Assembly (NCBI RefSeq): GCF_018873765.1
Contig: NC_057922.1
Location: 9,499,563-9,563,562, forward strand
Reading direction: 5' to 3'
DNA from: Telopea speciosissima
Lineage: Eukaryota; Streptophyta; Magnoliopsida; Proteales; Proteaceae
Length of the DNA: 64,000 bases
Below the pieces are notes generated by a model. That model worked only from the letters and a program-made list of their open reading frames with translations. It had not been told where the DNA came from and did not search any database. Made by a program: the position numbers and the translations under genes. Shown here piece by piece: positions 1-64,000 of the stretch (position 1 is the stretch's first letter; each line of letters opens with the position of its first letter).

Positions 1-33
1 CTCGCAGCCAAGCAACCCTGTCATTACCTGTTT

Positions 34-2655
34 TTATATAAGTTGTCTTGTACGATCAGTTGGGTCAAAGCCCTTCTGGATCATTTCATTTAACCACCTC
101 TTAGCCTCGTTGGTCCTACCATGTTTGAATAAACCATGTACTAAAATGTCGTAAGTCCAACGGTTGGGTTCATATCCTTTATCGTGTATCCTATTAAACA
201 CATCGTAGGCATAGTCCATCGTCTCATTCGTGCTTAATCTTCTCAATAACATATTGTATGTGAAGAGGTCTAGCGGAAAGCACTGTCCTATCACTTCTTC
301 CAAGTTCTCAATATTTCCATTGACTCTGATGCGACCAGAAAATGCACCAACTAGCTCGCCTAGTGTCAAACAGCCAGACAAAGATTCATCTCCTAGCACA
401 CCACCTGACCGAACCCAAGCCTCATAAAGTTCTCGACTCCTCAAAGAATGTAACAAAAGTATGTTCCCGATAAAGGAAGAAACATGACGACCAGATTTCT
501 GCAAGTCGTCAATAATCTTTACCACCATATCATAATTCTTATTTGAGCACAATGATTGAACAAGCTCCTCATAACATTGGATACTGGGAACCAATTCCTT
601 TTCCTTCATCTCCCTCAAGAGCTCTAGTGCTATATCTGGCTTGTTTGCATTACAAAGACCAGCAATCACTGTATGGTAGAACTTTCTACCAGCCTTTCTT
701 CTCTTGCATAAATCACCAAAGAAATTCAGAGCATCGGAAATCCGCTCACTCTTTAGATAACTCTGCAGCATTAGAATATCAGAACTCAAATTGGGTTTCA
801 CTCCACTTCTTACCATCATCTCAAATGCTTTCCTTGCCAGATCAGGTTTTTTAGCATGGCCAGCCCCATCAATAAAGAAGTTGTAATCCCGACTTTCGGC
901 TTCATGATGAGACAACTGCATCTCAAGCAGTTTGAGGAACTGGTTTTCAGGATTCTCTGCATCACATAGGCAACGAATAACAGATCTGTATAAACTCCTA
1001 CTTGGTGTGTGACCACTTTCTTGCATTTCAATCAAGAGTCTCTTAGCTATATCCCCCCTGCTTGATTTGTTAAAACCACTGATCAAATTAATGTAAGTTT
1101 TTCTGGTTGCAACTTTATCTAATTTGTGAAGTTCCCCGTGTATTAAGTAACCATCTTCTACCCTCTTGGCCTTGCACAGAGCTGATATAAATTTATCATA
1201 TAATGCATCATTTGGCACAACATTCTGCTCCAAGGCCACAACAAGAAGCTCCTTCATCTTATCCAACTTGCCCTCCCTGCACAAAGCATCTGCAAGAATA
1301 GAAAAGGTCTTTCTGCCAGGGAAGTAACCTTGCTCAATAGAATTCTTCAATACCCGATATGCCTCATCAACACTGCCATCCCCACAGAGGGTATTAATAA
1401 GATAATTGTAAGCCATGCTATTTGGAGAAAGACCAAATTCTTTCCTCGAATTATACAAGTCAAGTGCAACATCCACCATTCCAGCCTTACAAAAAAAACA
1501 CAAGGCTGCATTCATGGTAACCTTATCAGGTGAAATCTTTCCTTCCTTCATCTCCATCAACAAATCACATGCTTCCTCAAGCCTGTTTTCCCTCAAAAGC
1601 TTGCAAATCAAAATATTATAACGGAACAGGTCAGGAAAGTATCCTTCTGCTAACTTCATAGACCGTACGAATTCCATAGCCCCATCCACTTTCCCAGCTT
1701 GAACAAGATCTCTAACCCATACATCATAAATGTGCTTCATTGAGAACTTTCCAATTTCCTTAAACTCATCCATCAATCGACTAGCCTCCTCAAACTTATT
1801 CTGTTTACAGAGAGCATCTATAACAACGCACACCACATTTTCATTTACTGCACCCCCATTGCTGACCAGCCCACGGATGAAAGCCTCCGCCTCTTCCAAC
1901 TTCTTCTGCTTAACAAAATTCTTCACCATTATACCAGATGTTATCTCACTCTCAAAGCCTCTCATTTTGATTTGCTTCGCAACAATTTCAACCACATCAA
2001 ACAAGTTCTCCTCCACCAACGCATTCAGAAGCACGTGGTAGGCAAAAGAATCCAAATCAACCCCTACAAACCGCATTCTACCGAACAGCTGAAGGGCAAT
2101 CTCAGGCTTCCCGGCGACAGAGTATCCCATCACAAGCGTATCGTAGAATCTGACCTTGTGCATGTACCGCTGATTCGTATAGGTCTCAAGGAAATCTATC
2201 ATAATAGACATCAATTTGGCTCTGGACAAAATTTTAAAAATTGCATTGAATGTCGCTCGGGTGTGATGGTAACCAGATTGGCGGCCAGCCCAGTCAAAGA
2301 ACTTCAAACAAGATAACACGTCCTTTCCATGATTCAAAACCTTCAAAACAAATTCTTCCGAGAGTCGCAGTCCCAAGCAAGAGAGGGTGGATTCAGCAGA
2401 TCTTCGAGAGACCAAGTCATCAGCTTGAGAAGACAAGATCTCGAAAATATGATCAAGCAAGGCATCGTTTCTGCTTCTGAACCAATCCTTGAAGGATGAA
2501 GCGACCTCCTTGGTTTGCAAATCACCAGCTCTCTCAGACGCTACAGTTGCAGGCAATAATGAATGGAAACAAGCAAAGGACGAACATAAGATAAACCTCT
2601 TGTTGAGTGTGGGGCAGAGAAAAGCCCCGACGGCTATGCGTTTGAATGTCTGCAT
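34..2655 (-). CDS. P-class pentatricopeptide repeat protein, probably mitochondrial
   Basis: An uninterrupted 873-codon frame without introns, as is usual for plant PPR genes. From about residue 165 to the C-terminus it is a run of 35-residue helix-turn-helix repeats with the typical pattern of Y/F-N-x-L-I followed by A-x-x-L-x-x-E-M and G-x-x-P. The last two repeats contain FTYNMLLRRL and WTYDILVHGLF. No E, E+ or DYW tail follows, so it is P class. Known role of the family: sequence-specific binding of organelle RNA for processing, stability or splicing. The first 40 residues are rich in Arg, Ser, Phe and Leu with few acids, which suits a mitochondrial presequence. It resembles, from memory, the Arabidopsis At1g71210 type; this was not checked by search. 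The start is the first ATG of the frame at 2655 and gives the presequence. The RNA target cannot be told. Confidence 0.93.
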   Translation of the reverse strand: MQTFKRIAVGAFLCPTLNKRFILCSSFACFHSLLPATVASERAGDLQTKEVASSFKDWFRSRNDALLDHIFEILSSQADDLVSRRSAESTLSCLGLRLSEEFVLKVLNHGKDVLSCLKFFDWAGRQSGYHHTRATFNAIFKILSRAKLMSIMIDFLETYTNQRYMHKVRFYDTLVMGYSVAGKPEIALQLFGRMRFVGVDLDSFAYHVLLNALVEENLFDVVEIVAKQIKMRGFESEITSGIMVKNFVKQKKLEEAEAFIRGLVSNGGAVNENVVCVVIDALCKQNKFEEASRLMDEFKEIGKFSMKHIYDVWVRDLVQAGKVDGAMEFVRSMKLAEGYFPDLFRYNILICKLLRENRLEEACDLLMEMKEGKISPDKVTMNAALCFFCKAGMVDVALDLYNSRKEFGLSPNSMAYNYLINTLCGDGSVDEAYRVLKNSIEQGYFPGRKTFSILADALCREGKLDKMKELLVVALEQNVVPNDALYDKFISALCKAKRVEDGYLIHGELHKLDKVATRKTYINLISGFNKSSRGDIAKRLLIEMQESGHTPSRSLYRSVIRCLCDAENPENQFLKLLEMQLSHHEAESRDYNFFIDGAGHAKKPDLARKAFEMMVRSGVKPNLSSDILMLQSYLKSERISDALNFFGDLCKRRKAGRKFYHTVIAGLCNANKPDIALELLREMKEKELVPSIQCYEELVQSLCSNKNYDMVVKIIDDLQKSGRHVSSFIGNILLLHSLRSRELYEAWVRSGGVLGDESLSGCLTLGELVGAFSGRIRVNGNIENLEEVIGQCFPLDLFTYNMLLRRLSTNETMDYAYDVFNRIHDKGYEPNRWTYDILVHGLFKHGRTNEAKRWLNEMIQKGFDPTDRTRQLI

Positions 2656-3261
2656 TGTTTAGTAGAGAAAACAATATATTGAAGCTTAACCGTCATAGCA
2701 ATCCTGAAACAGGGAGAACCTCAAAAACAGTAGAACGGAAGGCATAGCCACGCAATCTAACATTGAAGATAAGCTGAACAGGGTTTAATTTGGCGAACTT
2801 CCATCTAAGCTGGCTTTTGACCTGAAGAAGAAAAAACAACCTTTGAGGTAGGTAGATAGTTCAAAGCATCAAAATCCAACTCACTCAAGCTAATAGTCAG
2901 TTCTTTAATGCCAGTCTTAACCCTAAAATTTTGGTGCATTAGATAGGGTCAGCATTCAAAGTAATTTCAAATTTTGGCTCAAATGCTCACTCCAACTCTG
3001 GTTCTCTTCCGACTTCAGAGGTTGTTCATATAAATTGACGTTGCAAGCCAAAATGGATGTCCATGAAAAAGAACAAAACAAATACCAAAGGCGAAACCAC
3101 CAGACAAAATGGTATAAGAATGCGGGTGCACAAGCAGCTTTGTTAAAAACAAATGAAGATAAAAGAAAAGAGAGAGAGGAGAGAGGTACTTCGCCAGAAA
3201 TAGCAGCAGTGCCCGACGGTAATATGGCTCTGGAGTAAAAGAATGCCGATAAGGAAATGCT
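2656..3261. other. Spacer between two divergent PPR-derived sequences
   Basis: About 600 bases upstream of the PPR start codon. It should hold the PPR promoter and 5' UTR, but I see no clear TATA box or conserved motif. Short open frames here have no recognisable protein features. An AGAG-rich stretch near 3170-3185 is low complexity. Confidence 0.4.
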
Positions 3262-3760
3262 ATGGCAACCATCAACCAGACTTCGATAGCTTTTCCTTTG
3301 CGCTAGAACCCAAAACCAAACAATCTGCATCACCACCACCGCTTCTCCGCTCTCATCTCCGCAACAACCCTCGCCCAGCTCAATCAAATCCACGCTCAGA
3401 TTCTCGTTCAGGGTTCGATCGCTCAACCTCTCTCCTCTACCCCTGACAACGCTCTCCTGTTCTTGAGAGATTATCAAGGTTCCATGAGCCGGACAGAACA
3501 CTTCAGTTGTACGAGAGGATGCGGAGAGACAATTATTCGTCAGATCTGCGTTGGGTGAAGGTTTGTAGATTCATGGGCTGGCTTTGACATTGCGGTTCGA
3601 TCAGAGTTTATGCCGCGCGCATGATGTTTGATAAAATGTTGCCCAGAGACGAGGTTACTTAGACCATTGTAACTGAAGGGCATGATTGGTTATAGTTGCT
3701 CTCGGTCAATGTTCAGTTGGTCTCAGGTCTGAGGATTGCATCGCTTATTCTTAAGGATGC
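3262..3760 (+). pseudogene. Decayed 5' end of a PLS-type PPR gene
   Basis: Starting at the ATG at 3262, the frame reads a short leader, meets a TAG at 3304-3306, then continues with ALISATTLAQLNQIHAQIL, a phrase typical of the start of PLS-subfamily PPR proteins (Q-x-x-Q-I-H-A-Q). After a frame shift it gives FHEPDRTLQLYERMRRDNY, resembling the usual 'P-x-x-x-L-x-L-Y-x-x-M' step. Near 3620-3660 another frame gives an 'A-x-x-V/M-F-D-K-M-L-P-R-D-E-V' phrase, again typical of PLS repeats. Stops and shifts show it is dead. It is divergent to the intact PPR gene but of a different subclass, so it is not a simple copy of it. The transposon at 3765 interrupts whatever followed. Confidence 0.55.
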
Positions 3761-4009
3761 CTCGGGACGCGTTTGGTTGGAGGTTTATTCGGAATCGGAT
3801 TCGACGGAATCCGGATTCCGTTATTTTTTAGGTGTTTGGTTTTGCGGAACCCAGATCCCTATTGGATTCCAATAATCCAAAAAAATCTACTTTTTAGGCT
3901 AAATTTTGGAATCCATCAGAATTCGTCTAAGGGGTGAATTCCAAATAGAATCCAGGATTCCAAACCCTCAAATAAATACGGTGGAATCTTGTGGACTCCA
4001 ATTTTATCG

Positions 4010-4260
4010 AGATTGAAACGAAGGAAGTCGATACTAGGGTTTCTCTCAGCCTCCTTGTTTCTTCTCCAAACCGAAGACGAAGTCGTCTCTGCAACTCTCG
4101 TCTTGCCATCTCGTTTCTTCTCCAAACCGAAGACGAAGGAAGTCAATACTAGGGTTTTTCTCACCCTTCTCGTTTCTTCTCCAAATCAAAGCCAAAGTTG
4201 TCTCTGCAACTCTGGTCTTGACATCTTGTTTTTTCTCCAAACCGAAGACGAAGGAAGTCG
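4010..4260. repeat. Internal tandem repeat, about 115-bp unit
   Basis: Within the transposon the phrase 'GACGAAGGAAGTC' followed by 'ATACTAGGG' and a 'TTTCTTCTCCAAACCGAAG' block recurs about every 115 bases, roughly two and a half times. The copies keep an open frame by chance. It is followed by a CT-rich low-complexity run to about 4415. Confidence 0.6.
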
Positions 4261-4685
4261 ATACGAGGGTATCTCTCTCACTCTCTCTCTTTCTCTCTTT
4301 GTTTCTCTGTCTATCGCTCTCTATCTCTATCGTTGTTTATGTCTCTCTCACATTATCTCTGTCTCTCTCTTTGTGTCTATGTATCTCCCTGCCTCTCCCT
4401 TTATCATTCTCCGATTGTAGTTAGGGTTTTTTTTTTTTTTTTTAATTTGGAATTATTTGATTGCTAACCGATTTTCTTCTCTCCAAATAATATCCAAAAT
4501 TGGTGTTGGATGGGGAGCTCAGGTATGGTAGTTCTTTATCTCACATTCATTGTCATCTTGGTCCATTCCTATCAGTCTTGAGAGCTCATTAGCCTAGAAA
4601 GCAATATACTATCAGTCTTGGAATGCCTTGTCCTCTTAGTTAGTGGTTCTATTTGTTGTTGATTAAATTCCAAACTCCACTTGAT

Positions 4686-4763
4686 GGGTCTTTAGCTCAA
4701 ATTGGTAAAGCACTTGGAACATGAGCATGTTCGAGGAATGGTGGTTCAAATCCACCAAGGTCC
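4686..4763 (+). other. tRNA-like sequence inside the transposon
   Basis: Seventy-eight bases that fold partly like a tRNA. The outer ends GGGTCTT and AAGGTCC pair with two G-T wobbles; 'TAGCTCAAATTGGTAAAGCA' resembles an A box and D arm; 'GGTGGTTCAAATCCACC' is a perfect T arm with a B-box-like loop. The anticodon arm is abnormal, with a six-pair stem and four-base loop. It is more likely a tRNA pseudogene or SINE head than a working tRNA. Confidence 0.4.
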
Positions 4764-5384
4764 TTTTTATTCAACTGGTCATAGTATAGTCAGTTATGAC
4801 ACTAATCCACATAAGAACCCAAATTTAATGGCATCTTTGAAATTTGACACAAAAATTTATATGTATGTATTTAAATTAAATGGATATGGATTTTTTACCA
4901 TATGTAGAGATCTCTTTTGTTTGAAAATGTCTGTACTATGAGTTTTGTTTTGTTGAAGTAACATAATACCACTTAGTGCTAATTTTGTAATTTTTATGGA
5001 TACATGAAAATTTGGGAAAGATTTTCTTTTGAGAATTTTAATCCAATTTTTTTATTATCTTTTTCTTTTTTTATAAAGGCATATTAAATGTATGCATATG
5101 TTCTATAACAAAACAAGATTAAAATAATTTTTTACACAAAATTCAAGTAGAATCCAACTGACAAACTCAGGGTAACCAAACAGTCTCACATATGGATTCA
5201 GAAGGATTCCACCTGATAGATCCAGGGCAACCAAACAGTTTTTCAACTGGATTCTACCTGACTGACCCAGGGTAACCAAACAGGTTTTTTATCAGAATCC
5301 AAATCCACATGAATCAGATTCTTAAGAACCTGATCCAATGTAAGAATCCGACTCCTTTGACACCTTCAACCAAACGCGTCCTCG

Positions 5385-8300
5385 AGGTGTTGGAGTAGGT
5401 TGTATTATTATTATTTTTTTATTATTTTTCAATCCTATACTCTCTAGTCCTATATCCAAACAATCATATTTTGTTTTCTTTTTTCTATCTTTTTCTAGTG
5501 GAGATTTTTTTTTTCTTGGTTGCCAAACATAAAATAGGGTTTAGGAAGGTGGGCAAAATGGTCTGATTTTAAAAGGTCTCGGTTTCAACCGTTTCAGTGA
5601 AGTAGATGTAAACTTGACATGCAATTGAATTGATTTGGTTATTGTTATATGTATAATAATTATAAAGTTATAGTTATATATATGTTTTAATTTTTTATTC
5701 CAATATATGTAAATTTGATATTGAATGGAATTTGTTACTATTATATGTCTTCTTATAATAATTGTAAGGTTCTCGTTATTATTATGTACGTTTTAATTTT
5801 TTATTCAAAAATTTTAAATATCTCTTGATTTTTTTAAATGTTTTGAGTGGAATTTGTTTTTCTTTATCATAGTTGTTTGTTTTAATCATGACTTCTTTTT
5901 TTTTTGGGGGGGGGGGAGTAAAAACCATGAATGACTACTTACTATGTATATATTTATCAATTTTAAATTGTTTAACTAAACGGTCTCAATTTTGAAACCA
6001 TAACCAAACCCTTTATTAAACGGTTTTACGGTTTTGGAAAAGGTTTGATTCGATTTCCATAAATGGGGTGATCATAGGGATGAGTAGTTGCAAGTCTCCT
6101 GCCAAGCATGGAATCAGGTATCAGATCGGTCAAATTGGATGGGCATCGATGTAGGGCGGTATCAACACCTGTCCAATCTTGGATCAGGCATTGGTATCGA
6201 ATCAAGGGTAAATCTGTTAAAAAAAAAAAGCCCAAATTTTAGCAAAAACTAGGGGTAAATCGATTGAACCAGGCCGATCCTATATCGGATCAATATCGGC
6301 ATAGACTAATACCGATACCGATATCTTTATCCTTGTTGTAGTGCTGCTGAACCTCTTCCTTATTCCTTCGGCTGCCTCTCGAGGAACTCACTAGGCATTA
6401 TCCTCCTTAGTATCTATTCGACATGCTTTTGACTTGGAGATGAATTTCTCCGAATGTACCTTCTACATGTTGAGACCCAATAAAATAATATACCAAAACC
6501 AGGGCAATGACATTAGGAGTAGAGGGGGAAGTTTTCCTTCTCTCATGAAGAACATCTCACCCACACATCTAAGGTCATTATTTTTTGTTTTAGTAAATAT
6601 TATTATTACTTCCTTTGCGAACCCCAACTAGGCAAAAGTCATAAGTGCTCATCCCCATCATATGCCTCTCTCATTACCATAACATATCAAGCCCTAGGAG
6701 TACTACTTAATTTACCAAACTAAAATTACCAGTTTCCATATATATATATATGTATGGAAATTGGTTGTTGTGTTGTGGGGTGACCATGGTGATGCAGCTT
6801 CTGATTAGGTTGCACAAATTCGGATCAGAAGAGTGATGGAAACAAGCTCAATTAAACTAAAATCTGAATTCAGCATTTTTCAGAATCGCACAAGCTTAAT
6901 AAAATGAGCACAACTTGGTCAATATAGGTCATAATGACCTGATTCTAGATCCTAATGAACAAGGAATTTCGTGGCTACAACTTTGATCAAAACCATTTCT
7001 TCAGATTCTCAATGGAAGATATCCAAAATTTTGTTATAAGTGACTATAATTGGAAAGACATAAAAGTAATTTGGATGAGGTGAAGGTCAAGTGACTTACT
7101 GAGTTACTTCTCTTCTAGGATGCAAATCAACCTTAATGGTGGTCGACAACTCTTCTAGGATGTAGGTGAAGAACAAAACTCCTGTTCTTCTAGGAATGAG
7201 ATAAACTTCTTCAAGGGTTTCAATGGTTGAACTCTAAAAGGTTCAAAATGGAAAACTCATCATGATTCTAACAAAGTACTCAAAGCAATTTCAATTCAAA
7301 ACTCAAGTTCTATTACAAATAAGATAAATAGGCCTCTTATAGGTAAAGAAAAAAGAAAACTTGAAAGTTCTTACGACATCTCAGCCATTGAATTACATGG
7401 AGTTTCAAGGGTTGAGATTACATCTTGATTTTGGAAAACTCCATAGCTTATTCTCCACTTTCTTGTTGGTTGCTCCAAGCATAAGTACTATGTTTTGATT
7501 ATTGTTTCAAGGTGTCTTGGTTATTGTTTTGAGGAGTGTTGATGCTATGTTCAACAGAAGACTCAATATGAGAAGAACTTAGCCAAATACAATTTGAAAG
7601 TGGGGGTCACATCATCAAACACTAAAAATTCCAAGAGGCATTGTAGAGATTCTCCATTAGCAAGACTTTTGTTGATCTTGGACTGGTTCTTTTTTGGTTT
7701 GGTGGTCTTGGACTTAACTTGATGGGCTTGGGCCTTGATACGGGCTGACCTCCTTAGAGGTTTTAGGTAGTCTAAGTGATCATAAATCTGATGTATCATA
7801 CATGTGTGGGCATGGCCTGCATCACATGGCCCCTGCACCTAGACGTAGAGGGGGGCAAGATGATCGACTACCCCATCCCATGAAAGGCAGATATGTTGCC
7901 ATATTGATGCTTTTGTGTGTGCTCAGGGCTAGTAAAATGAGGATGAACCACTTTAATAAGCTTATCAAAGCAGACACTGAAAATGAGCGTTTCTCTTTCA
8001 GAAAGATCACCTTGCTCTCTTAATTGTCTTGGTGTGCTGCACCCAAATCCCTCCCCTAATCCATTGGGTCGAATGCTGGATCCGGCTCCTCTACAATGAG
8101 CCTATCGACTGGAGAGTGATCAATGAGACATCCGACGGTTAGCTGGGCTGGCACACATCTCAATGCACTCGCCGGAATATGTGCCAGCTCTGAGTATCAT
8201 GGAGTCAGCTATCCATGGCAAGCATATACTAAACCCCCTTTTTTTCAATGGAAAAAATAATCCTCATATTCAGATTTTAGGATTGAGAATTTTTTACTCT

Positions 8301-9045
8301 CTTTTTTTTTTTGTCTTAGTTAGTTGGAGGTTTTATGCCGATGGCAATGCTAAAGGTGGATCCTTAAGTTAATTTTAATGTCTTTATTTCTGCTGATACG
8401 CCGAAGGTGGAAGATTATGCCTAGACGTTAAATGAGGATTGGTTACTTATATGTAACAATTAAGAAGATCCATGATTTAAGGTAATGAAAGTGAAACACG
8501 CATAGCGAAGTATACACCTCAGAGCCACCTGATAAAAGAAGCGAATTGATTAGGATTCTTCATTCTTTTGTGATTTAAGTCTTTAAGTTTGTTTGTTTGA
8601 TTTAACGTTAAGTTTGGATTATTATAGTTCACGGGTACTCTAAGTCTCTATTTCACCCCCCAAAAAGAAAAAAAACTCTCTAATGAGATTTTTAATTTAA
8701 TTTTCTTTCCCACCCAGAAATTAAGAACCGTTGCAACTATATACAATAAACACGAAGCTGCCGTGCAACGCAAGAGCAACTTCTCTGCCTTAAGCTTCTC
8801 TCTTTCTAACTTCCTCTATTTCATACATCTAAGGCTTTAAGCCTCTCTCTCTCTTTTAGGAAAGCAAATCAAACCCATATCATAAAATCTATCAAATTAG
8901 AGAATCATTATTAACTTAATTGGAATTATATATATCACAGAAAATATAAGTTATATATATTAAGAAAGGATGTATTTGAAAGAAAGAAAGGAGAGAATAT
9001 GAAAGAGAGACACAGCTAGCTGCTTATCTGGTGTCTGAAAGGATG
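5385..9045. other. Repeat-rich intergenic region, no gene recognised
   Basis: AT-rich sequence with a G-run near 5905. At 6040-6330 there is a diverged interspersed repeat rich in 'GATCGGTATCAG' variants. A possible retroelement tail lies at 7100-7840, including a basic minus-strand frame at 7563-7838 with RRSARIKAQ, whose origin I cannot tell. Nothing here supports a working gene. The last 300 bases before 9045 should include the upstream promoter of the beta-galactosidase gene; CT-rich runs occur at 8795-8860. Confidence 0.4.
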
Positions 9046-9061
9046 GATTTGATATATTATG

Positions 9062-9069
9062 TATAAATA
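9062..9069 (+). promoter_or_regulatory. TATA box of the beta-galactosidase gene
   Basis: TATAAATA lies 37 bases before the ATG at 9106. Transcription would then begin about 10-15 bases before the start codon, giving a very short leader. Placement is by motif only. Confidence 0.5.
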
Positions 9070-9105
9070 TACAAAAGGAGAGTTAAGTAGGTGGGCTAAG
9101 AGATA

Positions 9106-12100
9106 ATGGCAATAGTAATCAGATGGTGGTTGTGTTGTATTGTTTTGGTGGCGGCAGTCATCGGAGGAGCGGTAGCCGACGACGTCACCTATGATGGAAG
9201 ATCTCTCATCATCAATGGAGAACACCAGCTTCTCTTTTCTGGTTCTATTCATTATCCTCGTAGCACTCCTGAGGTAATTAATTAATACTCCATAATCTCT
9301 CTTTCTCTATAATTAACCAGGAGATCATAGAAGGAAAGGAACCACTCAATTCTCGTTTCCTTTGGGTAGGTAAGATATTGTTGAGAAGAGATCACATGTT
9401 TTTGGCACAATATATCAAAATGGCATGGTTGTCTGTGTGAACATTCAATCAATTTATTTATTTTTTAACTTTTTTTTTAAACATTTTGCTTTTATTAATT
9501 GATTGATGATGAGGGTATAATTAAATAGTTTGATTGATAGGAAGAATTATAGGTGCATGCTCTCTTTTTCATCTTCTTTGATCAGACAAACAAGAAGTAG
9601 ATGGTTCTTTTCAACCTAGGGGAGAGAGCTAGTACGTAGACCTTAAAAATGGCATAAAAAATCTTAACTTTATCACATGCTTCCTAACCTGATGATGTGC
9701 TGTGATGATATCTCAGAATTAATTATCCTAATTTTATTTTTAGATATCCGATTTCTAAGGCTGTGTTTGGTATGCATTTAGGGTTCAAACGCATTTTGAA
9801 ACAAAAAAAAATAAAAAATCAAGCTTCAAAACGTGTTCTAGACCCAAAATCTACTTCTGAGAATGTATACCAAACATAGCCTAAGATTTTAGAGTTCTTT
9901 AAAACGGCTTGTAGCTAGGGATGTAAACAGATCGAATTTGACTCGGATAGTACTATATCCGTATCCGCATCCGATTAGCTTTCGGATGGATTCGGATAGT
10001 GCTAAACGGATTCGAACACAGATACGGATCAGATATGTTATCCTTTTACATGTAAATATAACTTTTTGGATAGCCATAGCCTATCCGTATCCGCATCCGT
10101 TTAGCTTTCAAACAGATTCGGATAGTGCTAAACGGATACAAACACAGATACGAAAACGGATTTCGGCTATTCATTTACACCCCTACTTGTAGCAGCCCAA
10201 ACAGCTAAATGGGGTCAAAGGGCTCAGTGATCGCATTTCACAACAACCTGTAGAGTCTTTATCCGAAAGCCCATCTCGTCCTGACTTGATTAATTCAAAC
10301 TCTTGTGCTCTACTGCTCTATGACAGTAGGGGTTGTGTACAATTGATAACGTTTTAAATGGATCAAGATTTTTGGAATTTTAGTATTTGGAACAAAAACA
10401 GAAAATCTCCAATCTCAAATTACAAAAATTTTGTCAATTTTTCTTAAATATTCTCAAATTAATTTTTATGCAAATTTTTTCCTACTTTATACAAGTAACA
10501 TAAATACAAAAATGAAAATTTATGAATAATAAATGATAATGAGGGGGTAATAGAAGGGGAGTTGGGCTCACGTTCACGTACGTGAGCATACAAAAATGGC
10601 TCACAGTCGTCACGATGGAATCCATCCTGTGGGTCATGAGCTGGACTCATAGAAGGAATAGGGATGTTCCAAGAAGAAGCAATGTGGTGATTCCTTGGGG
10701 AGTCCACCCACGGCCTGAAAGAGTGATTAATCTTAATTGTGACTTCATAGTAGATGATTTCCCCAATCTAGGGGATTTGAAGGTCCATCTCCTAAGATTA
10801 CATTCTCTCCATATTTGTTGAAATTTGGGTATAACTTCAAACCAAATTAGGCTAACCGAGCAGAGTTATGATTCAACTCATATCCAACCTGTTTTTTTTT
10901 TTTTTACCTCTAATGGCTACCGAAGTAGAGTGAGCTATAGTACTCAATTAGCATTAATCTGTGGACTGTCTTTATTTTTGGTAGAAATCACCCATGAGAT
11001 AATGTGATGAGAAATGAAAATTTTCAGATGTGGCCATCTTTGATCGCTAAAGCCAAAGAAGGTGGAATAGACGTGATACAAACATACGTATTTTGGAACC
11101 AACACGAACCTAAACCAGGCCAGGTGAGCTACGGTAATAAAAAGAAACCTGGTTCATTCCATTCATAAATACATATGGGGTAGGTAAGAATTTAAAGGTC
11201 AAATACGTTTATGTTTATGCAGTATAATTTTGAAGGGAGATTAGATTTGGTGAGGTTCATCAAGGAAATCCAAGCACAAGGCATCTATGCAGCCCTTCGG
11301 ATCGGACCCTTCGTCGAGGCTGAATGGACTTATGGGTGCGTAACCTCGATTGATCTATCATGACTATTCCACCCCAACCCGAACACTTTGCCCGGGTGGG
11401 GTCCACCCCCTTTTATTACATGCACTAGGGAACTAGACCGGGTGGGGAATTGCAGAAGTTAATTTCCCCTTTTCTTAGGAGATGAAAATTTAGGAATTGA
11501 TCCCATAATCATGCTAAGTATTTTTGTTGGTGGTGCAGAGGACTACCGTTCTGGTTGCATGACGTTAAAGGTATTGTTTATCGATCTGATAACGAGCCCT
11601 TCAAGGTATTATTTCCCTTATCAGTCTCAGTCATTTCTCTTTTCCCTTTTGTTTCTGTCTCTAATCTTCATAGGTAATTAATTCAAATCAGTTAAGCATC
11701 AAATAATCTCACAATTTGAGTAACACAACTCTTCTCTAGATTGCTTAATTAACTGCCAAGGTAAACCCTGTTTCTGGGTCCGGTCCCCATCACAGTTCTA
11801 ACTGAACCAGACTGGCCGGTTTGGGTCCGAACCAGATTTTCAGTAAAAATCCAGTCAAAATTGGTTAAAAAGCATATAAGAACCTGCTGGTTTTCATGAC
11901 TTTAAGATAAAAAAAACAACTGGTCAATTGAACCATCTGGTTTTGAGTTGATATGTAACACTAGTTGAACCGGGCCAAACCAGAACCAAACACCCTTCAG
12001 AATCTATAACCCACTTTCCCATCTCCCTGTGTCTAACTAATAAGAAGTATCTGAACAACAGTTGTTTTGCCAAAGATGACATTTCTTTCATTTGTGCAGT

Positions 12101-15100
12101 TTTACATGCAAAACTTTACAACCAAGATAGTAAACTTGATGAAATCAGAGAACCTCTATGCTTCTCAAGGAGGACCCATTATTCTGTCACAGGTAAAGCC
12201 TTGACATAATGGACTTCATCACAGTATAGACAATGCATCTTCTTCCAATGATCTCTCATGGCTTAAGAATTGGAATTTATGTAGATAGAGAACGAATACA
12301 AAAACGTCGAAGCTGCCTTTCACGCAAAAGGACCACCTTATGTTCTCTGGGCTGCAGAAATGGCAGTGGGGCTTAAGACTGGTGTTCCATGGGTGATGTG
12401 CAAACAAGATGATGCCCCTGATCCAGTGGTTAGTTTACTTTATTGAACAGTTCAGTTCATGATGCTAACCCATCCATACTTTTGGTTTACTACTTTCATT
12501 AACTCTATAAATCTACATTTTGCAGATCAACTCATGCAATGGAATGAGTTGTGGACAAACATTTGCAGGACCCAATTCACCTAATAAGCCATCTATATGG
12601 ACAGAAAACTGGACATCCTTGTATGTTCTTATCAAACCTGTTTCTCCTTAATTTATTGGATTACATGAATTGTTGAATAAGCATCACACTTTAATTTGTG
12701 TTATACTATCAATGTTTCAAGCTCTGAAACCAAACTAACAGTTTAACACATCTTTTCTTTTTCCCAACTTTTGAAGCTATCAAGTATTTGGTGGTAAACC
12801 ATACATAAGGTCTGCTCAAGACATTGCCTTCCATGTTGCACTATTCATTGCTGCAAAGAAAGGAAGCTATGTGAACTATTACATGGTACAGTGATTTGGT
12901 TATTCAATATTCTTAAGATCTTCGAGTAGACTTACTTGCAAGGATCAAACTCAACCTCAAGGTTGAAACTTAGGGCATAGAAGAGGTTCTGTTAGTGTCA
13001 ATTTGAAGCCATTCTGATTGTAAAATGGGTTGGAATTCAGCCAAACCAATCCCTAGGAAACTAGGCTGGTTTGGACATGATGGGCTAAAATTTTCCATCC
13101 CTGTGTATTTATCTGCTGACCTACTATGAACCACTAGCTTATTCTAAGATCAAAGATGTGCCTAATGGTGTAATTTTGTAATCTAGTATCATGGTGGAAC
13201 AAATTTTGGAAGGACAGGCTCTGCATATGTGACAACAAGTTATTATGATCAAGCTCCCCTTGATGAGTATGGTGTGTGGAACAATTTGCTCTGTTCATAT
13301 AATGCATCTCCATTTTTTTTTTTAACTGATGGCTTTATTTGATTTGTGTATAATGTAGGTTTGATTAGGCAACCAAAATGGGGCCATCTCAAGGAATTAC
13401 ATGCTGCGATAAAGTTGTGCTCTACACCTTTAATTTTTGGTACATATACTAATTTCTCTCTAGGTGAATCACAAGAGGTAAGAACATAGAAAGACAGATT
13501 TATGATTCCTAATTGTCTTTCTATTTTTGTTAGGATTTCCTGAAGTTGTTTCTTCAGTTAACATTCATATTGACTGTTAATAACATCGACAAATTTGGTT
13601 TAATTCAGGCTTATGTTTTCCAAGGTAAATCATCAGGAGAATGTGCTGCCTTTCTTGTGAACAATAATTTAAGTAGTAGTGTTACAGTGACATTTCAAAA
13701 TAAATCTTACAATTTACCCCGAGAATCAATTAGTATCTTGCCAGATTGCCAGAATGAAGTCTTCAACACTGCAAAGGTGAGTTCTCTCTCTTTCTCTCTC
13801 TCTCTCCCCACACACAATTTGGGAACCAAGATGATCAGACTGGTTTCCTCTTGACCCAGTTCTTAAGTGGATTGGCCTGGTCTTGAACCCAAACATGCAC
13901 CAAAACCAGATTGGAGTTATATGACATTTTAAACCAAACATAAGATTAGGGTCCATTACTTCTAGGAAGTTCAGGAATAGAATTACACTAAAAATGCTTT
14001 TTGGAAATGCCTGTGCTTCATTGATGCAAATTTTCCAACTTATATATATTTTATAGGGAAAGTGAGATCTGTGCTCCAAAATTAGTATTTGCACAGTACA
14101 TCATCTATGTTTTCCATATACCTTAAAACCTTATGGTGATTGTTCTTTTTTCCAATAAAACTTCCATTTTCTTTCTATTTTTATTAAAACAGAAATATAA
14201 TGAGGAAGACCTCTATTGGACTTAATGGTCACATTTTAAGCTGTTGAGCCTGTTTTTATATCTAACATCATGGAACAGTTTCAATTAAACATTAAAAAAC
14301 AAATAAAATTTCTTTGTTCATGAGTTCAATCATTTACTAAAAATTCTAATTAGTACTTTAATGATTTTCTTCTTCATTACTCCTCCACAGGTTAGCTCTC
14401 AGTATAGTACAAGATCAACAGTACTGATCGAGACTTTCAACTCAGCTGAACAATGGAAAGCATTCCAGGATGTTATTCCTAACTATGAAGAGACATCAAT
14501 AAAAGCAGATAAACTGTTGGAGCATATGAATACAACTAAGGACAAGACAGATTATCTTTGGTACACTTTCAGGTAAATTAACTGCTAATTAAAATCTTAA
14601 AATAATTGTTTTATTGATAATATTTGCATTAAAAAGTAGTTATACAAATAAAAGTGATCATTAACTTATACTCAACTTTTTGACAGATTTAATCCTTCTT
14701 TTATTTTTTTATTTTCTTGGTGAATTTCGAAAGAAAAAAAATGACTACTTTCAATCACTAAGGCTATGTTTGGAAGGCAAGAAAAGAAAAAAATAATAAG
14801 ATAAAAACCATGATGATGCAATGGTTGATTTATGTGTTTATCTCTCTCCTCAAATTCATTTTTTTTTTTTTGAATTTTTTCTTTTCTTGGCATCGAAACA
14901 TAGCCTAAACTATTTGAGGGAACAATGCAGCTTTCAGCGTGACTCGTCTGGTGATAAGCGTCTCTCTGTCAACTCCCTTGGCCATGTTGTTCATGCTTTT
15001 GTCAACAACTTATATGTAGGTAAGTGAACAAAATAAAATTCTGAACGTTATATTAGGAATAAAAGCAGATGAAATCTTTGTGTGCGACTGTATGATTGTT

Positions 15101-17513
15101 ATTTGCGATTTCCATTAATTTCCTGCATTGGTTTGGGGGTTCTCGCGCGTTTTCTACATAAACAAGCTGATTGAGCTTTTGATAGGGCCCTAGATTATAG
15201 AGAAATTTCATACTTTGGTTTACCACATAATCTTGGATTTCTTAACTACTGAAATTTATTTTATTTTCATTAGGATCTGCACATGGTAGTCATGACAATG
15301 TGAGTTCAAATCTGAATACTTCAATTTCACTTAATAATGGGATGAACAATGTTTCATTATTAAGTGTAATGGTTGGCTTGCCGGTACTAATTCTCTCTCA
15401 AATTTTCCTCTTCTCATTTTCACTTGAAATTTACAATATTTTTTTTTTTGCTTACTGATATAAAATTTACTTTTTCCTCAATGGGAAACAATCATAAGGA
15501 TTCAGGAGCATATCTTGAGCGTAGAGTTGCAGGATTAAGGAGAGTGAGGATTCATCAAAGCAACAATGAAGCAATCTTTCAAGATTTCACTAACTACAGC
15601 TGGGGATACACGGTTAGTTTTCTGCTCCCTCTTCAGGCTAATTAAAAGTGTTTTACTGTAAGAATAAACTAATTTTTTTTCTATTCCTTAATTAGTTGTT
15701 GTGAATTATATAACATGGGCAAGGATAGCTTTCCCAAGCTTGAAGAAGCAAGAATATGATGAATTTTTCCCATATAGTTGCAACAATTTATTTATTTATT
15801 TATTAAAAGAAGCCTGCCTTCTTGTTTAAATTCATGTAGGTGGGGCTACTAGGAGAGCAGTTACAGATATATAATGATGAAGGATCAGATAAAGTTCAGT
15901 GGAGCAACATTGGAAACTCTACTCAGCCTCTTATGTGGTATAAGGTATGACGACTAAGTTCAGTTAGTTTTAATTCTTTATGATTTAAATGAAGAAATTT
16001 CTGTTTGAATAGATTGTGGATCAGCAAAAAGGGCATACCTAGTGTACAAGGCTCCTGCCACTGCGGGGTCTGGGTAGGGTCATAATGTACTCAGCCTTAC
16101 CCCTGCATTCGTTGATAATTGCAAACTACACCTAGTTACTTGTTCGGGTACGGTGTCCTGTATTCCATCTCATGCATTCATGGGCTGATTCTGAAGGGCA
16201 GTTAAGAGGTCATAGGAATCAGCCCACCTTGCGTGTTATCTTCGTTATTGGGGCCTTGATGAACTGACGGGTTCATGCGAGAATTCTGGGGCTGCTGCCC
16301 CCAAGGAAATTTTTTACGGGCTATATGGGTATTTCTGTAAACTGTCGGTATAGGGTTTCACTATATATTGTAGCAAGGGTTTTTTCTCTGTAATCAATCT
16401 GAGAGAGAAATGAGGACGAGCAGCTTTACCCTAGATCTCCATTGATAGTGAAGTAGATCTCATCTCACCATGGACGATGGCAATCTTGCTAAGCCACATA
16501 AATCTTCCAAATCACCTTTTTCCTTTCAAATGACTAATAATTTAAAAAACAAAACCACAAGTTTCTTATTTGAATAAACCAAGTTATGTATTTCATTCTC
16601 ATTAACTGATTTTGGTTGGAATTTTTTCAGACAACCTTTGACACACCTAATGGGAATGATCCTTTAGTCCTAAATCTTGGGTCAATGGGAAAAGGTGAAG
16701 CTTGGGTTAATGGCCAAAGCATCGGTCGCTACTGGGCCTCCTTTCACATCCCAAATGGAGATTCTTCACAAACATTGTATGTAACTTCTAATTCTAGCTA
16801 TGTAATACAGAAGATTGTACATGAGTTGATCTCTACTGTCATGTCTTACAAGTTATTAGATCCATCTCATACCATTCCTATTCTTGCAGCTAATGAATTG
16901 TATCTCATTCCATAGGTACCATGTTCCTCGATCATTCCTCATACCTTCAGAGAACCTTCTAGTGGTATTAGAAGAATTTGGTGGTGACCCTCTCCAAATC
17001 ACCTTGGAGACTGTATCAAATGATAAACTGTGTGGATATGCTTCTGAATCCCATCTGTGCCCAGTAACTCCATGGGCGGAGCTTATGAGTAATAAGGGAA
17101 AGAATACAAGACACCATGGTAGGAGACCAAGAGTTCAGCTTGAATGTCCTTCTGGAAAGGCCTTTTCAAAGATTTCATTTGCAAGCTTTGGGAACCCTTC
17201 AGCTGATGGATGTGAAAGTGAAAATCATGTTTTAGGGAGTTGTCATTCTTCTAATACCAAAGTAGTTGTGGAGAGGGTAAGTTCATGTTTGTTCTCTCTT
17301 TCTTATTTATTTCCAAATCATTTCTTTTTTCTTTTTTCTAAATGCATTTCTAAAAATTTTTTGTAGGCTTGTTTGGGAAAGGCAGATTGTTCTATTACCC
17401 GTTCAATCAGAAGTTTCGGTAAAGATCCATGTCCAGGCATCTCAAAAGCTCTATTGGTGGATGCAGAATGTAGTTCTAGAAACTTAGATGACCCAATGAG
17501 TAATTTAATTTAA
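9106..17513 (+). CDS. BGAL16-like: Beta-galactosidase, GH35 family, with C-terminal SUEL lectin domain (19 exons)
   Basis: Exons: 9106-9273, 11028-11123, 11223-11335, 11539-11605, 12100-12192, 12285-12428, 12526-12620, 12777-12885, 13187-13271, 13359-13477, 13609-13776, 14391-14572, 14931-15019, 15274-15383, 15499-15612, 15840-15944, 16631-16776, 16916-17276, 17367-17513. All introns are GT-AG and the frame closes at 836 aa. Residues 1-24 form a signal peptide, so the enzyme should act in the cell wall or apoplast, removing terminal beta-galactosyl residues from wall polysaccharides or glycoproteins. The GH35 signature [13 protein letters not shown] carries the acid/base Glu at about 183; the nucleophile is Glu about 254 in IWTEN. 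From about 739, a Cys-rich SUEL/galactose-binding lectin domain starts at [11 protein letters not shown]. Closest by memory to Arabidopsis BGAL16 and BGAL6; remembered BGAL16 lacks the lectin tail. Introns 1 and 12 carry small transposons. Confidence 0.95.
9759..9881. mobile_element. MITE in beta-galactosidase intron 1 (TSD TAA)
   Basis: A 123-bp foldback sequence. Its ends are GGCTGTGTTTGGTATGCATT and the complement of GGCTATGTTTGGTATACATT. TAA flanks both ends (9756-9758 and 9882-9884), as in Tourist/PIF-Harbinger MITEs. No coding capacity. Confidence 0.8.
9916..10185. mobile_element. hAT-type non-autonomous element in beta-galactosidase intron 1
   Basis: The 270-bp element has ends TAGGGATGTAAA and the complement of TAGGGGTGTAAA, flanked by perfect 8-bp duplications CTTGTAGC at 9908-9915 and 10186-10193. 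That duplication length and the TA-G terminal pattern fit hAT. Inside, the phrase 'TATCCGTATCCGCATCCG' occurs in two direct copies about 130 bases apart. A larger relative lies at 24955-26095. Confidence 0.85.
14762..14905. mobile_element. MITE in beta-galactosidase intron 12 (TSD TAA)
   Basis: A 144-bp foldback element related to the one at 9759. Ends are GGCTATGTTTGGAAGGC and a complementary right end, with TAA duplications at 14759-14761 and 14906-14908. The right end lies only 25 bases before the exon 13 acceptor at 14931, and its T-rich arm (14859-14890) lies where the polypyrimidine tract or branch site would be expected. Confidence 0.8.
16040..16480. repeat. Au-SINE fragment and LTR-like sequence in beta-galactosidase intron 16
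   Basis: Bases 16040-16110 read as the antisense tail of an Au-type SINE (GGGGTCTGGGTAGGGTC, then CAGCCTTACCCCTGC). The following 16150-16480 resembles the end of an LTR: a TATA-like CTATATATT, then 'TTTTTTCTCTGTAATCAATC' before a GAGAGAGA stretch. Neither boundary is firm. Confidence 0.4.
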
Positions 17514-18217
17514 ATATTTGTATAGACTTGCAATAAACAAAACAATTTTCTTAAGGTATCTGTGAAATGTTTTTCGTTTGTGAAAAATAAATTAGAAATT
17601 CAATTTTATGCATTGTTAGCAGGGTTGTCAACGGGTCAAATTCGAGGTGGTCCACTCTTGATCCAATTGTCCAAACCAGTTATGTGATATCTTATGATTG
17701 GTCAATTTTACAATTTTACGTACACAAGTACATATATATATATATTGATGGTTTGGGTGAGTTGGGAATGCACTGCAAACCTAAACTTGAAGGTGGCCTT
17801 GGGTTAAAGAATATGAAATCACAAAACTTGAATGCAAAATTCACCTAGGATGCATTCTAATAATGGATACCAAACGCAACCTAAGCTTTACTTGCAAAGT
17901 TGGGTTGGCTTATGTTAAGAACCGTAGTCGTTTATGGGTGATTCTTCTTAAAATTATATATTTTGCTAATGAATCATTTTTAGATGTGTCTATCAAACCA
18001 GGTTCCTCTTTTATTTGGCAAAGCATCATCAAATGATGAAATCTGCTCAAACAAGGTTTGGTTAAAGTAAATGGAAAAGGCAGAAATACTCGTACTTGGG
18101 AAGATCCTTGGATCCCTTTCTTTGATACTATCTAATAAAAAATTGATTATTAGAATGCATTTAAATTTTTTTGAAATTTTCATACACAGGTATTACATTA
18201 AAAACCACGAATAACAA
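17514..18217. other. Beta-galactosidase 3' flank
   Basis: Contains the 3' UTR; candidate polyadenylation signals are AT-rich stretches just after the stop (17515-17600). The remainder holds diverged repeat sequence, including 'ATACCAAACGCAACCTAAG' near 17868, like one end of the TAA-flanked MITE family. No gene is seen. Confidence 0.35.
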
Positions 18218-18226
18218 TAAATTATA

Positions 18227-19139
18227 GGATAATTTACACATACCACCCTTGAGGTTGACGAAAGAATAATTTTACACATCAGTTTTGGATAATTATGCGT
18301 ATCCCCCTGAGGTTTACAAACGTTAATATTTACATCCATTCCGTCAGTTTATGACTGACAACGTTAAAAATACGATGTACACTGACAAAATTGCCCTTGC
18401 AAGGAAGAAAAAAAAAACACTTGCAACTCATCTTCCCCAATCGACTCATCTTCCCCAAATCGATTGGGAAAGATGAGTTGCATAGCTGCAAAGGCAGATA
18501 GCAACCAGTCCTTAGCGCTTGAGGTTTGACCACTCAACAGTAGATGTAACCCAACATGGTGCAACAGATCAGAGGGGAAGACGTTGAGCGGAACTCCAAC
18601 GGCTTCAACAGATCCAACAAGTCCACAAGCCAGCTCCTTTAACGCTGATGCAGGCAGCAGCACTACCTCAAGCTACCTCGAGCCAGGGGAAGAACCCGAA
18701 CACCTTACTCTCAGATCTCTGATAGATAGTGAGACGTTGAAGTAGGGCAACTCAGAGACACTTCGTAGCAATCACAAAACAGAGCTAGAGAGGTCTCAAT
18801 ATCAGAACAAAGATTTCCGCATCAGACCACCAAGCAGCTTAGTGAACCTCCGCTGTAGACTACCGAGATTGGAGAACCTTCGGAGGAAACAATGAAAACA
18901 ACTCGTCGAAAGCCCTAACAACAGTGGTGCTGACCACTGTTGCAGACTACCGAGCATAAGCCCTGCAAATGCCGATCTTCACCGCAACTCCGTCAAGCCC
19001 TAGTAGCAATACCCTAGTCGTGCTGGTGAAACAAGAAAGGAGTTCTAGCCGGACTGTGCTTGGGATTGGAGATGGGGGGCTTGATCTAGCCGACCTTTGT
19101 CGAGGATGGGGATGGGGAGAGTGCGTCAAGGAGATTGAG

Positions 19140-19176
<37 letters not shown>

Positions 19177-19632
19177 GAGTGATCGAGACCTCCAAGAGAG
19201 ATCTAAACCTTGCAAAGATCGTTCACCTCCTGAGGCAGTCCCTTCCCGAGCTGGCGAGATCCACTACTTGTAGCCGGGTGTTCCAAAACCACGGTGTTCC
19301 CTACAAGGATACCTACCTACAAAGGTTTTTTTCTTTCTTGCAAGGGCAATTTTGTCCCCTCCAAAGCTGGCGAGATCCACTACTTGTAGCCGGGTGTTCC
19401 AAAACCACGGTGTTCCCTACAAGGATACCTACCTGCAGTTTTTTTTCTTTTCTTTTTTGTAAGGGCAATTTTGTTAGTTCACATTGTATTTTTAACATTG
19501 TTAGTCTAAATTGATGGAATGGATGTAAGTGTTAACATTTGTAAACCTTAGGGGAGTACACAGAATTATCCAAAATTAGAGAGTAAAACTATACTTTCGT
19601 CAAACCTCAGGGGTGGTATATGTAAATTACCC
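18227..19632. mobile_element. Mutator-like element with about 200-bp inverted ends (copy 1)
   Basis: Long inverted repeats begin GGATAATTTACA (left) and GGGTAATTTACA (complement of the right end) and stay similar for about 200 bases. The 9-bp sequence TAAATTATA flanks both ends (18218-18226 and 19633-19641), the duplication length typical of Mutator elements. No transposase is present. The interior includes a minus-strand open stretch near 18480-18663, LLPASALKELACGLVGS, that looks like captured coding sequence, but I do not recognise it. A 113-bp tandem duplication lies at 19249-19460. It sits between the beta-galactosidase and SWI3C genes, about 450 bases upstream of the SWI3C ATG. Confidence 0.85.
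19144..19174. repeat. (GA)n microsatellite
   Basis: About 15 uninterrupted GA units inside the Mutator-like element. Confidence 0.9.
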
Positions 19633-19737
19633 TAAATTATAGCAATCCAGTGGCTCAACCCTAAGTAATTTAACTACAAATAACTTGTATTTTTTTCAGA
19701 AAATATAAACTTAATTAGATTAAATTAATATCTTGTC

Positions 19738-19795
19738 ACAAGTTCGGGTCAGCTTTTAAAACAGGGGTAAGGCTGCGTACATTATGACTCTATGA
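19738..19795 (+). repeat. Au-SINE tail fragment upstream of SWI3C
   Basis: 'AACAGGGGTAAGGCTGCGTA' followed by CATTATGAC is the diagnostic central part of the Au SINE in sense orientation. The 5' head and 3' tail are lost. It lies about 290 bases before the SWI3C start codon, so it may overlap the promoter. Confidence 0.5.
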
Positions 19796-20080
19796 TCACT
19801 AGATACGCCAATGGACTATGGACTATGAACTATGGTCCATCTGTAGAGGCCCACATTCCATCGGATGGTCAAATCAGCCCATCCACCAAAGTATACACAG
19901 TTCCACGACCAGTAGGCATTCGGACGATAAAGCCTACACAGTGATGGAGGAAAAGAAGAGAACAAACAGGGAGAGAAGCGCTTCCAGATAATCTCCCTTT
20001 GCGCGCCCTCTCCCTGTGAAACTCTGAGCTTAGCTCTCGCAAGTCTCCATTGCGGAGTTCTCTCTCTCTGCGCTCTTCTG

Positions 20081-23000
20081 ATGTCAGCTACCCTATCCTT
20101 TGCCACAGGTAAGCAATATCCCTGAGTCATTTTTCTTTCTCTTTCTCTGTGGGTGGATCTTGTGCTCTATCTCTCTGTGGGTGGATCTTGTGCTTAAATT
20201 GTTCCATTTTATGCTTCCGTTAGCTAACTTGCTCCAAGATTCTGAAGCAGAAGCTCGTGGTAAGTGGAAGAAGAGGAAGCGAGATATCAATATCGGAACC
20301 AACAGCAAGAGACAGAGAGCTGAAGAAGACGATGAAGAAGAGGAAGAGGACGACGAGGCCGACATCGATGAAGAAGAAGAAACCCCCACCATTGCCGCCG
20401 CATCGGCACCTACAGATCCCGTCATCGACTCACGAGAAAGTGAGGTCCTCTCGGACGGTGGGGGTGCTCGGATTTGTGACTTCCCTCCTGTAATTAAGCG
20501 CATTGTGAATCAACCACACTCTTCTGTCCTGTCGGTTGTTTCTGCAGAACGCGCTGCTCAATTCCCGGAACAGCGGTCTCTGCAAAACCAAAACCCTTTC
20601 TTCTTTGAGAACATATCTCATGGGCAGCTTCAGGCATTATCGGCCGTTCCAGCTGATAGTCCCTCTTTAGCCCCTTCGGATCATGACAGAGACAGGCCTG
20701 ATACGCCTCCACCTGCCTATGTATGTACTCCCCCGGCAATCATGGAAGGTCGGGGCGTCGTTAAGCGATTCGGGAACAATCGGGTACTCGTGGTTCCGAT
20801 GCACGCAGGTATGCGTTTTGCTCTTACTTCAATTTGTTCCTTTTTTTCTGCTTTAAGTTTCTGTTCCAAATATCGCGGGTTTGAATCTTTGATGATTTTG
20901 GTGGTACAGATTGGTTTTCGCCCAATTCAGTGCACAGATTGGAGAGGCAAGTGGTGCCACATTTCTTTTCAGGCAAGTCTGCAGAGCATACTCCAGAGAA
21001 ATATATGGATTGCAGGAACCGTGTTGTTGCCAAGTATATGGAGAACCCAGAGAAGAGGCTCAAAATTAATGATTGCCAAGGTCTGGCTCCTGGTATTGAC
21101 CTCCATGATTTGAATCGGATTTTTAGGTTTCTGGATCATTGGGGGATCATTAATTATAGCGTGGCTGCGATGAATCGAGAGGCTAGGATTGGTGGTCCGT
21201 TTCTAAGGGAAGATCTTAACGGGGAGATTCAAGTGCCTTCAGCTGCTTTGAGGTCCATTGATAGTTTGATTCAGTTTGATAGGCCCAAGAGCAGGCTCAG
21301 ACCTGCTGATGTTTCTTCATCGTCTTCTGGCCCTGGTGATGAGGGCGCCGATTTCGATAGCAGAATCAGGGAGCGTTTGGCTGAAAACTACTGCAGTTAT
21401 TGTTCTTGTCCTTTGTCCTCTGTGCAATATCAGTCGCAGAAGGAGGTAACTTTCTCTCTAATTATTGATGATACTATGGATTTTTTTTCTTTCTGCCTTG
21501 TGAGGGGGTTATGGATTTTAAAGTAACATTCATACTACCCAGTAGGCAGTAGGTGTAATTAATGGGTTCTTAACTTTCAGTGTGTTTTTATTTTTTCCTG
21601 AAGGATAGGTTAGTCAAACACCTAATGGCTTCAAGAAAGCAACTCTTACGTGCTTGCTTTAACTAATTTTATTCTTTGATAACAGAATCAATTTTATCGA
21701 TAAAAGCAGAATAATATATATACAAGGCCCGAGACAGAGATACCACATTTAGAAAGAGTGTTAAAAACTGAAGAGGGGACCTCTAAGCTAGACTTTGCAG
21801 TAGCTTATGATCTTTCCATTGTGAACACTTTCTTTGAAAAAGAAAGGAACACTTAGTTACCTACAAAAGTGGGATTCATTTATGATGCTAGAAACGAAGC
21901 TAGGAAGATTGTGGGGATGGTTAGGGCAAAGACATATGAGGATCTCTATATCAACCTAAACACAAAAGAGGGGGAAAAAGCTATTTATAAGATAGCTAAG
22001 ATGAGAGAAAGGAAGAGTAGAGATTTCGATTAGGTACGGTGTATCAAGGATGGTGGGGGGAGAGTGCTAGTAAGGGATGAGGACATTGTGAAGAGATGGG
22101 ACGAGTGTATTTTTGACCAACTAAATGGGGATAGGTCGAGTAGAATTGACCTAGACGAGTACTCTCTTCGATATGATACCACACATCATAGATATGTAAG
22201 AAAGATTAGTGTGGCGGAAGTTAAAGAAGCCCTAAGAAAGATGAAAACATGTAAGACAACAGGCCCATATGAGATTCCAATAGAAGTGTGGAAAACCTTA
22301 GGAGGTTGTGGGGTTTATTGGCTAACTAAGTTGTTTAACAGGATTATGACCACAAGGAAGATGGCAGATGAATGGAGGAGAATTATTGTAGTCCCGGTCT
22401 ATACAAATAAATGTGATATCCAAAGCTGCAATAACTACAGAAGCATAAAGCTTATGAGTCACACAATGAAACTTTGGGAGAAGGTTATTGAAGCCCGATT
22501 GAGAAGAGAGACTCTTATCTATCTCGATGAACCAGTTTGGCTTTATGTCAGGTAGATCCACAACTGAAGCTATCTACTTATTGAGGAGGCTTATGGAAAG
22601 ATATAGAGATAGCAAGAAGGATCTCCATATGGTCTTCATCGACCTGGAAAAAACCTATGACAGAGTCCCTAGAGATCTAATCCAACAGGTTCTAGTGAAG
22701 AGGAGGGTGTCAAGTAAATATGTAGATGTCATTAAAGATATGTATGAGGGAGTGGTGACTAGAGTGAGATTTGTGGGAGGTCAGGGTACGGAATTCCCAA
22801 TTACGATTGGATTACATCAGGGCTCAGCCTTAAGCCCTTACCTTTTTGCACTTATCATGGATGATATAACTAAGAGCATTCAAGGCGAAGTCCCATGGTG
22901 TATGCACTTTGCTGATGATATCGTTTTTGTGGATGAGACAAAAGAAGGGATTAACACTAAGTTAGAGCTCTGGAGGTCAACTTTGGAAACAAGAGGATTT

Positions 23001-26000
23001 AAGATTAATCGAACAAAGACAGAGTATATGATGTGTAATTTCAGTCACACCTTGATGGATACTAATATGGTGCGAATTGAGGAAAGAGAGATACCGCAAA
23101 GTGACTATTTTAGATATCTGGGATCAATAATAAGTAAAGAAGGTAACATAGAGGATGATGTTACACAGAGAATTAAAGTCGGTTGGATGAAGTGGAGAGG
23201 TGCGTCCGGAGTGCTGTATGAACGGCGTATTGCTCTAAAACTTAAAGGAAAGTTCTATAGGATAGTTGTTCGCCCGGCCATGATGTATGGGGCAGAATGT
23301 TGGGCTGTTAAGAAGTGTCATATTGATAAGCTTTGTGTAGCTGAGATGATGATGTTACGTTAGATGTATGGAAAAACAAGGAAGGATAAAGTGCGTAATG
23401 AACTTATAAGAGCGGACTTGGGAGTTGCCCTGATCAATGGTAAGCTTCGAGAGAGTCGTTTAAGGTGGTATGGTCATATTCAATGGAGACCTAGGGAAGC
23501 CCCAGTCAGGAGGAGTGATATGATTCCAATTGAAGGGGCTAAAAGAGCTAGGGGCAGACCTAAAATGACCATGGGAGAAGTGGTGAGGAAGGACATGCAT
23601 AGCCTAGGTCTGGTCCCAAGTATGACCTTGGACAGAGCCTTTTGGAGGGCAAGGATCCATGTCGCTGACCCCATTTAGCTGAGATTATCCTGACGTACTG
23701 GACTGTGCCTTTCTCCTCCTACTATCTTTCATCTTTCTATTTATTTCTCATTTTCCATTTGTCCTTTTCAATATATCTTTGTTTTCTCTTTTTGTTTTGT
23801 TCGGATCCATGTGGCCGACCCCATTAAGTTGGGATAAGGCTTAGTTTGTTGTTGTTGTTAAAAGCTGAAACCCTGAACTACATGAAGAAAGCATCACAAG
23901 GAAACAAATGCGGTAGTAGAACAGAAGACCCAAAACTCATTATCAGCCTATGAGCCTATGGACACCCTGTTGTCAGCTGATCTGCCACTTCATTAGCAGA
24001 TCTGGACTTCCAGTTGAATGATTTGTAAAGCAGTAGACCTGATACTTCCAATGACAGCAGCAAACCTCGATGGGACCTGAGAATCAGACCTCATCCAAGC
24101 TATGGAAGTATCGGAATCTCCCTCAACTAATAGATTGTGAAAACCATCTCTAAAAGCATATTCCAATCTGATCCACAATGACAGTGTCTCAACCCTTACA
24201 GAATTCCCTTCCCCAATTGGTGCTGGATAGGCTCTTAGGACTGCTCAACACTAGCTTTGTATGCCCTACCCACCAATGCACCCACCCCTGTCCTCAGTTA
24301 ACTAGTGAAGAACCATCATTGTTGAGCTTCACTACTATGTCCAGTGGAGGGCTCCACAGAATTACCCTTTGTTCTCCAAGAGTGGAGGATCTAATGATAA
24401 TATGATATTGTCCCAATCATCAAACTGTAAGAATGAAGCAACATTCTAGAATATGTAAGTGGTTGAGAACTTATCATGGAACAGCTGGGTATTTCTTTCT
24501 TCCCATAGAGACCAAAAGACTGATAATAGCATAGCCTTCCAAAGAAACCACTCCCGAGCTCCAAATGGTTACTTAAACTAATTATGCGAATAATGAACTA
24601 TCCCAAATCTCAAACTTGACATAACTAGGACAGTTGGTAATTGTGAAAGAAAAAACAAAAGATAGGAGTAATAATTGTTACTATTCTGGCTGGTCCAGTG
24701 GAGGGCTCCACAGAAATACTTTTTGTTCTCCAAAAATGGAGGATCTAATGATATTGTCCCAATCATCAACCTGTTAGGATGAAGCGTCATTCCAGAATAT
24801 GTAATTGGTTGAGAACTGATCATGGAACAGCTGGGTATTTCTTTCTTCCCATAGAGACCAAAAGACCGTTAATAGCATAGCCTTCCAAAGAAACCACGCT
24901 CGAGCTCCAAATGGTTGCTTTAACTGATTATGCAAATAATGAACTATCCCAAATAGGATGTAAACGGATCGGATAAGCCACTATCCGCATTCGAATCTGA
25001 TAATACTGGTTGATATCCTAATTCGATTCAATATCCGCTGGAATTGTAAAGATAATCTCGGAATTTGAATTCGACCAAGTAACAGATATCCAAGATATTC
25101 GGATATTCAATTTGAAACATGCAGTTGCAGGGAGGAGAAATCCCTTTTCAGAAAATATCAACCCATAGAATCGTTGCCAAATCAGTTCTTCATTACCAAG
25201 ATCAGCTACTAGCGACCAGCGAAAACAGAAAAGGGAACTCTGCTCTTCTACAGATCGGCTATAGCCATATCACTAACTTCAGCAAGATCTGCCCTCCTCG
25301 GCAACGGCGAGAACAGTGAAGATCAGCAGCTGCAAGATCAGCGACAGATCTTAACAATGACGAAAACAGCGATGGAGAGATCTGCGTCGGCGAGATCTTC
25401 CTCAGAATCACTCACTGAAACCCAGATCTGCAATTCTCCTAGTCTTCTTTGTCTCGCTATAATTTCTCTGAGTAGCAAAGGCACTAATGAAGAAAATCTT
25501 CATTACTCCTCAGTTCTCTTTTTCTCACCTTTAAATACCGGCTGTTCTGTTGTATATTTGCGTCGACGGCGACCCTGCGATTGCTTCTCCATCTTAAATC
25601 CTCAGCCCCAATCTTCCATTTTGTCTCACTCACTCTCTCCCTCTTCCTCTTCAAAAAGGAAAAACTCTAGAAGCTTCAAGAATCCTCACGGAAAATAAAA
25701 AACTAAGTTGAAAAACTATTGTTTATCATACCCAAGAGACAAAGCATAAAGTTGTTTGGTTGGTGGACCCTACTTTGGCTCTACCTTAACATCATATTTA
25801 TCGTGGATTGATTTCAAAAGTATGCTCTCCGCATTCCACGGCATTCACATTGGGAAATGTTACTTTTATAAATAACAATGGGAAAAAATAAATTATTGTT
25901 GGATATATGTATATATATATATATGGATCGGATCGGATATTATCTGATCGAATAGTGGGATATCCGAATTTGTGTCCGTTTAGTTTTCGGACGAATACGG

Positions 26001-29000
26001 ATAGTTTCCGGATAATGATTTTTTGAATACGGATGCTTCTAAACAAATACAAATGTGAATCAAATTCGGATTTTCGACTATCCGTTGACGTCCCTTATCC
26101 CAAATGGTAATTGTGAAAGAAAAACAAAAGATAGAAGTAATAACTGCTACTATTTTGGCTGGTCATGCGAGTTTGTGGGTAATGCTCTTCCCTTTCTGTG
26201 TGACAGCTGGCCTGAAGCATCAATTGGTATGTTCTATATTTCACTCAGCCAAGAACTTATACGTCAGACCTATTGAAGAAACTTCTGCATCAATCGATTT
26301 TGGAGTGTATGATTTTCTGGAATGATTGCTCATGCATATGAGATAAGAAAACTAAATGTTTCATTTAATCTTATGTATGATTCCAAGTAAATTTGTTAAA
26401 TTTATGCAGGCAGTACTTTCCTGATGGGAGGATAATATAGGGAACTGTTATTTGACATGCAGATTTAATGACTTGTATGAGAAGTCAGAAGTGGGAACCT
26501 GTAAAATCATAAGTTGGATAAGTAAGGAAGGATTTTATTAAAGAAGTGCTAATGTACAAAGCATGAGGTATGACAATACCAAGAGGCCAAGGCCTATAAC
26601 CCTCAAGAAGGAACTACACAATAGGGCATGGTCTTGAATACAGAGATTGTCTATTCACCATAGTTGTCAGACTAGGCGACCCAAGGCCTTGGAGGGGTGC
26701 CTAGGTGACCAGGTGCTCACCTAGGCACCGTAGGCGTCACAATATATGACTATATGTAATATAGTAATTCAACCCAGTGCACGAGGCTCCCACTACTGGA
26801 GGGTCTGGGAGGGGCAAATGTACGCAGCCTTACCCCCTGCTTCACAAGAGTGCGCTATTGCAACCTGTTGGTTGCGGGTTCGAAACATGGAAACAGCCTC
26901 TCTTGTGAAGCAAGGGGTAAGGTTGCATACATTTGCCCCTCCCAGACCCTGCAGTGGTGGGATCCTTGTGCACTGGGATGCTCTTTTTTTATTAATGCTT
27001 ATATGCAACATAGAAGCCATATCAATGCAATATGATATAATTATTGTAGTTATAGCCTAATATGAAAAAACCAACATATAATAAGCAAACATAGGATATA
27101 ATACAAGTATATTCATCAAAAACAAAACAATAAACATAAATCAAATGCCAACAAGGCGTGCTGTTGCCTTGGACCCAAGAAAGAGCCTGGTCACCTAGAC
27201 GGCACCTTGACAACTATGCTACCCACTACCCAGGACAACTCATCTGCTAGTGAGTTAGCAGACCTTATCTTGCGAGAGAGAGAGAGAACCCCCTTGAGAG
27301 CACCGTAACAGTCTTGTTCTGAGTTTCTTAAAAAGTTTATGCTCGAAGATTAATTTCTACTAACAATGCTTAGAATCCTCTTGAATGGACCTTTCACTTG
27401 ATTGGAAAACATATGTAATGAAGGCAATTTGGTTAACTTTTTATTTATGTTAGTGTATGCATTTCAAGCTATTGTTTGCACTTTTTTTAATTATCCATAT
27501 CTAATTGAGCAGGCTGATGTTCTACTTTGCTCGGATTGCTTCCATGATGGGAGATATGTTACTGGTCACTCTAGTGTTGATTTTATAAGGGTGGATTCCA
27601 CAAGAGATTTGTATGACCTTGATGGCGACAGTTGGACTGACCAGGAAACGCTGCTTCTGCTGGAAGCACTGGAAATTTACAATGACAACTGGAATGAAAT
27701 TGTAGAGCATGTTGGTACCAAGTCTAAAGCACAGTGCATCCTCCATTTCATTCGTCTCCCCATGGAGGATGGCCTACTAGAGAATATTGAAATTCCAAGT
27801 AAGTCTATTTCAAGTAACGTGTCAACCAGAGGTGATGATAGAGGACCATATTCGAATTCTAATGGTGATTCTGCAGGTATTTGTTCAGTCTAGTTCTACA
27901 CTCTTGATAACATGATTAACATTTGTTTGTTAGAGTTACAACAGTGGAAATTTTCTCTGTACTTTGTCGTGCAGGTGTTGATTCTGAAAACAGAATCCCA
28001 TTTGAAAAATCTGCAAACCCTCTCATGGCCCTGGTATGTTATTATGATAATTTGCATGATGTATTTAACTTATCAATTTTTTTAATGCATAACAGAATTG
28101 TGTCATATTATCTCATTTATTTTGTTATGATTATTGATGGTTAAGATCATAGGAACTCTGCTTTATGTTCTTTTAAATTATACTCCTCTTTATGGTTTTT
28201 TTAACATATTTGCACCTGATGCCTGCTGGAATGCATTATTCTGTATCGGTGGTTTGAAATCATCATATGATTGGACGTTTTGTATGGTTGAGTTCACAGC
28301 CATTAACAGTTTCCTTTTTTAAATTTTTTTCATCATGATGAATCATGCCTTGGATTCTGTGTTAGAAATGTTCTTTTGGTAGATTGTTTAGGCTTCAGAC
28401 TAGTATTCCAGATTCTTCTTTTCAGAGAGTAGGTACATTTTTTCATCTGCTTCTAACATCTTTGCTGGGATTATGCTGCAAGTAAGAGCCTGTACTGTGG
28501 ACTGGATTAGATAAGGGTTCATCCATAGTTGGAAAAAATGAGTGAATAAGGTTACAAGTAGTCATTCTAAGAAGAATTCCAGGATCTTTGCTCCACCCCC
28601 TTATTTTTTTGTCCATAGTCATTATTTTCCTAAGGAAAATTATTATATACTTTTTTATTTGGAAAGACTTTAGAATACATTAAGAGTGATAATCACCTTT
28701 GTACTGTGATATATATTTGATATATTTGATATACCTTTGTACTGTGATTGGCTTACTTGGCTCGAGTATAAATTGGTCCGTTATTGTGTTGAACTGCTGC
28801 TATCATGTCATGAAATCATAGATAGGACTTGAAAGGTTGATAGGCTAAGATGCTAAGCATAGTTGTCACGGCATCTAGGCGACCCAAGGCGTTGGAGAGG
28901 GGTCAAAATGGAGTTGACCCCAACTAGGCGACCAAGGCATCCAAGGCACCTGGACGCCTTGACAACTATGATGCTTAGTTTGGGTATAGAATCTATAGGT

Positions 29001-32000
29001 AGAGTAAGAGATGCTTAGTTTGGGTATAGATAGTAAGAAACTTAGACTAGATATAGATGGACGAAATGATAAGGGACAGGATGGTAGTACTCTTTCTTTT
29101 CCCAGATCTAGGTATGGATGGATAATAACCCATCATATCTTGGCTATAAAAAAAAAAAAAAAAGCTTGACTCTAAGTCTGAGCGCTTAGCTTCTACTTTT
29201 TTGCTCCAATGTTTGGTCTGATTGCTGGCTTCTACTGAATGAAGTGTGTTGGGTAGCACTTCCAGGGAAGTACTTTAGTCAGTTGCTTTGGTGGATGTAA
29301 CTTTTGGTTATTTATTTCTATGTGGGAAGTAGCTTTCAAATGTTAATCTAAGCCCCAGGGATAGTTTGGTCAGTAAAGCACGGGGAAAGTAATGAAAGAT
29401 TCAATAACAGAATGATTGGCACATGCTTCTTCCTCAAGATTCGTCAAAATAAACTTGAAGTAGTTTAGTGTAGATGGACTTGACTAGCTTGCGAGGAAGC
29501 ACTTGTAGAATTGGTTGCAAGTGATGCAGGACTCAGCAGGAGCACTTCCTTGGACCGGGCAAAACCTGTTTGAGAGCCCCAACCGAAAACCGGGTCCAAG
29601 TTTGGTTATGGTTCAGTAGGATATTAGAAATTTATTTTGAAACCTTGTAATCTTTTATATTGGAGTTTTAGATAGAGTTGGATACTAGGAGATAATTTCA
29701 TATTTCATGTTTCTTAAGTTTTTTAATTTCCTTGTTAAGTTAGTTTCTTAGTTTGTTTAGTTTCCTTATTAGATGTAATTTATTTTCTTTTAAATATGCT
29801 TGTAATACGCTGGAGAAGTTAGTTGATTGAGAATGGAAAATTGAAGTTGTTTGTGAGGTTGCCTGCGTGGCTTGACAGCTGGTGGCTGTGTTTATTCTTC
29901 CCCCTTTCCTACATGTTCCTCTTCCTAGCTCTCTCTTCTCTCTCATTCTTCCTGGGTCAGATGTGAGTTCTCCTTCCCCTCGGTTAATTCCTCCTGATGC
30001 TTATCTTCCTCCTCTCTTTTCTTATTTCTTCTTTCTCTCTTCCATCTTCCTTTTTTTTCTCTTTCTATGCTGTCATCGGTTCTCTGTTCTGTCCGTTCCA
30101 GCAATACCCACAGTCAGTCGAAACTGACCTTTGATATTCCATAATCTCGTCCCTTTCTTCTCTTGCTATGCTGGCATTGGTTCTCTGTTTTGTCTGTTCC
30201 AGCAATATCCACAGTCAGTCGAAACTGACCTTCAATCTCCCTTCATCTCTTCCCTCCATGGAACTAAAACTCGCGAGATCTCGATGAGTTTCTCGCTTTT
30301 TCAAGACCTCAAGACGAGATGTCAGGCGATACGAAAAATTACCCCACCTCGGGTGAGATCTTGTGGTTTTGGTCATCTTGGTGAGAAATCTTGGTATACA
30401 GACACCTATTTATGCAAACCTTGGTATACAAATACTTAAATATGCTAGAGACCAGGACATATACTTATGTATGCCTAATATCATTAAAGCTTTGTTGAAA
30501 GCTTTCCAACAAATCCAAGATTGCTTACATCTGATTTATATTGAAGGAGTTATGCACCGGTCAAACTTCATTTGGTGTGTGCGAATGCTATCAAAATCGT
30601 TCTGAATGAAAATATTTTTTTGGACATCAAAACAAATGAATATTTTACTGCACTTTTGGTTTTTAGCAATGTTTTACCATATTAAGATTTATTAAATTTT
30701 TAGATTTGAGAAAAACCCCAGCATTAACAAGTTGAAAATTGTTTCTACCGCCGATAATCCAATTTTTGTTCTTGAACTGGGGGGTTGACTTTTTATCCTT
30801 TTGGAATTTGATTTGTTTAACTATTTTTATTGGATTCAAATAAGGGATATTTGCTTATTTCTGAATATTATCTTAAGTAAATGAAATACAAAAACATTTA
30901 CTTAAAACCATGATCTGTTCGAAGAAGAACGATGAGGATAAAATGTTGAATAAAAAATTAATTAAATAGAAAAATTGAAGGAAAAAAAAAAACAAAACCG
31001 AATGGAATAAAAAATGGGAGAGAGAAGAAGCGGGTGGGTGCTTTCATTTTTTACTATTTTAATGACAAAAATAGTAAAAAGTAGAAGATGAATGGTAGGT
31101 TAAATAGATTAGCAGGTTATTAGGTGAAAAGGAAGGGCAATCTAGGTATTTAAAAACATGAGGGTAGAAGGAGATGTAAAAGTTTAAAAGCAGGGTAGTA
31201 TCAGAAAAGAAGTTTAAGGTAGGGTAGTTTTAGTAAATATAGGCTAAGTGTAGGGTAGTGATAGTAATTGCCCCAAAAATAATTAGCTTAATTAAATACA
31301 TAAAATGGTATCACCGACTTGTTGCCCTTTTTTGTAAAATTAAAAAATGTTTATTTTATGCACTTTTGTTATTCATTTTAAGAGTTGAGAGCTGGAGACA
31401 TAGAACCAGTCAAATAAGGTAGAAAGCAACACCAGCTACTTCATTTTTCTTCATCTTATAATCTTAAGAAAAGAAGATAATCCAAAAAGTCTCTTGAGGA
31501 ACTAAATCAACTTGGATAAACCTTATCTTAGTAAACTGCTAACAAGTATAAAAGAAAACCTCCCCTATCCGTCTAACCATTGAGCCCCACAATTAACTGG
31601 ACCAACAATTGAATCACAGGACACTAATCTTGTGTACTAACTTCACTTCTACTTTATAGGTTTATAATTAATCTCAATATGATAAATAACCCATTAACAA
31701 GTGACCAAAGGCCCATAGAACCCATCCTTTTCAGACTAGGAAAGCAAAAATAGAAATAGAAACCTAGAAGAATTACAACTCAACTAGGAAACAAATATAG
31801 AGAAAAAGAAAACTAAAGAAGGAAATGAGATAAGGGAGAGAGACCCACGATAGAGAGGAATCCTCCTATCGTGGTTACATAACCTTGACTTTAACAACTA
31901 GGTTGCATTTCCTAAAAGTATGTCATAAATCATAGTTTTCGTCAAATGCCTAGTCTGAAAGTAAAATTTCAGCTGTGAATCTGGAGGAGCTGTCTATGAA

Positions 32001-35000
32001 TCCTGAATTTTGGTGGCATAGAAGTTTTTTTTTTTTAAAAGAGTTCCTGGTCCTACATGAGCTCTGTTTTGCTGATATATTGTCCTTTATTATTTTTTTT
32101 TGTGGGAAGGAAAACTTTTGACCATTTTTTTACTGTTAAATTTAAACCTGTCTTGAATTCCTGGTTTTTACTTAGGGAATTTCTAGAGAGATGCTGAGTT
32201 CTCTTATTGCATGAACTGATATATGTCTTGTTAAGTGGGGAAACAATATTGATATTCAGAGCTTTAGTATCAGCTATATATATATGTATAAAGGGGATGT
32301 TATGTTGTTTAATTTCATTTTGATGGGTCCTTAGAAGGATCCTTTTTTATAAGACATTTGTCATTATTTTTCTTTTGTTGTGTTGCCTCTGATCTAACTG
32401 TTGGAGAAGTTTTCTAGGTTGCCTTTCTGTCCTCTGCAGTGGGGCCGAGAGTTGCTGCCGCCTGTGCTCATGCATCATTAGCGGCATTGTCCAAGGAAGT
32501 GCACCAATCAGTTGCTTCCAATAACATCGTGCAAATGGAAGGTTCTGTTCATGGGGATAGGTGGGGTCTATATTCTTTCCAAGTTACCAATTTTACGCTC
32601 ACTTCTCTCTCTCTCTCTCTTTTTTTTTGGGGGAGGGGGAGGGGGAGGGGGGAGGGTGTAAACTTCAGTGATACGTTGTATTGTGTTTTTAGCAAATTCC
32701 GTACTGCTATATATATGAAACATGTGAAAGCACTGGAAAAATTTTCAGCCTTTCTTTTGTGTTGTACTGTTTCCTTCCTGAAATATTTTAGTTTTATGCT
32801 TTTTCCAATGAATCTAGGTTATTCTGGGAGAAAGTGAACTGAAATTGCTCTTTCTTGTGTGAAGGATTAGTTCAGACACTGCACATGGCAGAGATGGTAG
32901 TTCTCATGGAGGCTTGACAAACTCAAGTCACCACAAAGGTTTGTGCTTCATTCTGCTTTTCTTTATCTCTTAATCAGATTATCAGTTCTTTCCATATAAT
33001 AGTTCTTTGAATGAATATCAGAGGAAACAATGGTAGTACAAGGATTAAATGGTCAGGATGATACAGTTTCTGCCCCGTTGTCCATTGAAAGTGTGAAAAA
33101 TGCTGCACAATTTGGTCTAGCTGCAGCAGCAACAAAGGCAAAACTGTTTGCAGAACATGAAGAACGTGAGATTCAGAGAATGGCTGCTACAATTATAAAC
33201 CACCAGGTATGTTTGTGCTTCCCTTATTCTTTTACTATTATCCCATTTTCTTCTTTTTTTTTGCATAATATTTTAGGAAAAAAGGCTTTTGGGTCTAATA
33301 GTGCTGGAATAATCCAATGCTACATGCTGTTTCTTCTGGATGGATGATTTAGTTACTTAAAAGTTATTGGATAGATGGGAATTTTCCCTTTTAGGTCTCA
33401 TGTCAAATTTAGTGGTCCAGATCAACTCTATTGCTCACTGTGTTGAGGCTTTTCTTCTTCTAATTCAACATTCCAAGTTCTTCAAATAGGACTGCTTTTT
33501 CTAACAATTTAACTGCATTATGTTAACACGTGGCAGAGTCAGAGTGCATGAAAAATTAACCCATGCCTAGATGATGATGTGGACACAACAACAACAGCAA
33601 CAACAAACTCAGCCTTATCCCAACTTAATGGGGTCGGCTACATGGATCCAAGCAAAACAAGGTAGGGAAAACTAAGGTCTAAACAGAAAAGGGGGGGGGG
33701 GGGGAATGAAGAGATGAGAAAAGAGAGGTGGGAAATGAGTTGAGAAATGAAAAAAAAGGAAAATGACAAATGAAAGGTGGAAAATAAAAGAAAAATGAAA
33801 GATGAAAGAATACGAAAGTAAGAGGAAAGAGGCACAACACAGCAAGTCAGGACAATCTCAGCTAAATGGGGTTTGCTACATGGATCCTTGCCCTCTAATA
33901 GGCTCTACCCGAGATCATATTTGGAACTAAGGCCTAGACTAAGCATGCCCTTCTTCACAACTTCTCTTATGGTCATTTTAGGCCTTCCCCTAGCTCTTTT
34001 AGTTTAGCTCCTTCAATCGAGATCATATCACTTCTTACTGGGGCGTCCCTAAGCCTCCGTTAAACATGACCATACCATCTCAAACGACTCTCTCGAAGCT
34101 TGTCATTGATCAGGGCAACTCCCAAGTCAGCTCTAATACGTTCATTCCTTACTTTACCCTTTCTAGTGTTTCCGCACATCCATCTTAGCATCCTCATCTC
34201 TGTTACACAGCCTCTCAATATGACACTTCTTAGCTGCCCAACATTTTGCCCCATACATCATTGCCAGTCGTACAACAGTCCTATAGAACTTTCCTTTAAG
34301 CTTTAAAGGAATACATCGGTCACACAACACCCTAGACGCACCTCACCACTTGATCCATCCTACTTTAATTCTCTGTGAAACATCATCGTCTATGTTACCT
34401 TCTTTATTTATGATTGACCCCAAATATCTAAAATAGTCACTTTGCGGCATCTCTCTTTCCTCAATTTGCACCATGTCAATGTCCATCATAATATGACAAA
34501 AATTACACATCATATACTCCGTCTTCGTTCTACTAATTTTAAAGATTCTTGTTTCCAAGGTTGATCTCCATAGCTTTAATTTAGAGTTAATCCCTTTTGT
34601 TTGTCTCATCCGCCTAAACGATATCATTGGCGAAGAGCATACACCACAGGACCATGCTCTTGGTTAGATCATCCATGATAAGCACAAATAAATAAGGACT
34701 TAAGGCTGATCCCTGATGTAACCTAATGGTAATTGGGAATCCCTTGCCCTAACCTCCCACAAATCTCACACTAGTCACCACGCCCTCATACATATCTTTA
34801 ATTACATCCACATATTTACTCGACACTCCTCTCTTCACTAGAATATGCCGGATTAAATCTCCAAGGATTCGGTCATAGGCTTTTTCCAGGTCAATAAAGA
34901 CCATATGGAGATCCTTCTTGGTATCTCTTTATCTTTACACGATCTCCTTAATAAGTAGATATCTTCTATCGTGGATCTACTTGGCATAAAGCCAAACTAA

Positions 35001-38000
35001 TTCACCGAGATATGTGTCTCTTCTCAAACGGGCTTCAATAACCTTTTCCCAAAGTTTCATAGTGTGACTCATTAGCGTTATGCTTCTATAGTTATTGCTG
35101 CTTTGGATATTACCTTTATTTTTGTAAATCGGGACTACAATGCTTCTCCTCCATTCATTTGGCATCTTCCTTGTGTTCGTAATCCTGTTAAACAGCTTGG
35201 TTAGCCTATAAACTCCACAACCTCCTAGGGTTTTCCATACTTCTATTGAGATCTCATCTGGGCCTGGTGTCTTTCTTGCTTTCATCTTTTTTAGGGCTTC
35301 TTTAACTTCTGTGTCTCCGCCACACTAACCTTTCTAACATATCCATGACGTGTGGTGTCATGTTGAATAGAGTACTCATCCGGGTCAATTATACTCGACC
35401 TATCTCCATTTAATAGGCCATAGATATACTCATCCCATCTTTTCACAATGTCCTCATCCCTTACCAACACTCTTCCATCATCACCCTTGATACACCTCAC
35501 CTGATCGAAATCTCTATTCTTCCTTTCTCTCATCTTAGCTATCTTATAAATAGCTTTTTCCCCTTCTTTTGTGTTTAGGGTTGATATATAGATCCTCATA
35601 TCACTAGCTGAACTACAATGTGGTAATGTTGGCCAATGTGCTGGATTGGCTTTCAACACTGTCAGTACTGGAAACAATCATCCATATTTCCTCCCTACAC
35701 TTACATATGTTTCTCTAGAAAATCAAGGTTATACGATAGTTTCATCTGAAAAAAGATGTAGAATGACATAGCTGGCTTATCTTTCATCTTTTGAAGGGCA
35801 TCTTGTACCGCAATATTTCAAGGGTCTGTGGTGAACCTTTATCTTCAGGTTGCTTAAAGATAAACTTACCAACTACTAAAATGTGAACAACTTGAGCTCT
35901 GGCAGGAAGTTTTAAATGCCTTAGTTATCTTTGAAAGTGTCATACTAAGAAGTCATAATATTGTGATCATATCTGCAATATGTGAATGCAGATGCTATCT
36001 GAAGGAGTGAGAAGGTGCCAACAACTAATTTATGCAGCATTATGCATCTATCTGAGCTTTTTGAACTTGAATAAGTTTACCAATACAAGCATTTATACTG
36101 GGAACAAGATGATAGTCTATTTTTGGGACTGAAAAATGATAGAATTGAAACTCGCTCAGAATTTTCCATCTTTAACCTCTGTGGAGTCCCTAATCAAGTC
36201 ATTAGAGCTTTTAATCTGTCTGAAATGCCAGTGATGGCGGGTAGGTAGGATGAAACCTAGGTTCAGATTAAACACCTCTCTTACTAGATCCCAAGTAAAC
36301 CCAAATTGAAAGTCAACAAAAGTCAACCTTCTCAGATGAAGGTCAAACTCTGACAAACACCCAAAATCAATAGAATAGATGCTCTTCAGAAGATGGCGAT
36401 GATCTTGTTAGCAGTAAAACAGAGTATAAGAAAAAAGAAAAAGAAAGATAACAATGGCTTCTCACCAACTGGGTCAGAATCCTACTGTCCTAGGCTTCAC
36501 ACCATGACTGAATCGCACAACATACATGCAGAACTTCAAAATTTAATTTCATAAAATCGTTTTTTCATGACTATGTCTAAGTGATTTCCACCCTGTTTTT
36601 CATGACTATATCTTATGACATTAAAGTTGCCTCCCAAACCCTAAGGGAGAGTTCCAATCTGACTTGCAATGGAGCGTAAGTCGGCCCATAAAGAAAACCT
36701 CTGAGAAGGGCAACTGTGAGCATAAACCGCTGTGAAAAGGAAGCTGAATTGATCAAGACAGTCCGAGAAATTGGTTGCATGTACTGAGGAGATGAAGAAA
36801 TGAGGGAAATTTTAATTTTACAAGGATCCCATAAGACCCAGATAAGGGAATAGTTGGAAAGAAGAGACCAACCAGGAGCAATGGAATTCAAGATTCGGGC
36901 AGAGTTAGGCTCTTTGATATGAGTTTCTAACAGGCAACAAAAACTTGCATGGAGCTGGCGAAGGCAGGATCAAACAGCAGCATGTTTAGTGGGGGAATTG
37001 AGACCCCTGGTGTTCCAAATGACACCATGATTCATTTGGACAGCGGGAGGAGAGGCAACAATGGCCCATGGAGCCTAGAGAGAAAAGACTTGGGCGGGGA
37101 AGAACTTTTGTGCCGTCGACAATAAGAGCAAACAATGGAGGGAAAAGCTGGAGGGACAAGAGAGAGGTTGGTATCACTGGATGAAGGGGACTGACCTTAA
37201 ACCAGAGGGAAGGATTACGAAGGAGATGATGGGAGAGAGGTGAGAGTGGTTTCCGGGTTAGAAGGTTTAATGGTGGAAGAGGGAGGCGGATCTCCAGAAG
37301 AGCTAACCTGAAAACCCGAATGGGGAAGGTTAATGAAAGTTCTGGGGCTTGGGTGAAGAGGGCTACAAAGAATGGGACCAAGGGTGGATGGGCTAGACAA
37401 GAAAGTGGGGACCACAAGGGGGAGTTAGATGAGAGAGAGGGAGTGGGATGTGGAGAAATAAAATGGGATGGTGGCCCTACAAGGGAAGGGTTAAAGGGAG
37501 TACAATTTCGATGTAAAGTTTCGAGGCCAGGGGAGGTGACAGAATCAGATCGCAAAGAGGAAATACCGTCAAGGAGAAGGTCGCAAGCGACAGACTGCGA
37601 GGTTTGCTGGTTTTCCGACAGCAGCGGCGAAGCAGATCAAGGCATAGATGATCCTCCACCAGGGAAGCTAGGTAGAGAAGATTAACACAAGGGGTCCCCT
37701 GCCATGCGAGATTGACTTCGATGAGTAGCATGAAACTGGAGCACCTCGGGGCAGGCTCTAGGACCTGACACTTCAACAGAGGACAAGACGTTGAATCTGT
37801 TTTGATCAACGGGTAAAGACTTGAGGCTCTGGGAGGGGTCCTTCGAAGCAGTAGAGACTTGAGCACCTTTCCGGTGATGATTCAGACGCCGAGTCTTGGT
37901 TCTCGGCCTACCTCGGGAGGGAGATTGATCTTTGGTTTGGCAAAATGGGGTACTGAGAATAACCTAAGAAGAAGCAAGATTTGCAGCCTGATCATCACCG

Positions 38001-41000
38001 ATGGAAATGTTCGAAGCAAGGTCTGAGGTGCCTTTTGGTGTGCAGAGGCTAGTATCGTGTCCAAAGGACATGCACACCAGACAATGGTGGGGGGGTTTCT
38101 AGTTGAAGTGTACTTGTTCAAAGGAGTCATCTTCTCCTCCTTTCACTGTAATAAAGGAAGGTAAAGGGTCAGCTGCTAAGACCTCAACACATATTCTCGC
38201 AAACGCCATGTGGTCTTTCTTCATAGTTCTGACATCAGAAAAAGGGGGGGGGTTCCCATAACAGATCCCACAGTACTTCGGCCTTTAGTGCACTAGTAGT
38301 GGAGTGGGAGACCTGGTAGGGAAACCCAGAGAGGAATAGAAGACAGGTCAACTCGCTAGAGTTGGAGCTGATAGTGCCATTGACGTAGGAAGATGGGTTT
38401 CTTCCCAACTTGCCACAGGCCACCTTCAAGAGCACGAACCTTGTCGAGATCCTCAAAGAATTTGAAGATAAAGAACCCATTGTCTAGAAGAATAATATCA
38501 AGATTTTCATGGGCACGCCATTGCTTGGAGAGGGAGAGTTTGACAATATGGAATGGGGGTCTTGAGCCACGGAAGTGCCCAACGAAACAGTTTTCCCAGA
38601 GTTTAGCTTCATCTTCAAGGAAGGTAGGAGGACAAAGAGCAATTTTGGAGGAACCAACAGTGGAAGGGGCAATGAAGTGGAGGGGTAGGCCTTCAAACGA
38701 GGTAGCAAGGGCAAGATTGAAAAGAGACTCCATTGAGAAGGAGGTGGAGCAGCAGGGGGAGGGGGGAGGGGGGAGGGGCCGGTGGAGGAAAGGTGGAAAT
38801 CCTAGGGGATAATGGCATACCCCCAGATAGACGGGATGAAGAGAGAAGCGAAGATTTTAGACCGGCCAGGATGGTCGATGATCAAGAAAAACCATAGCAG
38901 CAGTAGTCGCCAGCTTCAAGCACTCAAAAACCCTAAAGGAAAAAATATGAAAGCTCATTTAATGCAACCACAACCAAGAATTTGCCTTGTTCTAGTATGA
39001 GGTGGTTATTGGCCTTTGTTTTTTATGTTTTGGGTTGTAATGGGTTCAATTGTAAAGCCCAAACGTTTCGTCCCAAGCGGGGTGGGGAACTCATCCCTAT
39101 CTCAACTTCCCCCTAGCGCTAACCCTGCCCTTGCGGGCTGTTCGCTCTTTGAATCAAAGTAGAGTAGGTTTGCTACTTTCTCAAATTTTCTCTGATCCTC
39201 GCCCACCCATGTGAAAACACCATCACGTGGCACCAAACACTTGAACTCCGTACTCTGATACCAAGTTGTAACTCATAGTAGGAAGAGTCGAGACTGTAGG
39301 GAGAGAAGAAGAATAATTCAGAAGAGTGGATTGTAGTGAGTACGATCTCGCCTCGGCCAGTTTTAGTAAAGACTGTTTTAAACTAAAATACCAGATATAC
39401 TGTTACCAAACATGTAATGACCCCAAACTCGGACATGGTATAAAGTCTGCCCTCACGGGCATTGATCAGAAATCACCTTTCACATTTGTATAAATAACTA
39501 TCCAACGGAAGACTTAACACTACTAGAGTTGGGATATATATAACACTGGTGGCAATTAAACAATTATTACAAAGCTCTTGTGAATTTGAACTTTATTGCA
39601 AAACATGTTCTTTCTCTTTCTCACATCATAACTCTTACTGTTCACAAACGTTTCTCTCAATGCTGTTCCCTAGGTTGGTGCACCATGTACACTCACAACC
39701 CAAAGAGTTTGGAGTTGTACAAACCTCTCCTCTGAACTCATCATCTAAAAAGAATATTTATAACAGGGATGAGCATAATACAGACAAATGCTCATGTGCA
39801 TCTTTAACAGTGTACAAATAAGAATACTACGTTTTATTGTTGGATTAGATCTTAAGTCATTATTGTGAAATACCATTTATGCACATACAGTTGAGGTTAG
39901 CCTGGCCTCATGTCATCTATTCAACTCTTTATCCCAGTACTGCACCCCGGGAGAGGAATGCCTCGGCTTGTACTCGTACTTGTGTTTTCGTAGTCCCAAA
40001 GGTTGGCTCGTAGTCTCGAAGGATAACTCGTAGTCCCAAAGGATAGCTTGTAAAAAACCTCATCCAGTACCTAACCCCCTAGTGGAAAGGGATGGTATTC
40101 ACAGGGTCATGTTCTCTTAATATCACTATTACCAATCTCAAACACTTGATTCACCTAACTCGTACACAACTTGTCATGTAACATCTCAACATAAACTTCT
40201 AATCATAATGCATTTCATATACTATCAACATACATTTACAACTCCTGTATACAAGGTAAACATTCAATAATTCACATCATGCTCATTAACTAATTAACAT
40301 TTCATAAGAGAACCAAAATTATGGTTATACAATCCAAACTACTAAACCAGCACTTGTAACAATTCACAATAAACAATGATACAAATATACACATACACCA
40401 AATAGTCATTCTATTATACAAATACAAGCATGATTCCTTCACCTTGTTTCTTCTTAACACATATACTATCACACTCACTAGCGCTTGAGAAAATAGATAT
40501 TCCTACATGTACAAGTAGCTAACATTAATATTGACAACATTACAGTAGCTAAAACAGTGCCCAGAGTTTTGCTGGTGAGCTTGTTTTTCTCCTATTTTGA
40601 CTTGGATTTAGACACATTTAGAAGCGGGAATTGGGATAATCCTATTTGTATATAAATGATAGTTTTATGAGTCTAGTTTCAAACAAAACTTGAGTCATTC
40701 AATTCAGAGTTGAAACGAGGGAGATATGCCCTCTAGACTACCCAAAGGTCAATCTTCCAGAACCAGAAAACTCAAACTAAAATAAAGGTTTTGAATGGGG
40801 TTTAAACCTCATCTTTTTGAAGCATTCTGATGGGGTTTTGAACCCTTTTAAAAACAAACTATAACACTAATAAATTAATTAATTTATTCCTAATTCAAGA
40901 TTAACAGATCAGGTTAAGAAAGTCAAGAGAACTCACTTTGAAGGTTCTCCTCCACTCAAAATCTCCTTTCAATTTGAAGTTCCAGCATCACAGTGAATCA

Positions 41001-44000
41001 GTATCCTCAATTGATACTCCCTTTGAAGCAATAACCTAACAAATTCTCAATACTCATCCACCACTTAAATCCATTATTGAAACTTATTGAAATTCTGAAC
41101 TTGTACATACCTTAAGAATACTATATACAACATGATTTGCTCTTCTATCCTCTCCCAATTTCACAAGTCCAGAACTAAATCCACAACCACGATTCACTCT
41201 CCTAGTTTCTTAGTTCAACAATCCAAATCAAAACAATCGATTCCTCTTAGTCTAGCTTAGAAAAGCTTACTAGGTACTATCTCAACTCACTAATCTAATT
41301 TTGGTTTAATTATTTCAACTAAGCCGTTTACTAACTTAGATTAATTAGACTAATAGTACACCATTTACCTTGTCAAACTTAGCTAATAGAATATTTGACA
41401 GTTACTAGTCAAGCACATGACACCTTGTTGCCACCTCCTCCTTACCTTACTATGTGGCTGAGTTCCTATTGCCACCACCACCTTGGCCTTGCAAATGGTG
41501 GCTGTCCACTACCATGCAACCACCTCCTTTCCTATGCATATGGTGGCAGTCCACTTCCGTGCCACCACCTTCTTTCCTACTCATGTGGCTGCCACCACCA
41601 CGTTTCCCATGCACATGGTGGCGGCATCACCACATGAAACCATGTAGACCAATCCTAATCAGCCACCACTAAATATCCACTAAGTTAATTAATTCCTTCT
41701 TAGTCTAAATAATGCTAATTACACTAGAAAACTATGGTTAGTTCTAAGCTGCCACCTCCTACTTCATTATTCACATAATAAAAATAAATCAAATATACTC
41801 AATTAAATCCTATTAAAATAAGGGTAATTTACACATACCACCCCTGAGGTTTGACGAAAGGATGATTTTACCCCCTAGTTTTGGAAAATTCTGCGTACCC
41901 CCCTGAGGTTTACAAACGGTAACAAATAAACCCATTCCGTTAGTTTTTGACTAACACTGTTAAAATCAAAAGGTAAAGTGACAAAAATGCCCCTTCAAGG
42001 AAAAAAAAAAAAAACCTGCAACTCATTTTCCCCAAATCGATTGGGGAAGATGAGTTACAGGTATCCCCATCGATTGCTCCATCCATGGCTTCTAATGGAA
42101 CATCTCCGGTGAGCTTCCCTGCACTGTCACTCATCTTAAAGATCTCCACTCCATTAAGCATTGAATCGTAGCATTTAGACTTCAACGAAACCGCCGGATG
42201 CATTGCCAACCAGAGCTCCTGTGTTAGTCATGTCCAGCAAGGCCTCCTCCGATCAGTGGTGGATGAACTATCTCGAAAACTCGTACACATGCCCAAGCAA
42301 GGCCTCCTCCGATCAGTGGACCAGCCCAGTACACCCAATGGTTTGTCCATGTCCAGCTCACCAACGCCGGTCCGAAAGAGACAGTCGGGTTCATCGACGC
42401 CCCATCGAAAGCTCCATCGGCCAAAATGTTGGCTCCCACAATGAAACCAATCGCTAAGGGTGCTATAGTCCCTAAGCTTCCCTTCTTTGGGTCCACCGCC
42501 GTTGCATACACTGTGTACACCAGCCCAAAGGTCATCACTATCTTGAAAACAAACGCGTTCCACACCCCAACCCCTGACGACAATGAAAACGCTGATGTTC
42601 ATAAACATAAACACAAAATCTCCTCTTTATCTTCCGTTTTCAAAGCTAGAATGTTTTAAGTTAAAAAAAAACAATGGAAATCGAAAACTAACCATGCCGC
42701 CGGTGGCAAACTTGAGAAGCAAGCAGGCGACGGTGGAGCCTAGAAGCTGAGTGATCCAGTATAGAATACCATGGAGGAGAGTGATGTTACCACCGACGAA
42801 AGCTCCAAATGTGACAGCAGGGTTAACGTGGCCACCAGAGATGTTAGCTCCGACGGAGACAGCAACGAAAAGACCAAAAGCATGAGCCAAAGCGGCGGCC
42901 ACGAGACCGGCAGGGGTGGATGAACCATTGTTAGTGAGCTTGTTGAAGGCCATGCCAGAACCCTCGCCTGTGAAGACGAAAATGAGTGTGCATATGAACT
43001 CGGCCAACGCGGCCTTCAAAGCGTCCGAGTGAGTCGCTTCCTCGGGTCCACCCTTTGAGATCCTAGAGATCGACATCTTCGATCACTGGTCAGACGATCA
43101 AACGACACTTCTAGCTGCACAGGGACTGAAGAAACGGAGAGTCGATTGATCTCAAAACTCGCTCTTTCGTTGCAAGCAGGATCTGATCTCCACATTTCTT
43201 CCTCGTTAGCCTACTTATATTGCGTGACCAAGCCTATTCTTCACTGCCTATAGCCAGTTTCCCAGTCAAACCGATCGACACCAAAAAGCAAATGGAGAAG
43301 GTGCAGAACTGCACTTCTGCACCGCACTGGAACTCTGGTTGGCAATGCGTCCGGCGGTTTCGTTGAAGTCTGAATACTATGATTCAATGCTTAATGGAGT
43401 GGAGATCTTTAAGATGAGTGACAGTGCAGGGAAGCTCACCGGAGATGTTCCATTAGAAGCCATGGATGGAGCCTGTAACTCATCTTCCCAAATCGATTTG
43501 GGGAAGATGAGTTGCAAGTTTTTTTTTTTTTTCTTCTTTAAGGGACATTTTTGTCACTTTACCTTTTGATTTTAACAGTATTAGTCATAAACTGACGGAA
43601 TGGGTTTATTTGTTACTGTTTGTAAACCTTAGGGGGGTACGCAGAATTTTCCAAAACTGGGGGGTAAAATCATCCTTTCGTCAAACCTCAGGGGTGGTAT
43701 GTGTAAATTACCCTTAAAATAATTATAAAATAATATACCTTACATTTTTATAATATAAAATATTATGCTACTCAATAAAATAATATATTAAATCAAAATA
43801 TTGAGCATTGTATATTTACATTTTTATGCCATTGATCAAGCTCCAAAATTACAATTATGCCACTGCTCATGTTCAGATGTTTTCTTCGACATAGTATTTC
43901 CTGAAAGAAATTTATGAAAGTTTCTATTGTCAATGCAGTTGAAGAGATTAGAGCTGAAGCTGAAGCAGTTTGCAGAGGTGGAAACCTTGTTGATGAAAGA

Positions 44001-44412
44001 ATGCGAACAGGTGGAGAGGACAAGGCAGAGGCTTGTGGCTGAACGGGTTCGAATTATCTCAACCCGACTTGGACCTGCTGGAACATCTAATACTATCCTA
44101 CCAGGTGCTAGTGGTGGTGTTGTGGCAAGTAGTAGTGCTGTTAACAACAGACCACAACTTATATCAGCACCACCTGCACAGGCAAACATCCCAGCATATG
44201 GGAACAATCAACCGAGCCATCCACATATGTCCTTCATGCCACGGCCACAAATGTTTGCATATGGACCTCGATTACCCCTCTCTGCAATTCATCCCTCTTC
44301 ATCGGCCCCTTCAAGTAGTGTCATGTTCACTTCTGCTCCAGGTGCAGCCCCCCCGACCCTTACTCATCCCATGTTAAGACCTGTATCTGGGACTAACACC
44401 AACGTAGGTTGA
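20081..44412 (+). CDS. SWI3C: SWI/SNF chromatin-remodelling subunit SWI3C (9 exons over 24.3 kb)
   Basis: Exons: 20081-20108, 20224-20808, 20910-21445, 27513-27876, 27975-28033, 32418-32560, 32865-32938, 33022-33206, 43939-44412; all GT-AG, giving 815 aa. After a basic KWKKRKR stretch and an acidic run come the SWIRM domain (about 205-288, [17 protein letters not shown]), a ZZ zinc finger (about 364-411, Cys pairs including CSDC), a SANT domain (about 422-469, [15 protein letters not shown]) and a C-terminal coiled coil (about 635-690, [20 protein letters not shown]). Order and text match Arabidopsis SWI3C (CHB3). Family knowledge: SWI3C pairs with the BRM ATPase in BAF-type complexes that move nucleosomes in the nucleus. 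Introns 3 (6.1 kb), 5 (4.4 kb) and 8 (10.7 kb) are swollen by transposons. Intron 3 splits the ZZ finger. The ATG at 20081 is chosen because exon 1 splices in frame to the conserved KWKK region. Confidence 0.95.
21866..23862 (+). mobile_element. RTE-type LINE, 5'-truncated and mutated, in SWI3C intron 3
   Basis: Sense-strand reverse transcriptase remnants. One frame gives the fingers region ([20 protein letters not shown], then NEWRR-like and NNYRSI-like blocks). After a frame shift comes [12 protein letters not shown], then [16 protein letters not shown] and the catalytic FADD (in [11 protein letters not shown]), and later RLRWYGHIQ near the C-terminus. The 3' end is 'GACCCCATTAAGTTGGGATA' followed by GTTGTTGTTGTT, the short-repeat tail typical of RTE elements. 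The endonuclease domain is missing. Stops at 22033, 22555 and 23361 break the frame. Confidence 0.88.
23930..26165 (-). mobile_element. L1-type LINE 3' remnant (RNase H-like end), antisense in SWI3C intron 3, with tandem duplication
   Basis: Read on the minus strand, this gives the closing part of a plant L1-type polyprotein: [15 protein letters not shown], then KLNNDGSSL (the start of the RNase H-like domain), [14 protein letters not shown] and [12 protein letters not shown]. About 355 bases are duplicated in tandem: 24337-24692 and 24693-26163, both beginning 'CCAGTGGAGGGCTCCACAG'. The second copy is split by a hAT-like insertion at 24955. It lies opposite to the RTE element beside it. Confidence 0.7.
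24955..26095. mobile_element. hAT-like element (1141 bp) in the duplicated LINE remnant
   Basis: The same end type as the element at 9916: AGGATGTAAACGGAT at the left and the complement of AGGGACGTCAACGGAT at the right. TATCCCAAAT is repeated at 24945-24954 and 26096-26105, so the target duplication is 8-10 bases with an ambiguous edge. The interior has no transposase. Because it cuts only one of two tandem LINE copies, its empty site can be read directly in the other copy. Confidence 0.75.
26659..27218. mobile_element. hAT element (560 bp) in SWI3C intron 3
   Basis: The inverted ends CATAGTTGTCA and TGACAACTATG are perfect. The flanks CTATTCAC and CTACCCAC look like an aged 8-bp target duplication (two mismatches). 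The same ends occur on the 113-bp element at 28858. An inverted pair of SINEs is nested inside at 26774-26981. Confidence 0.75.
26774..26981. repeat. Inverted pair of Au-type SINEs
   Basis: An antisense SINE tail (26774-26848, with GGGTCTGGGAGGGGC and CAGCCTTACCCC) is followed by a sense copy (about 26855-26981) that ends in its complement (GGGGTAAGG, then GCCCCTCCCAGACCC). The sense copy still has a B-box-like GGTTCGAAAC. The arms could pair over about 75 bases. The copies lie inside the hAT element at 26659. Confidence 0.7.
28858..28970. mobile_element. hAT MITE (113 bp) in SWI3C intron 5
   Basis: Perfect 11-bp ends CATAGTTGTCA / TGACAACTATG. The flanks ATGCTAAG (28850-28857) and ATGCTTAG (28971-28978) are an 8-bp target duplication with one change. 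It is a short relative of the element at 26659. Confidence 0.85.
29510..30480. repeat. Probable retroelement debris with a 105-bp tandem duplication, SWI3C intron 5
   Basis: T-rich sequence at 29640-29880 has the look of an LTR, but ends and primer site are not visible. From about 30064 the phrase 'GGTTCTCTGTTCTGTCCGTT' followed by CAGCAATACCCACAGTCAGT is repeated about 105 bases later (30167 on). The protein-like frames here are chance. Confidence 0.35.
31046..31080. repeat. Short perfect hairpin in SWI3C intron 5
   Basis: TTTTTACTATTTT and its complement AAAATAGTAAAAA are separated by about seven bases. No T-run terminator context or known function. Confidence 0.6.
32629..32658 (+). repeat. 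G-quadruplex-type G tracts in SWI3C intron 6
   Basis: Five runs of five or more G separated by single A residues, on the sense strand, 70 bases after the exon 6 donor and directly after CT and T runs. Such a stretch could fold as an RNA quadruplex in the pre-mRNA. Confidence 0.75.
33582..35604 (-). mobile_element. RTE-type LINE, second copy, antisense in SWI3C intron 8
   Basis: The reverse complement of this stretch matches the copy at 21866 throughout: [52 protein letters not shown] and RLRWYGHV. It ends in the same '(CCCCATTAAGTTGGGATAAG)' and TTG-repeat tail, seen here as CAACAACAAC at 33582 on the plus strand. It is broken by stops and shifts and is 5'-truncated, starting a little further downstream than copy 1. 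Flanking target duplications were not found. Confidence 0.85.
36600..38860 (-). mobile_element. L1-type LINE: ORF1 (DUF4283 and zinc knuckle) and start of endonuclease, antisense in SWI3C intron 8
   Basis: On the minus strand, in order: a DUF4283-like region (38734 to about 38240, with [19 protein letters not shown]), a CCHC zinc knuckle (about 38085-38038, [14 protein letters not shown]), a Ser/Pro-rich linker, then the start of an AP-endonuclease, [13 protein letters not shown] (about 36950-36910), continuing to an IWVLWDP motif near 36840. This is the gene order of plant L1-type elements. The reverse transcriptase part is missing at the 3' side, and several shifts and stops show it is inactive. 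Confidence 0.75.
39040..41390. mobile_element. Probable LTR-retrotransposon debris in SWI3C intron 8
   Basis: The plus-strand string CTCTGATACCAA at 39253-39264 is the complement of TTGGTATCAGAG, the primer-binding site paired with initiator tRNA-Met. It lies two bases from TGTAAC at 39267, which would be the end of a minus-strand LTR. A second LTR-like start, TGTAATGACCCCAAACTCGG, occurs at about 39413. No gag or pol sequence and no second LTR were found, so limits are guesses. Confidence 0.4.
39985..40055. repeat. 23-bp tandem repeat
   Basis: Three diverged copies of 'CTCGTAGTCCCAAAGGATAG', inside the LTR-like sequence. Confidence 0.7.
41405..41640. repeat. Minisatellite of about 62-66-bp units
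   Basis: Three to four diverged copies rich in GCCACCACC and ATGGTGGC, which can also pair with each other. The open frames across it are repeat artefacts. Confidence 0.55.
42060..42215 (-). pseudogene. CrRLK1L receptor-kinase fragment, left arm
   Basis: Minus-strand frame [20 protein letters not shown] followed by [16 protein letters not shown]. This matches the end of the malectin-like ectodomain of FERONIA-type receptor kinases ('[13 protein letters not shown]'). It is part of the inverted arm, with an identical partner at 43333-43473. Confidence 0.7.
42224..43076 (-). pseudogene. Captured tonoplast aquaporin (TIP1-type), broken
   Basis: Exon 1 (43076-42693, 128 codons) encodes an intact N-terminal half with [12 protein letters not shown], the first NPA loop, and ends at a GT donor. 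The second exon (from about 42598) restarts at [18 protein letters not shown], but the base pair before it is GA rather than AG, so the acceptor seems lost. The second pore motif reads [10 protein letters not shown], with NPT instead of NPA. The C-terminal tail is missing: after PLIGGGLA the frame enters a 60-bp tandem duplication and ends at a stop. A source TIP channel moves water or small solutes across the vacuolar membrane; this copy should not. Upstream, 43077-43250 looks like captured 5' UTR and promoter, with TATAAGTA near 43213-43220. Confidence 0.88.
43333..43473 (+). pseudogene. CrRLK1L receptor-kinase fragment, right arm
   Basis: Plus-strand frame VGNAS-like start, then [19 protein letters not shown] and [18 protein letters not shown]. 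The [13 protein letters not shown] core is better kept here than in the left arm (CYDSML). It is oriented in sense with SWI3C and cannot make a kinase by itself. Confidence 0.72.
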
Positions 44413-47111
44413 CAACTAGAATGGTTTCATACAAAGCTGTCATATAATTATCATGAGTATCACAATATCTTTTTATTTCCATCTAGTCTGAATCAAAATA
44501 ATCAGGGTCAGTTATTTAATAATTAATGTGTGTATCTTCATCGGAAGTACTGTAAATTCTGTGACATGGATTCAATTTGTTCCTCGTTTTATTTTTCTAG
44601 GTTTCTTTACATTGTTATACTCTTTGACTCGATCCTAGTATGAGGAATACTTTGGATAGGATGGGTCTTTAAAAAGAAATCAGAAAAAAAAAAGGTGTTG
44701 GGGGGGGGGGGGGACTTTGAATGGGATGGCCATCCTATCTGTGCCATGCAGATTTCACATGGAAGGATTCCCATTGTACTTCTTTGATTGTGAACAATTT
44801 TTTCTTTTTGGGTCATCTCCTATCGAGGGCCATATGCCACTAGGGGTTGGTGTCCGAGCACAAGGAAGGGCGGTAGGGGGTGTTTGTGTGTGTGTGTGTG
44901 TTAGGGTTGGGGGGGGGGGGGCGCATTACAGAATGTAAACATCTGATGTGGGGGGGGGGGGGCTCTCCCTGGACTTAAGCCAGCACTGTACTGCACTAGC
45001 AGCCACCACCACGGCCAAGAGGCGTTTCCCATAATACACTACGCAAGGTATTTTGACCTCGCATGATTAGCCAAGTTATGTGTTAGTTAACATACTTGCT
45101 ATCTTTCTTAATTATACAAACTTCCACAAAAATAATTTTAAAGAGTTTCCATGGCCATTGCTGATTTTTGTGCTCCATCCAACCTACTAAAACCTGGCAA
45201 TCAGTCCAAATGTTTACGCGTTTGGCTCCAATGACCGTGCTTTTTGCAACTCTTGGAACAACCCCCTTGTTTTGGCGTCCTGTGCACTCTCAGTACCCCT
45301 TTTCCCCCTCTGTTGTAACCCTTGTGGCATTGTGTTGTATTCTCTCCATGGGATGCATGCTAATACACATGAAGGTATTTAATTGAATTAGACTTTGAAA
45401 TTTGACACATGACCAATTTGGACCATTCTAAAGATATCAGCAACTAGAATTACTATTCGCTCTGGCAAATACGAAGCATCTATTCCCTTGGAGGAGATTT
45501 CTTTGGAAAAAAAAAATCCTCTCCAATTCCCTAAAAGTGCAGTGTGGTGCAGTTTGGGGTTGAGAGCTTGACGCCTGACAACACGATAACCATCGGTGCC
45601 AAGCTTGAGAAGAAAAAAAAAAAATGACTCAATCGACCTTGGACTGTTGGATGTCGCGCCTGCCAGGTGTCGACCTCTCAACCCCGAACTGCACCACACT
45701 CGGCAATCAAGGAATTAAAAAGGATTTTAATCCGATTCCTTGTCGAACTGAGAATCTTTTTGAATGGCAGACTAGTTATCTTATTAAGAACATCATCTCA
45801 ATTGTAGATGCTTTCTTGTCCTGCTTGATTACTTATTAAGAAGGCAGGTTGATGATTGTTTTTCATATTTTTAAATATCTTGGGCTCTCTTTGTAAGCTT
45901 CTTGCTTGTTTTGTTAATGAGATTTCTTTGTACCAAAACATTTGGTCAGCAACCTAAGAAGGTGAGGAGGAAACAGTAGGATTAATAATCAGTTTAGCTA
46001 AACAACAGTACAAATATTAGTTGTTAACTTGACAATATGATTAAACCAATTACCAATTGATAAGGTTGTAGTGTATAATCAGTTCATTCCCAACAAATAT
46101 TAGTAGATTTAGCCAACTAAAAGAAACAACACATAAGTAATCTTATTAAAAATATCCTAATCATGTTAACATGCCCACAATTTCTAAAATATGAAAGATG
46201 AAACTAAACAATTAATCATGAAAAAGTTAATTTTACAAATGGGATATAAAAGATGAAAAGCTTACTTTAGAACCTAATCCATTACATATACTAGAATGAG
46301 AATAAACCAAATCCACTATAAGACCAACCCCTTTTCAATTCCTCTAAACGAAAATGAGACAAGAGAAAGGAGTACAAAGGCAAAGACTACATGCAAGAGA
46401 AAAGTAAAACAATATTAGAATGTAAAATGCATCAAATTATCTAATCAGGATATAATTAATTAACTAATAAACCAAAAAATAAAATAAAATAAGGGGAAAA
46501 AAAAGCACAATATATAGTGACAAGAAGAAGAAATAATAAGTACCAAGAAAAGGCGGAAGTTCCGCCCCTAAGATGCGATTGCACGCTCTCATTGGCTACT
46601 GTATGTGCGTGGCTTCTACGCTCCTTCACAAAGAATGCTTTCCCTTAAAAAATATATGAGACTACCCAAAAGTGTGGAGAAAAGGTGCATGTGAGCGTAT
46701 AACACCTTGTCTGATCCATTTTTGTAGCTTGTATTGGATTTAGCCTCAATCAGGGGAATCTGTGGTATCTTTCTTAAAAAGGAAAATTGTATTGTAATCT
46801 TTGGGAGGATGAAAAATTTGTCTTTCTTTTAGTGACTCTTCATTTTTCAACACAAATCAAGGATGAGAATTTCATTATTAATGCCTTAGGTCATAGTATC
46901 AAAAACCTAATATTTGAAAATGAAAATTTGCTTAAGTTTAGTACAACAAAACCTTAATTACATTTTTGGTACAACCCTTTTAAAAAGAAACTTTGATTCC
47001 ACAAATAGAGGATGATGGCAATCTTTGTTCCAATTCTATATAAGTGGTTCTTCAGGAGAATTAAGGATCCTTTCCACCCCAAAGTTCATAGCTTAACTTC
47101 CTCATTATTAT
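44413..47111. other. Convergent intergenic region between SWI3C and the first NRAMP gene
   Basis: Contains the SWI3C 3' UTR and, at its far end, the NRAMP 3' UTR. Three G runs of 11 or more (about 44701, 44909 and 44950) interrupt otherwise ordinary sequence. A foldback element lies at 45525-45716. The short open frames have no recognisable protein. 45900-47000 is AT-rich with nothing seen. Confidence 0.4.
45525..45716. mobile_element. Foldback MITE-like element (192 bp)
   Basis: The arms share GTGTGGTGCAGTTYGGGGTT and GAGAG in inverted orientation, and the outer ends are AATTCC / GGAATT. No clear target duplication was found. Confidence 0.6.
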
Positions 47112-50100
47112 TCACTCTGGTAGTGGAATATCTGCAAGGTCCTCCCTCAAAACAACATTATTGAACCCAAAGACACCATCAGTACCATTGAATCCTTTCT
47201 CCATTTGGATTTGAAGATTATTATCTAGCTTGGCTACATCTATGAATGTCACTGCTTTATCTTTCCTGAATGTTAAGTAGAAAAGGGCTAAAACATATAT
47301 GGCCATGAGAGGGAACACAATAATCCCAATAAATACAGTAGCAACTTTTGGTAGATTGTTATGGACAAGCCATTGCCCAAAGGCTGTAGTCAAGTAGTAG
47401 ATGTTAATGCCAATGATGCCCAATCCCAAAATCCAAGAGATCACTATAATCTGCAAGCATAACCAAAACATACAAATGGTTACTTAGATTAGATGTTTGT
47501 GTAGAGAGACAAGTTTGAGCTGAAACTAGTTGGAAACACCCAAAAAAACTTAAAAAGAGGCATAACTCACATAGATAGAGTTCTTGTGTGGCCCCATCTT
47601 GCTGGTGCTGCTACTGAACTTGAGCAGAGGAATGAGAGCAAATGGAAGCTCAAATGATAGTATCATCTGGAAAAACCGTCGCAAATCGATTAAAGAAATT
47701 AGATAAGTAACTTAACTTTAAGAAAAATAATAAGGGAGCTTAATTACGAACCGAAGAAATGATGATTAGTCGGCCTGCCCCGGCAGAGCCACCAATGATG
47801 GAAACAATTAAGCTAGGTGTAATTGCAATCGTTCGCGTCATCAAGTTCCTCATCCATTTCTTCATCTTAATGTCCAAGAACCCCTAATTGGTTCAAAAGT
47901 TCATTCTAATTCAGATTATGGACATGACTAATTGAGTAAGAAATGACAATAATAATTATAGTTCATTACCTGCATGACAAATTGTCCAGCATAAGTACCT
48001 GTAATGGTGGAACTCTGTCCAGAAGCTAGTAATGCAATGGCATAAATTGTGGAACTTGATTTCCCCAACACATTCTGCAAATAATTAAGTGAAAAATTTG
48101 TTAAAAAATGATGTTTTATTAAGTACATGATTAACACTCTTATGTCACATCTCTATGATCTCTGACCTTAAGAAGGAAAGAAGCAGAGTTAAGTGTGAGA
48201 TTATTGCATTGATCAAGATTCTCTTGGGATAGATTGTTTGCAAAACAGACAGTTCCTGATACTGAAACCACTGCAACATTGATAAGAAATGCCACAAATA
48301 ATGCAAACCCGCTCTCTATCAAGAAGAATCGACATGCATCCTGTAAATTCGAGGAACCATTATACATCATGTAGAAAAGAATGGAAATCGCAAACAACAA
48401 TCACACAATGCACACAAGAATTTACATTGATGCCGCGAACAGATGGAGGTATCTTCCTTGATAGTACTAGAGCAGAGTGGAGAAAGAGATTGTGCCTGCT
48501 CAGCTCAGCATGAAAGGAAATATATATGTAGTTTACCACAAAACATTAAATTTAAAGAAAGAGAATGAATATGATGAACAATGGGAATATTCTTACGGCA
48601 TCACAAGGGCTCCCAATAGTGCAATGGAATCAGCAATAGCTCCTTGGCCATTAAGCTTTGGAATGAACATTCCCTCTAAAACCTTTGAAGTAGGTGGTTG
48701 TACATAACTCAATTCTCCAAAATAACAGGCAGCCATCACAAATACAAGTATTGCAATCAACATTTCCAGCTTCCGAACCTAGCAAATTAATGACAATGGA
48801 AATAAGGTATAAAAAAGTGTAAACAGTTGTTCGATGTCTTAAACAGCATTCACGCACACCAAATAAGATTTGATCAAGTTTGAAAAAGGTATTCTTTTAA
48901 CTATTTGGGTTTAATGAATTTTAATTTTCTACTAATCAAAATCCATGTATCAAGCAAATAAATAGGCTAGAAAATAAATTCTTCCTTATGGTTTTGGAAC
49001 CTTTTAATATGAAAGATGTGCATTTGAGCTTTTATTGCCATGTGTAGAAAATAAATTTAAAAAAAAGGGGAAAGACTCAGTCTTGGGCGAACAGACCGCT
49101 GCATCCCTGGACCTTTCTAGGGGGTGTGTCTGGCGCAAGAACACGCCCACACACAACACCGGTTAGCATTCTTTCTCCCATATATCTAACAGTTGAAAAC
49201 ATAGCTAGGTTTCAAGGTTCAAAGTAGATTGCTAGCGACTATAGGCATAGGTTTTCCTTCTACAAACAAAAACCTATTTTTAATTATTTAACTATGTACA
49301 TAGATGGTAGCTAAAAATCTATTTTACCTTTAGAAAATAAAAAAATTGTATATTTCTTTTCATTTACTTACTAACAAAAACTTCCACCAATGCTCCGTAG
49401 CATAAACTCTTTTTTACTGATCCACTTTACTCAAGTTCACTTAAGCCGTAAAACCAAAGTTAATGCATTATATTTTTCTAAAAGAAATAATTTTAAAAGA
49501 TTTTTTTCATTTATCATGATGTGACCTTATGATTGGACTTGTGAACACGTGAATTTTTTGTTGACTCTCTCCCTTTATTGTGTAAACACCCTTCTCCGAT
49601 CCAATTCAAGTGTACTAAGTTTAATTTCAAATTAATGCACGAAGCATTAATTTTAACCATAAGCAATATTAATTACATGATCGACCAACCATCTATTAAA
49701 CATTTCACTTTAAATCATCAGAAATCCAAAATTTGACCAAGAATCAAGTATGATGTGGACATTATTTCCACATAATTTGTACTCCAACTAGACTCTTATG
49801 CAGTAGACAAAAACAACTTTGTTTTAAATGCATTAGGTTGAAGCGAGTACCAATAATGTTGAAATTCTATCCTTTATAGAGGACTAGAGGTAGTGATTAA
49901 TAAGAATGCGAAAAAGATTGCTACACTACCCTTGTACAGTTTCTCATATAATAAATAGTGGGGTCAACATTGACATTCTTTCTCCTGACCATGTGGCCTC
50001 CATATATTTTCTAACCCCTTATTGGTGTAGCGCGCATGTAGATTCCTTCTTGCACTCCACTTGTAGGAAACCCTGCCCAAGACTATAGTAAAAAGAAGTG

Positions 50101-51720
50101 CATTTGAGTGTCTCTCTCTCACATAATGAGATGTGGGGTTCACACTAACTCTCTCTCTCTCTTGCTGACTCCATGTGGATGCATGATACCATTCTCTGCA
50201 CTACCATAGTGTGGCGTGTAGATTCCTCCCCATGCACATTAGCATACAGAATCCAATATCATGTAGAGGGTTGGATCGGGGGAGGTTCTGAATTGAGTGG
50301 GATTTTTTATTATACCAAAATTAATAAAAAAAGAAAAGAAAAGAAGAAATATTAATAATTCCTATTCATTAAAAATAGATAAAATACCAATAACTAACCC
50401 ATTAAATGGGTATCACTCATCACTAATGCTTGTTATATCATCTAAAAACATGGTAGCTGGTAATGGTCTAAGTGGATTTATATGAATAAACAAACAGCAA
50501 ATGGGAATATAATTTTATTTTTAATTAATAATAAAAACATGGAAGTTCAGACAAGGTCACCTTATAATAAAAAGGTAAAAGAGTAATTAAGAAATAATAA
50601 TAAAATTACCCCATATCTCTGTAGACCAAGTAGGAGGAGAGTGCTTAAACCAGTTAAGAGAACTCCAGTCCATACTGGAATGTGGAGTAATATGTTGAGT
50701 GCAAAGGCTGTTCCAATTACTGTAACCATAAAATGAAGTAATTAAACCCACTTTAATTAATTAATTAGTCTTCTTCTATCTCTTGTACAAAAATTTCTAT
50801 GAGTTTTTAGATAATAAAGAAGAGGAGAAGAGAAGAGAAGAGAAGAGAAAGAAAACCTTCAGGAATATCAGCAGCAATAACAGCAATCTCTGCTAATAAC
50901 CAAAGACAATATTTCACAAACTTTGGATATTCTAGCTTACATAGCTCTGCCAAATGTTTACCTGCATTCATTAATACCCATTTAAGAGAAGGGATAACAA
51001 GATTAATTAATTAATTAATAAGAGTAACTAGTAAGTGGAGACGGACTGAGAGATCATACCAGTTGCTACACCAAGATTGGCAGCAAGGGATTGGATTATT
51101 AGAGCAAACACCAACCCAATAAGGATTACCCATAATAGCTGATAGTGTTTAAAATTAAAAGAGAGAATTGTTAGTAAAGTAAAGTAAAGTTTCTTTATTG
51201 CATTTAGAGCTAAAAACTTGTGATTTTGTAGAAGATTAATTACCTCATATCTATGATTAGCTCCAGCTTGAAGATCAGTTTCCACTGCAATTAAGTATGA
51301 TAACAAATCTAATTAATTACATAATTAGGAAGAGCAAATACGAGAGAGAGAGAGATTACGTACAATTGCCCGGGTCGAGATAAGCCAAGGAAACAAGGAA
51401 ACCAGGACCAACAAAGGCAAGAAACTTTCTCCAGCCAGGTTGCTATTCATCAAAGTAAGTAAGATACAGTTTAATTTATTAAGAAATGTTGCCTGAAAAT
51501 AGGGAACAAAAGGAAAGAGAAGAAAGGGTGTTTAAGGGTACGTAGAGAGAGACCTTACCTTGTAAGAAGAAGGATCATCAAGTTGTTCATGGAAATGCTT
51601 GTTGTGATCATTAGTAGGCAATGAAGATTGTGGGGTCGTTTCCTCCTCCACATGGGTTATACGGTTGCTTTCTCTTTCCGATGATGGACCCTCCTTAATG
51701 ATCCCTTGCTGCTGGTCCAT
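47112..51720 (-). CDS. NRAMP divalent metal transporter, copy A (13 exons)
   Basis: Exons (high to low): 51720-51559, 51442-51364, 51284-51244, 51138-51060, 50961-50857, 50719-50610, 48778-48597, 48495-48426, 48340-48167, 48074-47970, 47883-47752, 47666-47571, 47450-47112; all GT-AG, 557 aa. Metal-site motifs are intact: DPGN in the first membrane helix and ALVMPHN in helix 6. The family signature [20 protein letters not shown] is intact too, and about twelve hydrophobic spans are seen. It fits the plant NRAMP1/5/6 group (proton-coupled Mn/Fe/Cd uptake at plasma or inner membranes), ending [11 protein letters not shown]. The start at 51720 (MDQQQ) is preferred over an in-frame ATG at 51786, because the TATA box at 51814-51823 would put the transcription start near 51786. 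Intron 6 is 1.8 kb. Tandem to copy B. Confidence 0.94.
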
Positions 51721-51813
51721 GTCTATCTTTCGCTCTTTTCTCTGGGATAGATCTTTTTGCTTTTTCTCACTCTCTCTCCCTCTCATTGTACTCTTTTTTG
51801 GGATTTCCCGACT

Positions 51814-51823
51814 CTATTTATAG
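51814..51823 (-). promoter_or_regulatory. TATA box of NRAMP copy A
   Basis: CTATAAATAG on the minus strand, 94 bases before the chosen start codon. The same motif with the same flanks (CTCTATTTATAGATA read on the plus strand) precedes copy B, which supports its function. Confidence 0.65.
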
Positions 51824-52319
51824 ATAAATAAATTGACTTGAACTTTACCTTCGATATTGCCATTAAGAGAAAACAAAAATTATTATAAACAACACTCTAT
51901 ACATGATTCGACGATGAAAGAAACACCCACCTGGCATCTAAGAATCATAATTATCAATCTCTCACTACCTCTTTACCTCGGATAGGTTTAACTGGTATGT
52001 ACCTTGTATGATACTTTATTGATATCATATTAGTACTTTAATATAGGTAATTAATCTCTATTTGGTACGCATTATTGATATATATTTGTTTTCTTAATGT
52101 CCACAATGGCTTAAGAATAAGAGATAAATAATATTATTATTTCTACCCCCTTCCCCCACACCCCAAAAAAAAAAAAAAAAAGACCAGAGAATATGATATT
52201 GTTATGTGAAACACATCACAAAGCTTTGGGACGTCCCTAAAGATTTCTCTATACATAAATATGATGTTGGGTACCAAGTGGTTGGATTGTGACATCAAAG
52301 TTTCCATTAGGCTACCAGA

Positions 52320-52500
52320 TTATGTTGTACGTGGGTGTGGGTTAATTCCTCGTGAGGTATTGTCTGGGTTGCTCCATCGTGATTTTGTGATTGTGGGTTC
52401 GAATTAAAAAATAGTTTTTTTTGTGAAGGAGGGGAAAGGCTACGTATATTATGACCCTCACCAAACCCTAAAATGATAAGATTCTCATGCACTAAATACA
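52320..52500 (+). repeat. Diverged Au-type SINE
   Basis: A box-like GGGTTGCTCC, B box-like GGGTTCGAAT, then GGGGAAAGGCTACGT and CATTATGACC-like tail sequence. It is the most complete, though diverged, sense copy in the window. Confidence 0.5.
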
Positions 52501-52917
52501 CTCTTTTAAACCGTCACACCATCTCCGTTTTGTCAGTCTAGTAAAACTTGTTGTAAATACTCCCAAAAAAAAAAAATGTATGCTGTTGAGAAGCCCAAAG
52601 TAGCCAAGCTTTGGTTAATTATCTTTAGATTTATCTTTTGTTTTCTAAGGAACCAAACAACAAATAGAGAGGTTGCAGAAGAGTAATTAAGTTCGAAGGG
52701 AGTGATCAGATTCGGTTCAATAGTGGAACCCTCGTTTGTAGCCCTAGAAATTAAGTCCAGATTCCCCTAGATACTCTCAAACCTGAATAAAAGTCTAACT
52801 TCTCGTTCATTTAAGTCATGTGTACTTTCTCATCAATTTCAAAAGTATTTAATGGGTTTGAGTTTTTTTTTGGGAATAGGGAGTTACATATATATTTTGT
52901 ATAGGGGGGGGGGGGGG

Positions 52918-53035
52918 GAATCGAACTAGGAGGGGATAAGGTATCAGTCAGGCGACTCGAACTCGAGACCTCCTGGTGAGCAAGAACATGAAGTGTACCA
53001 CGGCTCACCAATTGAGCTAGGCAATTGTTGGTAAT
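52918..53035 (-). repeat. tRNA-derived SINE head
   Basis: The reverse complement gives 'GCCTAGCTCAATTGGTGAGC' (A box) and GAGTTCGAGTC (B box) with tRNA-like spacing. It is followed by a C run (G run at 52905-52918 on the plus strand). A different family from the Au-type copies. Not a working tRNA: no proper acceptor stem. Confidence 0.5.
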
Positions 53036-53559
53036 GGGTTTGAGTTTCCCTTCACTCACGGTGAAGAGGACTAGTTTCCACCAATGGTGGCAACTATGAA
53101 GATAATCTAGACATGAAGGAAAAACAGTAACATTACTATGCGTGGTGATACCCAGGCTAGCACTCCATGACCTACCACGTAAATAGCACTATTATAAATC
53201 ATGTAAAGATAAATGTCACTAAGGATAGTGATGTTTAAAAGAAAAAAAATAAGCTTTTATATTGTTTTTTAATAATATTTAAGGGAGAATGTTTCATGTC
53301 TGGGATGTAGCCATCGCTATAATACCCCCCTCTTTCTATCTTTCTCTCCTTCCTCACGAAATGACGTGTCTACTCGCCATTGGTTGAACTGATAGGTGGC
53401 ATCCATTGTCTCTCACAGCCTTCACTTTATCGAATGGGGACAAAGAAAGGGTGTGTATGATACCATTTCTTCTCCCTACTAATGAAGCGACAAAACACTG
53501 AAGCACCGACAGTGTATATAAAAAGCTGTGCACAAAAACTCGCCCCCTCTACAGTAACG

Positions 53560-53866
53560 GTGTTGTTAGTCTGTTGTTAGTTATTGGTGTGAAAGGACTA
53601 TTTTACCCTTGTATTAAAACATTAGAATGAAATTTATAATACTACCCTTCCTTCATCTTCAACATTGGTCAAGGGTAGTTTAGGGATTTTAATTTATTTA
53701 ACTGACTGACATCATCACTTAACATCATAAAACTAATTGTAGGGACTAATTTATCATATTGGGGTCTAAACAAGGGGGTGATTTGAGTTTTTGCAAAAAT
53801 CGAAAGGTGATCTGAGTTTCGTTTGAAAATTAGGAGGTGACGTGTAATTTACCCTAATTACCCTTG
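53560..53866. repeat. Possible solo end of a related Mutator-like element
   Basis: The right border GTGTAATTTACCC matches the terminal motif of the two Mutator-like elements, and the inward text has the same style (GGTGATTTGAG, GGTGATCTGAG). No partner end or target duplication was found. Confidence 0.35.
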
Positions 53867-54818
53867 GAGAAGAAACTTGGCAAATTGACATGATTGTGGC
53901 TTCAACTCCAATTAGGGTCCCATGGCACAAAAACTAAAGTTTTGCATCGTCATTGATAGAGCTCTACATTTGGATTAAGTGGATTGGAATTTTATATTAA
54001 TTTGCATCAAACAATGTTTATTATTTCTATTAATTACAATTAAAAAATGATTTGGAAAAGGTAGTTATTAGCTGACGTCATTATGTCTACTTCCATGACC
54101 ATTAATTTACAAAACCCATTTTTATAGATATCTCCACTGTTAAAAAAAGATTAATAGCTGGAGGTGGATTAAACAAAGGTAATACTTGATTAATTATTTT
54201 GTTTATTTTGATAATGGCTTATGTATTAGTATATATGGGTAACCATATCGTAACGTGTCACTCTCTCGCATGTATAAATGGAGAGATTAAAATAAAATGA
54301 GTCAACGAGTAAACTTATAATGGAGTTACTCATGTGGCGTCCACATGCAATTAGAGAAAACTCGTGTGCGGCTTGAAAGAAGCACGTGGCCCACACACAG
54401 AGCTTAAGAGAAACACGTGATCAACATTGACAAGTGGACGGTTGGAGATCACAATTTATTATTTGAAAATAATTTGCTGACCAAGCTTCGGTTAGATTAG
54501 ATGGTCATATAGTATTATGTAAACATCTCAGTTAATAATAATAATAATAATTCAATTGATGGTGTTTTTTTTTTTTTTTTTTTTAATGAAATTGATGGTG
54601 TCTTTCCCTTCCTCATTTCAAGATAATCTTGTTATGGATGTTCAATGTAGACCGAGGTTTCGTGTGTTTAATTCTGTGACCTTGGCTTTTTAGTGTTTTT
54701 AGTTTCCTGTTGTAGGCATTGCCGTAGGTGGGGAATTATCCTTGATTTTTTGTAGTTGTGTCTGAATCCTTGCCAGTTTTATGTGTATCTCTTCTTCTTC
54801 TTCTTTCTTTTATTTTTA

Positions 54819-54853
<35 letters not shown>

Positions 54854-55250
54854 TTGATCAATACAAATGACCCTTTAGCTAAAAAAATAAAATTTCACTT
54901 CTGAAAAAGTATAATTAGTAAATGGGTTTTCTTCTCCATCATTATGGCTATTGAAGTAACGTTTCACTATTTGCCACATGGCAGTAAATAGATTAGTCCT
55001 TGTGATAGAGGACCCCACATATATCTCAATGGTACAATTTTCGCTTAAAATGAATAAAGGAAGTAGCTAAAATTACAAAATATGTCATTTTGTATTTTAT
55101 ATTCATCTCCATTTGATGACAGTTTAGTAATTTTACTAAAACTTTGAAGCATAGCTTGAACAACTTACCTTGCTTACTTTGCACTAAAATTTGGGCATTG
55201 AGATGTATGTGGGGTCTTATATCACATGAACTAATTACTTATGTACTGCT

Positions 55251-55925
55251 AAGGGTGTCAATTGGGACGGTTCCCGATATTCGAGACGGATCCACACTAG
55301 TACCGGTATCAAAGGTGCCAATCCCAGTACCGTCCCATTTAGTAAACAGGACCAAACCTAAGTCCCAGTCCCAATTATTAACGGGACGGGATGGTACCGG
55401 TTCCTAAACAGTTCTAGACTCAGTAAAAAAAGGAGAAGAACTTTAATGGTTCCAAGATGATTCCATTATTAGAAAGCAACTTAGAATACGAACTTAAGAT
55501 GAATTTCATGGTTTTACTTCTTCAAACTCCCTAAGATCACATGAAATTTCTCAAAACGACGTCTAAGAATTAATGAGGACGATATAAATAAGCTCATGTA
55601 TGGTTTCAATGCCATTACGAAACAAGTTTAGAGAAATGGAACTAAAGGTCCATTGGCTAAAATCTCCAAAGAGAAAATACACTAAGATACATCAAACTAC
55701 TGCCATATACCTTCCATACAATAAGATGAAATATACCTTTTAAAAGGGTACTAATAGTTTCGGTACCTAACCGGTATTTTGGTACTGGTACCATTGGGAA
55801 TCCCGTCCCATTTATTATTCGGTACCAAAATCAGATCCCAATACCGTTTCATTTATTTAATGGGACAGTCCGGTACCGGGTTTTAGCGGGACGGTTCCCG
55901 GTTCTGATCCCAAATTGACACCCTT
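55251..55925. mobile_element. hAT-like non-autonomous element (675 bp)
   Basis: Ends AAGGGTGTCAATTGGGA and the complement of AAGGGTGTCAATTTGGGA. The subterminal zones are full of GGTACCGGTT and GGGACGG variants in both orientations. Target duplication is unclear (TACTGCTA and TACTACCA-like flanks). Confidence 0.65.
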
Positions 55926-57000
55926 CTATACTACCAAGTGTAAAATAGTGAAGTGTTACACTTCACTAGGCATAGTGACACCTAGAAGCTGAGAAGCACC
56001 CCTATAGTATTTTTTTTTTATTTGCCAAGCATAAATGTTTTACAATACAAAGCACCGCAATGTGAAGTATAAGGAGAAGGTTACGGAGGTTGGGGTGATG
56101 GTATTGTGAACTAGCTAGTTTCCTAATGAATTGATGTACTAGATATAAGGGGGCTGAATTCCCCTGACAAACAAGAAGCCATGAAAAAAGTGATCAAAGA
56201 ATTGAAAGGGAAAATATGCATTTAGATTGAGACTGAGGTGAAGGATGTTAATGGTTTGTTTTGTCATGCTACCAACTCCAACTACATGACACCAAATATT
56301 TGAACAGAGACCTTCGAGTCTATCTATCTACAAAATTTCTATCTACCTAACTCTCATGTGATAGAACTAGGTAATTGTGCCAAGTTTCTATTGAAACGTC
56401 ACGTCTTTTTTCTTTTTTTTTTTTTGCTTCCCCTTTCTTGCCGCATTGTGGTTCTTGTTGCATGATGGCTGCACTATTCTCGGTGATGGTCAAAAATCAT
56501 GCATCTCCTGATGGCACATATATGGGAAAATGATTGCTACATTGTCTTTGTATAGATTCTTTTATACTTTCCTCACATAATAAACAATGGAGCTGGGACC
56601 CATATTGGCATTTCTCTCTCCTACGCTGACTATGTAGGCCCATATATGCCCCCATATAAATGATACCATTTCCAACCCTTCATTGATTATAATGTGCAAA
56701 TTCCTTGTTACACTGCCCTTATATGGAAATTGTATGAGTATAAATATGTAGCATTGCTTTATGATATATACTTTTTTTTCATAATAAAACAAGAAGCCTA
56801 GTTAAATGTATCAAATGGGTTATATTTGATATACTGGCAATGAACTGCCTGATTCACCATGTTACAATAAACAAGTACTTAAACTGTATAGAACTGTTTG
56901 TTAAATCCTGATGACACAGCTATTTTAGTAAAGAAATACTCATCCAAACACCCCCAACAAAATAAAAACAAAAATAAATACACAAAAACTTGATAAACTA

Positions 57001-57062
57001 TTCTGGTAGTGGGTTATCTGCAAGGTCTAATTATTCTGGTAGTGGGACATCTGCAAGGTCCT
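57001..57062. repeat. Duplicated last codons of NRAMP copy B in its 3' UTR
   Basis: ATTCTGGTAGTGGG..ATCTGCAAGGTC occurs at 57033-57060, coding for the final DLADVPLPE, and again at 57000-57026, just past the stop codon. It is a 32-bp tandem duplication with two base changes. Confidence 0.85.
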
Positions 57063-59476
57063 CCCTGTAAGGAGCATCATTAACCTCAGAGACACCATCA
57101 GTTTTATTGAACCCTTTCTCCATTTCGATTTGAGCATTAGAATCTAGCTTTGGTGTGTCTATAAATGTCACTTTTGAATCCTTTCGGAAAGTTAAGTAGA
57201 GAATAGCAACAACATAGAGGACCATGAAAGGAACCACAATGATCCCAATGAATACATTTGCAACCTTGGGTAGACTGTTGTGGATCAACCAAACAAAGAA
57301 GGCTGTGCACAAGAAATAGATATTGATTCCAACCATACCTGCTCCTAGGATCCATGAGATCACCATGATCTGCAAGCAATTTATATATAATAGAATTAAC
57401 AAATTAGATGATTCATGTAGTAATAATTTTAATGAAATAGAAATCTATAAGAAATGGTACTCACATAAATAGAGTTTTTATGTGGTCCCATCTTGCTGGT
57501 GCTGCTGCTAAACTTGAGAAGTGGAATCATAGCAAATGGAAGCTCAAAGGATAATATCATCTGTAGTATCCAAACTAAATGGTTTAGCAAAAGAGTCTTG
57601 TTACATGTAATGGTTGTTAATTAGGACTATTCATCATATCATGACTTTGCTACATGGTAGACATTGGGTCGTGAGTCCATCTGATAGAGGACCCGGCCGA
57701 ACCCATAGATCACTAGTTAAGACTTCAAGACAATTCATATCATGACATGATAGACATTGGGTCGTGGGTCCATCTGATAGAAGACTGTTTGGGTTCCTCT
57801 ATCAGGGCTATTCATATCATGACTTTGCTACATGGTAGACATTGGGTTGTGGGTTCATCTGATAGAGGTCCCCAAACCCATAGATTACTGGTTAGACTTC
57901 AGGACTGTTCATATCATGACTTTGCTACATGGTAGACATTGGGTTGTGGGTTCATCTAATAGAGGACCCCAAACCCGTAAATCATTGGTTAGACTTTAGG
58001 ACTGTTCATATTATGACTTTGCTACATGGTAGACATTGGATCATGGGTCCATCTGATAAAGGACTGTTCATATCATGACTTTGCTACATGGTAGACATTG
58101 GGTCGTAGGTCCATGTGATAGAGAACTCCCAACCCATAAATCATTGAATAGACATGCTTAAAAAGACAGAATGGATTACGAACCGATGCAACGATAATTA
58201 GTTGGCCAGCCCCAGAAGGGCCCAAAATGATGGAGACAATAAGGCTAGGTGTAATTGCAACGCATCGGGTCAGCAAGTTTCGAATCCATTTCTTCATCTT
58301 GAGGTCCAAGAATCCCTGTTCAGTTTTGGAGGAAAAGCTTAAGTTTAATTAGATTAAGAATGAAATTAGTAAACTTAAATCAAACATTGCACACAAAACA
58401 AATATAACTTCATAGATCACAACCTGCATGATAAATTGCCCGGCATAAGTACCGGTTATGCTGGAGCTTTGTCCAGAAGCTAGCAATGCAACAGCATAAA
58501 TAATGGAACTTGACTTTCCCAATACATTCTGAGAAGAAAAAAAAATCATTAAAATGTAGTTTAGATTGATTCAATTGTAGTCATTTATATCATACAAGAA
58601 TAGTATGTCAAAAATGATTCTTGTTAGAATTGGTCCAATGTGCCCAAAATCCCCATAGAATCAGTTTAAGTTGTAGAAGTGATTCACACCTGGAGAAGGA
58701 AAGAAGCTGAATTAAGAGTAAGGTTGCTACAACGCTCAGCATTCTGTGGGGTGATGTCAGTAGCATTACAAACAGTTCCTACCACAGCTACCATCGAGAG
58801 ATTGATTAGAAATGCTACTAAAAGTGCAAATCCACTCTCTATCATGAAGAATCTACAAGCATCCTGTAATTTCAAAGAGTCCACAATCAGTTAGTTATAC
58901 ACAAATAAGATTAAGGTGTGTCAACCGGTTGGTCCTGATGGCCCCACCCTCAAATTTTTGAATCCTACATTGTGATTGACCCGTTTAAGTATTCGGTCCT
59001 CATAAGCTAGGCATGTTCCCATTTATAAACAGTCGGTTGGATACTAATCACTATACTGACTTAAATGGTCTGCTGAGCCATTCATATCTGAACGGGTCTT
59101 AAATGGGCTATTAAGTAAATGCTTCAATTTTCAAAATTTTGTATTACAAAGATAATAATCAAGGTATAGAGCTTAATGGTGTACGAATCCAACATTTGAG
59201 TAATGCAAAAGGACTTATCGATGAAAAAGGTTTAGATTGACCATCAAATTCATCTACAATAATAGTGACGGCTTAATTGGACTCTTAGGCGGTCAGTCCT
59301 GGTCGGCGACCGTCAGGCTAGACCCTCGTACCTGTACAGGGAACAACCAAATATTATTTGGTCTGGGCTTGAGTCCAGCATATTTATAATCGGCCTGGGC
59401 CAGTCTCTTTTATTCCGATCGAGCTAACCGGTGCGGGCCTAGAATTGACACCCTCCCCCAACTCCCCTCCCTCCCA

Positions 59477-59518
<42 letters not shown>

Positions 59519-62500
59519 CTTACTTGGACGCCACGAGCAGATGCAGGTATCTTCCTTGAGAGGACTAAAGCGGAGTGGAGAAAAAGATTGTGCCTGTTGA
59601 GCATGGAAAGAAAATTTATTAACTTCTTAAATCAAAATCTGTTGTGAGACCTGGCTTACCTACATTTCTTCCAACAAGAAACTTTGCACTTGTTTTTCCC
59701 CACACTCACTCTACAGCACAACTTAGAACCCCATGGATATTGGTTCCTACCACACCTTTGAAACTTTCCATCAAACATATGGTGAGTGTGTTGCAGAGTG
59801 AGTACAGCCGAAAAATATGTGCAAAAATTCCCGAATTGGGGCCAGTTCTTATAACTTTGGAATAAATCACAAGGGTATATTATATATATTAGGAAGGAAA
59901 TGATCCATACGGCATGATAAGGGCTCCCAGTAAGGCAATGGCATCGGCAGTGGTGCTTTGGCCACTAAGCTTGGGAATGAACAATCCCTGTAGCACCTCT
60001 GATGCTGGAGGCTTTGCATGAGCTAATTCCCCAAAATAACAAGCGGCAACCACGAATATCAGGATTGAAATTAACATTTCTAGCTTCCGGATCTGACCCA
60101 ATAAAAGGAGCAAAAATTAGAATCAAATGATATAAGGGTCTAGTAATCACACTCTCATTAAAATGTTTGTAAACTCATATTTTAAATGTTTATATATAAT
60201 CTAACATATTATGTGAGTTCTCTATATATTTTTTTTCTTCTTTTATACCATAATAATATTAGTAGGGCTAGCAACTCATTGGACCAACCCTAGTAGGTGG
60301 TAAGAGATGGATCCAGCCCAGGCTGAAGCCCAATAATTGGGCCTGAAATTGAATTGCAAATTTGGTCTAACCAAAGCTTGGAACTTTTTCACTGGGCTAT
60401 CGCTGCCAGCCTTTTGTTCGAAACCGGACTACCTGGAGCAAACATGTCATAGTTACCCTAACATGTTTTAGGGAAAAGGTTCTTTGAGCTGCCAAGAGAG
60501 ATTAACTAGCACCATCTCCCTCTATCTCTCACCTCCTCACATAAAATTATCTCACTAACCTCCTATGTGTGAAGCCATTCCGCCGCATCTCATTGGTGAG
60601 CTTTTATGCTGCCTGCTCAGAGAACCCTCTTCCCCATGTTTTAATACTTGAATGCATTAAATTTTTGAAGAGTATCTACACATCATCAGCATGTAATGGA
60701 ATCTCATGACCAACCAATGAAGGCACGGGAGGATATGTGCATGATATGTCAAGAAGGGATTCACATGTCAGAAAGGAGAGAGAGAGAGAGAGAGAGAGAG
60801 AATATCAAGAGGAGAGAAAATGTGAGAGGGTCATACACAGTGGCAGTATGTGTAACCTTTTTCCATTATTAACTTCTGCTTTTCTTTTACATTTTTAGGG
60901 CAAGAGTTGGGCACGCCACTCGCTTTCCACATACTAGTGGCATGTATCAATGGGGAACGGGATGGGTTGGGTAAGGACATCATTTCACTCATGAGCGGTG
61001 GGGAGAGAGACAGAGACATGGTTGCCCCATATTTTTATTTTGGGAGACAATTTTCTAAGGAAGAGGCGTACAAGAGCGCACAAATGACATGCGACAAAAA
61101 AGTACTAGCATACCCCGCCTGGCAGCTCAGAGATACTTAAACCCTTCTGTTTATTTTTATTTATTGAGAGGAGGATCTCTGTCAGGCTGCGTGGCCCCTA
61201 CTTCCAATCCATTGTTTTCGGAGGCCACCACATTAACTTTACATAAGAACGTCAGAATTATTAATCATGATTCATGGCGTATAGTTAAGATAATGACCAT
61301 TAATTAACTATTACCAATGCTGAATCATTATACTCAGCTACCAACATAAGCAAAGGACAAATATCATTATATATTTTTGTTAAGTTAAATAAGATAAGTA
61401 AAAACATGCAAGAACTGAGAAGGTCACTTTGTCACCCTCAAAACAAACTTTTTCTAGTCTGAAAGGAGAACTTTGTGTGATATTTAAGTCACTTTAAACA
61501 AATACTATAACACAATAAGTAACAAACAGTTCTGAGAATTAATTAATTAATTACCCCATATCTCTGTAGACCCAGAAGTATTAGAGTGCTACAACCAGTG
61601 AAGATAACTCCACCCCATACTGGAATTACTGGAATTAGTATATTTATAGCAAAAGCTGTCCCTACCACTGTAACAAATAAGCCAAGAAAGGGAAAAAAAA
61701 AAATATGAAAATCATGTTAGATCTTCTCTTCTCTTCTCTTCTTGCATGTATCATTCATGCAATTAAACAAAGAAACAAAAAAAAAAAAAAGATGAATAAA
61801 TTATAATATTGGAGAAAATTAAAAGACCTTCTGGAATATCTGCTGCAATAACAGAAAGTTCTGATAGTAACCATAAGCAGTACTTAATAGACTTTGGATA
61901 TTCTGCACGACATAGCTCAGCCAAGTGCTTCCCTACAAGACCATAAAAGATCAGAAAATTAAAGTAGTAAAAAAGAAAGAGTTTTAAAATATTGGGTTTG
62001 TGAAGCTGTGATTGATATAGAATCATACCTGTAGTGACTCCAAGTTTTGCTGCAAGGGATTGTATTATGAAAGCAAAGATCAACCCAATGAAGACAACCC
62101 ATAGCAGCTGATGATGATAGTGTTGGAAAGGAGAGAGAATGAGTCTTCTGGCAAAAACAGCCAAATATAGTTTGGAGGTTGAAACGAGTATAATCTATGA
62201 GTTACCTCATATTTATGTTGAGATCCAGCTTGCAGATCCGTTTCCACTGTAAAATAATAGTTTAGTACAAAAGGGAATGAAAAAAATAAGTGAAATTATA
62301 ACCATTCTAGAGAGAGAGAGAGAGAGAGAGAGATCTTACTATTGCCTGGATCAAGATAAGCCATGGAGACTAGAAAACCAGGGCCTAGGTATCCCAAAAA
62401 CTTTCTCCACCCTTCTTTCTATAGCTCAAAAAAAAAAACACATTAGATTGTAATTCATATAACAAACTTTAAGGAGATTTGACTTGAAATGGTAAAAAAA

Positions 62501-63034
62501 AAAGGAGTGTTCAGTGCACAAGGCTCCCTCTACTGCATGGTCTGGGAGGGGGGCAAATGTACGCAGCCTTAAACCCCTGCTTTGCGAGTTTGGTTCCTCT
62601 GCACGTATATGTGAGAGGCAACCACATATATGTCCTGTTTTTGCCATTTACAAGGGAGTAGGAGTATTTATGAAAACAAAAGGGACATGTGGTTGCCTCT
62701 GAGATGTCGTACGTGTAGATGATCCATTCTCCTGTTTCACAAGAGAGGTTGTTTCCAAGTTTTGAACCCGCAACCAATAGATTGTAATAACGCAACTTAA
62801 CCGATGCGGCAAGGCATGCCCACTTGACTAAAACTGGAACAGTGGAAGAGGGGGGGGAAAAAAAAAAACCTGATGATGAGGATCTTTTTCAGGGAAGTAT
62901 TTGTTGTCTTTGGTAACAAGTGAGGGTGGGCTGTCCTCCATATGGACTATGCGGTTGCTTCCTCTTCCCAATGATGAAGGATCCCTTCCCATCTGTTGCT
63001 GTTGTTGCTGCTGCTGATGCTTCTCCATCTCCAT
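57031..63034 (-). CDS. NRAMP divalent metal transporter, copy B (13 exons)
   Basis: Exons (high to low): 63034-62870, 62418-62340, 62246-62206, 62107-62029, 61932-61828, 61667-61555, 60092-59911, 59593-59524, 58863-58690, 58528-58424, 58315-58184, 57560-57465, 57369-57031; all GT-AG, 559 aa. Exon lengths equal copy A except exon 1 (+3) and exon 6 (+3). DPGN, ALIMPHN and [19 protein letters not shown] are intact, so transport is expected. Differences include a polyglutamine N-terminus (eight Q), [14 protein letters not shown] instead of [14 protein letters not shown], and IILGPSGAG for IIGGSAGAG. The donor of exon 1 is weak (GT followed by a long T run). A minisatellite fills intron 11 and an A36 tract lies next to the exon 8 donor. 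The same strand and structure show it is a tandem duplicate of copy A. Confidence 0.94.
57625..58140. repeat. Minisatellite in NRAMP copy B intron 11
   Basis: Six diverged copies of a unit beginning 'CATGACTTTGCTACATGGTA' followed by GACATTGGGTCGTGGGTCC, spaced 60-108 bases. It fills most of a 623-bp intron. The matching intron in copy A is 85 bases. Confidence 0.9.
58914..59455. mobile_element. Possible hAT-like element in NRAMP copy B intron 8
   Basis: The left end AAGGTGTGTCAACCGG and the right end (complement GAGGGTGTCAATTCTAGG) resemble the GGGTGTCAA ends of the element at 55251. Internal CGGTC/GACCG-type words are repeated. No target duplication was seen; the right end abuts a C-rich run and the A36 tract. 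Confidence 0.4.
59478..59513. repeat. A36 homopolymer
   Basis: Thirty-six consecutive A (T on the gene strand) starting 10 bases into intron 8 of NRAMP copy B. It could mark the tail of an inserted retroposon or be a slipped homopolymer. Confidence 0.95.
60777..60800. repeat. (AG)n microsatellite, NRAMP copy B intron 6
   Basis: About twelve AG units. A similar run is at 62309-62333 beside the exon 2 donor. Confidence 0.9.
62512..62825 (-). mobile_element. Au-type SINE split by a foldback MITE, NRAMP copy B intron 1
   Basis: The antisense SINE tail (62512-62583, GTCTGGGAGGGGGGC and ACGCAGCCTTAAACCCC) and its head (about 62737-62825, with B box GGGTTCAAAAC on the minus strand) are separated by about 150 bases. 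That insert contains inverted arms: GAGAGGCAACCACATATATG and CATGTGGTTGCCTC (about 62596-62720). CTGCTTT and CTGTTTC at the junctions may be the target duplication. Confidence 0.65.
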
Positions 63035-63207
63035 CTATCTCTCTCTCCTTCTAGGCTCTCCAAGTAGCTATTTCCACTACTACGCTATATAAACTTTCAA
63101 TCTAATTAAGATCTTTCTTTCTAGGATCTGAAGTGGATAACTCCTCTAGTCTATCTACTTATCAATCTAACATGACATGAGTTATCTATCTCATTCAATT
63201 CTCTTCT

Positions 63208-63217
63208 CTATTTATAG
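63208..63217 (-). promoter_or_regulatory. TATA box of NRAMP copy B
   Basis: CTATAAATAG on the minus strand, 174 bases before the start codon, in the same local context as in copy A. Predicted leader about 140 nt. Confidence 0.6.
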
Positions 63218-64000
63218 ATAGAAACAGAGAAAGGAGCAGTGTGAAGCATACCAACACACAGTCACCACCTATTGAAACATCAATTACTGACTCATGAAAA
63301 AAAATCAAATCATCCTTCTCAATTCGTCACTTATAATAATGCTGACACTCAGACCAGGTTAAATTTTCAGTTCTTATACTTAATTAAAAATGTTAACATT
63401 AATTAACATATATCCCTTAACAATGCCAACCCAATTAAACGTGTGATCGACTTTATACGTCAAAGTTTTTGTTAACCTCTCTAAGCATATATTTTCATAA
63501 TATAAATTCAAATATCTAATCCTGTATTTGAATATTTAATTGGATGTGATTACAGGGCTACTTATATTTCTATATCTACTAGTTACTTTGGTTGGTGAAT
63601 GATTTGATGCCCTGTGATCACTTTTCTCTTTTAAGTGGAAGTCATTTTACAACCAACCCCCCCCCCTCTCGGCCAAAGTACTTCAGTCATAATGTTTTGC
63701 CATCCAAAAGTTTAAGTTATTAGATGGAGATAATCCAATGGTATATAAGATATCCAAAATCCTAGATAACCGATGTGAGACTATACCTCTATAACTCTCA
63801 ACATCTACACAAACAGAATAAATTGTCCTTTTTATTCTTTCCGGTCAAGCACGCATGCCAGTTCAAAAGAGTTAACCAAACTTTCAAGCCGCGGAGTACA
63901 AATAAACACATACATACACACCCCACCCCACCTGATGTGGGACTACACCCCACCGCGTGGAGCAAGCCATATCTTAGTTGTCCTTCTAGTTGGCCGGATT
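63218..64000. other. Upstream region of NRAMP copy B
   Basis: AT-rich sequence reaching the window end, with a run of 11 C at 63657-63667. It should include distal promoter sequence. No iron-deficiency element or other known cis motif was identified by eye, and no gene. Confidence 0.35.

Follow-up and report, generated by a model that had tools for sequence, protein, structure and literature searches.

The window, the whole 64,000-nucleotide stretch of Telopea speciosissima DNA analysed here, contains a 1,892-bp element inserted into an intron of a gene for chromatin remodelling, and the evidence argues strongly that it is a non-autonomous Mutator-like element (Pack-MULE) built by serial gene capture. 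We infer that FERONIA sequence was captured first, that the arm carrying the FERONIA end came by copying to occupy both sides of the element, and that an aquaporin gene was captured between the arms afterwards. The initial annotation had proposed gene capture by a Mutator-like element; the Pack-MULE stands, but the aquaporin was not its first capture, and the element derives from an older, FERONIA-carrying Pack-MULE.

Table 1. Features of the Pack-MULE and its surroundings (window positions).
Feature	Position	Strand	Evidence
Host intron of the SWI3-type gene, GT...AG	33207–43938	+	Exon frames, Pfam domains, splice sites
Left target-site duplication, TTAAAATAA	41813–41821		Flank match and empty sites
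Whole Pack-MULE, 1,892 bp	41822–43713		Ends, arm alignment, target duplication
Left TIR core common to the family, closing in a short palindrome (42015–42060)	41822–42059	+	Family arm alignment
Left subfamily-specific arm piece, common to L091, L093 and L089	42060–42118	-	Genome search
Left 104-bp FERONIA remnant, 96/104 identical to C8 FERONIA	42115–42218	-	Translated match, alignment
56-bp junction filler of aquaporin and TIR snippets	42220–42275	-	Tiling with exact pieces
Captured TIP aquaporin segment, 1,056 bp (parental 1,066 bp, L010 2370–3435)	42276–43331	-	Parent alignment
Remains of aquaporin exon 2, with a 1-bp insertion and without the deleted 3′ splice site and the C terminus	42276–42598	-	Parent alignment
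Open exon 1 of the aquaporin (128 codons) with a single NPA motif	42693–43076	-	Frame, Pfam
Captured aquaporin 5′ region, TATA-like stretch at ~43210–43222	43077–43331	-	Parent alignment
Right 104-bp FERONIA remnant	43330–43433	+	Translated match, alignment
Right subfamily arm piece; internal ~15-bp deletion also in the C9 copy	43434–43472	+	Arm alignment
Right TIR core, read inward from 43713	43473–43713	-	Arm alignment
Right target-site duplication, TTAAAATAA	43714–43722		Flank match and empty sites

The element is abutted at each end by TTAAAATAA (9/9), a match that random 9-bp pairs from the same intron reached in 52 of 400,000 draws. It is nested in a dispersed repeat, which occupies about 41600–41821 and 43723–43870 of the window. 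Both flanks were fused with a single copy of the duplication, and this probe was aligned to other copies of the repeat. One copy on C6 spans the fused joint with 335 identities, 32 mismatches, and 5 gaps, and another on C7 with 262 identities, 23 mismatches, and 38 gaps; each contains one TTAAAATCA and lacks the element. Such empty sites with a single target settle the insertion and its 9-bp duplication, and the perfect duplications described at the outset are thereby upheld. The suspicion that the flanks and arms are an assembly artefact was rejected, since the two copies of the flanking repeat are continuous through the insertion point without the element.

The host intron opens with GTATGT at 33207 and closes with CAG at 43938; the element ends 225 bp from the acceptor. 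The flanking exons encode ...IINHQ and LKRLELK.... Pfam recognised a SWIRM domain at 20885–21523 (9.7e-25), whose relatives of solved structure are RSC8, SMARCC2, and SWI3, and a SWIRM-associated domain at 43939–44409 (1.3e-11). These two domains identify the gene as SWI3/SMARCC-type; to judge by its C-terminal tail, it is probably SWI3C. With SWI3/SMARCC-type exons on both sides of a GT-AG intron, the placement of the element inside a chromatin-remodelling gene was correct. In this position, the Pack-MULE would be inert cargo, removed by splicing. A paralogue of the last host exon lies on C3 (85%), and no element was found in the 2.9 kb upstream of that exon, which weakly favours a later insertion. 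The same TIR family is represented a second time in the window, by an element at 18227–19632 with TAAATTATA on both sides and TIRs that are 81–83% identical; it lies ~ 0.45 kb upstream of an open frame (20082–21113) that seemingly contains the first host exon. Open frames in the host introns at 34343–38856 and 22034–23678 resemble, by eye, pieces of LINE/non-LTR reverse transcriptases.

The cargo is an antisense, two-exon TIP aquaporin, of which exon 1 matches Pfam MIP (7.8e-35) and the solved TIP2-1 (8.6e-42). A search of the genome (822,943,500 bases in 1,287 contigs) with 42220–43250 gave 13 matches; the best non-self ones were at C2:24.14 Mb (95%), at C2:12.53 Mb (95%), and in a 273-bp piece on C9. 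The parental TIP gene that the search was expected to reveal is located at C2:12.53 Mb (L010), on a different contig from the window, where an intact 251-aa frame is interrupted by one 100-bp intron and no inverted arms are present. The captured stretch begins 257 bp upstream of the parental start codon and breaks off 47 bp before the stop codon ends.

The two arms reach 402 (left) and 389 (right) bases from the element ends; of the 390 positions in their alignment, 373 are identical and 17 are gaps. The inverted arms of 0.38–0.39 kb that had been reported are thus real as regards their inversion and similarity, but their reading as plain TIRs was rejected because each ends in 104 bp of FERONIA. 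The translated inner arm matches FERONIA (8e-11) and ANXUR1 (4e-5), and Pfam gave no match at 0.01 for the 48-aa inner-arm piece. For a 156-bp inner-arm query starting at 42070, the best 40 of 113 candidates in the genome were scored. Matches of at least 126 bases occurred among these at eight places in six element loci, namely in both arms of the window element and of the element at C2:24.14 Mb, and once each on C11, on C6, at C9:58.14 Mb, and at C9:54.22 Mb. The C8 FERONIA gene matches the query in its FERONIA part only (46–151), and the other 31 of the 40 match within the first 51 query bases only, which is subfamily arm sequence. Because the arms were not made identical at insertion, their divergence is unusable as a clock. 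In most of 24 aligned arms, the common TIR core ends in a short palindrome around ATCGAT (e.g., 42015–42060 and 43474–43516).

The FERONIA parent is the C8 gene (L095), whose open frame is 908 aa long. On C6 and C11, two complete members of the TIR family contain about 1.1 kb of FERONIA cargo between their arms, with 1061 identities and 67 mismatches to the gene in the former and 1075 and 54 in the latter; the longer FERONIA cargo of a relative matches Malectin_like (Pfam, 4.2e-24). The C6 element is flanked on both sides by TTTAATTAA (by eye) and the C11 element by ATTATTTTT. The locus at C9:54.22–54.23 Mb, whose right part keeps columns 24–104 of the FERONIA remnant, looks like a third FERONIA element, split by a large insertion. 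In the FERONIA elements, the right arm alone continues into the FERONIA end, and the trimmed left arm adjoins the start of the ectodomain. As the FERONIA end occurs in only one of their arms, FERONIA was captured before the aquaporin. FERONIA meets the subfamily arm in a joint with a ~ 4-bp overlap (GGAA), and this joint is the same in both arms of the aquaporin elements and in the FERONIA elements. Such a joint should arise once; therefore, the arm was duplicated, and the aquaporin element was derived from a FERONIA element.

Six positions set all seven full-length remnant copies in the comparison apart from the FERONIA gene; at four of them the base is identical in all copies, and at the other two one copy has changed again. 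To judge from the sequences, these common differences fit descent from one captured copy, and a change of the FERONIA gene after the capture would look alike. The arm tree places the arms of both aquaporin elements, four in all, in one unresolved fan of 26 rows, and 24 of the 47 inner branches are under 80; the tree speaks neither for nor against the copying of one arm to both ends.

The second aquaporin element, at C2:24.14 Mb, is flanked by TTAATATTT and TTAATATTA (8/9), and its 56-bp filler is identical to that of the window element. Sixteen differences from the parental gene are common to both copies, and seven to all three within the C9 overlap. The identical filler and the shared differences indicate one aquaporin capture, followed by spread. 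Single sites group the window copy with C9 in one case and C2 with C9 in another. The locus at C9:58.14 Mb (L011 1660–3050) consists of the right arm, FERONIA, the 5′ part of the aquaporin and the start of exon 1, and then a glycosyltransferase-like fragment (UGT74F2, 9e-6), for which Pfam gave no match at 0.01. A search of this locus for a left TIR, with as many as 9 mismatches allowed in the 31-bp end, found none. The ~ 15-bp deletion in the right arm is common to this locus and the window copy.

The two joints of the aquaporin segment are of different make. The promoter-side joint has a 3-bp microhomology (TCC). At the 3′ joint, read on the sense strand, the end of exon 2 is followed by TTCGAGATAGT (exon 2), GTTCATCCACC (exon 1), CCACTGATCGGAGGAGGCCTTGCTGG (exon 2), GCTGGACATG (exon 2), ATGACTAACAC (TIR), and AGGAGCTCT (FERONIA), with overlaps of 2, 2, 2, 5, 3, and 0 bases along the way; the four aquaporin patches in the filler are all of the same strand. 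Seven exact pieces from the aquaporin parent and a FERONIA element, six of them at least 8 nt long, tile the 72-bp junction. Dinucleotide shuffles need a mean of 12.3 pieces and window segments 12.1, and none of the 5000 of either kind could be tiled by as few as seven. Among GC-matched segments, 58 of 5000 did so at first and 0 of 5000 after trimming; we attribute the former count to arm sequence of the family within the pool. Taken alone, the part of the junction before the 26-bp patch was equalled by 4 of 3000 shuffles and 13 of 3000 window segments, and the part after it by 6 of 3000 and 10 of 3000, respectively. We regard the patchwork 3′ junction as the trace of repeated template switching.

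A break within the FERONIA cargo would have left a broken right arm, which may have primed repair synthesis that switched to the aquaporin gene and copied about 1 kb of it. The synthesis would then have stuttered, laying down four short patches of aquaporin and one of TIR before it finished on another copy of that arm; a transposase provided in trans presumably mobilised the resulting element. Stuttering is seen at one end alone, which suggests that the synthesis started on the promoter side, at the broken arm. That both arms end in FERONIA at nearly the same base fits either copying to the end of the broken arm or a join between sister copies. More tentatively, the element may have been reborn from one end, with two copies of a single broken arm (e.g., on sister chromatids) joined head to head via the stuttered aquaporin patch.

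The near-coincidence of the FERONIA remnants, which start within about one base of each other, would also follow simply from conversion between inverted arms. The aquaporin would then have been caught between two different arms, and the right arm would later have overwritten the left one, stopping near the border between FERONIA and the aquaporin. We consider this possible, but somewhat doubtful. Next to the left border lies the patchwork filler with its TIR patch, which fits repair during the capture better. Moreover, no aquaporin element with unequal arms occurs among the eight places with FERONIA arm sequence; the single-arm C9 locus, lacking its other side, is uninformative in this respect. 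Repair during the capture remains our preferred reading of the duplicated arm.

As for the cargo itself, the antisense two-exon TIP with its 5′ region was correctly recognised, and the 5′ region extends to 43331, but the copy is broken and neutral-looking. The parental gene differs from the window copy at 40 of 1,055 aligned bases and from the sister copy at 36 of 1,063, and the two copies differ from each other at 42 of 1,052. Changes private to either copy comprise 21 non-synonymous and 7 synonymous ones, those common to both copies relative to the parent 1 and 6 (private vs. shared, Fisher p 0.006); the pairwise Ka/Ks values of 0.43 and 0.41 include the parental branch. On this sequence comparison, the copies look as if they drift neutrally while the parent is constrained, and we saw no sign of function in the element. 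It is very improbable that the antisense aquaporin is expressed from its captured promoter, or regulates the host gene or the parent. Its 5′ region with the TATA-like stretch is kept and exon 1 is open over 128 codons, but the window copy has the 3′ splice site deletion, a frameshift, and no C terminus, the sister copy has lost 1 bp of exon 1, and the private changes look neutral. A functional aquaporin was rejected on the evidence of the splice site, the frame, the lost C terminus, and these private changes.

Hairpin silencing has a precedent in Mu killer. The intronic arms (402 and 389 bases, 373/390 identical) might, within the host transcript, fold into a hairpin with FERONIA in its stem and give rise to small RNAs silencing the TIR family or FERONIA. 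We give this little credence, as exact 21-mers matching the FERONIA stretch number two in the left arm and zero in the right arm. Finally, the idea that the aquaporin locus is ancestral and its flanking repeats a coincidence, for which nothing speaks apart from the open exon, can practically be dismissed given the armless parent elsewhere, the sister element with its own target duplication, and the empty sites in the repeat copies on C6 and C7.

The 31-bp TIR end has 366 exact occurrences in the genome, and the same pattern read backwards has 0. A genome search with 174 bp of TIR yielded 2,624 first-look candidates, of which the best 40 were scored. The target duplications of 23 family elements with both ends matched 9/9 in 16, 8/9 in 4, and 6–7/9 in 3, in a sample for which 20 elements were chosen for their paired TIR ends, two further loci (L093 and L097) failed the end pattern, and some duplications are of low complexity. 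In 24 members, the arms end at most 3 bp past the common core or fall short of it in ten, reach 14 bp beyond it in one and at least 25 bp in eight, and the core end was not found in five. The two aquaporin elements have the longest reach at the left end (402 and 398), and L075 reaches 453 on the right via a gapped alignment. The frames of the family members L087 and L088 suggest that their two arms differ in inner extension, with GGTTTCAAAACC... on the left and the window subfamily piece on the right, as after something like a swap.

Six short members were picked as gene-like from a set of 18, and the one frame examined in each has a Pfam match: protein kinase, ABC transporter, cytochrome P450, kinesin, 3′-5′ exonuclease, and F-box LRR (below the cut-off). 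Inside the window element, no transposase was recognised among the frames of at least 70 aa, which were inspected by eye (TIP, the arms, and their other frames), with Pfam applied to exon 1 and the right arm. MULE transposases are abundant in the genome, and none of the best 150 of 827 candidates could be tied to the family TIRs when compared by eye with the listed TIR sites. One member, L073 (C1:79.36 Mb), is 6.8 kb long, has a perfect 9-bp duplication, and gives hAT-type matches in three of four frames (DUF659, 1.8e-54; Dimer_Tnp_hAT, 8.7e-12; zf-BED below the cut-off); these are at odds with a MULE and may reflect a nested hAT insertion. For two frames of the other long member (L074), Pfam gave no match.

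Pack-MULEs reportedly go back to Jiang et al. in 2004, a paper cited in PMC3310237. The element in the window resembles them in its 9-bp target duplication, its TIRs within 100–500 bp, and the fact that no transposase was recognised inside, as well as in its host gene fragments with parents elsewhere (TIP L010, FERONIA L095), its occurrence in more than one copy, and its GC-richer cargo (here 0.499 vs. 0.404 for the intron minus the element), all features given in PMC3310237. It differs from them in that both arms end in a remnant of earlier cargo and that relatives of the earlier stage survive in the genome. Acquired sequence within extended TIRs of Pack-MULEs is mentioned in PMC3310237, citing Hanada 2009 and Lisch 2002; there, as here, acquired gene sequence forms part of both arms, but here the source gene, the one-armed precursors, and the next capture are all identifiable. 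The tandem-TIR MULEs of tomato, described in the same paper, likewise have arms altered by added sequence, but the added piece is a second TIR there and gene-derived here.

In Tan et al. 2021 (PMC8277862), gap-filling and FoSTeST models are presented for Pack-TIRs, and template switching is proposed. Our element resembles the cases described there in template switching with short microhomology and in the additional sequence inserted at one of the breakpoints. The breakpoint insertion of Ssk-FB4, 45 bp long, is called de novo in that paper (PMC8277862), whereas every patch of the 56-bp insertion described here can be assigned to the cargo gene or the TIR. No Pack-MULE with aquaporin or FERONIA cargo was found in the openly licensed literature, and the openly licensed matches listed include no description of serial capture with a patchwork joint. 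The kind of element is thus known; what is added is an ordered genealogy of captures and the patchwork joint.

Gene acquisition by Pack-MULEs is called unresolved in both PMC3310237 and PMC8277862. The T. speciosissima genome preserves successive stages of it, from subfamily arms without FERONIA to the FERONIA element and the aquaporin element, with known donors and exact joints. The repair model becomes directly testable through the microhomology at the first joint, the patched second joint, and the remnant of former cargo in both arms. Long “TIRs” can include coding sequence taken up by capture, and this would mislead the annotation of repeats and any dating from the divergence of the arms. 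If the element was indeed reborn from one end, a single surviving TIR would suffice for gene capture by a MULE, and the inverted arms would themselves be a product of the capture.
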